Origin: an uncultured SAR86 cluster bacterium
GTDB taxonomy: Bacteria; Pseudomonadota; Gammaproteobacteria; Magnimaribacterales; D2472
Assembly: GCA_902594515.1 (NCBI GenBank)
Contig: CACJML010000006.1
Coordinates: 1-64,000 of the forward strand
Direction of reading: 5' to 3'
DNA length: 64,000 nucleotides
Of this stretch, positions 1 through 64,000 are shown piece by piece (position 1 is the first letter of the stretch; each line of letters opens with the position of its first letter). Under the pieces are notes generated by a model that worked only from the letters and a program-made list of their open reading frames with translations, searched no databases and was not told the origin of the DNA. The translations under genes and the position numbers were made by a program.

Positions 1-1
1 A

Positions 2-3000
2 TACTCAGCAGCTTATAATTCAGCTTCTCGTGCTGGCTTTAGTGCCACTGCAACCCGGGGACCTTCGGGTTCTTCACTCCCAGCTTATTATTTAGAGCAA
101 ATTGGAACCACGGCCACATCAGTAATTACAGATGTTGATAATGTAAGCAATAATTCAGTTCCAGTAGAAATTGCCGGAGGCCCCTCGCTTAACTGGAGAT
201 ATTTTTTCCCTATCGATACCGCAGGTGCAGGACAGTATGCATTTGCCCCGAACAGTGCTTCGGTTGATGCTAAATATAAAAGCTTACCTGGCACCAATGT
301 CACCACCACCATCAGTAATTCAGAAGTCATTACCGCAGGACGCTTTAGCGGCGGTAATTTTTGGTTCATGGCCACCGATAAGGCAGCCCAGAATATAAGT
401 TATCAATCCAGCAATGGGCAACGAAGTCATGCTGCAATTGTTGGATCTTCAGGTTGGTATTCGGGTACGAGTACTTCTACTACTGGAAGTTGGCCTTATT
501 ATCTTGATCAAAATGGCTACACCGTTTTAAATTGTACTGATGTCAACTTTTCCAGTTGCTTAGGGGGTGCAAGTGTCGATATTGATGATATTGGGATAAT
601 CATTGGTCAATCAATAGGCTTAACAAATTGGGGCACACTTGACGACAATAATTTCGAAGACTTAGAAGCTTGGCTGGATGGAGGTGGTGTTTTGTATCAT
701 GTAATCTGGGAGCACACTAATGGTTGCTGTGGCGGCAGTACTACTATGACTCAAATACAACCGCTATTTACTACATGGTTAGGAAGTGGTCATGGTCTAG
801 CTGGAGTAAATGGATATGAGGGGCGAGTAATGCATACGTTAGCTGATTTAAGCTTAGTATCGGGCACCTCATTGGATTACACCGGCCTCAGCGGAAAAAA
901 ATACTACACTAATGCGAGTGGTGCTATTAACATTCCTTCAGTATGTAATTCATTGGCTGATGGCGCCGGTACTAGCAATTCAGTACTTTTTGTTTGTGAT
1001 CCTGGAAGAACAGGTTCAGCCGGAACATTTGTTGGGGTTGCTGATGTAAATTCATTTCAAGTCAATTATTCCGCTGATAACGCAAATGCCGAGAACCGAG
1101 ACATCATGAATTGGGTTGCCGGTTTGGGGACCGGAACTGCTACTACATCTACTTACAATCTTTTCGAGAATCAAGTTACCTTAGCAGGGCGTGTTTATAC
1201 CGATGCAATGCTGTCAAACCACTACAGCAGCAATAGCTATGGTTCTAAGCGGATCTTTGCTTTTGCAGTAATCCCGATCGAAAATTTCGCAGCTTCTGGA
1301 ACAACCAACGATTACTTTTATCCTAATTTTATTCCAAGCAATTTATGGTCCTATGGCGATGTAGGTTTACACTATTGTGCAGGCATCATTTCAAACGATC
1401 AATGCACATCCTACGAAGAGAATTATGAATGGTCGTCATGGGCTTTAGACCATAATCAAAACATTTGGACCAATAGATTTAGTGGTTCCTCCAACTCTAA
1501 TCTTGTTCCAGAGGGACAATCCCTTTGGTGGCAAGTGCTTAATACAAGTGGGGTTGGCGTGGGTCTTTGGGCACAGATTTCCTTTAAAGATTCATACGAT
1601 GGAGCCTCCGGCAGCACCACCCGCGATGATCAAGAAAGTTTATTGAATGTCGTTATCTCCAACGTGGATTACCGCAAAAACGACACCACTCGCTACTCAG
1701 CAGGTGATACTGGAATGGGGATGGATGGATATCATTACTGGTCCTATCAAGGTGCGACCAATGCCGATAATGATGGTTTAGGGATTAATTACGGGACTTC
1801 AGCCATCGAGTGTGCGACTTCCAATGACAGCGGTTGTTTTTGGGCTGATGGCGGTACCGATATCCCTCGTGGAGCTATGATTACTACCTCCGATCCCTAT
1901 AAATCGGGCGATATGACTTTGAGTGTAAATTACAACTCAAATACCGATACCTTCAGTACAGGCACTTTTAATGCTGCTGTTATTCAGCAAGATATCGCAT
2001 TGCAAGGGGGTGGCACAGATTCTTCACGATATATCCACAACTCCTTTAGAAGTACTAATTTTTATAGCTCAGGTGCGTCAAGTTACAGTGGATTTTTTAG
2101 CGGCATTTTAGAATATGATGTCAGTGGTTCGGGTAATTCTCAATTGGCTTCCATGCGCTCCAGCAGCACACTTGCTAGCTTTACCTTTGATACTACCAAC
2201 GATGATGTGCAAGTGGTCGCACCAATGACCATAGCTGCAGCTCCATCTAACAACTATACGTCGAATTGGACAACCGTGGATACCGGATCCATGACCCTTA
2301 AATTTGGGGATGCGACTAATGACACTGCAAAATCAGCTTATATTTCCAGTGAAGTCTTTGCAGCTGAAATTCAAGACGATGGCGCCCAAGTTGATGGCTC
2401 TTCAGGAGGTTCCAATAATTTAGCTGGAGTGATGGTTTCTTATAACACCCTAGATAATGAGGATTCCGATTTATTTCATTCAGGCGGCAATGATTCGATG
2501 CCAAACACAACAGGATATTCAACTTGGGGCTTTTGGGCGATGAGTTCAGTGGATATTTCACCTAATACCGGCTCTCAAAATGCTTCCGTGCATTTAGGCA
2601 CCTGGGTGGGGGGAGAAACCTTAGCGCAAAATGAAATCCCAACCTCAGGAAGCGCTTCAATGAGCGGAGCAGCAGTGATGAATGTAGCCTATCGTTACAA
2701 TCAAACCGGTACCAATTACGATGTGCATAAATACACCACCACAGCGGATGTGGCAGCTTCCTTTACCTGGGGAACGAGTGGTTATTCAGGTTCTTTAGAC
2801 TTCACCAATTTTGATGATAAGAATGCCATTGTTGCCAATGCAGGCTTTACTTCCTTCACTGTAGCTATTACTGGCACGGATCATACTTATACTGGAAACT
2901 CGACCACCAGCCTGCAAAATGATTGGTTGGGCGGTGCTTCAGTGGCAGGCGCTTTATATGGGGATACCACACCGGTTGAAAGTGGCGGTAGAATCAACGT

Positions 3001-3082
3001 CAACCTATATAAATCAGGTGATACAGCAACGGCTGGAGCCAATGATTTTTATATGGCTGAAGGCATTTATTTAATCAATTAA
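2..3082 (+). CDS. Large secreted/surface protein, 5' end outside window
   Basis: The reading frame is open from base 2 without a stop, so at least 1026 residues are present and the start and any signal peptide lie upstream. The protein is rich in Ser, Thr, Gly and Asn and poor in Lys, typical of extracellular beta-rich proteins. A stretch at about nt 560-1120 (around IIIGQSIG and a later GGGVLYHVIWE) resembles a Rossmann-like glutamine-amidotransferase-type fold; this is only an impression. The last ~130 residues (SASMSGAAVMNVAYRY ... GALYGDTTPVESGGR) have the G-x-YG...E-x-GG rhythm of lipocalin/TbpB-like C-terminal barrels, a weak resemblance. The stop codon overlaps the convergent downstream gene within TTAA. 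Substrate and function are unknown. Confidence 0.8.
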   Translation, partial: YSAAYNSASRAGFSATATRGPSGSSLPAYYLEQIGTTATSVITDVDNVSNNSVPVEIAGGPSLNWRYFFPIDTAGAGQYAFAPNSASVDAKYKSLPGTNVTTTISNSEVITAGRFSGGNFWFMATDKAAQNISYQSSNGQRSHAAIVGSSGWYSGTSTSTTGSWPYYLDQNGYTVLNCTDVNFSSCLGGASVDIDDIGIIIGQSIGLTNWGTLDDNNFEDLEAWLDGGGVLYHVIWEHTNGCCGGSTTMTQIQPLFTTWLGSGHGLAGVNGYEGRVMHTLADLSLVSGTSLDYTGLSGKKYYTNASGAINIPSVCNSLADGAGTSNSVLFVCDPGRTGSAGTFVGVADVNSFQVNYSADNANAENRDIMNWVAGLGTGTATTSTYNLFENQVTLAGRVYTDAMLSNHYSSNSYGSKRIFAFAVIPIENFAASGTTNDYFYPNFIPSNLWSYGDVGLHYCAGIISNDQCTSYEENYEWSSWALDHNQNIWTNRFSGSSNSNLVPEGQSLWWQVLNTSGVGVGLWAQISFKDSYDGASGSTTRDDQESLLNVVISNVDYRKNDTTRYSAGDTGMGMDGYHYWSYQGATNADNDGLGINYGTSAIECATSNDSGCFWADGGTDIPRGAMITTSDPYKSGDMTLSVNYNSNTDTFSTGTFNAAVIQQDIALQGGGTDSSRYIHNSFRSTNFYSSGASSYSGFFSGILEYDVSGSGNSQLASMRSSSTLASFTFDTTNDDVQVVAPMTIAAAPSNNYTSNWTTVDTGSMTLKFGDATNDTAKSAYISSEVFAAEIQDDGAQVDGSSGGSNNLAGVMVSYNTLDNEDSDLFHSGGNDSMPNTTGYSTWGFWAMSSVDISPNTGSQNASVHLGTWVGGETLAQNEIPTSGSASMSGAAVMNVAYRYNQTGTNYDVHKYTTTADVAASFTWGTSGYSGSLDFTNFDDKNAIVANAGFTSFTVAITGTDHTYTGNSTTSLQNDWLGGASVAGALYGDTTPVESGGRINVNLYKSGDTATAGANDFYMAEGIYLIN

Positions 3083-3594
3083 ATTACGCAGTCTTGATCC
3101 AGACCTAACACATGGGCCACTCGACCCATTCCCATCCAGCCAGCAATGCAATAAGTTAAATCAGTAATCTCTTGATCGCTAAAATGCTCTTTAAGTTCAC
3201 TCCATAATGGTTCATCTTTAGCCAGCTGTTTGGGCTCACTGCCCATGGCTTTAGCATATTTAACTGCTAAAGATTCTTGTTGATTGAGATGGGAAAGATC
3301 GTCCTGTAAAAGTTGAATGTAAAAGCCCTCATCAGGTGCCTCACCGTTAAGGGTAACCCCACCCTCAATACCCATTTGCTTAATGTCACGATTGGTTTGC
3401 CAGTTCATACAGATCTGACACCCATTAATTTGTGCTGTTGCAATTCTTGCTGCCTCAAAAACTCTTAGAGGCAATTTACTGTGTTCGTAAATGGCATAAG
3501 CAAAAGCATTACCTGCAGCAGAGATTTCTTTAGCATGCACCTCTCCCGGTCCCAGCATTGAGGATTCAGAATTTTTATTTATTTTTATTCTCAT
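3079..3594 (-). CDS. Carboxymuconolactone decarboxylase / AhpD-like protein
   Basis: 171 aa with the family's core: a helix rich in Ala leading into GCQICMNWQ, which supplies the CxxC pair (about C59 and C62) seen in AhpD-type peroxidatic or disulfide-reducing members. The usual His two to three residues after the second Cys is not seen, so catalysis may differ. The segment DLTYCIAGWMGMGRVAHVLG matches the typical C-terminal helix of the family. It is convergent with the surface protein, sharing the TTAA stop overlap, and diverges from prfB. A start at M13 (nt 3558) is an alternative. Substrate unknown. Confidence 0.8.
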   Translation of the reverse strand: MRIKINKNSESSMLGPGEVHAKEISAAGNAFAYAIYEHSKLPLRVFEAARIATAQINGCQICMNWQTNRDIKQMGIEGGVTLNGEAPDEGFYIQLLQDDLSHLNQQESLAVKYAKAMGSEPKQLAKDEPLWSELKEHFSDQEITDLTYCIAGWMGMGRVAHVLGLDQDCVI

Positions 3595-3693
3595 GCTTTT
3601 AAGTTAAAACATATCAATTGGATTTTCTAGGGGAAAAAATAAAAACTTATTTTATGTTTCTAAGGTCTCGTAAAGATATTAAAATGCACCTAT

Positions 3694-4789
3694 ATGGAGC
3701 TAGGTGAACTAAAAACACGACTTTTGAGCCTTCAAGATCGAATTGCTGATCTTAGGGGGTATCTTTGACGTTGCTGAAAAAGAACAGTCACTAGCCTCCA
3801 TTACCCAACAACTCTCTGAAGAATCGACCTGGTCGGACTTAGAGCTTTCGCAATCGCTGAATAAGCAAAAAGCAGAGATCGAAAAATTTCTCAATCACTT
3901 TTTAGATACCGAATCTCAATTAGCCGATAATCTTGAGATTTTAGAAATGGCTGTTGAGGAAAACGATGCGTCAGCCATTGAAGAAATTCAAAATGACTTC
4001 TCTCAACTTGAAGAGAGTGTTGAAGAACTCGAGTTCAATCGGATGTTTAGCAACAAAGCAGATCCCAATTCAGCCTTCATTGATATTCAATCTGGCTCCG
4101 GTGGCACCGAGGCACAGGATTGGGCCGAAATGCTACAACGTATGTACATGCGCTGGGCTGAATCACGAGAATTTGGTGTTGAAGTGATTGAACTCTCACC
4201 TGGAGAAGTTGCCGGCATCAAATCAGTTTCACTGCATATCAAGGGCTCGTATGCTTACGGTTGGCTTAGAACTGAAACCGGGGTGCATCGATTGGTAAGA
4301 AAATCACCTTTTGATAGCGGTAATCGCAGGCATACCTCATTTGCTTCGGTGTTTGTTTCACCCGAAATTGATGATTCAATTGAAGTGGATCTTAATCCTG
4401 CAGATGTACGTATTGATACCTATCGAGCTTCAGGTGCAGGAGGTCAACATGTTAATAAAACAGACTCGGCTGTGCGTTTAACCCATGAGCCGACTGGAAC
4501 GGTGGTGCAATGTCAAAGCGATCGTTCGCAACATAAAAACAAAGATAATGCGTTCAAACAACTCAAATCTAAGTTGTATGAGCTAGAATTACAAAAACAA
4601 AAGGAAGAGCAGCAATTATTAGAGGAAAGTAAGTCTGATATTGGTTGGGGAAGCCAAATACGCTCCTACGTGTTAGATCAATCAAGAATTAAAGATCTAA
4701 GAACCAATGTGGAAACAGGCAATACTCAAAATGTGCTGGATGGGGATTTGGATATGTTTATCAAAGCAAGTTTAACGCAGGGTATTTAA
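3694..4789 (+). CDS. prfB: Peptide chain release factor 2 (programmed +1 frameshift)
   Basis: RF2 recognises UGA and UAA stops. Translation starts at ATG 3694 and runs 24 codons to CTT TGA at 3763-3768; a +1 slip at CTT continues from GAC 3767 and gives 364 aa, the normal RF2 length. The joined N-terminus reads LRGYLDVAEKE, matching the family only if the slip occurs. The stop-recognition tripeptide SPF (in [10 protein letters not shown]) and the catalytic GGQ (GAGGQHVNK) are both present. lysS follows 4 bp downstream, as in Escherichia coli, so the two are probably co-transcribed. The level of RF2 is autoregulated through the in-frame TGA. Confidence 0.97.
3754..3769 (+). promoter_or_regulatory. 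prfB +1 programmed frameshift signal
   Basis: AGGGGG (3754-3759), a Shine-Dalgarno-like stimulator, lies three bases before the slippery CTT (3763-3765), followed by TGA C (3766-3769). Spacing and bases match the classical RF2 recoding site. When RF2 is scarce, slow termination at TGA lets the ribosome slip forward one base and make more RF2. Confidence 0.97.
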
Positions 4790-4793
4790 AGCT

Positions 4794-6287
4794 ATGACAG
4801 AAGAAAATTTAGGCGGTGAAGCTGGGCTGATTGAGGAGCGCAAGAAGAAGCTCAAACTTCTGCGTGAGAGCAACAAAGCTTACGTCAATGATTTTGACAG
4901 GACGCACCGTGCTGAGGCGATCATTGCTGAATATCAAGAGTTTTCAAAGGCTGAACTGGAAGAAAAAAACATCGATGGCATTAATCTTGCCGGTCGCATT
5001 GTGCTCAAGCGAGTGATGGGCAATGCCAGCTTTATCACTATTCGCGATGAGCTATCTGATTTACAGGCCTATATTAGTAAAAACGACATTGGTGAAGACG
5101 ATTACGCTGATTTTAAAACGTGGGATATTGGCGATATTGTTGGTCTTTCTGGCAAGCTTTTTAGAACTAAGACCGATGAGCTTACGGTGCATTGTGCAGC
5201 GGTGACCATGATCACTAAATCATTAAAGCCCATGCCGGAAAAACATAAAGGGCTATCTGATATCGAGACCCGCTATCGTCAAAGGTACTTAGATCTCATG
5301 AGTAATAATGAGACTAAGGAGCTTTTTTTAAGTCGATCAAAAATTTTGGATAGTGTGCGAACCACGATGAAAGCGGCAGAATTCATGGAAGTTGAAACCC
5401 CTATGATGCACTCTCTGCCAGGCGGTGCCGTGGCAAGACCATTTATCACCAAACACAATGCATTGAACCGTGATTTTTATTTAAGAATAGCGCCTGAATT
5501 ACATTTAAAAAGATTATTGGTAGGTGGATTTGATAAGGTCTTTGAGATTAATCGAAGCTTTAGAAACGAAGGCCTTTCGACCAAACATAATCCTGAATTT
5601 ACCATGCTTGAATTTTATGCAGCGCATGAGAAATTTGATCATACTCTTGATTTTGTTGCTGACATTATTAAAAACGCAACTGATTGCGTGGGACTGGATT
5701 TAGCAAAAGTGGAATGGGATGGGGACAGCATTGATCTTAATAAGTTTGCTATCAAAACCATGCGTGAGCTGGTGCTTGAAAACAATTCTGAGCTTGCCGA
5801 GGGTGATCTTAAAGATCTTGCAAAATTAACTAAAGTTGCTGAAGCCAAAGGCATTAAGGTTGAAGAGGGTTATGGATGGGGTAAGGTTTTGCTAGAGTTA
5901 TTTGAGAAAACCGTTGAAGCAAAGCTCATTCAGCCAACCTTTGTGACAGAATATCCTGTTGAAGTTTCACCGCTTTCAAGGCGCTCCAATGAAGATCCTG
6001 ATTTTGCTGACCGGTTTGAGCTTTTTATTGGCGGTAAAGAGTTAGCCAATGGCTTTTGTGAGTTGAATGATCCTGAAGATCAGGCTTCACGTTTTCAAGA
6101 TCAAGTGGAAGCAGGACGAGCAGGGGATAAAGAAGCCATGTCGTTTGATCAAGACTACATTACAGCTCTAGAGCATGGCATGCCTCCGGCAGTTGGTGTT
6201 GGTATTGGGATCGATCGGATGGTGATGATGATTACCAATAGCTCATCCATCAAGGATGTGATCTTATTCCCTCAAATGAAAGACTGA
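4794..6287 (+). CDS. lysS: Lysyl-tRNA synthetase, class II
   Basis: 497 aa, the normal length for bacterial LysS. An N-terminal OB-fold anticodon-binding domain (about residues 55-150, LAGRIVLKRVMGNASF) precedes the class II catalytic domain. Motif 1 surrounds MEVETPMMHSLPGGAVARPF, motif 2 contains RSFRNEGLSTKHNPEFTML, and motif 3 is GVGIGIDRMVMM near the C-terminus. It charges tRNA-Lys in the cytoplasm. ATG 4794 lies 4 bp after prfB. The stop abuts the convergent gene (stop complements at 6285-6290) with no gap. Confidence 0.98.
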   Translation: MTEENLGGEAGLIEERKKKLKLLRESNKAYVNDFDRTHRAEAIIAEYQEFSKAELEEKNIDGINLAGRIVLKRVMGNASFITIRDELSDLQAYISKNDIGEDDYADFKTWDIGDIVGLSGKLFRTKTDELTVHCAAVTMITKSLKPMPEKHKGLSDIETRYRQRYLDLMSNNETKELFLSRSKILDSVRTTMKAAEFMEVETPMMHSLPGGAVARPFITKHNALNRDFYLRIAPELHLKRLLVGGFDKVFEINRSFRNEGLSTKHNPEFTMLEFYAAHEKFDHTLDFVADIIKNATDCVGLDLAKVEWDGDSIDLNKFAIKTMRELVLENNSELAEGDLKDLAKLTKVAEAKGIKVEEGYGWGKVLLELFEKTVEAKLIQPTFVTEYPVEVSPLSRRSNEDPDFADRFELFIGGKELANGFCELNDPEDQASRFQDQVEAGRAGDKEAMSFDQDYITALEHGMPPAVGVGIGIDRMVMMITNSSSIKDVILFPQMKD

Positions 6288-6725
6288 TTACCAGCGGTAC
6301 TTGTCGAAATTATCCGGATTGGCCCAACCTTCAGGACTGTTCCAGTTTCTTTTTTTGTTGTATGAATCGAGATTGTAACTGTAGAAGTTTTCTGCGCCTT
6401 TAAGCTCAAGTTTCAAAAAACCTAATTCGCTTAACTCTTCAGGTTTTAAGTTTTTGGATTGAATGATGATGCGCTGTGCCAATACATTTTTGAGTTTGCC
6501 GACTTCAACTTTAGATAACGTCATATCCGGCATCACCAAACAAAGGTCGTTTGTTGGAAATATCTCTTCAACTATTTCAGGAACAATACTGATTTTGGCA
6601 AAAATTTTCTCCAGTTCGCCGATCCAGCCACCCACAGATTTGGCAGTGACAATCGTTAATGATTGCAAAGAAAGGTTTTGAAAGAGTGCAATCAGGTCGG
6701 TTAAGGTTTTTGAGTTCTTTTTCAA
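6288..6725 (-). CDS. Hypothetical protein, possibly DUF6231-like
   Basis: 145 aa soluble protein with no signal peptide or membrane segment. The start is TTG 6725, which overlaps the mdh stop as TTGA, so it is probably translated by coupling to mdh. The central part (LCLVMPDMTLSKVE) and the C-terminal YNLDSYNKKRNWNSPEGWAN recall a small gammaproteobacterial family of unknown function; I am not certain of the family name. It ends directly against lysS. No function can be assigned. Confidence 0.75.
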   Translation of the reverse strand: MKKNSKTLTDLIALFQNLSLQSLTIVTAKSVGGWIGELEKIFAKISIVPEIVEEIFPTNDLCLVMPDMTLSKVEVGKLKNVLAQRIIIQSKNLKPEELSELGFLKLELKGAENFYSYNLDSYNKKRNWNSPEGWANPDNFDKYRW

Positions 6726-7723
6726 TCGTTTAATAAATCTTGCACAGCCTCACGTTCAGCCAGCAATTCATCCACAGAAATCTGAATTTTTGCTTTAGCA
6801 AAATCGGATAAGGTGAAATCTCTTACGATCTCAACATCTCCGCTGGAGGTGGTCATTAAAGGCAGTCCACACATAATCCCTTCAGGAATATCGTAACTAC
6901 CATCGCTATAAACTGCTGCACTAAACACATCACCGGATGCTGTAGGGTTCTCACATGCCTTCACCGTATCCAAGGCTGCCTTGGCAGCTGAGGTTGCACT
7001 GGAGGCACCTCGTGCATCGATCACAGCTTTACCACGCTGTTGAACGGTCGGTAAGAAAGTATCCTCAATCCAGGCTGCATCATCAATCAGTTCTGCACCG
7101 CGTTGGCCATTCACAACCACATTCTCATAATCAGGATACATGGTTGGGCTGTGATTCCCCCAAATGGTCATGCGCTGAATATCACCGACACCCACACCTA
7201 ATTTTTTTGCCAGTACGGATTTAGCTCTGCTTGAATCAAGCATGGTCATTGCCATCCATAGTTGCCCAGCATTATTTGCTGCATGTCGGCCAATTAATGC
7301 GTTGGTATTAGCCGGATTCCCTACCACTAAAATCTTTGCATCATCCGCACCTTTCTCACCCACAGCTTTACCTTGATCAACAAAGATACCACCATTAATG
7401 TTTAAAAGATCAGAACGCTCTTCAATCTTTTTGCCGTTGTAAACAATGCCACGTGGGATGCTGCCCACCAATAAGAACCAGTTAGCACCATCGGCAGCTT
7501 TTGCAAAATCATCAGTGTAATTCACTGAACCCATAGTTGGAAAATATGAATCCTCTAATTCCATTACCAAACCTTCGAGCTTATCCACTACTTGTGGTAT
7601 TTCTACGAGCTCAAGATTCACCGTTTTATTACCGAAAGTAACACCATCTAAAAGTCTGGGCACCAATGAATATCCTATTTGTCCAGCTGCTCCTGTGACC
7701 ACAACTTTAACTTTTTCTGACAT
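6722..7723 (-). CDS. mdh: Malate dehydrogenase, NAD-dependent
   Basis: 333 aa. The N-terminal GAAGQIGYSL is the NAD-binding motif of the cytosolic-type malate dehydrogenases. Catalytic His lies in WGNHSPTM (H191) and its partner Asp in MTMLDSSRA (D163). It interconverts malate and oxaloacetate in the citric acid cycle. The substrate loop is odd: after PR (R91) the sequence GIVYNGKKIE precedes ERSDLL, about six residues longer than the usual PRKxGMERxDLL. The downstream hypothetical gene overlaps it by 4 bp. GTCAGAAAAAG-type purine-rich bases precede the ATG. Confidence 0.95.
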   Translation of the reverse strand: MSEKVKVVVTGAAGQIGYSLVPRLLDGVTFGNKTVNLELVEIPQVVDKLEGLVMELEDSYFPTMGSVNYTDDFAKAADGANWFLLVGSIPRGIVYNGKKIEERSDLLNINGGIFVDQGKAVGEKGADDAKILVVGNPANTNALIGRHAANNAGQLWMAMTMLDSSRAKSVLAKKLGVGVGDIQRMTIWGNHSPTMYPDYENVVVNGQRGAELIDDAAWIEDTFLPTVQQRGKAVIDARGASSATSAAKAALDTVKACENPTASGDVFSAAVYSDGSYDIPEGIMCGLPLMTTSSGDVEIVRDFTLSDFAKAKIQISVDELLAEREAVQDLLND

Positions 7724-7739
7724 GCAATTGCTCCGATTT

Positions 7740-8327
7740 TTACTGCGTTATTATATTCCTAAAAGTGAAGTTAATCCTTGGTTCTGAGATCTTTTTTGAT
7801 TTTCTTATGCCATGTTTCCATGCGCTCTGAGTTGAGCCTTGCATGAGCATTAATGATCCGTGCGGTTGATCGAATATTTTGGTTTCAGTTTTGTCCTTAT
7901 TTTGAAAAACAAGCGGTCTTTCTGCACCTAATGAAAGAGATGCGATGACCGGATTATTGCCCAACTCTCGCTCATCATCAGCATGAAATCCCATTGAATC
8001 ATTGCCATCGCGATAAAGATTGGCAAGCACTGAATTAAAATAAATACCCAATTGATTTTGAATTAGTGAACGTATTTCAATTAAGGGTTCAAAAAAGTCA
8101 TATCTTTGCAGGCTTTTACCTGAATACGCATACTCACATCCAGGATCACCAATCCAGCATTGCAAGCGAGGAATGGGCACTTCTTTGCCGTACATTTTGA
8201 TTGTGGATGTCTCCCACGGTATTTCATTTAGGGCTGAAGAAAATATGCGATCAGCATCTGCGGTATTGATAAATTTCTCGTAAGAAATTATTTCTAGACC
8301 CTTATAGTTTATGGCGACTTCCTTCAT
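7740..8327 (-). CDS. AlkB-like 2-oxoglutarate/Fe(II) dioxygenase
   Basis: 195 aa. The iron ligands are visible as H115-x-D117 in FHADDE and H172 in WKHGIRK; the 2-oxoglutarate and substrate-binding end RINFTFR (R184, N186, R190) is the family signature. It presumably demethylates alkylated DNA or RNA bases (1-methyladenine, 3-methylcytosine) by oxidation. The proportions resemble the ALKBH2-type bacterial homologues rather than E. coli AlkB. It diverges from the reductase at 8346 with an 18-bp gap, so promoters must overlap. No ada gene is adjacent. Confidence 0.9.
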   Translation of the reverse strand: MKEVAINYKGLEIISYEKFINTADADRIFSSALNEIPWETSTIKMYGKEVPIPRLQCWIGDPGCEYAYSGKSLQRYDFFEPLIEIRSLIQNQLGIYFNSVLANLYRDGNDSMGFHADDERELGNNPVIASLSLGAERPLVFQNKDKTETKIFDQPHGSLMLMQGSTQSAWKHGIRKSKKISEPRINFTFRNIITQ

Positions 8328-8345
8328 GTAAAATATTACGTTCTC

Positions 8346-9572
8346 ATGAGTTTACAAGTAAAAATCATTGGATCAAGTCATGCCGGGGCTAATGTTGCAT
8401 TCAACTTAAGACGTGACGGATTTGAGGGCGATATTGAGATTATTTCTACTGAATCCTTCCCGCCGTATCATCGCCCACCGCTTTCGAAAGATTTCTTAAA
8501 AGGCAAGACTGAAAAAGAAAAGCTAGCTTTCAAACCTGAAGCCTTCTATGCAGATAATCAAATCACCTTAACTCTTGATACTGAAGTTCTTTCCATTGAT
8601 CGAGCTGCTAAAACTATTGCAACTCATCAAGGCACTTCAGCGTATGATTTTTTAGTCCTGTGCACTGGATCGTCACCTCGCAAACTCAATTTAGAAAATG
8701 CTGACCTTCCTGAAGTTCTTTATTTAAGAGATTTGCAAGATGCCGAAACCATCAAAGCAAAGTTAGCTGATGCCTCCCATATTACGCTTTTGGGAGGAGG
8801 ATACATTGGTCTTGAATTAGCTTCTGCAATAAGAGAACTAGATATTGAAGTGTGTATCCTCGAGCTTGAGGATAGGATATTAAAAAGAGTAACCACAGCA
8901 GAAGTATCAGATTTTTATCATCAGTATCATGCTAATCATGGGGTTGATATTCGTTGCAGCACGGGTTTGGAAGAAATCTTTAGCGAAGGTGATGCGTTAT
9001 CCAAATTAAAGCTTAGTGATGCTACAGAATTAGAAACTGATGCGTTGATCGTGGGTATTGGAGCCATCCCTAATGTGGGTTTGGCAGAGGCTGTAGGTAT
9101 TGCGCATCAGGGCGGTATTCATGTTGATGAGTATTGCAGAACTTCTGATCCCCTTATCTTAGCCGCTGGTGATTGCACCAATCATCAAAATAAATTGTTT
9201 AGTGAGCGGATGCGTCTTGAAAGCGTACCTAATGCATTGGCTCAAGCCAAGGTTGTTTCATCATCCATTGTTGGAAACGATCTAACTTACAAAGAAATGC
9301 CATGGTTTTGGTCCGATCAGTATGATTTGAAATTGCAAATGGTAGGCATTTCAAAAAATTTTGATGAAGTTCATATCATTGGCTCAATTGAGGATGCAGA
9401 ATTTCTTGCGTGTTACGGCAAGGAGGGTAGCTTAATTGCGGTTGACTCAGTTAACATGTCCAAGCCATTTATGTTGATGAAGAAGGCTTTATCAGGTGGC
9501 AGCAGAATCCCGATGGATGTAATAAAAGATAAAGATTTTAAACCTGAGAATATTTTTTCAGGCTCAAGTTAA
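8346..9572 (+). CDS. FAD-dependent ferredoxin/rubredoxin-type reductase
   Basis: 408 aa pyridine-nucleotide-disulfide-type flavoprotein lacking a redox Cys pair. FAD motif near the N-terminus (IIGSSHAGANVAFNLR), the RPPLSKDFL segment typical of ferredoxin reductases of the oxygenase class, a second dinucleotide motif (LLGGGYIGLELAS) for NADH, and the FAD-ribityl motif ILAAGDCTNH. A C-terminal reductase domain follows (WFWSDQYDLKLQMVG). It would pass electrons from NAD(P)H to a ferredoxin feeding a P450 or ring hydroxylase; no such partner is adjacent. The SDR follows 15 bp downstream. Confidence 0.88.
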   Translation: MSLQVKIIGSSHAGANVAFNLRRDGFEGDIEIISTESFPPYHRPPLSKDFLKGKTEKEKLAFKPEAFYADNQITLTLDTEVLSIDRAAKTIATHQGTSAYDFLVLCTGSSPRKLNLENADLPEVLYLRDLQDAETIKAKLADASHITLLGGGYIGLELASAIRELDIEVCILELEDRILKRVTTAEVSDFYHQYHANHGVDIRCSTGLEEIFSEGDALSKLKLSDATELETDALIVGIGAIPNVGLAEAVGIAHQGGIHVDEYCRTSDPLILAAGDCTNHQNKLFSERMRLESVPNALAQAKVVSSSIVGNDLTYKEMPWFWSDQYDLKLQMVGISKNFDEVHIIGSIEDAEFLACYGKEGSLIAVDSVNMSKPFMLMKKALSGGSRIPMDVIKDKDFKPENIFSGSS

Positions 9573-9587
9573 TCAATAGGAGAGATT

Positions 9588-10493
9588 ATGACAATTAAAT
9601 TCGACGACAAAGTGGTAATAGTAACCGGTGCCGGTGGAGGTCTTGGTAAAAGTCATGCATTAGAATTTGCAAGACGTGGTGCCAAAGTTGTAGTTAATGA
9701 TTTGGGAGGCTCTGTGGATGGCTCAGGAGGCGCTAGTGATGCTGCCAATGCTGTTGTTGAAGAGATCAAAGCCGAAGGTGGAGAAGCGATTGCAAACGGC
9801 GCTAGTGTTGCTGATCAATCCGGTGTGCAGAATATGGTCGATGAAGTCATGTCGAAATGGGGCCGTATCGATGTCTTGGTTAACAATGCTGGGATTTTGC
9901 GTGATAAAAGCTTTCATAAAATTAGCTTAGAAGAATTTAATGCGGTGATGGATGTGCATTTTCAGGGCAGTGTCTACACCAGTCATGCCGTTTATCCTAT
10001 TATGCGTGAACAAAACTTCGGTAGAATTATCTTTACCAGTTCTTCAGGTGGGTTGAGCGGTAATTTTGGTCAAGCAAATTATGGTGCTGCAAAGATGGCA
10101 ATGATTGGCCTGATGAATTGCTTAAAGATTGAAGGTCAAAAATATAATGTTCATTCAAGTGCGGTGGCACCGGTTGCACTTTCAAGAATGACCGAAAATC
10201 TTTTTCCTGAAGGCATTGGTGAGCGTTTCTTACCTGAATATGTTACTCCAGCGGTAATTTATTTGGCCAGTGACGACGCTCCAAATGGAGCGATTATTGG
10301 AGCTGGAGCAGGTGTCTTTACTCAGTTTAGAATCTTTGAAACCATGGGCTTAGCGCTAGGTACTGAAGATGATATGACGCCTGAAAACATTGCAGCTGGC
10401 TGGAGCTCAGTTGCGGATATGGATGATGCCAGAGAGCTCTTCAGCGGACCTGAACAAACGATCAAAATTTTAGAACAAGCAGATAAAGCTTAG
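9588..10493 (+). CDS. Short-chain dehydrogenase, 3-hydroxyacyl-CoA DH (HSD17B4/Fox2) type
   Basis: 301 aa, longer than a standard 250-aa SDR. NAD motif VTGAGGGLGKSHALEFA, NNAG at about residue 100, catalytic Ser in FTSSSG, and Tyr/Lys in NYGAAKMA. The NDLGGSVDGSGG segment after the second strand is typical of the peroxisomal multifunctional-enzyme dehydrogenase family, so oxidation of a 3-hydroxyacyl-CoA is the likely reaction. A strong ribosome site (AGGAGA) lies 5 bp before ATG. It ends 3 bp from the convergent GST gene. Confidence 0.88.
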   Translation: MTIKFDDKVVIVTGAGGGLGKSHALEFARRGAKVVVNDLGGSVDGSGGASDAANAVVEEIKAEGGEAIANGASVADQSGVQNMVDEVMSKWGRIDVLVNNAGILRDKSFHKISLEEFNAVMDVHFQGSVYTSHAVYPIMREQNFGRIIFTSSSGGLSGNFGQANYGAAKMAMIGLMNCLKIEGQKYNVHSSAVAPVALSRMTENLFPEGIGERFLPEYVTPAVIYLASDDAPNGAIIGAGAGVFTQFRIFETMGLALGTEDDMTPENIAAGWSSVADMDDARELFSGPEQTIKILEQADKA

Positions 10494-10496
10494 TTT

Positions 10497-11108
10497 TTAG
10501 ACTTGGCAGCTAGGTCGAGCGGATAAGAGCTCGTTGTAGCTGCTGATGTTCTCAAAATCTTCCATCGGGATCTTATTGAGCGGCAAAAACATCTGAATCG
10601 TTGTAATGACCTGAATATCAGCAAAGCTAAAGGCATCCCCAGCAATGTATTCTGAACTAGCAAGATGCTTATCAAAGTACTTCAATGAGCCCAGCGCAAC
10701 GTCTCGTTGTTGCTCTCCATAAGATGCGTTTTGATTTTCCATTTTCGCCATAGCGGGATGGGTATGCCTGAAGGTCATCGCCAGCGGCAGCATTAACTCA
10801 AACACCACACGGTTTTGCCACATCTCAATGGCAGCTTTTTCTATGGATGAACTCCCAAATAAACTGGGTTCAGGATATAAGTCTTCTAAGTATCTGCAGA
10901 TGGCTGTGGATTCAGTGATGATGGTTTCATCATCCAACACTAAAGCTGGGACCTTGGCATTGGGTGCGATGGCCCGATACTCAGGAGATTTATGCTCTCC
11001 TTGCATCAGGTCCAAGTTAACCACCTCAATGTCAGAGATATTCTTTTCGGCAATAAAGATCAGGACTTTACGAGGGCTGTTCGCCCCCTTGGCACTGTAA
11101 AGTTTCAT
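10497..11108 (-). CDS. Glutathione S-transferase family protein
   Basis: 203 aa counted from ATG 11108 (MKLYSAKGANSPRKV), chosen because it aligns with GST N-termini and is preceded by AAAGGG; the open frame extends further up but into nrdB. The thioredoxin-fold half carries a Ser in the active position (GANSPRK), the cis-Pro motif KVPALVLDD and the glutathione-binding ESTAICRYLE. The helical C-terminal half contains FSFADIQ. It follows nrdB by 7 bp and may be read through from the ribonucleotide reductase operon. Substrate unknown. Confidence 0.88.
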   Translation of the reverse strand: MKLYSAKGANSPRKVLIFIAEKNISDIEVVNLDLMQGEHKSPEYRAIAPNAKVPALVLDDETIITESTAICRYLEDLYPEPSLFGSSSIEKAAIEMWQNRVVFELMLPLAMTFRHTHPAMAKMENQNASYGEQQRDVALGSLKYFDKHLASSEYIAGDAFSFADIQVITTIQMFLPLNKIPMEDFENISSYNELLSARPSCQV

Positions 11109-11115
11109 CCCTTTT

Positions 11116-12348
11116 TTAGTCCCAGCTAAGCGCTCCCCCTGTTTGATACTCGATGACCCGGGTTTCAAAGAAGTTCTTTTCTTTTCTTAGATCCATGATT
11201 TCTGACATCCATGGGAAAGGATTCGTTGCTCCTTGAAACTCTTCGGTTAATCCAATTTGGGTGAGCCTTCTGTTAGCAATAAATTGTAGGTACTCTTCCA
11301 TCATTGCTGCGTTCATACCCAGCACACCTCTTGGCATGGTATCTCTTGCATACTCAATCTCTAGTTGAGTACCTTCAAGAATCATCTGAGCAGCTTCTTG
11401 CTTCATGGCTTCATCCCAAAGGTGTGGGTTTTCTAATTTAATTTGGTTGATTACATCGATTCCAAAATTCACATGCATTGACTCATCCCTTAAGATGTAT
11501 TGGAACTGCTCTGCGGTTCCTGTCATCTTATTTCTGCGACCCATGGATAGGATTTGAGTAAACCCACAATAGAAGAAGATGCCTTCAAGCACGCAATAAA
11601 ATGCGATTAAATTCTTCAGCAACTGCTTATCGGATTCAACATCACCAGTGGTGAAGTTTGGATCGGATATTTCTTTGGTGTATTTGAGACCCCAGGAGGC
11701 TTTCTTAGCCACACACGGTATTTCTCTATACATGTTAAAGATCTCACCTTCATCCATTCCTAAGGACTCAATACAGTATTGGTAAGCATGGGTGTGGATC
11801 GCTTCTTCCAGGCTTTGTCTTAGAATATACTGTCGGCATTCTGGATTGGTGATCAGTCGATAGATCGCCAAAACCAAGTTATTTGCCACCAAAGAATCTG
11901 CTGTTGAGAAGAAACCAAGGCTTCTTTTTACAATCATGCGTTCATCATCAGTCAAGCCTTCTTCAGACTTCCATAAGGCCACGTCAGCCGTCATATTAAC
12001 TTCTTGCGGCATCCAATGGTTGGCGCTGCCATCAAGATATTTCTGCCATGCCCAATCGTATTTAAAAGGGACCAGCTGGTTAAGATCTGCTTTGCAATTA
12101 ATCATTGCTTTTTGATCGACTTCCACTCTTCCGCCAAGAGCATCCAGCTCTTTGACGCCTTCTTCTACATCTAAGTTTTGTAGTGATTGAGCAGCTTGTG
12201 CTGCTCTTACTCCGGCCTCAACGCTTGAAACCTCTTCTTTGACCTCTGGTACTTCAGCGACAGCCTCTTGAACAACCGGTTTGGTTGTCATGGCTTCTTG
12301 CTGAACTACAGCGGCTTCGTCTTTATTATATTCATCCCAATTTAACAT
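11116..12348 (-). CDS. nrdB: Class I ribonucleotide reductase beta subunit
   Basis: 410 aa. R2 subunit carrying the diiron-tyrosyl cofactor that starts the radical for NrdA. Ligands and radical Tyr are visible: Asp in [10 protein letters not shown], then [11 protein letters not shown], whose E-A-I-H-T-H-A-Y spacing equals the E115/H118/Y122 pattern, so a Tyr-radical (class Ia-like) enzyme rather than the Phe-containing Ic type. Later ligands lie in VLEGIFFY and [10 protein letters not shown]. About 75 N-terminal residues, rich in Ala/Glu/Val, form a low-complexity extension. AAGGAG precedes the ATG, 17 bp after nrdA. Confidence 0.96.
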
Positions 12349-12365
12349 TTTCTACTCCTTATACT

Positions 12366-15263
12366 TTATTGGCATGCCTCACAATCCGGATCATCCAGAG
12401 AGCAGGCACTCGGTACCGGGGCAGGTGTTCCAAGTTGACCATTTTCAGTAGTTTCTGCACCTGAGCTCACTGCATTCAGCGTACCCTGGTTCACTGTTGA
12501 TTTTTCTGTGGTTGTTGCGGCGATTGATCTCAAATAATAAGTTGTTTTGAGTCCGCATAACCACGCCATTCTATAGGTGATATCTAGTTTCTTACCGTTT
12601 GCGTTGGAAATGTACAGATTGAGCGATTGTGCTTGATCGATCCATTTCTGCCTGCGGCTGGCTGCTTCAACTATATATCTAGGCTCCACTTCAAACGCTG
12701 TTGAAAATAGAGTCTTTACTTCATCTGGAATTCTTGAAATTTGAGCAAGGCTGCCTTCAAAGAATTTTAAGTCATTGATCATGACATCATCCCAAAGCCC
12801 AAGCTCTTTTAATTTTGTTACGAGGTGCGGATTTACTATTGTAAATTCACCCGAGAGATTCGATTTAACATACAAGTTTTGATAGGTAGGCTCAATTGAT
12901 TGAGTCACACCAGTAATATTTGAGATGGTAGCAGTTGGAGCAATTGCCATCACATTTGAGTTTCTCATACCATCTTTTTTGACCCGTTTACGTAAAGCGT
13001 CCCAATCCAAGGTTTCTGATTTATCAACCTTAAGGTACTCTGATCCTCGATTCTTCTCTAAGATCTCAATTGAATCTTTAGGGAAGATGCCTTGGCTCCA
13101 TAAAGACCCTTCGTAGGTTTTATAGCTGCCTCGTTCTTTAGCAAGCGCTGATGAAGCTGAAATGGCATAGTAGCTAATCATTTCCATGCTTTTATCAGCA
13201 AAATCTACCGCTGCCTCTGAGCAATAGGGAATGTCTTGCATGTAAAGTGCATCTTGGAAGCCCATCATTCCAAGTCCGATGGGTCTGTGCTTCAGATTTG
13301 AATTTTCTGCTGTATCCACTGAGTAGTAATTAATGTCGATGACGTTATCCAGCATTCTTAATGCAGTGGTAACAGTTTGCTTAATTTTTTCTTCATCCAA
13401 CGTACCGTTTACCATGTGGTTGGCTAGGTTGACTGAGCCTAGGTTACAAACTGCAATCTCATCTTGACTGGTGTTGAGTGTAATTTCAGTACATAAATTC
13501 GATGAGTGAATGACTCCAGTGTGCTGTTGAGGAGAGCGTAAATTACATGAATCTTTGAAGGTGATCCATGGATGGCCTGTTTCAAAGAGCATGGTAAGCA
13601 TTTTTCTCCAAATCTCTTTAGCAGGAACCTTTTTGTGCTGTTGCATCTCTCCATTTGCTGCTAATTCCTCGTACTCGGTGTACCTTCTTTCAAATTCTAA
13701 ACCAGTAAGATCATGCAAATCTGAAGTTTCGCCCGGTGAAAAGAGTGTCCACTCAGCATCCTGCTCAACTCTTTTCATAAATAAATCTGGTACCCAGTTG
13801 GCTGTGTTCATGTCGTGTGTTCGTCTGCGATCATCACCAGTATTTTTTCTTAGCTCTAAGAATTCTTCGATATCAAGATGCCAGGTTTCTAGATAGGCAC
13901 ACATGGCACCTTTTCTTTTACCGCCTTGATTAACAGCAACCGCTGTATCGTTTGCAACTTTCAAGAACGGTACGACGCCCTGACTCTTTCCGTTGGTGCC
14001 TTTAATATAGGAACCAAGCGCTCTTACAGGGGTCCAATCGTTGCCTAATCCGCCGGCCCATTTAGACAGTAGGGCATTGTCTTTCATAGCAGAAAAGATC
14101 CCATCCAAATCATCAGGAACCGTAGTTAGGTAACAAGATGAGAGTTGCGGTCTTAGAGTTCCAGAATTAAATAATGTTGGCGTTGAACTCATGTAATCAA
14201 AGCTGGAAAGCAGGCGATAAAACTCTATCGCTCTCTCTTCTTTTTGAGACTCTTCTGCTGCAAGACCCATGGCAACGCGCATAAAGAAAATCTGTGGAAG
14301 CTCATAGCGAATATCTTGGGAATGAATGAAGTACCTGTCGTACAAGGTTTGCAACCCAAGATAGGTAAATTTGTAATCTCTTTCAGCTTCTATGGCTGCG
14401 CCAAGTTTAGCTAGATCGTATTCTTTTAGCTTTGGATCAAGCATTTCGAGCTCGATGCCTTTATCGATAAATGCAGCAAGTGCTTTGGGGTAGTATTCAT
14501 CCATTTCAGGCTGAGTACTCTCCTCAGCAACACCCAAAAATGAAAGGGCTTCCGCTCTAAGTTCATCCAGCAAGATCCGCGCTGTAACATAAGTATAGTT
14601 TGGCTCTTGTTCCACCTTTGTTCTAGCAGACATAATCAGAGCAGCTCGCATGTCGCTCAATGAGACGCCGTCATAAAGATTTTTTAGTGACTCATCCAGA
14701 ACTTCTTTTGGATCAACATCAGTTAATCCTTCGCAGGCATGAGTGATCACAGAGGAAACTCTATTTAAATCTAGTGGAACCTGTGAACCATCGCTTTTGG
14801 TTACTTTGATGGTTGGATGGTCTTGGCTTGCTTCAGCTGGAGCTTCTGGAGCATCTTTACTTCTTTCTTGAGCTCTTTCCTCACGATAAAGAATGTACTT
14901 TCTTGCAACAGTGTACTCTTCGTTGCGCATGAGCTGTAACTCAACTTGATCTTGTATCTCTTCAATGTGAATGGTTCCACCGGAAGGCATTCTGCGATCA
15001 AATATTTCCATCACATCAGAGGTAATATCTTCGACTTTAATGTGGATCCTTTCACTTGCAGCAGCGTTACCGGATTCATTTGCAAGAAATGCTTTGGTGA
15101 TTGCTACCTTAATTTTGTCTTCTTCAAAAGGAACTACTTTTCCGTTCCTTTTAATGACTCTTAGCTTCCCTGGTGCTGTTAAGTTGATCTCGCTGTTTTG
15201 TGTTTCTAGGCTTGCATTTTGCGCTGCTGTGGCCTGAGTTTTTTCTAACTCTTGTAATGACAT
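12366..15263 (-). CDS. nrdA: Class I ribonucleotide reductase alpha subunit, two ATP-cones
   Basis: 965 aa. It reduces ribonucleotides to deoxyribonucleotides. Two N-terminal ATP-cone regulatory domains are seen: residues ~33-125 (RVIKRNGKVVPFEEDKI) and ~150-240 (IKVTKSDGSQVPLDLNRV). The barrel contains the active-site Cys in QLSSCYLTT, SNLCTEITLN with the Cys/Glu pair, and AVCNLGSVN. The tail CSLDDPDCEACQ ends in the redox Cys pair that accepts electrons from thioredoxin/glutaredoxin. GAGG lies before ATG. Upstream lie NrdR and DnaA boxes; nrdB is downstream. Confidence 0.97.
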   Translation of the reverse strand: MSLQELEKTQATAAQNASLETQNSEINLTAPGKLRVIKRNGKVVPFEEDKIKVAITKAFLANESGNAAASERIHIKVEDITSDVMEIFDRRMPSGGTIHIEEIQDQVELQLMRNEEYTVARKYILYREERAQERSKDAPEAPAEASQDHPTIKVTKSDGSQVPLDLNRVSSVITHACEGLTDVDPKEVLDESLKNLYDGVSLSDMRAALIMSARTKVEQEPNYTYVTARILLDELRAEALSFLGVAEESTQPEMDEYYPKALAAFIDKGIELEMLDPKLKEYDLAKLGAAIEAERDYKFTYLGLQTLYDRYFIHSQDIRYELPQIFFMRVAMGLAAEESQKEERAIEFYRLLSSFDYMSSTPTLFNSGTLRPQLSSCYLTTVPDDLDGIFSAMKDNALLSKWAGGLGNDWTPVRALGSYIKGTNGKSQGVVPFLKVANDTAVAVNQGGKRKGAMCAYLETWHLDIEEFLELRKNTGDDRRRTHDMNTANWVPDLFMKRVEQDAEWTLFSPGETSDLHDLTGLEFERRYTEYEELAANGEMQQHKKVPAKEIWRKMLTMLFETGHPWITFKDSCNLRSPQQHTGVIHSSNLCTEITLNTSQDEIAVCNLGSVNLANHMVNGTLDEEKIKQTVTTALRMLDNVIDINYYSVDTAENSNLKHRPIGLGMMGFQDALYMQDIPYCSEAAVDFADKSMEMISYYAISASSALAKERGSYKTYEGSLWSQGIFPKDSIEILEKNRGSEYLKVDKSETLDWDALRKRVKKDGMRNSNVMAIAPTATISNITGVTQSIEPTYQNLYVKSNLSGEFTIVNPHLVTKLKELGLWDDVMINDLKFFEGSLAQISRIPDEVKTLFSTAFEVEPRYIVEAASRRQKWIDQAQSLNLYISNANGKKLDITYRMAWLCGLKTTYYLRSIAATTTEKSTVNQGTLNAVSSGAETTENGQLGTPAPVPSACSLDDPDCEACQ

Positions 15264-15293
15264 ATTTTTCCTCTTTTGCCTTCTTTCCTCGCT

Positions 15294-15322
15294 TGCCTAA
15301 ATTGGATCTAGGCAGTTTTTTT
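15294..15322 (+). terminator. Hairpin plus T-run in the nrdA leader (terminator-like, + orientation)
   Basis: TGCCTA (15294-15299) and TAGGCA (15309-15314) form a 6-bp stem followed by GTTTTTTTTC. The arrangement is that of an intrinsic terminator read rightward, that is antisense to nrdA. On the nrdA mRNA the same stem sits about 30 nt before the start, preceded by an A-run. It could block antisense transcripts or shape the leader; no plus-strand transcript that it would end is evident. Confidence 0.45.
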
Positions 15323-15385
15323 TCTGGGGTGAGGTAAGAAAGATAATTTTTTAATCTTTATTGCCTAAAGGTGATTTAACTTTAT

Positions 15386-15394
15386 TGTGGATAA
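15386..15394 (-). promoter_or_regulatory. DnaA box (perfect) upstream of nrdA
   Basis: TGTGGATAA, the reverse complement of TTATCCACA. It lies 123 bp upstream of the nrdA start and 16 bp from the NrdR box. In E. coli DnaA binds the nrdAB promoter; similar cell-cycle coupling is inferred here. Confidence 0.65.
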
Positions 15395-15409
15395 AGAATC
15401 AAGCAAAAA

Positions 15410-15425
15410 ACACAATATATTGTGA
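15410..15425 (-). promoter_or_regulatory. NrdR box 1 upstream of nrdA
   Basis: ACACAATATATTGTGA differs from the NrdR consensus ACACwATATwTTGTGT at one base only. NrdR is the nucleotide-sensing repressor of ribonucleotide reductase genes and binds paired boxes. This strong box lies 147 bp from the nrdA start. Confidence 0.85.
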
Positions 15426-15440
15426 AAAATTTCAAAAATA

Positions 15441-15456
15441 TATCAATATGCTGTAT
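15441..15456 (-). promoter_or_regulatory. NrdR box 2 (weaker)
   Basis: TATCAATATGCTGTAT keeps the central CAATAT and TGT of the NrdR consensus but has about six mismatches. Its start is exactly 31 bp from box 1, three helical turns, which is the expected NrdR box spacing. That spacing is the main support. Confidence 0.6.
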
Positions 15457-15495
15457 TTAAGGTGTTTTCCATTTGTGGGTTAACAGTTGATAATA

Positions 15496-15504
15496 TGTGG
15501 ATAA
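15496..15504 (-). promoter_or_regulatory. DnaA box (perfect) between NrdR boxes and glpK
   Basis: A second perfect TGTGGATAA lies 18 bp before the glpK start. A degenerate copy, TGTGGGTTA, lies at 15474-15482. It may serve nrdA, glpK or neither. Confidence 0.55.
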
Positions 15505-15521
15505 AATATAAGATTGTTCCC

Positions 15522-16970
15522 ATGTCACACGTTCTTGCAATCGACCAAGGCACATCTTCATCAAGAACAATAATTTTTGACACGCAACTAAGAAAAGTTG
15601 AATCTTTGCAGGAAGAATATCCATTAGATTATCCAAAATCGGGCTGGGTAGAGATTGATCCCAAAGCATTGATGTCCTCTGTTGAAAATACCTTGGAACC
15701 GTTATTAAAGAAATACAAAAATACCATCGAAGCCATTGGCATCACCAACCAAAGAGAGTCCACTGTGGTGTGGGAGAGAAAATCAGGCAAACCAATTTAC
15801 CCAATTATTGTTTGGCAAGATAGACGAACCGAAGATTTTTGCAAAAAAATTAAAGCCGAAGGCAAAGAGAACCTTATTTTTAAAAAGACTGGGCTCCAAG
15901 TTGATCCTTATTTCTCTGCTACCAAAATAGCTTGGATTTTAGATAATGTTCCTGAGTCAAGACAAAAGGCTGAAAAAGGTGATCTGCTGTTTGGAACCAT
16001 AGATACTTACCTTTTATGGCAGTTAGCTGGCGAACATAAAACCGATGTCACAAATGCCTCCAGAACCATGCTCTATAACATCAACAGCAATGAATGGGAT
16101 GAGGATTTATTAGAACTTTTTAATATACCTAAAAAAATATTGCCGCAGGTTGAACAAAGCAGTCATGAATTTGGTCAGTACAAGGACACAAATATTAAAA
16201 TTACAGGAATCATTGGCGATCAACAGGCAGCATTATTTGGTCAGCAGTGTTTTAGTGTGAGTTCAATGAAAGCAACCTTTGGTACGGGGTGTTTTCTGAT
16301 GGCTAACACGGGGAGTGAGCCCAAATATTCTAATCAGGGATTACTGACCACCATTGGTTACGGAGTCTCCAATACAACCGCATATGCACTGGAAGGCAGT
16401 ATTTTTTCATGCGGGACAATTGTTAAATGGTTGCGAGATGGTCTTGGCTTTTTTAAAGATGCAAGCGAGACCGAAGCACTCATTAATAAAGACTGGAGTT
16501 CAAATGGTGTACTGTTTATTCCTGCTTTGTCAGGGCTTGGAGTGCCACACTGGAACCCAACCATCAAAGGTTCTTTTTATGGGCTTACCGCTGACAATAT
16601 CAAAGAAGACCTTATAACAGCGGCCTTTAAATCAATTGCCTATCAGTTAAAAGATATCCTAAAGCTTCTTGAAACAGAGGGCTTGGTGGTTGAGGGCCTA
16701 TCAATTGATGGCGGGATGACGGTGAATAAGACTTTTTGCCAAATGTTAAGTGATATATTGGAGGAGCAAATTAATGTTTCCGAAAATCCTGAGAGTACGG
16801 CAATTGGAGCAGCTTCTGTTGCAATGGTTGGTGTTGGTTTGGCTTCAGGGCTTGATGATCTAAAGAAAGTCTCATCAGTAGGAGCTATATTTAATCCTAA
16901 GAGCTCTTTGGATCAAGAAGACTACTCAAACTGGCAAGCAAATCTAGAGTTGTTAACAGCAAATTATTAA
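15522..16970 (+). CDS. glpK: Glycerol kinase
   Basis: 482 aa from ATG 15522 (MSHVLAIDQGTSSSR), chosen because the FGGY-kinase phosphate-binding motif AIDQGTSSSR must begin near residue 5; the frame is open 60 bp further up. Substrate-binding segments GITNQREST and WQDRRTEDFC, the ATPase elements IGDQQAALFGQ and FGTGCFLM, and the adenosine motif LSIDGGMTVN are all in place. It phosphorylates glycerol to glycerol-3-phosphate. No facilitator or glpD adjoins it. It diverges from nrdA and is convergent with the ABC ATPase, sharing TTAA as stop overlap. Confidence 0.95.
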   Translation: MSHVLAIDQGTSSSRTIIFDTQLRKVESLQEEYPLDYPKSGWVEIDPKALMSSVENTLEPLLKKYKNTIEAIGITNQRESTVVWERKSGKPIYPIIVWQDRRTEDFCKKIKAEGKENLIFKKTGLQVDPYFSATKIAWILDNVPESRQKAEKGDLLFGTIDTYLLWQLAGEHKTDVTNASRTMLYNINSNEWDEDLLELFNIPKKILPQVEQSSHEFGQYKDTNIKITGIIGDQQAALFGQQCFSVSSMKATFGTGCFLMANTGSEPKYSNQGLLTTIGYGVSNTTAYALEGSIFSCGTIVKWLRDGLGFFKDASETEALINKDWSSNGVLFIPALSGLGVPHWNPTIKGSFYGLTADNIKEDLITAAFKSIAYQLKDILKLLETEGLVVEGLSIDGGMTVNKTFCQMLSDILEEQINVSENPESTAIGAASVAMVGVGLASGLDDLKKVSSVGAIFNPKSSLDQEDYSNWQANLELLTANY

Positions 16971-17587
16971 CCTATAACTATTTCTTCATCAAAGAAATTG
17001 TCTCCAACTGCTTCATTGTTATGTGACACCACCAAGCAAGGGATTTGATTTTTAATCACGTAGCTTTTAATAAAATCTTTTGTATTTTCTAAAACCTTAG
17101 AATCTAGAGCCGAAAAAGGCTCATCGCACATCAAAATATTCGGTTGATGAAGTACTGTTCTGGCAATGGCAACTCGTTGTTGCTGACCGCCAGATATTTC
17201 TTCTGGATATTTATTTTTGAGCTTGTTAATGTCCAACTGATGCAAAGCTTTGTTAATTTTTTCTTCAGTGATGTTTTTGTTCCCAAAAGAAATATTGTTA
17301 ATTACGTTTAAGTGGGGGAACAAAGCATAATCCTGAAAAACCAATCCAACTCTTCTTTTTTCAATTAACAACTTTTGTTTATTGTTATAAAAGACTTCCT
17401 CACCAAGAGTTATGACACCGCTTTGAGGAGATTGGATTCCAGCGATTAAATGCAAAAGAGTAGTCTTGCCAGCTCCACTGGGTCCATTTAGATGAAGAAT
17501 CTTGCCGGGAAGTGCCTTTAAATCAAATGACTGAAAAATTTCTTTATCAGGATAATTAAAATTTAGACCTTTGATTTCTAGCAACAT
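16967..17587 (-). CDS. ABC transporter ATP-binding protein, orphan
   Basis: 206 aa, a minimal ATPase. Walker A GPSGAGKTT, Q-loop in VFQDYALFPHLN, signature SGGQQQR, Walker B ILMCDEPFSAL and H-loop VVSHN are all intact. Sequence style resembles the thiamine, molybdate and phosphonate import ATPases (ThiQ/ModC-like), which are similarly short, but no permease or binding protein is next to it, so the substrate cannot be told. It lies tail to tail with glpK and diverges from serA. Confidence 0.88.
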   Translation of the reverse strand: MLLEIKGLNFNYPDKEIFQSFDLKALPGKILHLNGPSGAGKTTLLHLIAGIQSPQSGVITLGEEVFYNNKQKLLIEKRRVGLVFQDYALFPHLNVINNISFGNKNITEEKINKALHQLDINKLKNKYPEEISGGQQQRVAIARTVLHQPNILMCDEPFSALDSKVLENTKDFIKSYVIKNQIPCLVVSHNNEAVGDNFFDEEIVIG

Positions 17588-17657
17588 AATAAATCTTTGA
17601 ACAATTTTTGTAGTGAGTAGTGATTTTATCTCATTTAGAGATTATGATCATTCCCCT

Positions 17658-18836
17658 ATGTACACCTATAAAACATTAAACGCCATAGCGTCAGAGGGAA
17701 CTGATGTTCTTGGTGAGGCTGGCTTTAAGGTTGATGAAGATAATTTTGATGCTCTGGTCTTAAGAAGTCACAAGCTTTCAGCAGACGAGTTCTCTGACAA
17801 CCTAAAGTGCATTGGTAGAGCGGGAGCTGGGTACAACAATATTCCGGTTGATGAAGCTACTAAAAAAGGCATTGTTGTTTTTAATACTCCCGGTGCAAAT
17901 GCGAATGCGGTAAAAGAATTAGTTGTTTGCGGTTTGCTATTAGCTTCAAGAGGCATTGTTCAGGGATCAGTATTTTCATCAAGTCTTGAAAGTTCAGATG
18001 ATAATGCGCTCAATCAATCTGTTGAACAAGCCAAAAAAACTTTCAAAGGCAATGAAGTTCAGGGTAAAACTCTTGGAATTATTGGTTTAGGGGCCATTGG
18101 ATCTATGGTGGCTCAATCTGCAGCCAGTCTAGGCATGAAAATTATTGGTTATGATCCCCATATTTCCATTGACGCTGCTTGGAGACTTCCATCTGATGTT
18201 GAAAAGGCAAGCTCAATACCAGCCTTATTAAAAAAATCTGATTACATTAGTATTCACGTCCCGCTCATAGATGAAACAAAAAATTTGATTGATAGCGAAG
18301 CATTTATGGCCATGAAAAATGGTACTAAATTGATCAACCTTTCACGTGGGGGTATTGTGAATGACGAGCATGCATTGCAAGCCCTAGAGAGCGGCATATT
18401 ATCAGCCTACGTGACCGATTTCCCAACAAAAGCGCTTATTCAGCGGAGTCAGTCCAATGGTGATGTAATTTTATTGCCTCACTTAGGTGCCTCAACTCAT
18501 GAAGCAGAAGTAAATTGTGCTTTTATGGCAGCTAATCAAATAAAGGACTATTTAGTAAATGGAAATGTGACTAATTCAGTTAATTTTCCTCCAATTACCT
18601 TAGAGAAATCAACCGGCAATAGGATTCTTGTGATTAACAAGAATGAGCCTGGAATGATTGGACAAATTGCAGACAAAATTGCTGATGAGGGCTACAACAT
18701 TGAAGATATGTCAAACAAAAGCAGAGACTCAATAGCAATCAATCTTATTGATGTAGACAAGCCTGTAGATCAAAGTTCAGTTGACGCGCTCAGTCAGATT
18801 GATCATGTGCTTGTGGTTAGATCAATTAACCACTAG
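17658..18836 (+). CDS. serA: D-3-phosphoglycerate dehydrogenase
   Basis: 392 aa from ATG 17658 (MYTYKTLNAI), which aligns with SerA N-termini; a GTG at 17613 in the same frame is an alternative. It is the first enzyme of serine synthesis. NAD motif GLGAIGSMVAQSAASLG, catalytic Arg in LSRGGIVND, catalytic His in LLPHLGAST, then a C-terminal ACT domain (VINKNEPGMIGQIADKIA) for serine feedback. The length is that of the short type with ACT but without the intervening ASB domain. No clear ribosome site is seen. Its stop shares CTAG with the next, convergent gene. Confidence 0.93.
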   Translation: MYTYKTLNAIASEGTDVLGEAGFKVDEDNFDALVLRSHKLSADEFSDNLKCIGRAGAGYNNIPVDEATKKGIVVFNTPGANANAVKELVVCGLLLASRGIVQGSVFSSSLESSDDNALNQSVEQAKKTFKGNEVQGKTLGIIGLGAIGSMVAQSAASLGMKIIGYDPHISIDAAWRLPSDVEKASSIPALLKKSDYISIHVPLIDETKNLIDSEAFMAMKNGTKLINLSRGGIVNDEHALQALESGILSAYVTDFPTKALIQRSQSNGDVILLPHLGASTHEAEVNCAFMAANQIKDYLVNGNVTNSVNFPPITLEKSTGNRILVINKNEPGMIGQIADKIADEGYNIEDMSNKSRDSIAINLIDVDKPVDQSSVDALSQIDHVLVVRSINH

Positions 18837-19927
18837 ATATAATTTTCAACAAAACTCTTATCAAATGGAACGATGGTATCAATTTTGTTTTGTTCAAGTT
18901 TCTTAACCCAATCAGGATCAGACAATAAGGCTCTTCCTATTGCGATTAAATCAAATTCTTCGGCCTGAAAAGAATCAAATAGTTGATCAAAGTCACTGAT
19001 CTTTGTTTTGTCGTCGCCTGCGTATAGTCGAATAAAGTCTTTATCAAGGCCAACACTGCCAACCCCAATGACTGGAATATCAGTCATCCCTTTGACTAGG
19101 GCAGCGAGTGTAGAGTTATTCATCTCCGGTTCCCAAAATCTTCGCATGCTTGTATGAAAAAAATCTGGCTTACTTTCAGAGAGACAATCAACAAATATTT
19201 TTAATTCATTTTCATTGAGAGCAAGTTTTGCATCATAGTCTTGTTGCTTCCATTGAGAGAAACGAATGCCCACTGAAAAATCTTCAGTGGTTACATTTTG
19301 GCAAGCTTGAATTATGTCTCTAGCAAATTGAGTTCTTTTTTCGAGGGAGCCTCCATACTCGTCCGATCTAACATTTGTGTCGGACCAAAAAAATTGATCA
19401 ATTAAGTATCCATGCGCCCCATGAATTTCAACACCATCAAATCCAAGCTCCTCACAAATTTTTGCATCTTCAGCGTAAATTGAAATCATTTCTTGTATAT
19501 CATCAAGCGTCATTTCATAAGCTACTTTTTTATTGGCTCTAACAAGTCCGCTTGGAGTGTATCCAGGTACATCCTTATTTTTATCAATACCTGGTTTTCT
19601 AATTCCACCAACATGCCAAAGTTGACAGAATATTTTAGAGTCACATTTGTGAACTTCATCAACAACTCGTGCCCACATTTTTTTTGATTCACTTGTAGTT
19701 AGATTTGGGACATCGGGATAACCGCTTGAGGAAGGATGACTAACTTCCACACCCTCGGTTAGAATCAGAGCAACACCACCCTTAGCTCTCTTAGCATAAT
19801 ACTCAGTTGCATACTCAGATGGGATGCCCTCGGGTGAAAAATTCCTTGTCATGGGCGCCATAACGAAACGATTCTTTAGTTCATGATTGTTGATAGAAAA
19901 AGGTGAAAACAATGATTTATTTGTCAT
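18833..19927 (-). CDS. NADH:flavin oxidoreductase, old yellow enzyme family
   Basis: 364 aa. TIM-barrel FMN protein with KNRFVMAPMTRNFS at the N-terminus, QLWHVGG, and the substrate-binding GVEIHGAHGYLIDQF in the middle. FMN-phosphate contacts lie around GVGSVGL and the AIGRALLSDP segment. It would reduce activated alkenes using NAD(P)H; the physiological substrate is unknown. There is no C-terminal Fe-S/second flavin domain, so it is the short OYE type. Upstream lies the AT-rich DnaA-box gap. Confidence 0.92.
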   Translation of the reverse strand: MTNKSLFSPFSINNHELKNRFVMAPMTRNFSPEGIPSEYATEYYAKRAKGGVALILTEGVEVSHPSSSGYPDVPNLTTSESKKMWARVVDEVHKCDSKIFCQLWHVGGIRKPGIDKNKDVPGYTPSGLVRANKKVAYEMTLDDIQEMISIYAEDAKICEELGFDGVEIHGAHGYLIDQFFWSDTNVRSDEYGGSLEKRTQFARDIIQACQNVTTEDFSVGIRFSQWKQQDYDAKLALNENELKIFVDCLSESKPDFFHTSMRRFWEPEMNNSTLAALVKGMTDIPVIGVGSVGLDKDFIRLYAGDDKTKISDFDQLFDSFQAEEFDLIAIGRALLSDPDWVKKLEQNKIDTIVPFDKSFVENYI

Positions 19928-20237
19928 AAATATAAGTAAGTTTTATGGAATATATAAATAAAATTTATTGTAATTTAATTTTTTTTTAATTAATACTTGC
20001 CCACAACGAAAAATAATGTTATTGAAGAGTTTAATTTTAGTTGTTTGCTGATTGTTATATTGTAATAAATTGTTTATAAATAACTGATATAAGGTATTTT
20101 TTTAATTATTGATTACTTTTTAATCAATTTTTATAAATGTTACTGTTGTAGCGCTTTAAATGATAGTGAGAAGACTTATCCATAACTTTATCCACAGATA
20201 ATGTGGATAAGTTTTTAGGGTTTTTTTAATTTTTTTT
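19928..20237. other. AT-rich 310-bp intergenic gap with DnaA-box cluster, candidate oriC
   Basis: This is the longest gene-free gap in the window. The left two thirds consist almost wholly of A/T runs, as expected of a DNA-unwinding element. The right end carries three DnaA boxes within 35 bp: TTATCCATA 20176-20184 (one mismatch), TTATCCACA 20188-20196 (perfect) and TGTGGATAA 20202-20210 (perfect, inverted). A weaker TTGCCCACA lies at 19997-20005. Genes to the right run almost entirely rightward for 12 kb. No dnaA, dnaN or mnmG is next to it, so this remains a candidate. Confidence 0.45.
20188..20227 (+). terminator. Inverted DnaA boxes forming a hairpin followed by T-runs
   Basis: The two perfect DnaA boxes form a 9-bp stem with a 5-base loop (GATAA), and the 3' arm is followed by GTTTTTAGGGTTTTTTT. 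By shape it could be an intrinsic terminator or attenuator in front of ung. The double meaning weakens any claim based on the boxes alone. Confidence 0.35.
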
Positions 20238-20912
20238 ATGTCAAAAATTGACTTAGATAAAGCATGGCTTGAGGTTCTAGAAAATGAATTTTCAATGGAC
20301 TATATGCTACAGATTAAGAGTAAATTAAAAGATCTATCAAAAGCTGGTACAGTTGTGTGTCCACATCCAAAAAATATTTTTCGAGCACTAAATTTAACTC
20401 CTCTTCCGAAAGTCAAGATCGTTATTCTTGGACAAGATCCATACCACGGACAGGGTCAAGCTAATGGACTAGCCTTTTCAGTTTCAGCAGACTTCAAGCC
20501 ACCTCCATCTCTTCAAAATATTTATAAGGAACTTAATAGTGATCTTGGAATCAAGGCACCCAATCATGGTGTTTTGGATGAATGGGCAAAAAGAGGAGTC
20601 TTGTTATTGAATGCAACTCTAACTGTTACATTGAATTCTCCTAACTCACACAAAGATATCGGTTGGCAAATTTTTACAGATAGAATTATTGAGCACTTAG
20701 GCTCGAAAGAAAAAATTGTTTTTATGTTGTGGGGATCATATGCAAGATCCAAAAAGGGTTTAATTAACTTAGGTAAGAATTTAGTCCTTGAGGCTCCGCA
20801 TCCATCTCCATTGTCAGCGCATAGAGGTTTTTTAGGAAGTAAACATTTCTCAAAGGCAAATGCTTATTTTAAAAAGAATAATATTACTGAAATGGATTGG
20901 TCGCTATCCTAG
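20238..20912 (+). CDS. ung: Uracil-DNA glycosylase
   Basis: 224 aa, family 1 UDG. The water-activating motif GQDPYHG (D67) and the DNA-intercalation motif HPSPLSAHRG (H188) are both present, as is the uracil-binding LLLNATLTV. It removes uracil from DNA to start base-excision repair. It starts 8 bp after a T-run and downstream of the DnaA-box gap, with no obvious ribosome site. Its 3' end overlaps ygfZ, on the other strand, by 9 bp. Confidence 0.97.
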   Translation: MSKIDLDKAWLEVLENEFSMDYMLQIKSKLKDLSKAGTVVCPHPKNIFRALNLTPLPKVKIVILGQDPYHGQGQANGLAFSVSADFKPPPSLQNIYKELNSDLGIKAPNHGVLDEWAKRGVLLLNATLTVTLNSPNSHKDIGWQIFTDRIIEHLGSKEKIVFMLWGSYARSKKGLINLGKNLVLEAPHPSPLSAHRGFLGSKHFSKANAYFKKNNITEMDWSLS

Positions 20913-21620
20913 GGAGTAAAAATAAAATTGATTTTCGTAATTAAGAACTTCGCCAATAACTTTTTGTTCGGTTGGAGCTTCTTCTGTTTGGTTAAGTTTT
21001 AATTTGCTCTCTTTTTTGCTTTTGTAATGAACCCGAGCAATAATTTCTTGGCCCTTAAAACAGCCTTTATTGAAACTTACTCTTGATTTATCGAAACCTA
21101 ATTCGTGAGGCCTGTATTTCTTTGTGAAATCATCGTTTAGGAAAATATTTCCATTTAGGTAGTTACCAAGTTTCCATTCATTGAAATTAAGATATTCTGC
21201 ATTTTTTTCTTCTTGATAATCAATTTTTAAGCTTACCTCTACCTTGGTTTGTAAAAAACTTATGGGTATTCCAACATTTTTCTTATTGCCAATAAAACCC
21301 AGGCAACAGATTTTAGTTTCTTTTAGAGATGTTTTGTAAAAAGGGAGCATGGGCTCCAGCTCAGCTTTAATGCATGCTGTTAAGGAATTATGAATAATTA
21401 TTGAAATCATTTCTTCTGTATTAAGGATTAAGAAATCAGCAATAACGAAGCCTTTTACATCGCAAATTGCAGAAGGTTGAAAAAATGAAGATCCTGATTC
21501 TTCAATGTCTGAAGTTATTTGGCCTTGCAGAAGCTTTTTTACTGCTTCTTTATCACCCTCAAAATCAATTTTTACATAATCATTAAGATAGAATGTCTTG
21601 TTATCGAGTAGAGAATCCAT
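20904..21620 (-). CDS. ygfZ: Folate-binding protein YgfZ (GcvT-like)
   Basis: 238 aa, shorter than E. coli YgfZ. The family signature K-G-C-F-x-G-Q-E is visible as NKGCFKGQEIIARVHY. YgfZ is a folate-binding protein tied to assembly or repair of certain Fe-S enzymes and to tRNA modification. It is divergent from sdhE with only 28 bp between the starts, the same arrangement as ygfZ/ygfY in E. coli, and convergent with ung. Confidence 0.9.
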   Translation of the reverse strand: MDSLLDNKTFYLNDYVKIDFEGDKEAVKKLLQGQITSDIEESGSSFFQPSAICDVKGFVIADFLILNTEEMISIIIHNSLTACIKAELEPMLPFYKTSLKETKICCLGFIGNKKNVGIPISFLQTKVEVSLKIDYQEEKNAEYLNFNEWKLGNYLNGNIFLNDDFTKKYRPHELGFDKSRVSFNKGCFKGQEIIARVHYKSKKESKLKLNQTEEAPTEQKVIGEVLNYENQFYFYSLG

Positions 21621-21648
21621 ATTTCCATTATATTAGAGCAACAAATTT

Positions 21649-21897
21649 ATGACCAACAGAATCAGTCACATTAAATGGAAGTGTAGAAGGGGATTAAGGG
21701 AACTTGATCTACTATTACGCGAGATGATTAGTCAGCACTTAGAAAAATTTGATTCAAATCAACTTGATGAGTTGGAAGGAGTGCTTACTTATGACGATCA
21801 ATCTCTATTTGATTTTATATTTAAGGATGAGCCTTTGGGCAATCAATCCCATGAATTATTTATTCTAAAATATATAAAAACTTATAAAAAAGATTGA
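21649..21897 (+). CDS. sdhE: Succinate dehydrogenase assembly factor SdhE
   Basis: 82 aa, the expected small size. The RGxxELD motif that is needed for flavinylation appears as CRRGLRELDLLLREM. It helps attach FAD covalently to the succinate dehydrogenase flavoprotein. Its divergence from ygfZ supports the call. rpoE begins 35 bp downstream. Confidence 0.93.
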   Translation: MTNRISHIKWKCRRGLRELDLLLREMISQHLEKFDSNQLDELEGVLTYDDQSLFDFIFKDEPLGNQSHELFILKYIKTYKKD

Positions 21898-21922
21898 ACT
21901 TTACTGAATTGTTTAAATCAAA
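21896..21922 (+). promoter_or_regulatory. Candidate sigma-E autoregulatory promoter
   Basis: GAACTT (21896-21901), 16 bp, then TCAAA (21918-21922) fits the envelope-stress sigma-E pattern. It lies directly before rpoE, where self-activation is expected. The predicted start of transcription is only a few bases from the ATG, giving an almost leaderless mRNA. Confidence 0.5.
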
Positions 21923-21932
21923 GAGAAAATGA

Positions 21933-22487
21933 ATGCAAAACGAATCAGATAAAGTGCTTATAGATAGAATTCAAGCTGGGGACGCAGCTGCATTTGAAGC
22001 GATGGTCATCCAGTACAGACCTAAATTAATTGCCTCTTTAGTAAAGTACACAAAGTCAGTCGAGCTTTCAGAAGATATTGCTCAACAAACCTTTGTCAAG
22101 GTCTGGCAGAAAATTAATACTTTCAGGGGCGATAGCGCTTTATTCACATGGATCTACAGAATTGCTATCAATCTTGCTAAAAATACTTTTAACTCTAAGA
22201 CCGTGAGAAATGATGGCATTACAGATAATCTAGATAATATTGAGAGTTTGATTGCTGTTAACGAATCCCCTGAGGCTTTTATTATCTCTATGTCACTTAA
22301 AGCGGAGCTTGATAATTTCTTAAGAGAACTACCTGTTGATTTAAAAACAGCTTTTTTGCTCCGCGAAGATGAAGGCAAGTCATATGAACAAATAGCAACC
22401 ATCATGGATTGTCCTGTAGGTACAGTGAGATCCCGTATTTTTCGTGCACGGGAACTTATTTTAGAAAAATTTGATGAGATAAATTAA
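21933..22487 (+). CDS. rpoE: RNA polymerase sigma-E (ECF, RpoE/AlgU)
   Basis: 184 aa ECF sigma factor. Region 2 (about residues 20-90) includes DIAQQTFVKVWQKI and FTWIYRIAINLAKN; region 4 (about 125-180) includes the helix-turn-helix KSYEQIATIMDCPVGTVRSR. There is no extra domain. It directs the envelope-stress regulon and is held by the downstream anti-sigma factor, whose start is 2 bp after its stop. The order rpoE-rseA-degP resembles algU-mucA-mucD with mucB and mucC missing. Confidence 0.95.
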   Translation: MQNESDKVLIDRIQAGDAAAFEAMVIQYRPKLIASLVKYTKSVELSEDIAQQTFVKVWQKINTFRGDSALFTWIYRIAINLAKNTFNSKTVRNDGITDNLDNIESLIAVNESPEAFIISMSLKAELDNFLRELPVDLKTAFLLREDEGKSYEQIATIMDCPVGTVRSRIFRARELILEKFDEIN

Positions 22488-22489
22488 TT

Positions 22490-23164
22490 ATGGAAGAGAA
22501 AAAAAATAAATTTGAAATGCTATCCGCTTATGTAGATGGTGAGCTAAATGAAGCTGAATCTGCTCAGATCCTTGAGATGCTGCAATCAGACTCTGAGCTA
22601 AGGCAAAGACTGCAAAAATACTCATCCATCTCAGGGTTAATTAATTTGGATCCATCAGATAAAGCTGAAGCCTCAAATGATCTTCTTGCAAGAATTTTTA
22701 AAATGCCTAAATTATACGTTACCGGAATGGCAGCTTCTATTCTTATTGCTATGCTGATCGTAGGTAATAATTATACTTTTAATCAAACCAACAATGAAAT
22801 AATTGCAAATGCTGTTTCAAGTCAAGAGGCTCAATATCACTTGAATAATATTGATGGTGCTCTGAATCAGCATGTAATGAAAATTCTTGCAGCGGACAAT
22901 TTAAATGTTGATTATTTGAATAAAAATTTAGTGCCTGTTGGATATAATCAGGACCCGAGCAAGCCATCTTATTTTTCAAACGGTAATAATAAGTTTAGGC
23001 TGCACATTGAAAATAAAAATTTCGGCCTTAAAACTGATAAATACTGGATTGTAAATAGTGAATTAGTTTATGTTCACCCTATGAGAAATGGGGGATTGGC
23101 TACGATTTACGGAAAGATTGACCCACAAGAGGCAAAATCATTTCTCGCTTACATTGATAGATAG
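22490..23164 (+). CDS. rseA: Anti-sigma-E factor, RseA/MucA type
   Basis: 224 aa. The N-terminal cytoplasmic domain has the typical LSAYVDGELNEAES and binds sigma-E. A single membrane helix lies at about residues 74-92 (KLYVTGMAASILIAMLIVG), followed by a periplasmic domain that would be the site-1 protease target. Translation is coupled to rpoE (2-bp gap). The C-terminal part (WIVNSELVYVHPMRNGG) recalls the periplasmic region of MucA-like proteins. No rseB follows. Confidence 0.9.
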   Translation: MEEKKNKFEMLSAYVDGELNEAESAQILEMLQSDSELRQRLQKYSSISGLINLDPSDKAEASNDLLARIFKMPKLYVTGMAASILIAMLIVGNNYTFNQTNNEIIANAVSSQEAQYHLNNIDGALNQHVMKILAADNLNVDYLNKNLVPVGYNQDPSKPSYFSNGNNKFRLHIENKNFGLKTDKYWIVNSELVYVHPMRNGGLATIYGKIDPQEAKSFLAYIDR

Positions 23165-23175
23165 GAATCAAATAA

Positions 23176-24576
23176 ATGGAACTAAAAAAATACTTACTTG
23201 GACTCACATTATTTATTGCATGTTTAGGTCTTGCTCCAATTCAAGCAGCGCTACCTGAGAATATAAGTGAATTGGTAGATAATTCAGCACCTGCAGTTGT
23301 AAATATCACGTCAAAAAAAGAAGTAAATATGCGTTCAAGAGAAAATCTTTTTGATGAATTTGAGCGCCGTTTTGGTATCCCAAGAACTTTTCCTCAAGTC
23401 CCTCAACAACCTCAAACTAGAGAAGCAGTTTCTTACGGATCAGGCTTTATTTTTAAAGATCAATACCTATTAACAAACTTTCATGTTGTTGAAGACGCAA
23501 CAGAAATTATTGTTTCTTTAAATGATAGAAGAGAATTTTTGGCAGAAGTTGTTGGCGTTGATCCGCTTTCCGATCTTGCCGTTTTAAAAATTGATGGTAA
23601 AAGCTTGCCCAAAGTAAAAATTGGTAAAAGTGAGAACGTCAAGGTTGGTGATTGGGTTGTTGCAATCGGATCACCTTTTTCTTTTGACTTTTCAGTAACG
23701 GCGGGGATCATTTCTGCTAAGGGGAGAAGTATTCAAAATCAGAATATTGGAAACTATGTTCCGTTTATACAAACTGATGTTGCTATTAATCCCGGAAATT
23801 CTGGTGGTCCTTTGTTTGATCTTGATGGCAAAGTAATTGGTATTAATGCTCAAATTTATTCTAGGAGCGGAGGTTATCAGGGCTTAGCTTTCGCAATTCC
23901 AATAGATGTTGCGATGGAAGTTGCTGATCAGTTAATTGATGATGGTGTCGTAAAAAGGGGTTATCTAGGAGTTCGGGTTGCTGAAGTGGATAATGACCTT
24001 GCTCTTGCACTTGGCATGGAAAAACCATTTGGAGCGCTAATTAATGATGTTGAGAAAGGTGAGTCTGCAGATAAAGGCGGTCTTTTACCTGGAGATGTAA
24101 TTACAGAGTTTAACGGCAAAGAAATTAAGTTTAGTTCCGATCTTCCGCATGTGGTTGGTCGAATTAAACCTGGTACTCGTGCGCGAGCAAAAGTTATTAG
24201 AGGTGGTGAAAGTAAAACCTTGGCCTTTTCATTGGGTGAATTACCCACTGATGAAAGATCATTCATACCAGCTAAAGCTGAAGCTTCTTCAGATCCACTG
24301 GGATTGAGGCTTGAGAATCTTAATGATGAAAATTCTCAAGCTAGTGATCTTGAGGAGGGAGTTGTTGTTACTAGAGTTACACCTGGGTCTTCTGCTGCTG
24401 GTAAAATTACGCGTGGAGACGTAATCACAGATGTTATTGTTTCCGGTGATCGAAAGCCCGTGATAGATATTGATAGCTTTGAGGAAATTGTTGATTCTTT
24501 ATCATCTGGGGACAAAATTGCTTTGGTTGGAAGAAGGTCAGGTAACAGATTCTTCGTTGCAATTACTGTTGACTAG
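23176..24576 (+). CDS. degP: Periplasmic serine protease Do (DegP/MucD)
   Basis: 466 aa. N-terminal signal peptide (about residues 1-25, LLGLTLFIACLGLAPIQA). Trypsin-like triad H103 (NFHVVED), D133 (LSDLAVLK) and S209 (NPGNSGGP). Two PDZ domains at about 255-345 and 370-460. It degrades or refolds damaged envelope proteins. Its place at the end of the rpoE-rseA operon matches mucD of Pseudomonas, so it is probably part of sigma-E feedback. The degP/degQ choice cannot be made from sequence alone. Confidence 0.93.
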   Translation: MELKKYLLGLTLFIACLGLAPIQAALPENISELVDNSAPAVVNITSKKEVNMRSRENLFDEFERRFGIPRTFPQVPQQPQTREAVSYGSGFIFKDQYLLTNFHVVEDATEIIVSLNDRREFLAEVVGVDPLSDLAVLKIDGKSLPKVKIGKSENVKVGDWVVAIGSPFSFDFSVTAGIISAKGRSIQNQNIGNYVPFIQTDVAINPGNSGGPLFDLDGKVIGINAQIYSRSGGYQGLAFAIPIDVAMEVADQLIDDGVVKRGYLGVRVAEVDNDLALALGMEKPFGALINDVEKGESADKGGLLPGDVITEFNGKEIKFSSDLPHVVGRIKPGTRARAKVIRGGESKTLAFSLGELPTDERSFIPAKAEASSDPLGLRLENLNDENSQASDLEEGVVVTRVTPGSSAAGKITRGDVITDVIVSGDRKPVIDIDSFEEIVDSLSSGDKIALVGRRSGNRFFVAITVD

Positions 24577-24622
24577 TTTCAGCTGTCTTTTCCTATAAAA
24601 TAACCACACAAATAAGTGTGCG

Positions 24623-26410
24623 ATGGAACATATAAGAAATTTTTCAATTATTGCCCATATTGATCATGGTAAATCGACTTTGTCCGATAGGTTGATAGAG
24701 TACTGCGGCGGCCTTACAAAAAGAGAGATGGCAGATCAAATTCTTGATTCTATGGATATAGAGCGTGAACGCGGTATTACCATTAAGGCTCAAGCAGTAA
24801 CTCTTAACTATAAACACAAGGATACTGAATATCAGCTAAATTTTATTGATACTCCTGGGCACGTTGATTTTTCATATGAAGTTTCAAGATCTTTATATGC
24901 TTGTGAGGGAGCCCTGTTGGTTGTGGATGGATCACAAGGAGTCGAAGCACAGACGCTGGCAAATTGCTATACAGCAGTGGATCAAAATTTAGAGGTATTG
25001 CCGGTTATCAATAAAATTGATCTTCCTCAGGCTGAACCCGATAGAGTTAAACAAGAAATAGAGGACATGATTGGACTCGATGCAATTGAAGCCCCAATGG
25101 TTAGTGCTAAAACAGGGTTAGGCATCGATGAGCTTTTATCATCATTAGTTGAGTCAATCCCATCACCCAAAGGCAATCTCGATAGTCCATTGAAATCACT
25201 CATTGTTGACTCATGGTTTGATAGTTATTTAGGAGTTGTTTCACTTATTAAAATTATTGACGGATCTATACAAAAAGGTCAAAAAATTAAAATCTTTTCT
25301 ACTGGCCAGAGTTTTACAGTTGATCAAGTTGGAATCTTTACTCCTAAAAAGACTGAAATGGATAAATTAAGCGCTGGGCAGGTTGGTTATATGGTTGCAG
25401 GCATCAAAGATATCTATGGTGCTCCTGTCGGCGACACAATTATTGAATCAAAAGATGAATCCACATCCCCGCTACCAGGATTTAAGAAAGTTCTTCCAAA
25501 AGTCTTTGCATCCCTATTTACTGTTAACTCTGATGAGTATGAAAAATTCAGGGACGCCTTAGCAAAACTAACCCTTAATGATTCTTCATTGGTCTATGAA
25601 CCAGAAGTGTCCGATGCCTTGGGTTTTGGTTTCCGCTGCGGATTTCTTGGAACTCTCCACATGGAAGTCATTCGCGAAAGGCTTGAGCGGGAAAATGAAA
25701 TCGAATTGATCTCAACAGCTCCTTCCGTGGAATATCAAGTTGAAAAAACAAATGGTGAAGTGGTAACTTGTGACAGTCCCTCGCAGCTTCCACCACCCAA
25801 CGACATCAAAGAAATTCGCGAACCATTTGTTCAGGCAAACATTCTGACACCAAAAGATTTTGTTGGAAACGTGATAACACTATGTACCGAAAAGAGAGGC
25901 ATACAAAAGGATATGAGTTATTTTGGTAATCAAGTATCTATTATTTTTGAGATCCCTCTGGCAGAAGTCATTATCGATTTCTTTGATCGCTTAAAGTCAT
26001 CAACCAAAGGCTTTGCTTCCATAGAGTATTCAATTAAAGATTTCAGATGTTCAGACTTAACCAAACTGGATGTTCTAATTAATAATTCTAAAGTGGATGC
26101 GCTTTCAATGATTATTCATAAATCCTTTGCTATGACACGTGGCAGAGAAATTGCTAAGAATTTACAAAAATTGATTCCAAGACAAATGTTTGATGTGCCA
26201 ATTCAGGTAGCTCTGGGTTCAAAAATTATTTCACGTGAAACCGTTAAAGCTCTCAGAAAAAACGTGACGGCTAAGTGTTACGGTGGTGACGTGACACGTA
26301 AAAAGAAACTTCTTGAAAAACAAAAAGAAGGAAAAAAGAAAATGAAGCAGCTTGGTAAAGTTTCGATTCCTCAAGAGGCTTTCTTAAATTACTTTAATAC
26401 TGGAGAGTAG
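24623..26410 (+). CDS. lepA: Translation elongation factor 4
   Basis: 595 aa, normal length. GTPase elements [26 protein letters not shown] and NKIDLP, domain II, and the LepA-specific C-terminal domain rich in Lys ([17 protein letters not shown]). It is a ribosome-associated GTPase that back-translocates or helps initiation. A short CACAC/GTGTG hairpin lies just before the ATG. It heads the lepA-lepB-rnc-era-recO-acpS run with gaps of 2 to 3 bp. Confidence 0.98.
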
Positions 26411-26412
26411 CA

Positions 26413-27288
26413 ATGTATCAAGATCCACTATTTTTGATTGGGTTAACGGGTGCCATAGGCTGTATCGGTTGGTGGATATTAGATAACCTGAGGGGTGAAG
26501 GCTCTGAGGAATTGGAGGAAAAACTTAATCGTATTGGGTTAGTTTTTTCTGTGTTAATCATTTGGAGGCTTTTTGTTAATGCAGGTGACTTGGGGATTTT
26601 ATTATTCTTTGGTTCAATTATTTGTTTGTTAATACTTTTGGTTGGGATTATTGCATCAAATTCTAGGCTTACCAGAACAGGACGAAGTTGGTTCATACCA
26701 GTTTTCCTAATCTTTGCACTCAGAACTTTTGCTTATGAGCCATTTCAAATTCCTTCAGGCTCAATGCTTCCAGGGCTTAAAGTAGGTGATTTTTTGTTGG
26801 TCAATAAACATGTCTATGGCTACAAAATTAACAGAATAGGCGAGCCAGCTATCGGCGGCAGGGATCCAGATTATGGAGATGTAGTTGTGTTTGTGCCACC
26901 GCATGTTAATGCACCTTTTGTAAAGCGATTGATTGGTAAGCCTGGTGATGTGGTTCGTTATCAAAATAAGAAATTATATGTAAACAACACTCCGTTGAAT
27001 CAGCAGTTGATTAGCAGTAAGCCAGGAGAGTTTATTATTAAAGAAACTTTTGAAGAAAGCCAAAGAATCATTCGTTTGCGGGAAACTACTTCAGAATTTC
27101 CTTATGAGGTTACTGTGCCTAGCGGACATTATTTTGTCATGGGCGATAATAGAGATAATTCCTCTGATTCAAGGATTTGGGGATTTGTGCCTCGTGAAAA
27201 TTTTATGGGGACAGCTGAAGTCATTTGGGCTACTTGGGAATGCTGGTTATGTTTACCCACTTTCGAAAGAGCAGGTAAGATAAAATAA
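26413..27288 (+). CDS. lepB: Signal peptidase I
   Basis: 291 aa inner-membrane protease that removes signal peptides. Hydrophobic segments at about residues 5-24, 42-58, 62-82 and 94-107 anchor it. Catalytic Ser117 lies in IPSGSMLPGL and the general base Lys171 in FVKRLIGKPGD; box E GDNRDNSSDSR is present. It begins 2 bp after lepA, the standard order. Confidence 0.97.
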   Translation: MYQDPLFLIGLTGAIGCIGWWILDNLRGEGSEELEEKLNRIGLVFSVLIIWRLFVNAGDLGILLFFGSIICLLILLVGIIASNSRLTRTGRSWFIPVFLIFALRTFAYEPFQIPSGSMLPGLKVGDFLLVNKHVYGYKINRIGEPAIGGRDPDYGDVVVFVPPHVNAPFVKRLIGKPGDVVRYQNKKLYVNNTPLNQQLISSKPGEFIIKETFEESQRIIRLRETTSEFPYEVTVPSGHYFVMGDNRDNSSDSRIWGFVPRENFMGTAEVIWATWECWLCLPTFERAGKIK

Positions 27289-27291
27289 AAC

Positions 27292-27942
27292 ATGTTTGAA
27301 AAGCTTGGTCTTGAAAAAATTCAGTACGATGTTCCTGAATTTCATCAGGCTTTTATTCACAAAAGCTTTGACAGCAATCATAACAACGAGAGATTAGAAT
27401 ACTTAGGCGATGCCATCCTTGAGACGGTTATCAGTGAGCTATTATTTAAAAGGTTTGGCGATGCTAGCGAGGGATTATTAACTCGAATGAGGTCAACTCT
27501 TGTCAGCACGGAAAATTTAAACCTAGTTTGCAGAGAATATGAGCTTCAGAAAGACCTCAAGATGTCGAAAGGAACTCTGAACCTTCCTGATACACACAAG
27601 GATAAAATTTATGCAGGCCTTGTAGAGGCAGTCATTGGTTCGGTATTTGTTATTGAGGGCTATCAAAAATCTAAAGAGCTTATTGAAAAGTTGTTCATTA
27701 ATCAGCTGGAAGGCCTTGAAGCCAAGGACTCTTTTAAGGACGCAAAAACCTTTTTGCAAGAATATTGTCAAAGTAAGTCATTACCATTGCCAGAATATCA
27801 ATGTGATGCATGTGAGGATGATCAATCCTTTAATTGTGTAGTGACATTCGATGGAATGGACTACTTTTCAAACCAAAAATCAAAAAAACTTGGCGAACAG
27901 GATTTAGCTAGTCAAATTATTGCTAATTTAAATCTATCATGA
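27292..27942 (+). CDS. rnc: Ribonuclease III with an altered catalytic site
   Basis: 216 aa. The signature ERLEYLGDAIL supplies E36 and D40 (E41 and D45 in E. coli). In the second signature, where the family has LADxxEALIG, this protein reads IYAGLVEAVIG: the conserved Asp (E. coli D114) is Gly109 (GGC, 27616-27618), while E112 (E117) is kept. A C-terminal dsRNA-binding domain begins near residue 147 (KDAKTFLQEYCQ). It processes double-stranded RNA, including rRNA precursors. era starts inside its stop as ATGA. Confidence 0.95.
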   Translation: MFEKLGLEKIQYDVPEFHQAFIHKSFDSNHNNERLEYLGDAILETVISELLFKRFGDASEGLLTRMRSTLVSTENLNLVCREYELQKDLKMSKGTLNLPDTHKDKIYAGLVEAVIGSVFVIEGYQKSKELIEKLFINQLEGLEAKDSFKDAKTFLQEYCQSKSLPLPEYQCDACEDDQSFNCVVTFDGMDYFSNQKSKKLGEQDLASQIIANLNLS

Positions 27943-28841
27943 GCACAAGGTCTGGCTATGTATCAATTATAGGCAAACCCAATGTTGGTAAGTCAACCCT
28001 CTTAAATGAGTTGCTGGAAAAGAAAATATCTATAACTGCTGACAAATCACAAACTACCAGAAATAAAATCATGGGAATAAAAACTCATGGCGAGACACAA
28101 ATCATCTTTTTGGATACTCCAGGTATCCACATCAAAAAAACAAAGGTTCTTAATAAGGTCCTTAATAAATCAGCTCAAGGGGTGATTGAGGACTCTGACC
28201 TTATATTATTTTTAGTCCAAAGAAACCAGCTTGATGAACTAGATCAAAAAGTATTGGATATTCTGAAGGGTGCTGATCAGCAAGTTATATGTGTGATCAA
28301 TAAGATCGATCAGCTAACAGATAAACAAAAACTTCTACCCTTCATAGAAAGACTATCTAGCCAATATGACTTTAGGGCAATTGTTCCAATTTCAGCTCTA
28401 AAAAAAAGTGGGATTGATGACTTGCTTAATACCATTATTGATTTGCTTCCAGAAAATCCTCATTTATTTCCAGAAGATTATGGCAGCAATTTTGCTGACA
28501 GCTCTTTTTACATAAGTGAAATTGTTAGGGAAAAGCTTACCAGAATACTAGGAGACGAAATACCTTATGAGCTTTACGTGAGCGTTGAGACCAATGAAGT
28601 TAAAGGTAAAGTAAGAAACATTGGTGTGGTAATCCATGTAGCAAAACAAAGTCAAAAAAATATTGTTATTGGGAATAATGGTGACATCCTTAAAAAGATT
28701 GGAAAGGCAGCTCGACTTGACCTTGAAAAGACTTTGGGCGAAAAAGTAATGTTGAAATCTTGGGTTAAAGTAAAAAAGAATTGGAGTAAGAGTTTGGAGC
28801 ACATTCAAAGTCTTGGGATTGGAGGTAATCAAGATGCATAA
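27939..28841 (+). CDS. era: GTPase Era
   Basis: 300 aa. G1 GKPNVGKSTLLNEL, G3 DTPG (FLDTPGIHI), G4 NKID, then a C-terminal KH domain (VIGNNGDILKKIGKAARLDLE) that binds the 3' end of 16S rRNA. It is needed for 30S ribosome maturation. It overlaps rnc by 4 bp and recO by 8 bp, so translation is probably coupled. Confidence 0.98.
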   Translation: MSTRSGYVSIIGKPNVGKSTLLNELLEKKISITADKSQTTRNKIMGIKTHGETQIIFLDTPGIHIKKTKVLNKVLNKSAQGVIEDSDLILFLVQRNQLDELDQKVLDILKGADQQVICVINKIDQLTDKQKLLPFIERLSSQYDFRAIVPISALKKSGIDDLLNTIIDLLPENPHLFPEDYGSNFADSSFYISEIVREKLTRILGDEIPYELYVSVETNEVKGKVRNIGVVIHVAKQSQKNIVIGNNGDILKKIGKAARLDLEKTLGEKVMLKSWVKVKKNWSKSLEHIQSLGIGGNQDA

Positions 28842-29526
28842 GGAATGGGAGCCTTGTATCATTTTGCATACAAGACCATTTAGCGACACTTCATTGATAG
28901 CTGATATATTTTCTCTTAATCATGGAAGGATGTCAGTGCTTGCAAAGGGTGCCAAAAAACCCAAGTCGAAGTACTTTGGACACCTCATGCCTTTTCGAAA
29001 TGTAAGACTTACTTTTTCAGGCAAATCTGATCTTAAGACTTTAAATGAAATCGATTCGTCCTTGATTGACCATGGAAACTCAAATCAACTCTCAACTTAT
29101 AGTTATTTGTACATTAATGAACTGTTACTAAAAATCTTACCGCAGCATATTCCTAATAAAGAATTGTTTCATTTATATCAAGTTTTTGTGGATAGCTTTA
29201 CTTCCTCTTCGTTCAGAGAAGAAAGTCTAAGATGTTTTGAGTTGGATCTTTTGGATGTGTTGGGCTTTGGAATCAATTTTGATACCGATTCACTTAATAA
29301 TTCAGATTTAGAAACTCATCAGAAATATCAATTTGTTCCTGAATCAGGGTTTAGAGCCTCTACCGATAGTGGAAATTTCACTAAAGCAGAAATTGTGAAA
29401 ATAAAAGATAGAGAATTAACTGGGATCGATAAACATAAACTTAAAGCTCTTACCCAAGCAGCAATTGCTGCATGTCTGGATGGTAAAGACTTAAACAGCC
29501 GATCTACTTTTAAGAGGTTAAGCTAG
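28834..29526 (+). CDS. recO: DNA repair protein RecO
   Basis: 230 aa from ATG 28834 (MHKEWEPCIILHTRPF), chosen because GGAGG lies 8 bp upstream and the N-terminus aligns with the RecO OB-fold; a TTG 21 bp earlier is unlikely. The N-terminal OB domain includes SLIADIFSLNHGRMSVLAKGAK. RecO loads RecA on SSB-coated DNA with RecR. It begins within the era stop region and is followed directly by acpS. pdxJ, usually between recO and acpS in gammaproteobacteria, is absent. Confidence 0.93.
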   Translation: MHKEWEPCIILHTRPFSDTSLIADIFSLNHGRMSVLAKGAKKPKSKYFGHLMPFRNVRLTFSGKSDLKTLNEIDSSLIDHGNSNQLSTYSYLYINELLLKILPQHIPNKELFHLYQVFVDSFTSSSFREESLRCFELDLLDVLGFGINFDTDSLNNSDLETHQKYQFVPESGFRASTDSGNFTKAEIVKIKDRELTGIDKHKLKALTQAAIAACLDGKDLNSRSTFKRLS

Positions 29527-29903
29527 TGATTTATGGAATAGGAACAGATATTTGTAAGCTTAGTCGAATTGAATCGATGAGAAGCTTGGATGCCTTTGCT
29601 AAAAAAATATTATCTAAAAACGAAAAAAAGATATTTTTAAAACAACAAGAAACACAAAAAATTAAATTTCTTGGATTGCAATTTGCAGCCAAAGAGGCCG
29701 TTGTAAAAGCCTTGGGCACAGGGTTTAAGAAACCCATGATGCCGAACCAAATTTCAGTTCTGCGAAATGATGAAGGTAAGCCAATTATTGAATTTGATGA
29801 ATCAATAAAATCTTTCATAAATGATTTGGGTATCAAATCTTCACATGTTAGTCTTAGCGATGATGGTGGTTATGCCGTTGCATTTGTAGTACTTGAAGCA
29901 TGA
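29526..29903 (+). CDS. acpS: Holo-[acyl-carrier-protein] synthase
   Basis: 125 aa. The start is GTG 29526 sharing one base with the recO stop. GIGTDICKLSRIE carries the Mg-binding Asp, and FAAKEAVVKALGTGF carries the Glu and coenzyme A contacts. It transfers 4'-phosphopantetheine to ACP. adk starts inside its stop as ATGA. Confidence 0.95.
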   Translation: MIYGIGTDICKLSRIESMRSLDAFAKKILSKNEKKIFLKQQETQKIKFLGLQFAAKEAVVKALGTGFKKPMMPNQISVLRNDEGKPIIEFDESIKSFINDLGIKSSHVSLSDDGGYAVAFVVLEA

Positions 29904-30544
29904 AAAAGATAATTTTATTGGGCCCACCTGGTGCTGGAAAGGGCACCCAAGCAGATAAGATCTGTCAAACTTTAAACATTCCAAAAATCAGCACCGGTGA
30001 TATGCTTAGGGAGGCTATTGCATCTGGGAATGAATTGGGTGAGCGGGTAGACCAGATTATGAAATCTGGTGCCCTGGTATCTGATGAGATTATCCTTGAA
30101 TTAATTCTGGATAGAACTGCAAAAAGTGATTGCGCTAGTGGCTACCTTTTTGATGGCGTTCCTAGAACCTTAGGCCAAGCAAATCTATTTGATCAAAACA
30201 ACATTTTATTTACACATGTGCTCGAGTTGCAGGTTGAGAATGAGCAAATTATTAATAGGATGTCGGGCAGACGCTGGCATCCTGGTTCTGGCAGGACTTA
30301 TCACATAACTTTTAATCCTCCTAAAAATGAGGGTATTGATGATGAGACGGGTGAGCCTTTAATTCAGCGTGATGATGACCTCCCAGAGACCGTAAAGAAA
30401 CGTCTCGATGTTTATCATCAAGAGACAAAACCACTGGTAGATTTTTATATAAATAAATCTTCTGAAAGTGACCTTGTTTATGCAACTGTGAATGGAAATC
30501 AGTCCGTGGATGATGTCTTTCAAGAAATACAAAATCATATTTAG
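29900..30544 (+). CDS. adk: Adenylate kinase
   Basis: 214 aa, long type. P-loop GPPGAGKGTQADKI, AMP-binding STGDMLREAI and DGVPRTLGQA, and a LID domain with GRRWHPGSGRTYH, which has no Zn-binding Cys. It interconverts AMP, ADP and ATP. It overlaps acpS by 4 bp and is followed by tsaB. Confidence 0.97.
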   Translation: MKKIILLGPPGAGKGTQADKICQTLNIPKISTGDMLREAIASGNELGERVDQIMKSGALVSDEIILELILDRTAKSDCASGYLFDGVPRTLGQANLFDQNNILFTHVLELQVENEQIINRMSGRRWHPGSGRTYHITFNPPKNEGIDDETGEPLIQRDDDLPETVKKRLDVYHQETKPLVDFYINKSSESDLVYATVNGNQSVDDVFQEIQNHI

Positions 30545-30549
30545 GTAAT

Positions 30550-31209
30550 TTGAAAATATTAGCTTTTGATATCGGATCGAATTATTCTTCAATCGCACTC
30601 CATGATGATGGGAACATAAATTCTTTTACTGTGCCAGCATCGCCGAGACAAAGGCCTGATTGGGACTATCTTTTTTCAAAACTTGAATTGATACCAAACC
30701 AAATATTAAATTCTCTCGATGGTTTGGCATATGCGAATGGGCCTGGTTCTTATACCGCTTTGAGGAGTACGGCTGTGTTCTTAAAAGCTATAGCTTATGC
30801 AAAGAATATACCTATTTTCCCTATCTCAAATCTTGATGCGTTGGCTTGGCAAGCTAAGGACTGGATGGATTCATTTCCTGCGGAGATAAACGTTGCTTTA
30901 AATGCTGATCAAGGCAAGTTTTACCAAGGATCTTATAGGCTTTCATCACAAAATATTGAAACGATATCCTCGCCAAAGATATGCTCCTCAGAGGAGTTAA
31001 AAAAGATAGCTAATAAAGAAAAGGTATTGGTTGGTGAGGGATGGTTGTTATTATCAGGTAAAGATAATCTTCTTAAATCTGTTCAAGCAAATGCTAGTTC
31101 AGTTGCATCTTTGGCATTGCACTATATAAACCAAGGTAATCACTTTAATAACATTGATGTTGATCCTATTTACTTATCAGAAACAACCTTTAAGAAACTA
31201 AATTCATGA
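30550..31209 (+). CDS. tsaB: tRNA threonylcarbamoyladenosine protein TsaB
   Basis: 219 aa with a TTG start at 30550 (MKILAFDIGSNYSS), preceded by TTTAGG. The ASKHA-type fold has AFDIGSNYSSIAL and the family's GLAYANGPGSYTALR. It partners TsaD and TsaE to make t6A37 on tRNAs. The following uppP overlaps by 4 bp. tsaD is not in this window. Confidence 0.92.
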   Translation: MKILAFDIGSNYSSIALHDDGNINSFTVPASPRQRPDWDYLFSKLELIPNQILNSLDGLAYANGPGSYTALRSTAVFLKAIAYAKNIPIFPISNLDALAWQAKDWMDSFPAEINVALNADQGKFYQGSYRLSSQNIETISSPKICSSEELKKIANKEKVLVGEGWLLLSGKDNLLKSVQANASSVASLALHYINQGNHFNNIDVDPIYLSETTFKKLNS

Positions 31210-31991
31210 GTGATTATTTTCTTGCAATAGTACTGGCTGTCATTCAGGGTTTAACAGAGTTCTTACCAATATCTAGCTCAGCTCATTTGCTGTTCCCTAC
31301 ACTTATTTTTGGAACCAATGATTTGGGTTTACTTTTTGATGTGGCAACTCATTTAGGGACATTGCTAGCAGTGATCACCTATTTTAGAAAAGATTTGGTG
31401 AAGATATTCACAGCTTGGTGCCCCGGGCTTAAAAATAATGAGCAACGCTTCAAAGAGGGTTTAATGCTGATCGTTGGAACCTTGCCCATAGTTATCGTTG
31501 GACTTTTTTTCAGAGATTATTTTTCTGTTCGTCCAAGCCTTGATGAAATTGCTTATGCAAATCTAATTTTTGCAGGACTTCTTTTAGGTGCATTTTTTAT
31601 TAGCTCTAAAAATAAATCTTATGCTGAGATAACCTTGTTATCGGCATTAGTAATTGGCTTATTTCAAATTTTTGCACTATTTCCAGGAGCCTCTCGTTCA
31701 GGGATGGCAATCACCGGCGCACTTTTTATGGGTCTTTCACTTAAATCAGGTTCTAAATTTGCATTTTTATTGAGCATCCCAACAATTCTAGCTTCACTAA
31801 TATTGCTTCTTTTTAATGAGCTTGGCTCAATCAACATTACTGAGATTTATCTTATGTTAATTGGTGCCTCTGTATCAGCTTTTGTTGCCTTTTTTACCAT
31901 CAAATATTTCTTAAAATTTGTAAATCATATTGGGATGGTGCCGTTTGTTATTTATAGGATTGTCTTGGGTGCTGTTATCTTAATGATATGA
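31206..31991 (+). CDS. uppP: Undecaprenyl-diphosphatase
   Basis: 261 aa polytopic membrane protein. The two catalytic signatures are visible: QGLTEFLPISSSAHL near the N-terminus and PGASRSGMAITG in the centre. It recycles undecaprenyl diphosphate for peptidoglycan synthesis and confers bacitracin tolerance. It overlaps tsaB (ATGA) and rsmJ (ATGA). Confidence 0.96.
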   Translation: MSDYFLAIVLAVIQGLTEFLPISSSAHLLFPTLIFGTNDLGLLFDVATHLGTLLAVITYFRKDLVKIFTAWCPGLKNNEQRFKEGLMLIVGTLPIVIVGLFFRDYFSVRPSLDEIAYANLIFAGLLLGAFFISSKNKSYAEITLLSALVIGLFQIFALFPGASRSGMAITGALFMGLSLKSGSKFAFLLSIPTILASLILLLFNELGSINITEIYLMLIGASVSAFVAFFTIKYFLKFVNHIGMVPFVIYRIVLGAVILMI

Positions 31992-32725
31992 ACCTTGATT
32001 TGATCAATCTTGGTGGATTTGAATCCCAGAAGTTGAAAGAGCTTGAGACCGAATTAAATCTCATCGCTAATAAAACAATCAATCTTGATCATGATAGTTT
32101 GGTCCTCCAAGAAGATAACCTTTATTTTAATTTTAAAAAGGAGAGGGCATTAACTCCTCTTAAGATCGATATCCAAAAGGGTGCACTCGGATGGCGATTG
32201 GCCAGACCACAACACGAAAAACACCTAAAAAAAGCCATTGGCAAGACAGATCGACCATTAAGAATTTTAGATGCAACTGCCGGTTTGCTTGGAGATTCTA
32301 TGATCATGCTTGCGCTTGGACACTCAGTCACTGCTTTTGAACAAAGTAAAATTTTATACACGATGTTAAATAATGAACTGAGCCAATTATCTAAAACAGA
32401 TTCAAATTTATTAAATTTTAAACTGAATAATTCCAATGTTTGCGAAACAAACTTTAATGAGAAGAGTTTTGATGTTATTTATTTTGATCCTATGTATCCT
32501 GAAGATAAAACCTCAAGTGCACGGAGATCAGATTTAAAAAAAATTAATTCTATACTTGAGATTGAGGGTCTTGCTAGCGATCCAGAGTCAACATTCACCT
32601 ATCTTCGAAGTATCCCGAAGACAAAGTTAATTGTTAAAAGGCCTCTCAAGGTTGATGCTTTTGAAGGCAGCATTAATTATCAGATTAAAGGAAAATCAGT
32701 TAGGTTTGATATCTATCTCAATTAA
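31988..32725 (+). CDS. rsmJ: 16S rRNA m2G1516 methyltransferase RsmJ
   Basis: 245 aa. SAM-binding ILDATAGLLGDSMIMLALG and the catalytic FDPMYPEDK are diagnostic for the RsmJ (YhiQ) family, as is GALGWRLARPQHEKHLKKA. It is the last gene of the plus-strand run. The stop overlaps the proA stop within TTAA. Confidence 0.93.
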   Translation: MNLDLINLGGFESQKLKELETELNLIANKTINLDHDSLVLQEDNLYFNFKKERALTPLKIDIQKGALGWRLARPQHEKHLKKAIGKTDRPLRILDATAGLLGDSMIMLALGHSVTAFEQSKILYTMLNNELSQLSKTDSNLLNFKLNNSNVCETNFNEKSFDVIYFDPMYPEDKTSSARRSDLKKINSILEIEGLASDPESTFTYLRSIPKTKLIVKRPLKVDAFEGSINYQIKGKSVRFDIYLN

Positions 32726-33972
32726 CTGCGAGTTTGCCCTGAGCCACGCACCACATATTTAAAACTTGTAAGCTGCTCGAGACTAACAGGCCCACGAGCA
32801 TGAAATTTTCCAGTAGCGATTCCTATTTCTCCACCCATTCCAAATTCTCCACCATCGGCAAACTGAGATGACGCATTGATCATCAATATCGCACTGTCCA
32901 GTTGATTGATAAAGTATTCTTGAGAATTTTTGTCCTCACTAATAATCACATCAGTATGCCCCGTGCCGTGTCTTTGAATATGTTCAACCGCCTCATCTAT
33001 ATCATTTACTATTTTTACACTCAGGATTGAGCTTAGATATTCTGTATCCCAGTCAATGTCATTTGCACGTGTTACCCGATCATCAAGCTTTATGGTTTTT
33101 TCACAACCTTTAATTTCGCATCCCGCTTCAATCAGGCTGTCTAAAATACTACTTAATTGCTCACTTGAATCTTTATGAATCAAAAGAGTTTCTAGCGCCC
33201 CGCAAATTCCTGGCCGCCTCATTTTTGCGTTTGTTACTACTGAAATTGAAGTATTGAGATCAGCGCTTTTATCAATGTAGGTATGGCAGATGCCCTCCAA
33301 ATGACCAAATACTGGAATAGTTGCTGAGTCCTGCACGGCCTGAACAAGACTTTTCCCACCTCGTGGCACTATTACATCGATTGCTCCATCAAGACCTTTC
33401 AACATATTAGTCACCATTTCTCTATCTTTAATAGGGATAATTTGAACGATGCCTTTTGGTAAGTTCATATCAACTAATGCATCTCCAAAACAATTAACTA
33501 TTGCTTGTGAAGATCTCAAGCTATCACTACCGCTTCTTAATACAACAGCGTTACCAGACTTGATACATAGAGCGCTGGCATCAGCAGATACATTTGGTCT
33601 GCTTTCAAAAATTATTCCTATGGTTCCTAGTGGTGTTCTAACCCTTGAAATCTCCAGACCATTTGGGCGCTTCCAAGTATCAAGGATAGTGCCAATAGGA
33701 TCAGGTAGTTTGACTATATTATTGAGAGTATCAGTGATTCCATCAATTCGTTCGTCATCGAGGCGGAGCCTATCAACAAAAGCATCATCCTTTGAGTTTG
33801 CAAGTGCATCTTCAACATCAAGATTATTAGCTAATAGAATTTCTTTTCTAGATTGATGAATATTCTCAGTAGCTTTAATTAGAAGATTATTTTTTAATTC
33901 GGTAGACATTGAATTAAGCACGGACACCGCAGCCTTTGCATTTAAACTAATTTCTTGAACTAATTTATTCAT
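32722..33972 (-). CDS. proA: Gamma-glutamyl phosphate reductase
   Basis: 416 aa. An aldehyde-dehydrogenase-fold enzyme reducing glutamyl-5-phosphate to the semialdehyde in proline synthesis. The catalytic Cys is in RRPGICGALETLL, and the end GPVSLEQLTSFKYVVRGSGQTR is the family C-terminus. It overlaps proB by 4 bp, so the two form a coupled operon. Confidence 0.97.
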   Translation of the reverse strand: MNKLVQEISLNAKAAVSVLNSMSTELKNNLLIKATENIHQSRKEILLANNLDVEDALANSKDDAFVDRLRLDDERIDGITDTLNNIVKLPDPIGTILDTWKRPNGLEISRVRTPLGTIGIIFESRPNVSADASALCIKSGNAVVLRSGSDSLRSSQAIVNCFGDALVDMNLPKGIVQIIPIKDREMVTNMLKGLDGAIDVIVPRGGKSLVQAVQDSATIPVFGHLEGICHTYIDKSADLNTSISVVTNAKMRRPGICGALETLLIHKDSSEQLSSILDSLIEAGCEIKGCEKTIKLDDRVTRANDIDWDTEYLSSILSVKIVNDIDEAVEHIQRHGTGHTDVIISEDKNSQEYFINQLDSAILMINASSQFADGGEFGMGGEIGIATGKFHARGPVSLEQLTSFKYVVRGSGQTRS

Positions 33973-34742
33973 GGTCTATTAAACCATGTTGATTGCACAG
34001 ATTTTTTTAATCTTAGTAAAGGATTAGCAGCATCCCCCTTAGTAATCACCATATTTGAATTCATGCTCAACATTATTTTTGCAGCCTCAATTTTGGAAGT
34101 CATCCCACCTTTACCGCTTATGCTTGCCTTCCCAGCCATGGCATGAATGTCTTTAGTGACTTTTGATACCTGTCTAATGAGTGTTGATTGATTGGTTTGA
34201 TCGTTAAATGATTCATAAAGACCTTCAACTGCAGATAGCATGATCAATAAGTCAGCTTTAAAAATTTTTGCTAATTTTGCAGCAAGCAAATCGTTATCCC
34301 CAAACTGAATTTCATCTGTAGCTGTTGTATCGTTCTCATTAACTACAGGAAGCACTCTAAAGCGGTGCAGTTGATTTATCGTTTTTAAAGCATTTCGTGC
34401 ATCCCTAGAGGTTTGAATTTCTTTGGGTGTTAAGAGAACTTGACCTACATCGATTGAATGAGCTTGGAATGCTGCTTTCCATGCTTTAATCAACTCCAAT
34501 TGACCTACGGCTGCAAGGGCCTGGGATTCTTCAATCAACTCAACATTTTTTATGTTTAATAATCTTTTGCCTATCGCTATGGCCCCTGATGAAACCAAGA
34601 TAATTTGTCTATTTTTTAGGGCCGCAATGTCTTGGGCAATATTCTTCAATATTTTTTTTCTAACTCTGCCATGTTCATCTGTAAGGACAGCTGAACCCAC
34701 CTTAACAATAATTTTCTGATGATGTTTTGAAAGTCTAGACAT
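33969..34742 (-). CDS. proB: Glutamate 5-kinase, no PUA domain
   Basis: 257 aa, the amino-acid-kinase domain alone; E. coli ProB has 367 aa with a C-terminal PUA domain, absent here. VKVGSAVLTDEHGRV starts the kinase fold, VSSGAIAIGKRLL forms the glutamate site and GKGGMTSKIEAAKI the nucleotide end. It makes gamma-glutamyl phosphate for proA. Proline feedback is a property of the kinase domain in the family, so it may be retained. Confidence 0.95.
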   Translation of the reverse strand: MSRLSKHHQKIIVKVGSAVLTDEHGRVRKKILKNIAQDIAALKNRQIILVSSGAIAIGKRLLNIKNVELIEESQALAAVGQLELIKAWKAAFQAHSIDVGQVLLTPKEIQTSRDARNALKTINQLHRFRVLPVVNENDTTATDEIQFGDNDLLAAKLAKIFKADLLIMLSAVEGLYESFNDQTNQSTLIRQVSKVTKDIHAMAGKASISGKGGMTSKIEAAKIMLSMNSNMVITKGDAANPLLRLKKSVQSTWFNRP

Positions 34743-34858
34743 GGTGATGTGGTATTACTAAAAAATGCATGGTTCAGTTATTCATGCCACATTCTAAAAC
34801 CATATTTTTTTTAATTCTATGACAAATTACTTTTTATTTAATAGATATTAGATTTAAT

Positions 34859-34943
34859 TGGTGCCCCATATCTGAGTCGAACAGATACTCCCGAAGGAAC
34901 GCGATTTTGAATCGCGCGCGTCTACCAATTCCGCCAATGGGGC
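34859..34943 (-). tRNA. tRNA-Leu (CAA)
   Basis: Read on the minus strand, the acceptor GCCCCAT pairs with ATGGGGC, followed by discriminator A and encoded CCA (34859-34861). The D arm has TGGTAGACGCGC, the anticodon stem CGCGA/TCGCG encloses loop TTCAAAA with anticodon CAA (reads UUG), the long variable arm GTTCCTTCGGGAGT identifies a class II tRNA, and the T loop has TTCGACTC. A TACAAT -10-like hexamer lies about 10 bp upstream (34953-34958). Confidence 0.96.
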
Positions 34944-34992
34944 AAGCCTGTCATTGTAGCTGAGTTCAACATCTTTTAGAATGAGCTTCCTA

Positions 34993-37132
<2,140 letters not shown>

Positions 37133-37141
37133 GGAGCTTTC

Positions 37142-37453
37142 ATGGAAGAAACAGCAGTTCAAAATCCAGGTTTTTTTGATCCGACTCTCTTTTTGCTAAT
37201 TGGGATGCTGGCTATCGTTTATTTCATGCTCATTCGTCCACAAAATAAAAGAGCTAAAGAGCTTCAACAGATGTTGGGTGCACTCGAAAAGGGTGATGAA
37301 GTTGTTGCTGCAAGTGGAATCTTGGGTAAGATTAGAGACATCAAAGGAGATTATGTTTCTATAGAAGTTAGTCCAAGCATAACTTTCAAATTACAAAAGA
37401 CAGCGATTTCTGGAACTTTGCCTAAAGGAACCATCGATTCAATCAATAAATAA
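37142..37453 (+). CDS. yajC: Preprotein translocase subunit YajC
   Basis: 103 aa with one membrane helix (LFLLIGMLAIVYFMLIRPQ) and the RPQNKRAKEL segment diagnostic of YajC, then a small cytoplasmic domain. It accompanies SecDF. AAGGAG lies 6 bp before ATG. Order queA-tgt-yajC-secD-secF is the usual gammaproteobacterial one. Confidence 0.96.
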   Translation: MEETAVQNPGFFDPTLFLLIGMLAIVYFMLIRPQNKRAKELQQMLGALEKGDEVVAASGILGKIRDIKGDYVSIEVSPSITFKLQKTAISGTLPKGTIDSINK

Positions 37454-37458
37454 TTGCA

Positions 37459-39318
37459 GTGAATAAGTTTTCTGTTTGGACCTATGGATTAATTCTCTCA
37501 GTCTTAATGCTGGGCATTCTCTATTCATTACCAAATATTTATCCTGCAAAACCATCCATTCAAATTGCTTATTCAGATTCAGGCATGGCTGCTGATCAGA
37601 ACTTACTTGAAAGAGTCAGTCAAGCTCTTGATGCTTCAGAAGTTGTAGCTTCTGCCGTGAAGCTTGATGAAAATAACATCGTAGCGAACTTCACTTCTCT
37701 TGATGATCAGCTTAAAGCAAAGACCATCCTGCAAAGAAGTTTATTAGATGATGCTGTTGTGGCTTTGAATCTTGAGCCATCAACACCTGCTTGGTTGGAG
37801 GATATTGGAGGTTCGCCCCTAAAACTAGGTCTAGATTTGTCTGGTGGAGTGCATTTTCTGCTAGAGGTAGATATTGAAAATGCTGTTTCAAATCGACTTG
37901 AAGGCATTTTAAATTCTTTTCGACAACAATTTAGGGAGGAAGGTATTCGTTACTCTAACTCTGTTAATAATGGCTCCTCGATTCGATTTAGTTTTTACAA
38001 TGAAGAAGGTTATACCCAAGCTCGTGGGATTATTAACAATGAGAATGTTTCGCCCAATGGTCTTATCTATGATGTAGCGCTGGATAATTTCTCTAATACA
38101 ATTGAGCTAACTTATACCGACGTTGCTATAAGAGAAATCAGGGATTATGCAGTTGGACAAAACTTGATGACACTGCGCAATCGAGTTAATGAGCTTGGGG
38201 TCTCAGAACCCATCGTGCAACGACAAGGCAGGGATAGAATTGTTGTTCAGCTTCCAGGAGTTCAAGATACAACTGCAGCGAAAAAGATAATTGGTAAAAC
38301 AGCAAACCTTGAGTTTCGTATGGAGGCTTCTGCTACTGCGTCTAGATTAAGAAAAGAAAGCTTTTCCTTCAAAGCCTCTGAATTTCAATCAGCAGACTTA
38401 GAAAGAACTGTAATTGTATCAGGTGACAGTGTTACCAATGCCAGCACAGGTTTTGATGAGAGTGGCTTTCCTCAGGTCAATATAACTCTTGATATGCAAG
38501 GTGGCAGATCTCTTCAAAAAGCAACTACAGGAAATATTGGCAGAAGATTAGGGGTTTTATTTGTTGAACAAAAATCTCGTTCTGAAATTATAATTAATGA
38601 TCAAGGAGAGGAGATTATTGAACAAACTCCTTATGTTGAAAAGAAAATTATTAGTTTAGCTACAGTTCAAGCTGTATTGGGAACAAGTTTCAGGATTACA
38701 GGGGTTGGAACACCGCAAGAAGCTAGCGAATTAGCCTTATTGTTAAGAGCAGGTGCATTAGCGGCCCCAATGAAGTTTGTTGAAGAAAGGACGGTTGGTC
38801 CTAGCCTTGGAAAAGAAAACATTGAGCTAGGCATGCGTTCAATCATGATCGGTTTTCTCGCAGTGGTTATATTTATGTTCGCCTACTATAGATGGTTTGG
38901 TTTGGCAGCTAACCTAGCCTTAATTTCTAATTTGATCCTAATTACTGGGTTTATGTCACTGCTGGGTGCAACTCTTACGCTTCCAGGGATTGCCGGAATA
39001 GTGCTGACTGTGGGTATGGCAGTCGATGCAAACGTATTAATTTTTTCAAGAATAAAAGAGGAGCTTAGAGCTGGCCTTGGGCCACAAGATGCTATTAAAG
39101 AAGGTTTCTCGAGAGCTTTTACAACAATTTTTGATGCCAATATTACGACCCTAATTGCTGCACTTGTTTTGTACGCAATTGGAACTGGTCCCATCAAAGG
39201 CTTTGCCATTACGCTGTCGATTGGAATTGTTACCTCAATGTTTACAGCAATTATGGGTACACGAGCTGTGGTGAATTTAATTTATGGAAATAAAAATATT
39301 AGGGAGTTAAAGGTCTAG
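37459..39318 (+). CDS. secD: Protein translocase subunit SecD
   Basis: 619 aa with a GTG start 5 bp after yajC. First membrane helix at the N-terminus, a large periplasmic region with KLGLDLSGGVHFLLEV and the P1 domain, then five C-terminal helices with the conserved GMAVDANVLIFSRIKEE. It uses the proton gradient to help release secreted proteins. secF starts 1 bp after the stop. Confidence 0.97.
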   Translation: MNKFSVWTYGLILSVLMLGILYSLPNIYPAKPSIQIAYSDSGMAADQNLLERVSQALDASEVVASAVKLDENNIVANFTSLDDQLKAKTILQRSLLDDAVVALNLEPSTPAWLEDIGGSPLKLGLDLSGGVHFLLEVDIENAVSNRLEGILNSFRQQFREEGIRYSNSVNNGSSIRFSFYNEEGYTQARGIINNENVSPNGLIYDVALDNFSNTIELTYTDVAIREIRDYAVGQNLMTLRNRVNELGVSEPIVQRQGRDRIVVQLPGVQDTTAAKKIIGKTANLEFRMEASATASRLRKESFSFKASEFQSADLERTVIVSGDSVTNASTGFDESGFPQVNITLDMQGGRSLQKATTGNIGRRLGVLFVEQKSRSEIIINDQGEEIIEQTPYVEKKIISLATVQAVLGTSFRITGVGTPQEASELALLLRAGALAAPMKFVEERTVGPSLGKENIELGMRSIMIGFLAVVIFMFAYYRWFGLAANLALISNLILITGFMSLLGATLTLPGIAGIVLTVGMAVDANVLIFSRIKEELRAGLGPQDAIKEGFSRAFTTIFDANITTLIAALVLYAIGTGPIKGFAITLSIGIVTSMFTAIMGTRAVVNLIYGNKNIRELKV

Positions 39319-39319
39319 C

Positions 39320-40234
39320 ATGGATTTTAATATCCCATTTATGAAGTATCGCAAGATTGCTGCTTATGCATCCCTTGCATTGTTTGTTATTTCAATTGTC
39401 TCTCTAAGTTTTAGAGGCTTGAGTTTGGGGCTTGATTTCAGTGGCGGGACTTTAGTGGAAGTTACTTATGAAGACTCAGTTAATCTTGAAGAAATCAGAG
39501 GCATGCTTACCAATAATGGCTTCGATGATTATCAAGTTGTTAATTTTGGTTCTGACAGGGACGTGTTAATAAAGATTGCAGATCAGCCTGGCAACAGCCA
39601 ACTGGGCGATGAGGTCTTTGCACTAGTCCAAGCCAATGATCCTGATACTGAATTGAAGCGGGTTGAGTTTGTTGGACCGCAAATTGGCTCAGAACTCCGT
39701 GACCAAGGAGGCTTAGGCATGTTGGTGGCTTTGGCAATGATCCTGCTTTATGTTGCTTTCCGTTTCCAATATAAATTTGCTCTTGGTGCTGTTACTGCAC
39801 TTGCTCATGACGTCATTATAATTCTTGGATTATTTTCCTTGTTTGCATGGGATTTTGATTTGACAGTAATGGCTGCACTTTTAGCGGTGATAGGTTATTC
39901 CTTGAATGACACGATAGTTGTCTCAGATAGAATCAGAGAGAATTTTAGATCGCAGCGAGGGATTGAGTCGATTGAGGTTGTTGATCTCTCGATCAATCAG
40001 ATGCTTGCCAGAACTTTAATCACTTCATTAACAACGCTATTAGTTTTATTGGCTCTATATTTTCTTGGGGGTGAGCTAATAAGAGGTTTTGCTCTGGCAT
40101 TGATCATTGGGGTAATTATTGGAACTTATTCTTCGATATATGTCGTTGCCAATATGCTCATCATGTTTGCAATCAACCAAGAGGATATGGCTATACCCGA
40201 GCCTGAGGGAGCTGAATTTGATGATATGCCTTAA
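39320..40234 (+). CDS. secF: Protein translocase subunit SecF
   Basis: 304 aa with six expected membrane helices. LGLDFSGGTLVEV near the N-terminus and the conserved IGYSLNDTIVVSDRIREN mark the SecF family. It ends with an acidic tail. The stop overlaps the suhB stop within TTAA. Confidence 0.97.
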   Translation: MDFNIPFMKYRKIAAYASLALFVISIVSLSFRGLSLGLDFSGGTLVEVTYEDSVNLEEIRGMLTNNGFDDYQVVNFGSDRDVLIKIADQPGNSQLGDEVFALVQANDPDTELKRVEFVGPQIGSELRDQGGLGMLVALAMILLYVAFRFQYKFALGAVTALAHDVIIILGLFSLFAWDFDLTVMAALLAVIGYSLNDTIVVSDRIRENFRSQRGIESIEVVDLSINQMLARTLITSLTTLLVLLALYFLGGELIRGFALALIIGVIIGTYSSIYVVANMLIMFAINQEDMAIPEPEGAEFDDMP

Positions 40235-41031
40235 TTGGCAGTGAAGTTACTTTTGATTGTTTTAAGCATTGGCTTGAAACATTTCGACGCCGCACATAAA
40301 AAGTGATCCCCTTCCAAGCAATTAGGGTCTCCAGTAAAATCACTTACCAATGCTCCAGCTTCGGTTGCAATTAGAATACCAGCAGCAACATCCCAGATTC
40401 CCAAACCATTTCCCCAAAAGCCATCCAGTCTACCGGCGGCAACGTAAGCAATATCCAAAGCAGCACATCCTGATCGACGAATGGTTAACCCATGGGTGTA
40501 AAGTTCTCGAAATGTAGCTATGTTTTCAAATGTATAGGTTTGTTCTGCTTTGCTGTGAGAGCTGTTAGCTATTAACGCATCCTTAAGGTTCATGCGCTGG
40601 CTAGCACGAATCCTCTCACCATTTAATTCAGCACCTTTACCTCTTGAGGCAGTAAATTCTTCTTGTCTTGATGGATCAATGATGATGCCATGCTCAATTT
40701 TATCATCAACTTTGCAGGCCAATGAAATACAGTATTGTGGATACCCATGGATAAAATTAGTGGTGCCATCGATCGGATCCAGAATCCATGTGGTATCAGA
40801 GTTATTAATTTCATGACCGAATTCTTCTCCCAGAAAATTATGTTCAGGATAAAATTTTTTAATCTCCTCAAAAACGAGGGTTTCAATTCTTCTGTCCATT
40901 TCAGTGACGTAATCAGTGGGACCTTTTTTTTGAACCTGCAGCGAATGAACTTTTTTCACGCCAAATTCAATCTCACGTGCGCCCATGCGTGCAGCAATTA
41001 ATCCTACATTTAATAAAGCGGGTAAAGACAT
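40231..41031 (-). CDS. suhB: Inositol-1-monophosphatase family protein SuhB
   Basis: 266 aa. Metal sites lie in FLGEEFG, WILDPIDGTTNF and GIWDVAAGILIATEAG. It hydrolyses inositol monophosphate in vitro; in enterobacteria SuhB also joins the rRNA antitermination complex. It diverges from trmJ, leaving 36 bp between starts, the same gene pair as in E. coli. Confidence 0.95.
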   Translation of the reverse strand: MSLPALLNVGLIAARMGAREIEFGVKKVHSLQVQKKGPTDYVTEMDRRIETLVFEEIKKFYPEHNFLGEEFGHEINNSDTTWILDPIDGTTNFIHGYPQYCISLACKVDDKIEHGIIIDPSRQEEFTASRGKGAELNGERIRASQRMNLKDALIANSSHSKAEQTYTFENIATFRELYTHGLTIRRSGCAALDIAYVAAGRLDGFWGNGLGIWDVAAGILIATEAGALVSDFTGDPNCLEGDHFLCAASKCFKPMLKTIKSNFTAN

Positions 41032-41067
41032 GTCGCATATTGTACTGGAAATGAAGATAATAGTTTC

Positions 41068-41793
41068 ATGTTAGATAGCGCAAAACTTATAAACATTGTT
41101 TTGGTTGAAACCTCACATCCTGGCAACATCGGATCAGCTGCAAGGGCAATGAAAAATATGGGACTTTCAAACTTAAACCTAATCAATCCAAAAAAATTTC
41201 CGCACGGTGATGCCAGAGCGCTTTCAGGTAACGCATTGGATTTACTAGAAAGCGCAGAAGTTCATCAAGACATTCAAAGCGCAATTGCTAATTCAAAATA
41301 CGTGTTGGCAACGTCTGCAAGAGAGCGAAGCATCGACTGGCCAATTGTGGAAGCAAGAGAAGCTGCAATCAAAATTAAAAGCATGGTAGAAAAGGGAGAT
41401 GAAATCTCAATTTTATTTGGTCGAGAGGATAGGGGACTTACTAACGAAGAGCTTCAACTTGCAAATGAACATCTCATCATCCCAGCAGATACAGATTATC
41501 CTGTTTTAAATTTAGCTATGAGCGTGCAACTGGTTTGTTACGAAATTCATATGGCGTTGAAGTCTGATCAAAACTTTAGTTGGCAAGATTATCCTGAATA
41601 CACACATCAAGAAATAGAAAATCTGATTAAGCATTTTAATGAGACTGCTTTTAAGCTTGGCTTGATAGATAAGTCAAACCCTAAACAGATCTTGACGCGA
41701 ATGGAGCGAATGTTTCGCAGACTACATCCTGACAAGATGGAAGGGAACTTTTTAAGGGGCTTTTTAACTAAAGTGAATAAGCTTCTGAAATAG
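41068..41793 (+). CDS. trmJ: tRNA (Cm32/Um32) methyltransferase TrmJ
   Basis: 241 aa SPOUT-class methyltransferase. VLVETSHPGNIGSAARAMKN, the knot motif ILFGREDRGLTNEEL and VLNLAMSVQLVCYE are family blocks. It methylates the 2'-O of position 32 in several tRNAs. tRNA-Glu lies 50 bp downstream behind its own promoter. Confidence 0.94.
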   Translation: MLDSAKLINIVLVETSHPGNIGSAARAMKNMGLSNLNLINPKKFPHGDARALSGNALDLLESAEVHQDIQSAIANSKYVLATSARERSIDWPIVEAREAAIKIKSMVEKGDEISILFGREDRGLTNEELQLANEHLIIPADTDYPVLNLAMSVQLVCYEIHMALKSDQNFSWQDYPEYTHQEIENLIKHFNETAFKLGLIDKSNPKQILTRMERMFRRLHPDKMEGNFLRGFLTKVNKLLK

Positions 41794-41804
41794 CTCTGGG
41801 CTAT

Positions 41805-41832
41805 TTGATTTATGAATATAAACTTTTATAAT
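41805..41832 (+). promoter_or_regulatory. Sigma-70 promoter of tRNA-Glu
   Basis: TTGATT (41805-41810), a 16-bp spacer and TATAAT (41827-41832, perfect), followed by a GC-rich stretch (CCGCC) of the sort that lies at the start site of stable-RNA promoters. The tRNA begins 11 bp later. Confidence 0.7.
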
Positions 41833-41843
41833 TCCGCCATCTA

Positions 41844-41919
<76 letters not shown>

Positions 41920-41928
41920 ATTTCTTGG

Positions 41929-41962
41929 AAAACCCTATAGATTTCACGTTTATAGGGTTTTT
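41929..41962 (+). terminator. Intrinsic terminator after tRNA-Glu, probably bidirectional
   Basis: AAAACCCTATA (41929-41939) pairs with TATAGGGTTTT (41951-41961), giving an 11-bp stem with an 11-base loop and T-tract on one side and A-tract on the other. It ends the tRNA transcript and can end the convergent methyltransferase transcript as well. Confidence 0.85.
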
Positions 41963-42407
41963 ATAACCACCTCCGTACCTTATTTTTGTAATTTACAAAT
42001 TCTTCACCAAAGATTTTTTGCATAGCTTTTTCTTCAGGTTTAATTTGAAACCTAGTTATAAAAACTATAAATAAGGCAGTGAAGATAAGTCCTCCAATAG
42101 GATTAAATTTTAATGATAAACCTATCAATATTAATGCCATACCCAAGTACATGGGATTCCTAGAATAATTAAAGATTCCCGATACAACCAAAGATGAGGC
42201 AGTTTCAATTTTAATGGGGTTGATTGTGGTGCTGTGCTCTTTAAATGAACGAGCAGCCATAATTAAGACACCAAATCCTAATAAAATAAGAATAAAACTT
42301 AATACACTTAATCCTTGAAAATTTATTGCCAAAAAGAAGTCCTTAGAAAAGTATATGCAACAACCAAAAAATAATGTTACCAACGGCGGGGGAATTTTAT
42401 TACTCAT
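41961..42407 (-). CDS. Isoprenylcysteine carboxyl methyltransferase-like membrane protein
   Basis: 148 aa from ATG 42407; a TTG 12 bp further up is possible. Four hydrophobic helices, with the phospholipid/ICMT methyltransferase signature GIFNYSRNPMYLGMALI and the C-terminal KPEEKAMQKIFGEEFVNYK that binds SAM and orients Glu. Such bacterial proteins methylate lipids or carboxylates; the substrate is unknown. Confidence 0.85.
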   Translation of the reverse strand: MSNKIPPPLVTLFFGCCIYFSKDFFLAINFQGLSVLSFILILLGFGVLIMAARSFKEHSTTINPIKIETASSLVVSGIFNYSRNPMYLGMALILIGLSLKFNPIGGLIFTALFIVFITRFQIKPEEKAMQKIFGEEFVNYKNKVRRWL

Positions 42408-42512
42408 ATTTGTTTTCAAAGATAGCCTAAACCAATTATTGTTGGCAAGTAGTAATATAAGCTAGAAAAAAAATTAGGTTTAAGACCATAAAGTAAAGTC
42501 ATTTTTTAGGTT

Positions 42513-42686
42513 TTATTTTTTTGTCTTGGCCTCTTCCTCTAAATACCTCTCATAGTCTTCCCAGTCATGAGGCGTACCTGCATTAAGCTTATTAATTTTG
42601 TTGGCTCTTTTAAGAGCTTTTGTAGACAGCCTGCTAGGAGTCTCCTTTATTATTTTTCTGAATACTTTCTTTATTTTATCTTTCAT
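42513..42686 (-). CDS. Small basic protein, 57 aa, unknown
   Basis: ATG at 42686 gives MKDKIKKVFRKIIKETPSRL and later RANKINKLNAGTPHDWEDYE, ending in TAA at 42513. The Lys/Arg-rich N-half and acidic C-half, with a tidy reading frame in the middle of an otherwise empty 348-bp gap (42408-42755), suggest a real gene. AGAAG-like bases precede it only weakly. No family recognised; nothing else is seen in the gap. Confidence 0.5.
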   Translation of the reverse strand: MKDKIKKVFRKIIKETPSRLSTKALKRANKINKLNAGTPHDWEDYERYLEEEAKTKK

Positions 42687-42755
42687 GGAGTCAAGAAGTT
42701 TTTACATTAATCCAGTTGCAAATAAAACATCAAAGGGCTAATTAGTCCTATTTGT

Positions 42756-43106
42756 TTATTGAACTCGATACATAATAGTTTTTTCACCATCTAAAAAATT
42801 AGCCTCATCTTTTCTGATGACATCTACAACTTCCTCCTGTGCACCTCTTGCAAAGAATCGTTCTAATCCATCTTCATCATCAAAGGTCAACTCTGTAATA
42901 ACATCAAATGGACTTTGGACGCTCTCAGATTCTAACGGCAGTGCATCATTAAGCATATTTGATTGAAGCAAGTATGTTCTTTTGTAGTCCGCCAATGTTG
43001 GAAAAAGACTCTCAATTAAAGGTACATGATTTTTTTCATAATATTCTTGAAATTTTTCGGCTGAAATAAAATCTCTCTTACAAATCAAAGCAACAAGTTT
43101 AGGCAT
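42756..43106 (-). CDS. EthD-domain protein
   Basis: 116 aa from ATG 43106 (MPKLVALICKRDFIS), with GGAG 7 bp upstream. The pattern KRDFISAEKFQEYYEKNHVP and the two-beta/alpha layout match the EthD family of dimeric ferredoxin-like proteins, found in ether and polyketide catabolism operons. The final LDGEKTIMYRV is typical as well. No catalytic role can be assigned. Confidence 0.8.
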   Translation of the reverse strand: MPKLVALICKRDFISAEKFQEYYEKNHVPLIESLFPTLADYKRTYLLQSNMLNDALPLESESVQSPFDVITELTFDDEDGLERFFARGAQEEVVDVIRKDEANFLDGEKTIMYRVQ

Positions 43107-43225
43107 AAGTTTCTCCAAAGTTAGATAAAAAATTATTTATACAATAGGGCATTGTTTAATATTAATTATTGATTTTTACTTTAGCAAACAAGAAAAAATC
43201 AAACTAGCTTACAATATTACTGATT

Positions 43226-44419
43226 ATGAAAATTGCTGTTGTAGGCTCCGGTATCTCTGGTTTAGGAGCATCTTATTACCTTGGTAAAAGACACGATATA
43301 GATTTATATGAGAGTGATACCCGCATTGGTGGTCACACACACACTCACAATATAAAACTGGAAAGAGAAATTAGAGTTGATTCCGGTTTTATTGTTTTTA
43401 ATGATCTCAACTACCCAAATCTTATTAAATTCTTTAATGAACTGGGAGTTTCTACTGCCAAAACTGATATGTCATTTTCTGTGTCCTCAAACACCAGCGC
43501 CTGGTCATCAAATGAATTTAGAAGATTAAATACTTTTTTGAAACCTGAAAAATTAAATTTTTTAAAAAATATCATTAAATTTAATCATGTAGCAAAGCAG
43601 AACTTTGCTGGAATTAGTTTTCGGGAATGGCTAGTAAAAAAAAATCTAAAAAAAGAGTTTATTAATGATTACGTTTTGCCAATGGCAGCAGCCATTTGGT
43701 CTACACCTACGCACAAAATTGGTGAATATCCCGTTGAATCTATGCTTGCATTTCTCAAAAATCACGGCTTATTAAAACTCATTAAGAGACCACAATGGCG
43801 ATTTGTAAATAATGGTAGCGCTTCTTATGTGAATGCAATTTTAGATTCATCCAGACTTAATAATGTATTTACAGGAGAGTCACCAGTTATCAATAAATTA
43901 AATCATCAATGGCAAATCCTAACATCCAATCATAACCTCAATTATGATCAAGTTGTGATTGCTACGCATGCAAATCAGGTTCCTGAATTATTGGCAAATT
44001 ATAAAGATTTTTCTTTTATGTCTAATTTTTCCTATAACACCAATAAAACAATACTGCATACTGATGAAAGTTTTATGCCAACAAGAAAAGAGCTTTGGTC
44101 TTCGTGGAATTCATTTAAGTATGATGATTACGAGTATGTCACTTATTGGATGAATAATCTGCAAAACCTTAAATCTAAAACAAATGTGTTTGTGACCATT
44201 GGTAACTTCCCTCAAATCAAAGAACAAAGCATTCTCAAAGTGATGCAATATGAGCATCCTCTATTTGATTTCACTTCTCAAGGAATAAAGGATAGGCTCA
44301 ACAAATTACAAGGATTAGATAATTTATATTTTGTAGGAGCTTACCAAGGATATGGTTTTCATGAGGATGGTCTAGCCTCTGCGCTAAAGGTAGCCAGGAT
44401 GATTGATCATGGAATTTAA
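43226..44419 (+). CDS. FAD/NAD(P)-binding amine-oxidase-like flavoprotein (COG2907 type)
   Basis: 397 aa. N-terminal FAD motif VVGSGISGLGASYYLG followed by the ESDTRIGGHTHTH segment typical of COG2907, and a C-terminal FAD-closing LYFVGAYQGYGFHEDGLAS. It is the first gene of a four-gene coupled cluster with a DUF1365 protein and two Cfa-like methyltransferases. From memory, Rhodobacter furan fatty acid synthesis pairs a Cfa-like methylase (UfaM) with a flavoprotein desaturase (UfaD); a similar role acting on methylated acyl chains is an inference. The DNA is very AT-rich here. Confidence 0.85.
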   Translation: MKIAVVGSGISGLGASYYLGKRHDIDLYESDTRIGGHTHTHNIKLEREIRVDSGFIVFNDLNYPNLIKFFNELGVSTAKTDMSFSVSSNTSAWSSNEFRRLNTFLKPEKLNFLKNIIKFNHVAKQNFAGISFREWLVKKNLKKEFINDYVLPMAAAIWSTPTHKIGEYPVESMLAFLKNHGLLKLIKRPQWRFVNNGSASYVNAILDSSRLNNVFTGESPVINKLNHQWQILTSNHNLNYDQVVIATHANQVPELLANYKDFSFMSNFSYNTNKTILHTDESFMPTRKELWSSWNSFKYDDYEYVTYWMNNLQNLKSKTNVFVTIGNFPQIKEQSILKVMQYEHPLFDFTSQGIKDRLNKLQGLDNLYFVGAYQGYGFHEDGLASALKVARMIDHGI

Positions 44420-45161
44420 TATATACGTTGGCAGTATTTTTCATCAAAGAGTTCTTGGAAAGAAACATCAATTTAAATACAAATTTTTTTCAGGCTACTT
44501 TAATGATGTTTACAGCTTTCAAGATAAGAAGTTTTTTTCGACAAAATTTAGCAAGATTTTTTCATTAGATTTTGATGATCATGGAACTAAAGAGACAATC
44601 AAAGCAATTAAGATATTTATAGATAAAAATCAAATTGACTCTAAAAATTTAAAATTAGATTTACTGAAAAAACCAAATTCTATTTTTGTTGAGGCTTTTA
44701 ATCCTGTTTGTTTTTGGTACCTAAAAAAACAAGGTAATGTTTTAGCTTTCATTGCAGATGTCACCAACACTTTTGGTGAAAGACAAATCTATTTTATTGA
44801 TAATGGTGGGAGGGAAATCAATTCAGAAATCTTTTATAAGGCTATAAAAAAGATGTATGTATCACCTTTCGCAAAGAAAAGTGGAATTTATAAATTTAAA
44901 ATCTCAGACCAACCCAATCAAACTGTCATCAAAGAATTTAATGATGATGAGGTATTAGAGATAAATACTGCTTTAAATGGATCTATACATAAATTTAGGG
45001 GCTTGAAGAAGAGTTACTTTTATTTTCGAATAATAATTTCAACTCTTTTAGTTGTTGCTAGAATACATTTACATGCACTTTTTATATGGCGGAAAGGCAA
45101 CCAAGCCTATAGCCATAATGGAAATGGTTATGCTAAATCGAATTATAAGAAACTGGATTAA
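44403..45161 (+). CDS. DUF1365 family protein
   Basis: 252 aa. The N-terminus IYVGSIFHQRVLGKKHQFKY and the block FNPVCFWYLKKQGNVLAFIADVTNTFGE are characteristic of DUF1365 (COG3496). The family nearly always sits between a COG2907 flavoprotein and a Cfa-like methyltransferase, as here; its own activity is not established. Overlaps the upstream gene by 17 bp and the next by 32 bp. A hydrophobic stretch (FYFRIIISTLLVVARIHLHA) near the end may contact the membrane. Confidence 0.88.
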   Translation: MIMEFNIYVGSIFHQRVLGKKHQFKYKFFSGYFNDVYSFQDKKFFSTKFSKIFSLDFDDHGTKETIKAIKIFIDKNQIDSKNLKLDLLKKPNSIFVEAFNPVCFWYLKKQGNVLAFIADVTNTFGERQIYFIDNGGREINSEIFYKAIKKMYVSPFAKKSGIYKFKISDQPNQTVIKEFNDDEVLEINTALNGSIHKFRGLKKSYFYFRIIISTLLVVARIHLHALFIWRKGNQAYSHNGNGYAKSNYKKLD

Positions 45162-46299
45162 TAAAAAACTCAAAACATTTGAAGATGGATCATTGAGATT
45201 ATCAGTGCCGGGTTGTTCAGATATTATCATCGGAAATGATAATAAAGCGCGCTTCAATCTTACCTTTACATCAATTAGAGGAATCTATCTAATTCTTCGA
45301 AGAGGCGTATTAGGTTTTACTGAGGGATTCATAAGAGGTTACTGGGTGACAGATAACTTGAAAGAAACCATGACCTTTTTAGCAAAAAACCTCACTAACG
45401 TTGAGAGTATTAAAAAGGGTAGCTCAAGAAAAATTATGGCTAAATTCAAGCATTGGTTAAGAGAGAATACAGTTTCGCGAAGCAAAAAAAATATCCATGC
45501 TCATTACGATTTGGGCAATAATTTTTACAAATTATGGCTTGATCCAAGCATGACTTATTCTTCAGCTTTCTTTCAAAATACTGAACAAGACACCCTTGAA
45601 TCTGCTCAAAAACAGAAATATCAAAAAATAATTGATAGCTTAAATCTTAAGCCAGGAGACAACATCCTTGAGATAGGTTGTGGATGGGGTGGTTTTATTG
45701 AGCATGCTTCAAAATTAGGAATGAATGTTACCGGTTTAACTATTTCAAAAGAACAATTTGAATATGCAACATCAAGAATCAAAAAATTAGATGGTACACA
45801 AAAGATTATTTATGAAGATTATCGTATGCATGAAGGATCTTATGATGCAGTTGTTTCAATTGAAATGCTTGAGGCAGTTGGGTCAAAGTATTGGGCCGAA
45901 TATTTCAATGCAATTAAGAAATTTTTAAAACCTAGATCGTCTGCACTTATTCAGGTAATTACCATGCATGATAAATATTTTAAAACTTATAATGTGGATC
46001 CTGATTTCATTCAAACCTATATATTTCCTGGCGGTGAGCTAATTTCAGATGAAGCATTTTTTAATTGCGCCTCAGCTACATCCTTAGAATGCAAAAAGGT
46101 AAGAAGTTTTGGAAAGTCCTATGCAAGAACCTTAGAAATTTGGAATGAGCAATTCCTAAACCAATGGGAGATTATCAAAACACTAGGTTTTGATATTAAA
46201 TTTAAGCGCACATGGGAAATGTATTATGCCTATTGTATAAGCGGCTTTTTAAGTAATAGATTGGATGTTTCACAATTTAAATTAACTACCGATGATTAA
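45130..46299 (+). CDS. Cyclopropane-synthase-like fatty-acyl methyltransferase (UfaM-like)
   Basis: 389 aa from ATG 45130, with GGAA 7 bp upstream; upstream ATGs at 45124 and 45118 are possible. SAM motif EIGCGWGGF (181-189), E248 in EMLEAVGSKYW and Y331 in YARTLEIW are kept. Two of the residues that bind bicarbonate in E. coli Cfa are changed: C139 is Ser145 (MTYSSAFF) and H266 is Gln275 (LIQVITMHD). These changes are typical of DUF1365-linked homologues, as far as I recall, and suggest methyl transfer to an acyl double bond without ring closure. Product unknown. Confidence 0.88.
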   Translation: MLNRIIRNWINKKLKTFEDGSLRLSVPGCSDIIIGNDNKARFNLTFTSIRGIYLILRRGVLGFTEGFIRGYWVTDNLKETMTFLAKNLTNVESIKKGSSRKIMAKFKHWLRENTVSRSKKNIHAHYDLGNNFYKLWLDPSMTYSSAFFQNTEQDTLESAQKQKYQKIIDSLNLKPGDNILEIGCGWGGFIEHASKLGMNVTGLTISKEQFEYATSRIKKLDGTQKIIYEDYRMHEGSYDAVVSIEMLEAVGSKYWAEYFNAIKKFLKPRSSALIQVITMHDKYFKTYNVDPDFIQTYIFPGGELISDEAFFNCASATSLECKKVRSFGKSYARTLEIWNEQFLNQWEIIKTLGFDIKFKRTWEMYYAYCISGFLSNRLDVSQFKLTTDD

Positions 46300-47299
46300 G
46301 ATTGGAATCTACTTGGCTGAGAGAGGCTTAATCCCTGACTTTATTTTGAATTTTTTTATTCAAAAGATTAGTCTTGGACGAGTGAACTCCGCAACAACAG
46401 ATAATGAAAAATTAACAGTTATAGATAAGCTTAAGTCTGGACCTATTGCAGAGAAAACATCTGATGCCAATGATCAACATTACGAGGTACATCCTGCATT
46501 TTTTCAACTGGTCTTAGGAAAGCATATGAAATATTCATGCTCACAATTCAATTCTAAGTCAGATGATTTAGACCAAGCTGAAGAAAATATGTTGCAACTA
46601 TATTTAGATCGAGCTGGCATTCAGGCAAATCAAAACATCCTTGATCTAGGATGTGGCTGGGGAAGCTTTTCTCTATTTGCTGCAGCGAAGTTTCCAACAT
46701 CAAAATTTACTGCCGTTAGCAATTCAAAAGATCAAATTAACTATATTAATGAACAGGCTAGAAGTAGAGGCCTAAATAACTTAAGTGCGATACAAAAAAA
46801 TATCAATGAGATGCAATTCAACGAAACTTTTGACAAAGTTATTTCAATAGAAATGTTTGAGCATATGCGTAATTACGAGTCTCTATTAAGCAAAGTTAGC
46901 GACTTTCTAGAACCAAATGGCGAGTTATTTGTTCATATTTTTTGTCATCGTTCGGCATGCTACTTATATGAGGCAAAAAATGAATCTGATTGGATGACAA
47001 GAAACTTCTTTGAGGGTGGCATTATGCCTTCGGAAGATATTTTTACTAATTTTGAAAATGATTTAAAGGTAGTGCGTTCATGGAAAGTCAATGGAACACA
47101 ATATGGTATGACATCTCAAAAATGGCTTCAGAAACATGATGAAAACAAATCTAAAATTATAACTTTGTTTAATCAACACTATGGGAATGGAAAAATTTGG
47201 TTTTTTAGGTGGAGAATGTTTTTCTTAACTTGCGCAAAGTTCTTCTCCATTAATGCCGGGAATGACTGGTATGTTACTCATTATTTATTAAAAAAATGA
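46292..47299 (+). CDS. Second Cfa-family SAM methyltransferase (coclaurine N-methyltransferase-like)
   Basis: 335 aa. SAM motif ILDLGCGWGSFSLFA (116-130). In contrast to its upstream neighbour it keeps Cys83 in MKYSCSQF, E190 in SIEMFEHMRNY and H215 in FVHIFCHRS. It lacks the ~110-residue N-terminal domain of true Cfa and so resembles the small-molecule N-methyltransferase branch. It overlaps the previous gene by 8 bp and the following nuclease by 4 bp. The substrate may be a lipid or a precursor in the same pathway; this is inferred from position only. Confidence 0.82.
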   Translation: MIKIGIYLAERGLIPDFILNFFIQKISLGRVNSATTDNEKLTVIDKLKSGPIAEKTSDANDQHYEVHPAFFQLVLGKHMKYSCSQFNSKSDDLDQAEENMLQLYLDRAGIQANQNILDLGCGWGSFSLFAAAKFPTSKFTAVSNSKDQINYINEQARSRGLNNLSAIQKNINEMQFNETFDKVISIEMFEHMRNYESLLSKVSDFLEPNGELFVHIFCHRSACYLYEAKNESDWMTRNFFEGGIMPSEDIFTNFENDLKVVRSWKVNGTQYGMTSQKWLQKHDENKSKIITLFNQHYGNGKIWFFRWRMFFLTCAKFFSINAGNDWYVTHYLLKK

Positions 47300-47784
47300 C
47301 TATGAAAATATTGTTCATATTTGTTGTTTCCTTGCTTGGGACGAATGCCTCAGCAGACATAATTGGTCCAGCCAAAGTAACCGATGGCGATACCATTGTC
47401 ATTAATGACATTCGAATAAGGTTCACAGGCAGCGACGCTCCGGAAAGTTATTTCTTCGGAAAAACTCAGACTTGTTTGGATGCAAATGGGATTGAGTGGG
47501 AATGCGGCAATGCTGCAACCTTAAAGCTCAAACAATTGATAAATAATCAAATAGTTAGATGCACTGATGAAGGTCAAGATAGATATGGAAGAACTTTAGG
47601 TATTTGTTACGTTGATGAAGTTGATTTGCAGGCAGAAATGGTCAAGTCTGGAATGGCAATTGCTTATTTGCGGTACTCTAGAAGATATGAAAATGAGCAA
47701 AACTATGCCAAAAAAGTTAAAGCTGGAATGTGGGCAGGTGAGTTTCAAGAGCCAGAGGTTTGGAGAAGAGAAAACAGAGATTAA
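47296..47784 (+). CDS. Secreted thermonuclease-family (SNase-like) protein
   Basis: 162 aa; signal peptide about residues 1-20 (MKILFIFVVSLLGTNASA after the initial MT). The OB-fold nuclease has KVTDGDTIVINDIRIRFTGSDAPE and DRYGRTLGICYV, containing the usual catalytic Asp, Arg and Glu positions. It probably degrades DNA or RNA outside the cytoplasm, supplying phosphate and nucleotides. It starts in the stop of the methyltransferase (ATGA), which may be fortuitous. Confidence 0.87.
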   Translation: MTMKILFIFVVSLLGTNASADIIGPAKVTDGDTIVINDIRIRFTGSDAPESYFFGKTQTCLDANGIEWECGNAATLKLKQLINNQIVRCTDEGQDRYGRTLGICYVDEVDLQAEMVKSGMAIAYLRYSRRYENEQNYAKKVKAGMWAGEFQEPEVWRRENRD

Positions 47785-47787
47785 TCC

Positions 47788-49284
47788 TTAATTATTCTTA
47801 GCTGCTGAAATACCAGCCATTCTTCCAAAAAATGTTGCATCTCCCACTGACATGCCACTAGCATAACCTTTACCTGACCTAGGCAGTCCAGCTGATGTTC
47901 TGCCAGCTGCATAGAGTTTAGGTATGACATTTCCACTTTTATCTAGTACTTCTCCGGTTGGTAAAGTTTCTAAGCCACCAAGAGTGAACATTAATGGTCC
48001 TGGTTTATCGCTGTAAAGTGGACTGGATTGATGTTTAAAACTATAGTCAATGATTGCAAACGGTGGATTTTTGAATTCTTTTAACCAATCAGGATGCTTT
48101 CTAAATTGCTCATCATGTTTAGACTTTGAAAACGTATTATATTTTTTTACAGTCTCAGTGAGGGTGTCAGGCTGAAATCCAGCTTCTTTTTCGAGATCAT
48201 CAATTGTTTCTGCAACTGCAATAATGGGTAATTTATCCATATAGATAGATTGCTGAAAATCTTCATTTTGAATTAATAAATAAATTTCTTGTTCAGGCTG
48301 TTGAGAGCAGTAATATCCAATTCTCGCTCCGTATGAATCTTCATTTACAAACCGTTCTCCATGCTTATTAATAAATATTCCAAACGTGAGTGATTCGGGG
48401 GGATAAAAATAAACTCCAAAAAAAGCTTCATCCATATTAATTAAGTTCCCGCCTACTGCTTGTCCTATTTGAATTCCATCTCCCTCATCCCAAGGATTCC
48501 CATATGGGGCAGCAAATTGACTTTGCAAAGGTAAGTATTTTTTTACCATTTCTTCATTCATCACAAAGCCTCCAGTTGTAAGAATCACTCCGTTGTTAAC
48601 TTTTACATTTACAATGTTATTATCTTTTTTGTATGAAACTCCTAGAATTTTGTCGTCATCAATAATTAATCCAAGCACTCTTGAATCACATGAAATATTT
48701 ACGCCTTGATCTGTCACAGCCTGTTTTAATGCAGCAAAAAATATCTTGCCTCCGAAATCGCCTTCGTGAGAGGGAACATGACCTCTTGGGACAGCGGTTG
48801 CATAATCTAGGAATGGATTAGCCCTCTCATTTCCTGTAAATAATAGAGATTCATTTGAATCTGGAACTACAATTCTTCCAAGATGAACTGCCTCTTTGTA
48901 GGTTACACCAAGTGATTTTACCCACTCAAAGTGATCAGCAGAATTTTCAGCATAAAGCTTTATCTTTGCTGGATCCCCTTTATCTTCCAAACAAGCCTGC
49001 AGGTAAGCAATCATATTCTCAGTACTATCTTCAAATCCGCATGCCCGTTGCAATGAAGTGCCACCCGACCCGCCTAAGTACATTTCACAGCTTGACAGTG
49101 CTGTAGATCCTCCACCATCAGATGCTCTTTCAAGTAATAAAACTTTCGCACCACATTTAGCAGCTTCAATTGCAGCTGATCCACCAGCGCCACCAAACCC
49201 ACATACAACCACATCAAACTCATCGTGATATACATCAACATTACTAGATTGAATTATTCTTGAATTTGCTCCAACTTGAGACAT
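47788..49284 (-). CDS. FAD-binding dehydrogenase, fumarate reductase/ketosteroid dehydrogenase family
   Basis: 498 aa. The N-terminal FAD motif VVVCGFGGAGGSAAIEAA and GGGSTALSSCEMYLGGSGG, plus a C-terminal LYAAGRTSAGLPRSGKGYASG, place it in the flavoprotein family of soluble fumarate reductases and 3-ketosteroid-delta-1-dehydrogenases. No heme or Fe-S domain and no signal peptide are seen. The substrate could be a steroid-like or acrylate-like compound; nothing nearby decides it. Its start overlaps the frame of the next, divergent locus. Confidence 0.85.
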   Translation of the reverse strand: MSQVGANSRIIQSSNVDVYHDEFDVVVCGFGGAGGSAAIEAAKCGAKVLLLERASDGGGSTALSSCEMYLGGSGGTSLQRACGFEDSTENMIAYLQACLEDKGDPAKIKLYAENSADHFEWVKSLGVTYKEAVHLGRIVVPDSNESLLFTGNERANPFLDYATAVPRGHVPSHEGDFGGKIFFAALKQAVTDQGVNISCDSRVLGLIIDDDKILGVSYKKDNNIVNVKVNNGVILTTGGFVMNEEMVKKYLPLQSQFAAPYGNPWDEGDGIQIGQAVGGNLINMDEAFFGVYFYPPESLTFGIFINKHGERFVNEDSYGARIGYYCSQQPEQEIYLLIQNEDFQQSIYMDKLPIIAVAETIDDLEKEAGFQPDTLTETVKKYNTFSKSKHDEQFRKHPDWLKEFKNPPFAIIDYSFKHQSSPLYSDKPGPLMFTLGGLETLPTGEVLDKSGNVIPKLYAAGRTSAGLPRSGKGYASGMSVGDATFFGRMAGISAAKNN

Positions 49285-49399
49285 GAGCTTTTATATTACA
49301 TTCAACTTAGCAAGAACCCAATTAATAAATAGATATCTTAAGAGCTTCAAAATCCTTAACTTTTACTTTAAAGTAAAAATATCAAATAGGAGAGGACTT

Positions 49400-50134
49400 A
49401 TGAAAAAAACATTTATAGCGTTTGCTCTAGTTTTTGGTTTTCAGCTCAGTGCTGATGATCATTTGCCAGCAAACTATTCAATGTATCAAACTAACTTTTT
49501 ATTTAATTGCCCTGTAGCTGAAAGATGCTTTGCTGCTTTTGATAAATATATGAATTCACCTGAAGTTGCTAAAGAAAAATTTGAAGTGGATTTTTTTGCA
49601 GTACAACAAAACGGTTGGGATGATTCAACTCATGGAGTGAGTTGGTATTATAAAGATGCTGACCAGTATGCAAAAGCAGGACAAATTTTTGCAACTTCCA
49701 GAGCTGGAAGGGAATTTAGAAAAACTATGAATGATATTGGTGCAGAAATTATTTCTGATACCTTAACTGTTCATAGTGTAGGCGTCACACTCAAAGGCGA
49801 AACTGTCGACAATGGCGTAAGCTTAAGATGGAGTCTAGAAGTCACTGATCCAGTTAATTTTGTTCCATTGTGGAAGAATTTTAGTAAAAGTATTGAAAAA
49901 TATGAGTGGTCATCAAATGCATATGGCTTACAAAGTCATTATCTTGGAAACAATGGTAATGGTATTACCCATGAAATTTGGGCAGCTTTTAATACTCCTC
50001 AAGATGCATTGGCATTTTTAACTGGAATGAATGCTTCTAAAGAATTTGCTGCGTATGCACCTGAATCAAGGAAGTACAGTAAGTTCAAAAGGTCATACAT
50101 GGAAGTGAGTCTTAAGATGTACAACCCTGACTAA
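49400..50134 (+). CDS. Secreted protein with two ferredoxin-like repeats, unknown
   Basis: 244 aa from ATG 49400, with AGGAGAGG 6 bp upstream. Signal peptide residues 1-18 (FIAFALVFGFQLSA). Two segments look like copies: residues 72-106 (STHGVSWYYKDADQYAKAG) and 187-216 (ITHEIWAAFNTPQDALAFL), both of the dimeric alpha/beta-barrel type, a strand followed by a helix rich in Ala and ending in REF or KEF. The protein may therefore be an intramolecular dimer. No catalytic residue can be named. A strong terminator follows. Confidence 0.75.
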   Translation: MKKTFIAFALVFGFQLSADDHLPANYSMYQTNFLFNCPVAERCFAAFDKYMNSPEVAKEKFEVDFFAVQQNGWDDSTHGVSWYYKDADQYAKAGQIFATSRAGREFRKTMNDIGAEIISDTLTVHSVGVTLKGETVDNGVSLRWSLEVTDPVNFVPLWKNFSKSIEKYEWSSNAYGLQSHYLGNNGNGITHEIWAAFNTPQDALAFLTGMNASKEFAAYAPESRKYSKFKRSYMEVSLKMYNPD

Positions 50135-50150
50135 CCATTTATCTAATTAA

Positions 50151-50182
50151 AATAGGGGGCTTAATGCCCCTTATTTATTTTT
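50151..50182 (+). terminator. Intrinsic terminator
   Basis: AATAGGGGGC pairs with GCCCCTTATT around loop TTAAT, giving about ten base pairs with one G-T, and is followed by TATTTTTT. It ends the transcript of the secreted protein and isolates the dehalogenase. Confidence 0.85.
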
Positions 50183-50204
50183 TAAAAACATATAAAGTTA
50201 ATCA

Positions 50205-51068
50205 ATGATTTGGAATAAAAAATATATAGATATTTTAGGCAAGCAAATAGCATATGTAGAAATGGGACAAGGTGATCCGATCATATTCCAGCATGGAAAT
50301 CCAACATCCTCCTTTCTTTGGAGAAATATCTTTCCCCATGTTAAGGATCTTGGAAGATGTATCGCGATGGATCTTATTGGAATGGGAGACAGTGAAAAGC
50401 TGAAAGATGAGGGAAACATGACTTATTCATATGCTGCTCACAAAAGATATTTTGATGGCTTTTTGGAGGCTATGGGGGTTAAGACCAATGCAACTCTTGT
50501 GGTACACGACTGGGGATCTGCCTTGGGTTTTGACTGGGCACATAATAATCCTGAAAAGGTTAAGGGCATCTGTTACATGGAAGGCATTGTTAAATCAATG
50601 GAATGGTCAGACTGGAATGAGGATGCTAGAGGAATTTTTCAAGGATTTAGATCTTCTGCTGGAGAAGAAATGATCTTAAAGAAAAACTTATTTATTGAGG
50701 CTGTTTTACCTGGATCAATTTTAAGAGAACTATCTGATGATGAGATGAATGAATATAGAAGACCATTTAATGATGAGACTGCGCGTCGACCAACGCTTGA
50801 CTGGCCAAGACAAATTCCTTTAGAAAATGAGCCACCTGAAATATGTAAAATCGTTGACTCTTATTCTCATTGGATGGCTGAAAATGATCTACCTAAATTA
50901 TTTATAAATGCTGAGCCAGGAGCTATTTTAATTGGCAAACAACGGGAGTTTTGTAGAACCTGGAAAAACCAAAAGGAAGTAACCGTTAAGGGCAGTCATT
51001 TTATTCAAGAGGATTCACCTAATGAGATTGGGAATGCAATCTTTGATTGGCTAAAGGACATAAATTAA
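50205..51068 (+). CDS. Haloalkane dehalogenase, subfamily II
   Basis: 287 aa alpha/beta hydrolase. The complete pentad is visible: halide-binding N32 (QHGNPTSSFLWRN) and W103, nucleophile D102 (VVHDWGSALGF), acid E126 (CYMEGIV) and base H265 (GSHFIQED). The order of elements, with Glu after strand 6, is that of the HLD-II group (DhaA, LinB). It hydrolyses halogenated alkanes to alcohols; in sea water the natural substrates would be biogenic bromo- or chloroalkanes. It has its own gene unit after the terminator and no regulator next to it. Confidence 0.95.
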   Translation: MIWNKKYIDILGKQIAYVEMGQGDPIIFQHGNPTSSFLWRNIFPHVKDLGRCIAMDLIGMGDSEKLKDEGNMTYSYAAHKRYFDGFLEAMGVKTNATLVVHDWGSALGFDWAHNNPEKVKGICYMEGIVKSMEWSDWNEDARGIFQGFRSSAGEEMILKKNLFIEAVLPGSILRELSDDEMNEYRRPFNDETARRPTLDWPRQIPLENEPPEICKIVDSYSHWMAENDLPKLFINAEPGAILIGKQREFCRTWKNQKEVTVKGSHFIQEDSPNEIGNAIFDWLKDIN

Positions 51069-51123
51069 TAATTAGTTATTAAATAATCAATACTCAAGCG
51101 AGACTTGAAGGTTAAATACTGAT

Positions 51124-51456
51124 TTACTCAATAATGTCCTTGTCCAATTCTTTAGAGGCATCTTCAATACCTCCTAGATTTGTTACATTAATAAAACCAT
51201 TTTCAATTAATATATTTTTTGCTCGCTCAGCTCTTTTCCCAGCTGCACAGTAAGTAAAAATTGGCTTATCTTTAAATGCTTGAATTTCCTTCAGCCTTTT
51301 TTTTAAGTCATTGATCGGGATATGTTTTGCATCTTCTATGAAACCGGCATTCCACTCGCTATCAGTTCTGACATCTATAATTAGGGCTTCTGTAGCTAAT
51401 AAATCCTGCTGCAAAATAAGTATTAAGATGGATAATAGGATTTTTTTCATATTCAT
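51124..51456 (-). CDS. Secreted rhodanese-like protein
   Basis: 110 aa; hydrophobic signal peptide about residues 3-22 (KKILLSILILILQQDLLATE). Single rhodanese domain with LIIDVRTDSEWNAGFIEDA and active-site loop YCAAGKRAERA containing the catalytic Cys. The protein lies in the periplasm and could transfer sulfur or act as a redox module. A second, cytoplasmic rhodanese is found at 62689. Confidence 0.87.
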   Translation of the reverse strand: MNMKKILLSILILILQQDLLATEALIIDVRTDSEWNAGFIEDAKHIPINDLKKRLKEIQAFKDKPIFTYCAAGKRAERAKNILIENGFINVTNLGGIEDASKELDKDIIE

Positions 51457-51480
51457 ATATAACTATGCTCAAATATAATT

Positions 51481-51735
51481 ATGCAGTTTTTAGAGCAATT
51501 TAGAAATTTTTATCAATCCCTTAATAAGTGGCAAGACTTATTATTTGACTTTCTAGTCCTGGCACCAATTTTGGGGTTAATTTTTATTTTTTCTTCTAAA
51601 ATTGGTTTGTTTATGGTCAGGAAAATTTTTAGTATTGATCTTAACTACAAATTATTTAATTCTAAGGTCGCAAACTACCTTTTATTAATTGTTATAGGGT
51701 TTGTTCTCTCTATTGTTGTTGGCCTTGCTCCATAA
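51481..51735 (+). CDS. Small membrane protein, 84 aa, unknown
   Basis: Two hydrophobic helices, about residues 24-46 (LVLAPILGLIFIFSSKIGLFM) and 66-83 (ANYLLLIVIGFVLSIVVG), joined by a polar loop. A TATAAT lies directly before ATG. The stop abuts the stop of the next minus-strand small gene at 51736. No family recognised. Confidence 0.55.
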   Translation: MQFLEQFRNFYQSLNKWQDLLFDFLVLAPILGLIFIFSSKIGLFMVRKIFSIDLNYKLFNSKVANYLLLIVIGFVLSIVVGLAP

Positions 51736-51918
51736 CTAGCTCCATGGAAAAGGCATGAGCTTCTTATTTGCTAACGAATTTATTAAAGACGTAACTAACA
51801 ATGGAGATAACGATGTAATTAGATGGATAACTACCTCATCCTTGCTTTGATCTAAAATAGTAAAACATAAAAAAATGCATGTAGTTATCAAGCCAAGCCA
51901 GTGAATAGCAACTATCAC
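51736..51918 (-). CDS. Small membrane protein, 60 aa, unknown
   Basis: GTG start overlapping the upstream micro-gene's stop as GTGA. Residues 5-22 (IHWLGLITTCIFLCFTIL) form a helix; residues 30-48 may form a second. The C-terminus ANKKLMPFPWS is a plausible cytosolic tail. It is the third gene of a three-gene micro-operon on the minus strand. No family recognised. Confidence 0.45.
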   Translation of the reverse strand: MIVAIHWLGLITTCIFLCFTILDQSKDEVVIHLITSLSPLLVTSLINSLANKKLMPFPWS

Positions 51919-51995
51919 TTCTTAGTATTTCTTAGCACTATGTAGAGCATAATTATCAAGAAGATATTTCCAATGATATAAGTGGTTAGGCTCAT
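51915..51995 (-). CDS. Micro-protein, 26 aa, single membrane helix
   Basis: ATG 51995 to TGA 51915 gives MSLTTYIIGNIFLIIMLYIV then LRNTKK: one hydrophobic helix and a basic tail, the form of real bacterial micro-proteins such as small respiratory subunits. It overlaps the 60-aa gene by 4 bp and follows the 34-aa gene by 9 bp. Because it is so short, chance cannot be excluded. Confidence 0.35.
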   Translation of the reverse strand: MSLTTYIIGNIFLIIMLYIVLRNTKK

Positions 51996-52004
51996 AAATA
52001 TGCT

Positions 52005-52109
52005 TCAGAGATACATTACTATCATTGCAACAACCAAGCCCAAGTATGCAAAAACATAAACTAACTGAAAAACTTTAAAATCCTTTTTTATATTTTTTTC
52101 TTTGTCCAT
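52005..52109 (-). CDS. Micro-protein, 34 aa, single membrane helix
   Basis: ATG 52109 to TGA 52005. A Lys-rich head (MDKEKNIKKDFKVFQ) is followed by one helix (LVYVFAYLGLVVAMIVMYL). This layout puts the N-terminus in the cytoplasm. It heads a chain of three tiny frames. It diverges from the DUF2805 gene. Confidence 0.4.
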   Translation of the reverse strand: MDKEKNIKKDFKVFQLVYVFAYLGLVVAMIVMYL

Positions 52110-52157
52110 GAATATATGTTAACTCACAATTTAAAAAGAGAGTATTATCATATTGGA

Positions 52158-52400
52158 ATGGATAAAGATGATATTTCACGAATTATTGAAATGGCTTGGG
52201 AGGACAGAACTCCTTTTGATGCTATTAAAAAACAATTTGGACTTAATGAAGATGACCTTAAGAAATTAATGAGAAAGAATATGAAAAGTTCCTCATACCA
52301 TTTATGGAGAAAACGCGTCTATGGAAGAAAAACAAAACATCTTGGAAAAAGAGATTTTTTGATTGGTAGACATAAATCATCTGATCAAAATAAACTTTAA
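52158..52400 (+). CDS. DUF2805 / TIGR03643 family protein
   Basis: 80 aa from ATG 52158 (MDKDDISRIIEMAWEDRTPF); ATG 52116 in the same frame would add 14 residues. The whole chain, including the middle FGLNEDDLKKLMRKNMKSSSYHLWRKRVYGR, matches this small conserved family of unknown function; the helix-turn-helix-like look of RTPFDAIKKQFGLNEDDLKK and the basic tail suggest nucleic-acid binding. An epimerase follows. Confidence 0.85.
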   Translation: MDKDDISRIIEMAWEDRTPFDAIKKQFGLNEDDLKKLMRKNMKSSSYHLWRKRVYGRKTKHLGKRDFLIGRHKSSDQNKL

Positions 52401-52430
52401 GTATAATTAAGTCATTACAAGGAAATTTAT

Positions 52431-53432
52431 ATGGAGAAAGTCTTAGTTACAGGTGCAACTGGATTTATCGGATTGCACTGCATTCATCAATTAATTGAAA
52501 AGGGTTATTCAGTTCACGGCACCTTAAGATCTAAATCTAGAGAGTGGGAAGTTAGATCTTCACTTAATAAAGCCAATTTATCTGATGCAAACCTTAGTTT
52601 ATATGAGTGTGATTTGTTAAGTGATGATGGTTGGGAAAGAGCAATTGAGGGATGCAATTACATTTTGCATGTTGCTTCACCATTTATAGCAGGACTACCG
52701 GACCACGAAGATGATCTGATCAAGCCGGCATTGGCTGGAACACAAAGGATCCTGAAACTTTCCGCGAAATACTCTCAAGTAAAAAAGGTTGTTATCACAT
52801 CGTCTTTCGCAGCAGTGGGAGATACGTTTGACGGTAAAACAGTCTTTAATGAATCGGATTGGTCTGATCCTAATAATCCTAAGATTTCTGCGTATAACAA
52901 AAGCAAAACATTGGCAGAAAAAAGTGCTTGGGAGTTCATGAAGTCAAATCCTTCTTTTAAGTTAACTGTTATAAATCCTGTTGCAGTCATCGGGCCAATG
53001 CTCTCAGATGATTTAGGAACATCCAACCTGTTTGTTAAAAAAATGCTGGATGGCTCAACGCCTGGAAATCCTGGTCTTCATATTGGTTTTGTTGATGTGA
53101 GAGATGTTGCCAGGGCTCATATTGAATCAATCAAAAATGAAAAGTCAGATAACAAAAGAATTATTCTTTCCAAGGATGAGCTTTGGGTTAGTGAATTATC
53201 AGAAATTTTAAGAGAGCTAGGTTATAAAGCGCCGACAAGAAATATTCCAAAATGGTTGATCAGTATTTTATCGATCTTCGATAAAGAAATTGGAGGACTA
53301 AAACCCATGATTGGTAAGGAACGAAATATTGAAAGTTCTGTCTTTCCAGAAGTCTTTGATTGGCAATTAATCTCAGTGAAAGACTCTGCTCGAGTAACAG
53401 CAGAGCAACTAAAATCTATGAATCAAATATAG
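52431..53432 (+). CDS. NAD-dependent epimerase/dehydratase, dihydroflavonol-reductase type
   Basis: 333 aa extended SDR. VTGATGFIGLHCIHQLIEKG binds NAD(P), ITSSFAAVGD has the catalytic Ser, and AYNKSKTLAEKSAWEF gives Tyr and Lys. VINPVAVIGPMLSDD is typical of the 4-dihydromethyltrihydroxyphenyl/DFR-like aldehyde or ketone reductases. It probably reduces a small carbonyl compound. A VOC protein follows 8 bp downstream. Confidence 0.87.
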   Translation: MEKVLVTGATGFIGLHCIHQLIEKGYSVHGTLRSKSREWEVRSSLNKANLSDANLSLYECDLLSDDGWERAIEGCNYILHVASPFIAGLPDHEDDLIKPALAGTQRILKLSAKYSQVKKVVITSSFAAVGDTFDGKTVFNESDWSDPNNPKISAYNKSKTLAEKSAWEFMKSNPSFKLTVINPVAVIGPMLSDDLGTSNLFVKKMLDGSTPGNPGLHIGFVDVRDVARAHIESIKNEKSDNKRIILSKDELWVSELSEILRELGYKAPTRNIPKWLISILSIFDKEIGGLKPMIGKERNIESSVFPEVFDWQLISVKDSARVTAEQLKSMNQI

Positions 53433-53440
53433 GAGTTAAT

Positions 53441-53833
53441 ATGTTTAGTCACATTATGCTAGGAGCAAATGATTTGGAGGCATCAAGAGAATTTTATGAT
53501 GCTGTCTTAGGAAAGCTTGGAGCAAAACCTGGTGTGTTATCGCCAAATTTACAGGGTCACAAAAGGTATTTCTATTTCTTAGATAGCTCAATATTTATTA
53601 TTACTGAGCCCATCAATGATAAGCCAGCTACTCACGGAAACGGCAGTACCATTGGCTTTAAAGCCAGAAGTGTTGAAGACGCTAATGCATGGCATGCCGC
53701 TGGTGAAGCAAATGGCGGAAAACCAATCGAAGATCCTCCCGGTATTCGTGAGGGCAATGGCATGAAATTATATCTGGCATATCTACTTGATCCCGCAGGC
53801 AATAAAATTTGCGCAATGCACACAATAAGATAA
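53441..53833 (+). CDS. VOC-family (glyoxalase-like) protein
   Basis: 130 aa from ATG 53441 (MFSHIMLGANDLEASREFYD), with AGGAGT 6 bp upstream; longer frames into the epimerase are not needed. The first metal-ligand position is His4; Glu at the end of the fold and the repeated beta-alpha-beta-beta-beta units (residues 1-60 and 65-130) fit the lactoylglutathione lyase-like family. The reaction is unknown. Confidence 0.85.
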   Translation: MFSHIMLGANDLEASREFYDAVLGKLGAKPGVLSPNLQGHKRYFYFLDSSIFIITEPINDKPATHGNGSTIGFKARSVEDANAWHAAGEANGGKPIEDPPGIREGNGMKLYLAYLLDPAGNKICAMHTIR

Positions 53834-53883
53834 TTAAATTTTTTATAATATGAGTGTGACAATTTGTTAAATTTAAAAAATCT

Positions 53884-54168
53884 ATGAAATATGTTTTTAT
53901 ATTGACTCTAATTTTATTGATGGGATGTCAGACGCGTGAATATGAAATAGCAAACCATCAAGTATACGGAACTGAGGGCCAGATAGGAGTGGCTATGGGG
54001 TCATGTATGCAAATGGCGAATTCAGGTAGTAATTTAAAAACGCCAGATAAGCAAGGTAGGATAGAAAATTATAGAAGGTCAGATAATTCATTTATTGAAT
54101 GCGCGCATAATGAATATCTAAAGATGGAACAAAAAAGGCTCAGAAAAAAAGAGACTAAAAATAACTAG
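53884..54168 (+). CDS. Small lipoprotein A of a tandem pair
   Basis: 94 aa. Signal peptide ends in a lipobox at LMGCQ, so Cys15 would carry lipid. The mature part CQTREYEIANHQVYGTEG is followed by a Cys-containing middle and a basic C-terminus (KRLRKKETKNN). It is clearly a paralogue of the next gene: both share REY..NHQV.G.EG, MG.C and FxEC. Function unknown. Confidence 0.7.
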   Translation: MKYVFILTLILLMGCQTREYEIANHQVYGTEGQIGVAMGSCMQMANSGSNLKTPDKQGRIENYRRSDNSFIECAHNEYLKMEQKRLRKKETKNN

Positions 54169-54178
54169 AAATAATCTA

Positions 54179-54460
54179 ATGAATAAATCGGTTTTACTAA
54201 TTATTTTTATACTCGTCTCATGCCAAGCAAGAGAATATCAAGTCATAAATCATCAAGTTATCGGTGTGGAGGGTGAGCAAGGAAGGATTATGGGTGCATG
54301 CGCTGGAATGACAAATATTGGCCCAAGAGGACCCATGCTGCCAGAACCCAATGGAGCTGGAGTAGATGAGACCTACTTTGAATGCACCGATAGAGAGATA
54401 ATGGAGCTCGAACGAAAGAGGCATCAAAATAGAAAGGAAGATAAAAAAGAAAAAGATTAA
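54179..54460 (+). CDS. Small lipoprotein B of a tandem pair
   Basis: 93 aa. Lipobox LVSCQ, then REYQVINHQVIGVEG, GACAGMTNIG and TYFECTDREIMELERKR, aligning with lipoprotein A over its whole length. It starts 10 bp after A. The two conserved Cys beyond the lipid Cys may form a disulfide. Its stop shares TTAA with the convergent nitroreductase. Confidence 0.7.
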   Translation: MNKSVLLIIFILVSCQAREYQVINHQVIGVEGEQGRIMGACAGMTNIGPRGPMLPEPNGAGVDETYFECTDREIMELERKRHQNRKEDKKEKD

Positions 54461-55110
54461 AGAACTTTGCACCAATCTTCAAAGTCTTGGCGTTCTGTTC
54501 TGAATTGATTAATGGCAGCCTTTTGATCTTTATAACCAATTGCCATCCCACAAAATATCATCTGACTGTCATCGACATTAAAGAATTTAGAAACACTTTC
54601 TTGTTTCATTGACCAAATCTCCTGAGCACAAGTATCCAATCCATATTCCTGCGCTAAAAGCATAAAAGTTTGTAAAAACATTCCTAGATCAGACCATTGA
54701 GGTGGACCCATTTGACGATCAACGAAACAAAATAACGCAGCCGGTGCTCCAAAGAATTGATAATTTTTGAGTACTTGATTCCATCGTGCCTCTTTATCAT
54801 CTCTGGCAATTCCAAGACTGCCATACATCTGCTCGCCTACTTTTTTACTAAAACTTTTGTAGGGTTCCTTAAGATCTCTTGGATAAATGTCGTAAGCAGG
54901 AGTTTCCGGTTCACTCCATTTAGACTGAAATTTCAAAAATTCTCTCATGGAGTTTTCATTAATAACATAAATTTTCCAGGGTTGAAGGTTTCCCCCTGAT
55001 GGACTTCTTGAAGATTGTTCAAGCAAGTCTTTAATTAATTCAGTTGAGACAGGATTATCTAAAAATGATCTTACAGAGTGTCTATTTTTTATTGCTTCTG
55101 AAACTTTCAT
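54457..55110 (-). CDS. Nitroreductase-family FMN protein
   Basis: 217 aa. RHSVRSFLDNPVS and RSPSGGNLQPWKIYV are the FMN-binding N-terminal blocks; CAQEIWSMK and the final GMAIGYKD are typical too. It would reduce nitroaromatics or quinones with NAD(P)H, or another enone substrate. Own promoter region upstream shared with the zinc-ribbon micro-gene. Confidence 0.88.
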   Translation of the reverse strand: MKVSEAIKNRHSVRSFLDNPVSTELIKDLLEQSSRSPSGGNLQPWKIYVINENSMREFLKFQSKWSEPETPAYDIYPRDLKEPYKSFSKKVGEQMYGSLGIARDDKEARWNQVLKNYQFFGAPAALFCFVDRQMGPPQWSDLGMFLQTFMLLAQEYGLDTCAQEIWSMKQESVSKFFNVDDSQMIFCGMAIGYKDQKAAINQFRTERQDFEDWCKVL

Positions 55111-55141
55111 AATTAAATATTACACAAAATACTTTCTAGGG

Positions 55142-55279
55142 TTAAATTCTTTTTAGTGGGGTCTGTAGTGCCAATCTGTCACGACAGCGCTTGCACCATT
55201 TATCACCCTTATTGAATTCATCAGGTAATGTCAGTCTTTTACATTGTTTACACTTTCTGTATCGAGTTTTTTTTGTCAT
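55142..55279 (-). CDS. Small zinc-ribbon protein, 45 aa
   Basis: ATG 55279 to TAA 55142. The chain MTKKTRYRKCKQCKRLTLPD continues to WCKRCRDRL: two CxxC pairs 16 residues apart and many Lys/Arg, which is a compact zinc ribbon. It fills most of the 243-bp gap between the nitroreductase and the SDR. RNA or DNA binding is plausible; nothing more can be said. Confidence 0.65.
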   Translation of the reverse strand: MTKKTRYRKCKQCKRLTLPDEFNKGDKWCKRCRDRLALQTPLKRI

Positions 55280-55353
55280 TAAGGAATATTACAAGGGTTG
55301 TTTATTTATGAATCTATCCTAAACTAATTGAATAATTAAATTTTAATTACTTT

Positions 55354-56193
55354 ATGTCTGAATCAAAAGTTGCTGTAATAACTGGCGCCGGAAGTGGTAT
55401 TGGTAGGGGTCTTGCTCAATTTGCTGCGAGTAAAAAAATGCAGTTAGTTTTATGTGACGTAAATACCAGTGGGTTGGACGAAACACTGAATATAGTAACT
55501 GCAGAGGGCGTTGAAGCAATAGCACGTGTAATTGATGTAAGCGATATCAATGCAATGATGAATTTGGCTGGCGAAACTTATGAAACCTTTGGCGCTTGTC
55601 ACTATCTTTTTAATAATGCAGGAGTATTAGGGCCAGCTCCAGTTAAGGATGTCACTCGTGAAATGTACGACTGGTTGATGGATATCAATATGGGAGGATG
55701 TTTTAACGGAGTAAATGCATTTCTTCCTAGAATGCTTGAAAGCGGCGAGGACGGCAACATAGTTGCAACTTGTTCCACATCGGGTTTTATCAGCTATCCA
55801 ATGTTGAGTCTTTACTCTGCATCAAAATTTGCAATTCGTGGATTCATGGCAACGCTCAGAGAAGAGCTTAAAACTTCTAATGTTCAAGCCAGCATCGTAT
55901 GTCCCGGAGAAGTAGATACCAATATTGTAAATAGTGTTTATCAAGGTGATACACCTCCTGCAAAGAAAGAAGAAAAAGTGGATGAGAAAGATCCCCGTGA
56001 GATGTTAGAGGTAGCTGCAGATGATGCGCAAGGAAAATCATTTCCGATTTCACCACTTGAAGCAGCTGAAGCAATATTTCAAGGTATCGAGAATAACGAT
56101 TTTTATATTTTCACTCACAAGGGTTACGAGGAGCATATTCAAAATATTGCGGATGAGTATATTGCTGCTTTCGATAAAGCAAAATATCAATAA
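55354..56193 (+). CDS. Short-chain dehydrogenase/reductase
   Basis: 279 aa classical SDR. ITGAGSGIGRGLAQFAA binds NAD(P), LFNNAGVLG, catalytic Ser in CSTSGF and Tyr/Lys in YSASKFAIRGF. An acidic-basic insertion (PPAKKEEKVDEKDPREM) lies between strand 6 and the last helix, in the substrate-binding lid. A serine hydrolase follows after 9 bp. Substrate unknown. Confidence 0.88.
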   Translation: MSESKVAVITGAGSGIGRGLAQFAASKKMQLVLCDVNTSGLDETLNIVTAEGVEAIARVIDVSDINAMMNLAGETYETFGACHYLFNNAGVLGPAPVKDVTREMYDWLMDINMGGCFNGVNAFLPRMLESGEDGNIVATCSTSGFISYPMLSLYSASKFAIRGFMATLREELKTSNVQASIVCPGEVDTNIVNSVYQGDTPPAKKEEKVDEKDPREMLEVAADDAQGKSFPISPLEAAEAIFQGIENNDFYIFTHKGYEEHIQNIADEYIAAFDKAKYQ

Positions 56194-56202
56194 AAACAAT
56201 CA

Positions 56203-57417
56203 ATGATGAGTCTTAAAACAGTTTTAGTCTTGATTGGAATCATCATTATTGGTTTAGCCCTAGTTTACGGACCAAAAGCCATCAGAGTAAATAAAATGAT
56301 TCATCTCTATGACAAAGATAGGATAGCTTTTAACTTCATCAACATGGATAAAATCTTTCGTGCTGGTCCAATGATAAAAGCATCAGCTTATCCACACAGC
56401 TTTAAAAATATAACTGACAATTTTTCGTTACCCTTAACTTTTAATCATTTAGGAAAAGATGTGAATTTAGAAGATGCGCTTGAGTACTATGAAACAGATG
56501 GATTGATTGTTTTAAAAAACAATAATTTACTTTATGAAAACTACTGGCATGGTAATACTCAAACTTCTAAACATATTTCTTGGTCGGTGGCTAAGTCATT
56601 TCTATCAGCACTTATAGGAATTGCTGTGGACCAAGGTCTGATAGACAGTATCGATGATCCAGTCACGAAATACCTAGATGATTTTAAAGGCACAGGCTAT
56701 GAAGCAGTTCCCATCAAAGATCTACTCCAAATGTCCTCAGGAATTAAATTTAATGAAGATTATGCTGACTATAATTCCGATATTAATCGATTTGGCAGAA
56801 CAATTTCATTTGGTACCCCAATGAGAGACTTTGCAAAATCACTTGAAAACGAAAAAGAACCTGGGACTTATCATCATTATGTAAGTATCGATACTCAGAT
56901 GTTGGCAATGGTTTTGCAAGAAGTGACGGGCAAATCTGTGACTGAAAGTTTACAAGAACATATCTGGAACAAGATTGGTATGCAAGATGATGCTTACTAT
57001 ATGGTTGATGACAGCGGAATGGAGGTTGCGCTTGGGGGGTTGAACGCAACATTAAGAGATTACGCAAAGTTCGGGTTGCTTTATTTAAATCGAGGCGATT
57101 GGAACGGTAATCAAGTGGTCCCTTCAGAGTGGGTAGATGCATCTCATGCTACAGACGAAGATCATTTAGTACCTGGTGATAATCCTAATTCATCAAGTGT
57201 TTGGGGTTATGGATACCAGTGGTGGGTTCCGGGTTTTCCTAGTACTGAGTACACAGCATCAGGAGTTTATAATCAATACATTTTTATTGATCCTGAAAAT
57301 AGAGTAGTCATTGCTAAAACTTCATCCAATCATAGATTTACCGCAGAGAAAGAAGAGTCTAAGGCTGCTCATGTCTCAATGTTTCGTGCCATTGCAAGAA
57401 CTGCCGCAAATCTATGA
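56203..57417 (+). CDS. Serine hydrolase, class C beta-lactamase fold
   Basis: 404 aa. One N-terminal membrane helix (LVLIGIIIIGLALVYG), so membrane-anchored or secreted. Ser128 and Lys131 form SxxK in SWSVAKSFL; Tyr226 in YHHYVSID provides the second motif. Resembles 6-aminohexanoate-dimer hydrolase (NylB) and EstB-type esterases more than true beta-lactamases. It could cleave small amides or esters. It overlaps the P1 nuclease by 4 bp. Confidence 0.88.
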   Translation: MMSLKTVLVLIGIIIIGLALVYGPKAIRVNKMIHLYDKDRIAFNFINMDKIFRAGPMIKASAYPHSFKNITDNFSLPLTFNHLGKDVNLEDALEYYETDGLIVLKNNNLLYENYWHGNTQTSKHISWSVAKSFLSALIGIAVDQGLIDSIDDPVTKYLDDFKGTGYEAVPIKDLLQMSSGIKFNEDYADYNSDINRFGRTISFGTPMRDFAKSLENEKEPGTYHHYVSIDTQMLAMVLQEVTGKSVTESLQEHIWNKIGMQDDAYYMVDDSGMEVALGGLNATLRDYAKFGLLYLNRGDWNGNQVVPSEWVDASHATDEDHLVPGDNPNSSSVWGYGYQWWVPGFPSTEYTASGVYNQYIFIDPENRVVIAKTSSNHRFTAEKEESKAAHVSMFRAIARTAANL

Positions 57418-58199
57418 ATTTAAAAAATATTCTTCTTATAATTTATCTAGTTTTTACATCCGAAGGATATTCCTGGTGGGATGAAGGCCATAGTCTTATA
57501 TGCAATAAAGCATCAAACTTAATGAGTGCTGAAACAGCAACTAATTTATTCTCAATTCTGGAGAGCAATGATTATGGAGAGGGTTGTGTTTGGCCAGACG
57601 TTATTAAGCAGACAGAACGAAGAGAAACGGGTCCCTGGCATTACATTAATTCACCACCGGGGATAGATGAAATAACACCTGAAACTTGTCCTAAAAAAGG
57701 CTGCATTATGAGCGCATATGAGGAGCAACTGAGTCTGCTCAGAAATGGTAATGATACTGAAAAAAAAGACGCCGTAAGATTTATCGGCCATTTTATAGCT
57801 GACGTTCATCAGCCTTTGCATGCTGGTTTTGGATATGACCGAGGTGGGAATGATCACCTTTTAACACTTCAGGGAAAAAAGAAATCTAATATGCATTCAA
57901 TTTGGGATGGAGAGATCCTAGAGTTTTTATATAAAACAATAGGTAAAAATGATGTACATACACAAATAGATAAGTTAGCAAAAAAATATAAAAGTAGCCT
58001 TGATTATAGTGACGATGTTTACCCTTGGATAAATGAAACTAGAAAGATAGCTGTATCCGATTCAGTAAGATATCTAGACAATAGAATAAAAAATGTTGAT
58101 GAAGGTTATCTAATAAATCATGGCCCCATTGTGATTGATAGACTCGCGCTTGCAATTGCCCGTTTGGCCATATTGTTGGAAGTTGAATTAACTGAATGA
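57414..58199 (+). CDS. Secreted S1/P1-type nuclease
   Basis: 261 aa; signal peptide about residues 1-20. All nine zinc-ligand positions are seen: W21 and H26 (WWDEGH), D61 (WPDVI), H75 (PWHYIN), H125, D129 and H135 (GHFIADVHQPLH), H160 and D164 (HSIWDGE). The mature N-terminal Trp is itself a ligand, which fixes the cleavage site after Ser20. It would degrade single-stranded DNA/RNA and 3'-nucleotides to release phosphate. Coupled to both neighbours by ATGA overlaps. Confidence 0.93.
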   Translation: MNLKNILLIIYLVFTSEGYSWWDEGHSLICNKASNLMSAETATNLFSILESNDYGEGCVWPDVIKQTERRETGPWHYINSPPGIDEITPETCPKKGCIMSAYEEQLSLLRNGNDTEKKDAVRFIGHFIADVHQPLHAGFGYDRGGNDHLLTLQGKKKSNMHSIWDGEILEFLYKTIGKNDVHTQIDKLAKKYKSSLDYSDDVYPWINETRKIAVSDSVRYLDNRIKNVDEGYLINHGPIVIDRLALAIARLAILLEVELTE

Positions 58200-59125
58200 A
58201 AACTCTAAAGAAGGTTTTAAATTTTCTTGGAAATAATCAAACTAAGTTAGTTTTGTCACTTGATGGTGGAGGAGTGAGAGCCATTGCTCAAGTAATTTTT
58301 TTGCAAGAACTTGAGCGCTCAATCGGTAAACCTACCCATGAAATTTTTGATTTTTTTCTAGGCACTAGTGCTGGTTCAGCAAATATTTCTTGCTTAGCAG
58401 CCCAGGAAATGAAAGCTAAAGAAATTCTTAAATTTTGGAGTGAGGATAATCTTAAAGAAACCATGTCAAAATCATTTTGGGATAATGCTTCTTTTTTACA
58501 AACAAAACCTAAATATGATTCAAAAGGAAAAGAGAAAGTTCTAGCTGAATATTTTGGTGAGCAGAAATTAGGAGAATCAAAAAATCCTATGGGAGTTTTA
58601 ACCTATGATATTGAATCAAGAACTCCAAAAATTCTAAGTTCATATGGGACTCCAGCAATAAGCGTAAAAAATTCTGTCATTGCTTCAAGTGCTGCTCCAA
58701 TTTATTACCCAACTTACCAAATTGAAGATGGGTCTTGGCTGATTGATGGAGGGATAGTCGCCAACAATCCTTGTTTGATTGCTTACAGTGAGGCTAAAAA
58801 ACTTTTTCCAAACTCTCGAATCAAAGTTCTAAGCATTGGTACCGGAATCAACAGAAAAAAAATTAGTGGCCCCAGATCTGCAAAATGGGGTGCATTGAGT
58901 TGGATGAGGCATGATATTTTGGGAGTTATGCTTGAATCGAGTATGTATCACGAAATCATAACTGATCTAATTGGTAATGATTATTTAAGAATTAATAGCC
59001 CACTTGGAAGAGTCAACAGACGAATGGATGATAACTCGAAATCAAATTTAGACAGAGTAAATGATATGGGTTTGAGTTGGTGGAATGACTTTGGAAATGA
59101 AACCAAAAAATGGCTCTCAAAATAA
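58196..59125 (+). CDS. Patatin-like phospholipase
   Basis: 309 aa. Oxyanion loop DGGGVR (23-28), nucleophile Ser58 in GTSAGS, and Asp184 in DGGIVANNP form the patatin dyad. No signal peptide, so cytoplasmic or exported by another route. It hydrolyses acyl ester bonds in phospholipids. Its start overlaps the P1 nuclease stop, which suggests a common scavenging role. No cyclase of a defence system is nearby. Confidence 0.92.
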   Translation: MKTLKKVLNFLGNNQTKLVLSLDGGGVRAIAQVIFLQELERSIGKPTHEIFDFFLGTSAGSANISCLAAQEMKAKEILKFWSEDNLKETMSKSFWDNASFLQTKPKYDSKGKEKVLAEYFGEQKLGESKNPMGVLTYDIESRTPKILSSYGTPAISVKNSVIASSAAPIYYPTYQIEDGSWLIDGGIVANNPCLIAYSEAKKLFPNSRIKVLSIGTGINRKKISGPRSAKWGALSWMRHDILGVMLESSMYHEIITDLIGNDYLRINSPLGRVNRRMDDNSKSNLDRVNDMGLSWWNDFGNETKKWLSK

Positions 59126-59203
59126 ACTTCAATTAATTGCTAATTCCTCTTCCTTGCCAGCTCAAATAGGTTAAACTTCTCTAAACTTTTTTGTAGGAAA
59201 AAT

Positions 59204-59440
59204 ATGAATATATATGTCGGCAATCTTCCTTGGAGCATTCGCGATCAAGAACTTGAAAATCTTTTTGCAGAACACGGAACAGTTGATTCAGCTAAAGTAA
59301 TTATGGAAAGAGGTACAAACCGCTCAAGAGGCTTTGGTTTCGTTGAAATGTCTTCAGGTGCCGAGGAAGCAATTGCTGCTCTCAATGATGCTGAAGTTGA
59401 AGGCAGAAAATTGGTGGTTAACGAATCTAAACCAAAATAA
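59204..59440 (+). CDS. RRM-domain RNA-binding protein
   Basis: 78 aa, a single RRM. RNP2 IYVGNLPW and RNP1 RGFGFVEM are canonical. TAGGAAAA precedes the ATG. Such small RRM proteins bind single-stranded RNA and are often cold-induced in bacteria; regulation here is unknown. A GL-rich membrane protein follows 3 bp downstream. Confidence 0.95.
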   Translation: MNIYVGNLPWSIRDQELENLFAEHGTVDSAKVIMERGTNRSRGFGFVEMSSGAEEAIAALNDAEVEGRKLVVNESKPK

Positions 59441-59443
59441 TTC

Positions 59444-59719
59444 ATGGAATACATCGGTCTGTTAGGTCTTTTTGGTCTAATAGGTCTTATTGGTTTGGTG
59501 GACAGGGTTGACCCTTCATCTAAAGGAGGGGCGATTCGGCTAATGGGTCTTTTGGGTTTTATTGGCTTGGGTGGTTTTTGGTTTTCTTATTTAGGAGCCT
59601 TCGGAGCTTTTGGTGCTCTTGGACTTCACAATCATCAGAAAAAAAGATATGCCAGACTTGCATATTTTGGTTGGCTTGGGCTTATTGGTCCTATCCTAAC
59701 TTTACAAACTTCTCTCTAG
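59444..59719 (+). CDS. Gly/Leu-rich small membrane protein
   Basis: 91 aa dominated by repeats of G-L/I (LLGLFGLIGLIGL) forming two or three hydrophobic helices, with a central polar DRVDPSSKGGAIR turn and a basic LHNHQKKRYARL segment. It starts 3 bp after the RRM gene and overlaps the DoxX gene on the other strand by 29 bp. No family name is certain; the low complexity makes the coding call less sure. Confidence 0.55.
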   Translation: MEYIGLLGLFGLIGLIGLVDRVDPSSKGGAIRLMGLLGFIGLGGFWFSYLGAFGAFGALGLHNHQKKRYARLAYFGWLGLIGPILTLQTSL

Positions 59720-60086
59720 AAGCTAACACAAGTAGTCCAGCACAAATCGCAAGATTTTTTACAAAATTTTGTGTTTCGTGTGCCTTACTTATACCGTCTG
59801 CAAGTGTCCAAAAATCATGAATATAAATATTGATTACGATTGTTGTGGCGAATAAAGACAGTGCTGAAACTTTAACATTTTGATTTAAGATCAACATAAT
59901 TCCACCAATGACCTGAATTAAAATAACTATGGGTAAGGCAACTAGTGTCAACGGAACCTCATTTTCTTGCATCACCGCAACATAATTTGTGTAATTAAAG
60001 ACCTTGGCTATCCCAGGCCCTAGAAAATACAATCCCAGAAGGGATCTTCCAACAAGAATGGCTACATCATCGAGTTTATTTAACAT
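59691..60086 (-). CDS. DoxX-family membrane protein
   Basis: 131 aa with four hydrophobic helices. GRSLLGLYFLGPGIAKV is the typical N-terminal motif of the DoxX/SURF4-like family, and ALPIVILIQVIGGIMLIL the second helix pair. Members act near quinone or thiol redox enzymes; function here unknown. Confidence 0.85.
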   Translation of the reverse strand: MLNKLDDVAILVGRSLLGLYFLGPGIAKVFNYTNYVAVMQENEVPLTLVALPIVILIQVIGGIMLILNQNVKVSALSLFATTIVINIYIHDFWTLADGISKAHETQNFVKNLAICAGLLVLASREKFVKLG

Positions 60087-60130
60087 GGTAAGCTATCATA
60101 TGTTTGACGCATCATAACAAGGAGAATTTA

Positions 60131-60937
60131 ATGAATAAATACAAACTGAGCATTACTATTCTTTGTGGCTTCATATTTTTAATAGGCTGCTCACAATCAG
60201 TCACTCAAAATCCAGTTCAGCTTGCCGTTGATAATGCAGACAGGACATTAAAGTTTACTGAAAGAGATAAATTTAGAAATCCTGCTGCTACTTTAAATTT
60301 TTTTGAAATTAAGCCTGAAATGAAAGTTCTTGAGCTCGCAGCGGGCGGAGGCTGGTATACAGAAATTCTAGCACCACTTTTATACACCTCTGGTGAACTT
60401 GTGGTCACGCATCATGATCCAGAGGCAGGGGCGTATCAAAAAAGATCTAGAGAGAATTTTGATAACAAGGTGGCTTCGCATCCTGGATTTGATAAATTAC
60501 AAGTCGTTACCACTCATGTACCTCCAAAAAAACCTTATGTTGCGCCGGAGAGTTTTGATATGGTTTTAACATTTCGCAACTTACATAACTGGCTGAGTAG
60601 AGATGCAATGCAAGAGGTTATGGAGGAAGCGTTCAATGCCCTTAAACCAGGAGGTTCATTTGGTGTAGTCGAGCATCGAGCAGATGATTCAGCATCACTT
60701 GATTACATGAAAAAAAGTGGTTATGTGAGCCAATCGTTGGCCATTGAGGTTGCAGAGAGAGTTGGGTTTAAATTAATTGCTTCATCTGAGATAAACGCCA
60801 ATCCAAAAGATACAAAAGATCATCCGCGGGGAGTATGGACTCTGCTTCCAAACCTAAGATTGGGCGAAGAGGATAGAGATAAGTACATTCAAATTGGCGA
60901 AAGTGACCGTATGACATTATTATTTACTAAAGACTAA
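60131..60937 (+). CDS. Lipoprotein SAM-dependent methyltransferase-like protein
   Basis: 268 aa from ATG 60131, with GGAGA 6 bp upstream. Signal peptide with lipobox LIGCS. The mature domain is a class I methyltransferase fold: VLELAAGGGWYTEILAPLL, a loop with FDMVLTFRNLHNWL and a strand VVEHRAD. Such exported methyltransferase-like proteins occur in many marine gammaproteobacteria; a substrate and SAM supply outside the cytoplasm are unclear, so it may be non-enzymatic. Confidence 0.85.
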   Translation: MNKYKLSITILCGFIFLIGCSQSVTQNPVQLAVDNADRTLKFTERDKFRNPAATLNFFEIKPEMKVLELAAGGGWYTEILAPLLYTSGELVVTHHDPEAGAYQKRSRENFDNKVASHPGFDKLQVVTTHVPPKKPYVAPESFDMVLTFRNLHNWLSRDAMQEVMEEAFNALKPGGSFGVVEHRADDSASLDYMKKSGYVSQSLAIEVAERVGFKLIASSEINANPKDTKDHPRGVWTLLPNLRLGEEDRDKYIQIGESDRMTLLFTKD

Positions 60938-60951
60938 TTTCGGAGAAAATT

Positions 60952-61638
60952 ATGAAATCAATTACAGCATTCCTTTTTTCATTAATGATGATTCCTTTGC
61001 TTGCAGTTCATCACGAGGGCGAAGGCCATTCAATGAAGGATAAAAACGATTTTGCATATCTCTCAACATATGTAATACCTGAAAACACAAACCCAAAAAA
61101 ACTTGAAAAGTCTCTCCTTGAAAATGTTGAAACGCTTGAGGCAAATGGCTATAACTTATGCGGTTTATTGCGTCATCAATTTGGTGCAGAAAGAGGCTTT
61201 TACACCTATTGCTACTTTGATGATTTTGAACAGTTTGCAGAAATTAATGATAACCAAGATCCACAGGCTGATGTAAAACAGCTTCATGCAGATCATTCAG
61301 ATCACCTGGTAGCGGTTGTTAAAAAGGGCCTTAAAAAGAGAACTCAATATATTTTGATGGCAACCTACACTTTTGGACCATATCTAACAGATAACCAAAG
61401 ACGTAAAAATGCCAATATTTTGTATGATGCATATAACGAAGCATTTGAAGGATGTAACTTAATGGAGCACTTCTGGGGCCCAGAATTGGCATGGTATGTT
61501 GTTTGTGGATATGAAAATTATGCTGACTTTAATAACAAAGCAAATGTTCTAGCCGGCATACACGAAGAAAGATTAGCTGATCTAAAACTTGATGTTATGA
61601 CTCACAAGGATGATTTGCTAATCAGAGTATCAAATTAA
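60952..61638 (+). CDS. Secreted two-fold repeat protein with paired cysteines, unknown
   Basis: 228 aa. Signal peptide about residues 1-19 followed by a His-rich stretch HHEGEGH. Two internal repeats align: residues 67-98 (C70GLLRHQFGAERGFYTYC87) and 165-196 (C168NLMEHFWGPELAWYVVC185); in each the cysteines are exactly 17 residues apart and are followed by an aromatic, acidic helix. The fold looks like two dimeric-alpha/beta-barrel units. The upstream methyltransferase-like lipoprotein is 14 bp away. Function unknown. Confidence 0.75.
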   Translation: MKSITAFLFSLMMIPLLAVHHEGEGHSMKDKNDFAYLSTYVIPENTNPKKLEKSLLENVETLEANGYNLCGLLRHQFGAERGFYTYCYFDDFEQFAEINDNQDPQADVKQLHADHSDHLVAVVKKGLKKRTQYILMATYTFGPYLTDNQRRKNANILYDAYNEAFEGCNLMEHFWGPELAWYVVCGYENYADFNNKANVLAGIHEERLADLKLDVMTHKDDLLIRVSN

Positions 61639-61688
61639 ATTAACATTTGAGGGCTACATGCCCTCATAAAAAGAAAGGGGTTTTTGAA

Positions 61689-62687
61689 TTGCGTAATTTA
61701 ACTTTGTCTTCATTACTTTTATTCGCCTTTTCATGCGGTGAAATCTCTCATAACAATGCGACTGATGGATATTTAAAAGAGACAATTAACTATCAATCAA
61801 AGAATATCTATGGCTTTGAAAATCTCTTTGATGGACGTGTTGCCTCTCAGGTAGATCAGGATGTTTTTGGGGTCCTGCATTTTCCTGATAATTATGATGC
61901 ATCAAGAGAATATCCATTGGTCATTGCATCGCATGGCTCATCCAATTGGAGAGATCACCATCGCAGATACCTCGAGCAAATGAGGCAGGCAGATTATTTA
62001 GTTTTTGCAATCCACCCATTTGATTCAAGAGATGTCTCAAGTACTGTTGGGAATCAAATCAATGTCACCAGTGAGACGGTCATTTACGAGATGGCTCAAG
62101 CCCTAAATTTAATGAGCAAGGATTCAAGGGTGGATAACCAAAAAATTTTTGCGGCAGGGTGGAGTTTGGGCGGCACTGCAAGCTTATTTAATGGATGGAT
62201 TCCACTGCAAGATGAAATTCACGATGAGGGAGCTGACTTTGCCGGATATTTAATGTGGTATCCAGGCTGCTTAGCATTACCGGACTTAAATGACTGGGAC
62301 CCAGATCATATGCAAATTTATATCGGGGAAGCAGATAATTGGACTCCTGCAGCACCGTGTATTGATCTGGTCAAAGTGATCAATCAAGAGGGAGGTAATG
62401 CGAACATTGAACTATATCCGGATGCATTTCACTCGTTTGATGCAGAGGCACCACTAAGATTACATCCGGATGCTTATAGCTGGGCAAACTGCAAACTCAA
62501 GCTCTCAGCCGTGACTAAGAAAGTTTATGATCCTAACAATATAGAATTAGATTTTTCCGATCCTAAGGCTAGAAAGGCAGCTTATGAATCCTGTGCAACC
62601 AAAGGCGAGGTTATGGCAGGCGCAAGCTTAGAATATAAATATGCAGCTGACAAACATCTTGCTGTTTTACTTAGAAAGTTAAGATAG
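61689..62687 (+). CDS. Lipoprotein alpha/beta hydrolase
   Basis: 332 aa from TTG 61689, chosen because AAAGGGG lies upstream and the signal peptide RNLTLSSLLLFAFSC then begins at once; the Cys in FAFSC is the lipobox Cys. A dienelactone-hydrolase-like core: HFPDNYDASREYPLVIASHG, nucleophile in AAGWSLGGTASLF (Ser), and His in YPDAFHSFD. It probably cleaves an ester in the outer envelope. It ends 1 bp from the next, convergent gene. Confidence 0.82.
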   Translation: MRNLTLSSLLLFAFSCGEISHNNATDGYLKETINYQSKNIYGFENLFDGRVASQVDQDVFGVLHFPDNYDASREYPLVIASHGSSNWRDHHRRYLEQMRQADYLVFAIHPFDSRDVSSTVGNQINVTSETVIYEMAQALNLMSKDSRVDNQKIFAAGWSLGGTASLFNGWIPLQDEIHDEGADFAGYLMWYPGCLALPDLNDWDPDHMQIYIGEADNWTPAAPCIDLVKVINQEGGNANIELYPDAFHSFDAEAPLRLHPDAYSWANCKLKLSAVTKKVYDPNNIELDFSDPKARKAAYESCATKGEVMAGASLEYKYAADKHLAVLLRKLR

Positions 62688-62688
62688 C

Positions 62689-63045
62689 TTACTGTCTTGA
62701 AGCATCTTGCCAATCTTTGAAACCCCCAAGATTTCTTACATTGGTAAATCCTAGCTCTTTGAGAGTAACACCTGCAAGGGCGGCTCTGGCACCCACTGCA
62801 CAATACAGTAAAATAGGAGTATCTGCAGGAAAATCATCACTGGGCCTCAATTTAAATTCAATTAGACCTCTAGGTATATTATGGGCACCTAAAACCATTC
62901 CTGTTTCTTGTACTTCAGCAGGCTCCCTTACGTCAATGATCGTGTATTGATCCTCTTTACCAATTACGCTTAAGGGATCTATATCATCAACCTTAGATCG
63001 GGCATCTTGAAGCATCTCTTCAAGCTTTTTTAATTTGATAACCAT
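62689..63045 (-). CDS. Cytoplasmic rhodanese-like protein
   Basis: 118 aa. Single rhodanese domain: YTIIDVREPAEVQETG, AHNIPRG, and active loop LLYCAVGARAALAG with the catalytic Cys. The end NVRNLGGFKDWQDA is the usual closing helix. No signal peptide. The N-terminal 25 residues look like a short coiled lead. It may carry sulfur for thiolation reactions. Confidence 0.88.
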   Translation of the reverse strand: MVIKLKKLEEMLQDARSKVDDIDPLSVIGKEDQYTIIDVREPAEVQETGMVLGAHNIPRGLIEFKLRPSDDFPADTPILLYCAVGARAALAGVTLKELGFTNVRNLGGFKDWQDASRQ

Positions 63046-63129
63046 GATTTAATTTTATCAAATTTATTTCAGAACCGGCATTAAATTTTAGTAGTACTGA
63101 ACTGCAAATTACTAGGATTTTTCTTATAT

Positions 63130-63170
63130 GTTAACAGTGTTAACTTTTTTGGCATATAAGTTGCATATAA
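63130..63170 (+). promoter_or_regulatory. 15-bp dyad and direct repeats upstream of the secreted peptide gene
   Basis: GTTAACAGTGTTAAC (63130-63144) is a perfect inverted repeat of 7 bp around one G, in the form of an operator. It is followed by two copies of GCATATAA at 63152-63159 and 63163-63170, 11 bp apart, one helix turn. The second may overlap the -10. ATG is 23 bp further on. The regulator is unknown. Confidence 0.5.
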
Positions 63171-63192
63171 ATAGTTAATTATTGGAGTAAAT

Positions 63193-63468
63193 ATGAAAAA
63201 AATTCTTCCCCTAAGCGTATTTACATTGATTTTTGCTGCCTTACCGGTTGATGCCAGTCTTACAGTTTCAGAGGGTATTAAATTGAAAGGCTCAATTTTA
63301 AGTGTAAAAAGTACTAAAAAATATACATCTGTTTCAGGTTGTAAAGCATTGGCAGAAAAGAAATCAAAAGCAGTTGCTTTTAATTTAGATACAGCTCAAG
63401 GCAAATGTTATTTACTTAGTTCTGTATCAGGCTCTTCAGCAGATTCAGCTGTAGTTTCAGGGTCATAA
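63193..63468 (+). CDS. Small secreted protein with an apple/PAN-like motif
   Basis: 91 aa. Signal peptide about residues 1-21 (ILPLSVFTLIFAALPVDA), then a short stretch, and SGCKALAEKKSKAVAFNLDT leading to GKCYLLSS. The C...AF...C pattern is that of a minimal PAN/apple domain, usually a carbohydrate or protein binder. TTGGAG lies 5 bp before ATG. A terminator follows the stop. Confidence 0.75.
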   Translation: MKKILPLSVFTLIFAALPVDASLTVSEGIKLKGSILSVKSTKKYTSVSGCKALAEKKSKAVAFNLDTAQGKCYLLSSVSGSSADSAVVSGS

Positions 63469-63489
63469 ACCCCCTTTATGAACCTAGTT

Positions 63490-63514
63490 AAGCCGCTCAA
63501 ATGGGCGGCTTTTC
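63490..63514 (+). terminator. Intrinsic terminator
   Basis: AAGCCGCTC (63490-63498) pairs with GGGCGGCTT (63503-63511) around loop AAAT, followed by TTC. It has a strong GC stem and a short T-tract. It ends the secreted-peptide transcript. Confidence 0.75.
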
Positions 63515-63590
63515 TAACTTAATTAAGCTAGAAAACTTAAATTTAGTCATTCTTGATTATCATATTAACTTATGGGAATATAAATTAAGA

Positions 63591-63731
63591 ATGAATAAAG
63601 CTGAGAGAATATTAAAATCTGAGCTTGCTCGCAAAAAACGCCACATGAAGCGAGCAATTGTGGAAAAGCGAACTCAAGAAGAGTACCGTCGACTTAGAAA
63701 GCTCAGAAATCAAAGAAAAAAACACCTTTAG
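63591..63731 (+). CDS. Small basic protein, 46 aa
   Basis: ATG 63591 gives MNKAERILKSELARKKRHMK and later EEYRRLRKLRNQRKKHL. More than 40% of residues are Lys or Arg and the chain is likely one long helix. An earlier in-frame ATG at 63501 lies inside the terminator and is rejected. RNA or ribosome binding is plausible. It ends 25 bp before the next gene. Confidence 0.55.
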   Translation: MNKAERILKSELARKKRHMKRAIVEKRTQEEYRRLRKLRNQRKKHL

Positions 63732-63756
63732 CAAGCTCTTAAGCTACACTTTAGGT

Positions 63757-64000
63757 ATGGCAACTAAACCAGGCTTCACAGAATCTTTCTTTGAATGTCC
63801 TGATGGAGGATCTTTATATTTTAGATCTTACGGTAATCCAAAAAATCAACCGGTCCTCTGTATGCATGGGCTCACCAGAAATGCAAATGATTTTCATCAG
63901 CTAGCCCAATTTCTTCAACAATCATTTTATGTAATTTCCGTTGATCAAAGAGGTAGAGCAAGAAGTTCTTATCTTGAAGACCCAATGGCCTATAGCCCTG
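63757..64000 (+). CDS. Alpha/beta hydrolase, 3' end outside window
   Basis: 81 residues of the N-terminal part are present. GNPKNQPVLCMHGLTRNAND contains the oxyanion-hole HG, and VISVDQRGRARSSYLEDP is the strand-4 DxRGxGxS region, which here is QRGRARS. It is the beginning of a normal-size hydrolase fold. The nucleophile lies beyond base 64000. Confidence 0.85.
   Translation, partial: MATKPGFTESFFECPDGGSLYFRSYGNPKNQPVLCMHGLTRNANDFHQLAQFLQQSFYVISVDQRGRARSSYLEDPMAYSP

Follow-up and report, generated by a model that had tools for sequence, protein, structure and literature searches.

The putative ufaD-ufaO-ufaM-fufM cassette and its surroundings

The window, a 64,000-nucleotide stretch of DNA from an uncultured SAR86 cluster bacterium, belongs to a genome of 1.36 Mb in 16 contigs that is 93% complete. 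Four genes and a short upstream block were found at the locus studied here:

43183..43217, + strand: probable promoter block 5' of ufaD, with TACAAT at 43210-43215, 10 nt before the ATG
43226..44419, + strand: ufaD, ATG to TAA, 397 aa, predicted COG2907-like FAD-dependent acyl desaturase
44409..45161, + strand: ufaO, ATG to TAA, 250 aa, DUF1365 protein, strongly diverged, predicted O2-dependent furan-ring-forming enzyme
45130..46299, + strand: ufaM (product MT1), ATG to TAA, 389 aa, predicted Cfa-like SAM-dependent acyl 11-methylase
46292..47299, + strand: fufM (product MT2), ATG to TGA, 335 aa, SAM-dependent second methylase, predicted to form the dimethyl furan

The four open reading frames are intact, lie on the same strand and overlap, in order, by 11 bp, 32 bp and 8 bp. 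An earlier note on this DNA had given these overlaps as 17, 32 and 8 bp; the last two were borne out, while 17 bp is obtained only with an upstream TTG at 44403. The 11-bp overlap of ufaD and ufaO is preferred because the ATG and the overlap are common to close relatives (loci L028 and L029). The coupling of the four genes proposed in that note is real, given these intact overlapping frames and the recurrence of their order in relatives, which, with similar overlaps, is far beyond chance. Pfam searches assigned the four proteins, in order, to NAD_binding_8/Amino_oxidase (FAD/NAD-binding), DUF1365 (PF07103, E 3e-41, well above the cut-off), CMAS (E 2e-77) and CMAS (E 2e-42). No further DUF1365 or full-length CMAS protein was found in the source genome, and since MT1 and MT2 are its sole full-length CMAS proteins, a separate Cfa is absent.

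The block at 43183-43217 hardly varies among four same-genus genomes, while the DNA further upstream differs, and it is probably the promoter of ufaD. Inspection of the block by eye revealed no recognisable sigma-E/ChrR-type site, and a scan for sigma-70 promoters returned sites no commoner than in shuffled sequence. The ChrR anti-sigma factor model TIGR02451 had no match across the 93% complete genome, whereas a Caulobacter control genome was matched. The absence of such a regulator noted earlier thus extends to the genome, and control of the cassette by ChrR was rejected. Rhodopsin and photolyase were both found in the genome. A FabA match above the cut-off was also obtained, so unsaturated acyl chains are provided for.

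Downstream, a staphylococcal-nuclease-like gene (47296-47784) overlaps fufM by 4 bp (ATGA). Relatives have this gene further downstream, at distances from a few hundred bases to about 1.2 kb, and not directly adjoining the cassette; it was therefore rejected as a fifth member, and its coupling to fufM is taken as recent or accidental. On the other side, an EthD-domain gene (42756-43118, - strand) sits between a PEMT-like gene and ufaD, and same-genus relatives have no EthD match there.

Relationship of the four proteins to furan fatty acid enzymes

Lemke (2020) showed that UfaM methylates cis-vaccenoyl chains, that UfaD, a protein with a FAD domain, makes a methyl-diene, that the DUF1365 protein UfaO forms the furan ring with O2-derived oxygen and that FufM (RPA0924) of Rhodopseudomonas palustris, a 9M5-FuFA methylase, adds a second methyl group (PMC7380195). 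The ufaD, ufaO and ufaM genes are also consecutive in a Halomonas genome, and expression of its ufaM in E. coli gave 11-methyloctadec-12-enoate, the expected methyl-alkene (PMC12089945). We compared the four proteins with those of Rhodopseudomonas and Cereibacter-type reference genomes. As the R. palustris strain used was XCP and not CGA009, its FufM is a counterpart of the tested protein and not that protein itself. Two non-UfaM CMAS proteins of this strain shared 37% and 28% identity with Cereibacter UfaM, in keeping with the 38% and 26% to UfaM published for the corresponding R. palustris genes (PMC7380195), and the third CMAS protein was taken as FufM on this basis.

MT1 is 41-44% identical to UfaM of the reference genomes (E 1e-92 to 1e-100), whereas the true Cfa-type protein from Rhodopseudomonas shows 29-32%. 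In E. coli cyclopropane fatty acid synthase (EcCFAS) the catalytic bicarbonate is held by Glu239, His266 and Tyr317 (PMC11387697); the equivalent residues of MT1 are Glu, Gln and Tyr, which departs from the Cfa ligand set. More specifically, MT1 carries the changes C139 to S, H240 to A and H266 to Q. These three positions read Ser, Ala or Gly/Ala/Gln in 29/29 UfaM-like proteins surveyed, a pattern shared by both reference UfaM proteins, and Cys/His/His in four Cfa sequences. MT1 was grouped with UfaM because the three active-site states are confined to UfaM and absent from the Cfa proteins compared. The sequences further suggest that loss of the bicarbonate-holding His may be what leads UfaM to a methyl-alkene without ring closure. 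At four loci from GC-rich genomes (L163, L165, L168 and L169) UfaM-type regions often look continuous with long open frames upstream; these are mechanical ORFs and not shown fusions.

The UfaD proteins encoded next to ufaO in the Rhodopseudomonas and Cereibacter-type genomes were 33-36% identical to that of the window (E 1e-77 to 1e-84). UfaO was more distant, with 24-27% identity (E about 1e-14 to 8e-12) to its counterparts there and 20-31% to UfaO-type proteins outside the window's order. It keeps 14/14 invariant family residues and 20/27 family-conserved columns; the other seven positions are changed (R90N, G93F, H126Q and others), and the changed residues were seen across the sampled relatives. 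Its AlphaFold model is confident (pLDDT 88) and describes a beta-rich fold. A fold search gave no good solved match, the best being the heme-binding protein nitrobindin (E 2e-3, TM 0.3), a resemblance that is at most a hint as to the cofactor of UfaO.

Lastly, MT2 aligned over about 332 aa with the FufM counterparts found in three Rhodopseudomonas genomes, at 37-38% identity and E 1e-81 to 1e-87, compared with 24-27% for UfaM and 22-27% for UfaM and Cfa together. It keeps E190, H215 and Y271 at the EcCFAS bicarbonate ligand positions, in a subfamily different from Cfa, and the E-x-F-E-H motif of coclaurine N-methyltransferase is intact; both the Glu, His and Tyr residues and the motif are invariant in 29 FufM-type proteins. 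The best solved relatives of MT2 are plant alkaloid N-methyltransferases (E 9e-63), and its AlphaFold model (pLDDT 91) has the plant coclaurine N-methyltransferase fold (TM 0.95, rmsd 1.8 A).

All three ufa families of R. palustris (RPA2569-2571) and Rhodobacter sphaeroides (RSP2144, RSP1090 and RSP1091) are thus present here, and the three genes are adjacent as in R. palustris. The present cassette differs from both in its order ufaD-ufaO-ufaM, its overlapping genes and its diverged UfaO, and also in having no added gene but fufM, with ChrR not found in the genome. The R. palustris FufM belongs to the same coclaurine-N-methyltransferase-like subfamily as MT2; its gene is unlinked to ufaMOD, whereas here fufM stands fourth in the operon, and linkage is found in many other Pseudomonadota as well. 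Light- or singlet-oxygen-related clusters that combine FAD, DUF1365 and Cfa genes with DUF2878, SDR and photolyase genes, such as a Legionella lytica plasmid locus (L020), begin with the same three genes in the same order, but the present cassette lacks the latter three and has fufM in their place. The plant coclaurine and pavine N-methyltransferases (6GKV and 5KN4) share the fold and the catalytic Glu/Glu/His motif of MT2; they act on alkaloid amines, while MT2 is linked to acyl-lipid genes.

Distribution of the cassette and of FufM-type genes

A survey of neighbours in related genomes, as the earlier note had suggested, recovered the uninterrupted order ufaD-ufaO-ufaM-fufM in five genera and three families of the window's order. 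These are the window's genus and one other of its family (g1 and g3), two genera of family f93, and family f94. The proteins of these cassettes, whose genes overlap similarly, are 80-84% identical within the genus and about 37-54% identical in another genus, and the translational overlap of ufaM with fufM is kept in all five genera. Within the window's family, DUF1365 was found in only 15/107 genomes and the trait is therefore patchy. A plasmid search gave matches of only 24-37% identity, and a search of viral contigs with UfaO gave none.

Across the phylum we surveyed 396 other genomes, counting as FufM-type those full-length proteins with E below 1e-120 (the next protein stood at 3e-43). FufM-type genes occurred in 33 of them, and DUF1365 (UfaO) accompanied 30 of the 33, compared with 138 of the 363 remaining genomes (Fisher p 1.8e-9). 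The three exceptions all belong to one genus. In 19 of the 30 genomes no more than about 6 kb separates fufM from ufaO, and this linkage is seen in more than one class. FufM-type genes without detected DUF1365 were also found in 19 genomes of the window's own family (genera g5, g7 and g8), some of them 92-96% complete. Such lone genes include L196 6813-7820, L197 6157-7173, L198 6078-7088, L199 6264-7313, L200 6146-7171 and L207 6427-7440. Because FufM-type genes occur without UfaO, the role of this family may extend beyond furan acids.

In a tree of FufM proteins, where the placement of the plant N-methyltransferases is unreliable owing to long branches, the window's order forms one clade and MT2 falls in a subclade separate from R. 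palustris FufM. Some lone genes are basal, while others (g7, g8 and genome G516) fall within the cassette genes, a pattern suggesting that ufaDOM was lost and fufM retained. One same-genus genome (G048; L034 7677-8866 and 9538-11644) has ufaM in two frames, through a frameshift or an assembly error, as well as an ufaD-like sequence twice in tandem, and a fufM-type gene elsewhere (L205 6116-7141).

Proposed pathway, alternatives and significance

Based on these homologies we propose, with a probability of roughly 0.75, that the cluster is an operon that converts the acyl chains of membrane phospholipids to furan fatty acids, probably mono- and dimethyl furan forms. We infer the order of action from the proven homologues, and with it the catalysis, exact products and physiological role. 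UfaM would transfer the methyl group of SAM to C11 of a cis-vaccenoyl chain and release a shifted trans double bond without cyclopropane closure. UfaD, with FAD and O2 as acceptor, would then form the conjugated methyl-diene, and UfaO would close the furan ring by inserting oxygen derived from O2, giving a monomethyl, 9M5-like product. FufM would methylate the other ring carbon to give a dimethyl, 9D5-like product. The products may serve as membrane scavengers of singlet oxygen and radicals in a light-exposed, rhodopsin-bearing bacterium. We regard the UfaM, UfaD and UfaO assignments with high confidence, and the FufM step as likely. The main doubts come from the strong divergence of UfaO and from the several relatives that have a FufM-type gene but no detected UfaO, the latter making the FufM step less sure.

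The earlier suggestion of a link with furan fatty acids is strongly supported. The pathway had looked reduced, with an odd addition, because UfaM and UfaD had been taken into account and UfaO and FufM missed. The idea of a reduced pathway was rejected since the DUF1365 protein is UfaO, the ring-forming enzyme; UfaM, UfaD and UfaO are all present, and the Rhodobacter operon was shown to do without its accessory genes RSP1087-1089 (PMC7380195). Nor did the second methyltransferase prove an arbitrary extra, as MT2 matches FufM, a known dimethyl-forming enzyme.

The role of MT2 is where another reading has most to draw on: ufaD-ufaO-ufaM could yield a monomethyl furan acid while MT2, as a coclaurine-N-methyltransferase-like enzyme, acts on an amine or another lipid headgroup. 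Its closeness to the plant alkaloid enzymes in sequence and fold, its intact motif and the FufM-type genes lacking UfaO in the 19 same-family and three survey genomes all fit such a role. We nevertheless consider it unlikely, as the FufM counterpart is matched over its full length, the tested FufM is of the same subfamily, and the gene co-occurs with, and is linked to, ufa genes across more than one class, with the ufaM overlap kept in five genera. The divergence of UfaO raises a different question, namely whether the acyl product is another one, such as a methyl-branched diene, or a furan that differs in methyl position or chain length. The low identity to types outside the order and the conserved residues changed throughout the sampled relatives would agree with this, but all 14 invariant residues are kept, the model folds confidently and ufaO is locked between ufaD and ufaM, so that we judge such a product quite improbable.

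We find it very hard to credit that MT1 could be a normal cyclopropane fatty acid synthase, with cyclopropane acids as the product of the cluster. MT1 does belong to the CMAS Pfam family and Cfa enzymes are its best solved relatives, but its three diagnostic changes, common to all UfaM-type proteins, occur in none of the Cfa compared, UfaM is clearly nearer than Cfa, and UfaD and UfaO adjoin it. A plain Cfa was therefore rejected on the active-site residues, and the furan fatty acid operon remains our preferred reading.

As to novelty, the earlier expectation holds for the lineage and for the compact gene set, but not for marine bacteria at large, as furan fatty acids have long been recorded in marine Shewanella and Marinomonas (PMC3528120). 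A literature search combining SAR86 and furan fatty acid found no paper in the library covered; the compact four-gene set was not found described for such bacteria, while the chemistry is known from Rhodobacter and Rhodopseudomonas. There is a small chance that the cassette makes an undescribed furan or other fatty acid in this lineage, a reading prompted by the drift of UfaO at conserved positions and by FufM-type enzymes outside furan synthesis.

If the furan fatty acid operon is correctly identified, furan fatty acid synthesis would extend to small rhodopsin-bearing and probably marine bacteria, in which one operon also encodes the dimethyl step. Marine organisms, copepods among them, are reported to contain such acids, and for copepods it is undecided whether these are ingested or self-made (PMC11766502); a bacterioplankton source thus becomes testable. 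The UfaM signature suggests why the alkene is released in place of cyclopropane closure, and, together with a linked fufM, it would offer a simple genomic test for makers of mono- and dimethyl furan acids.
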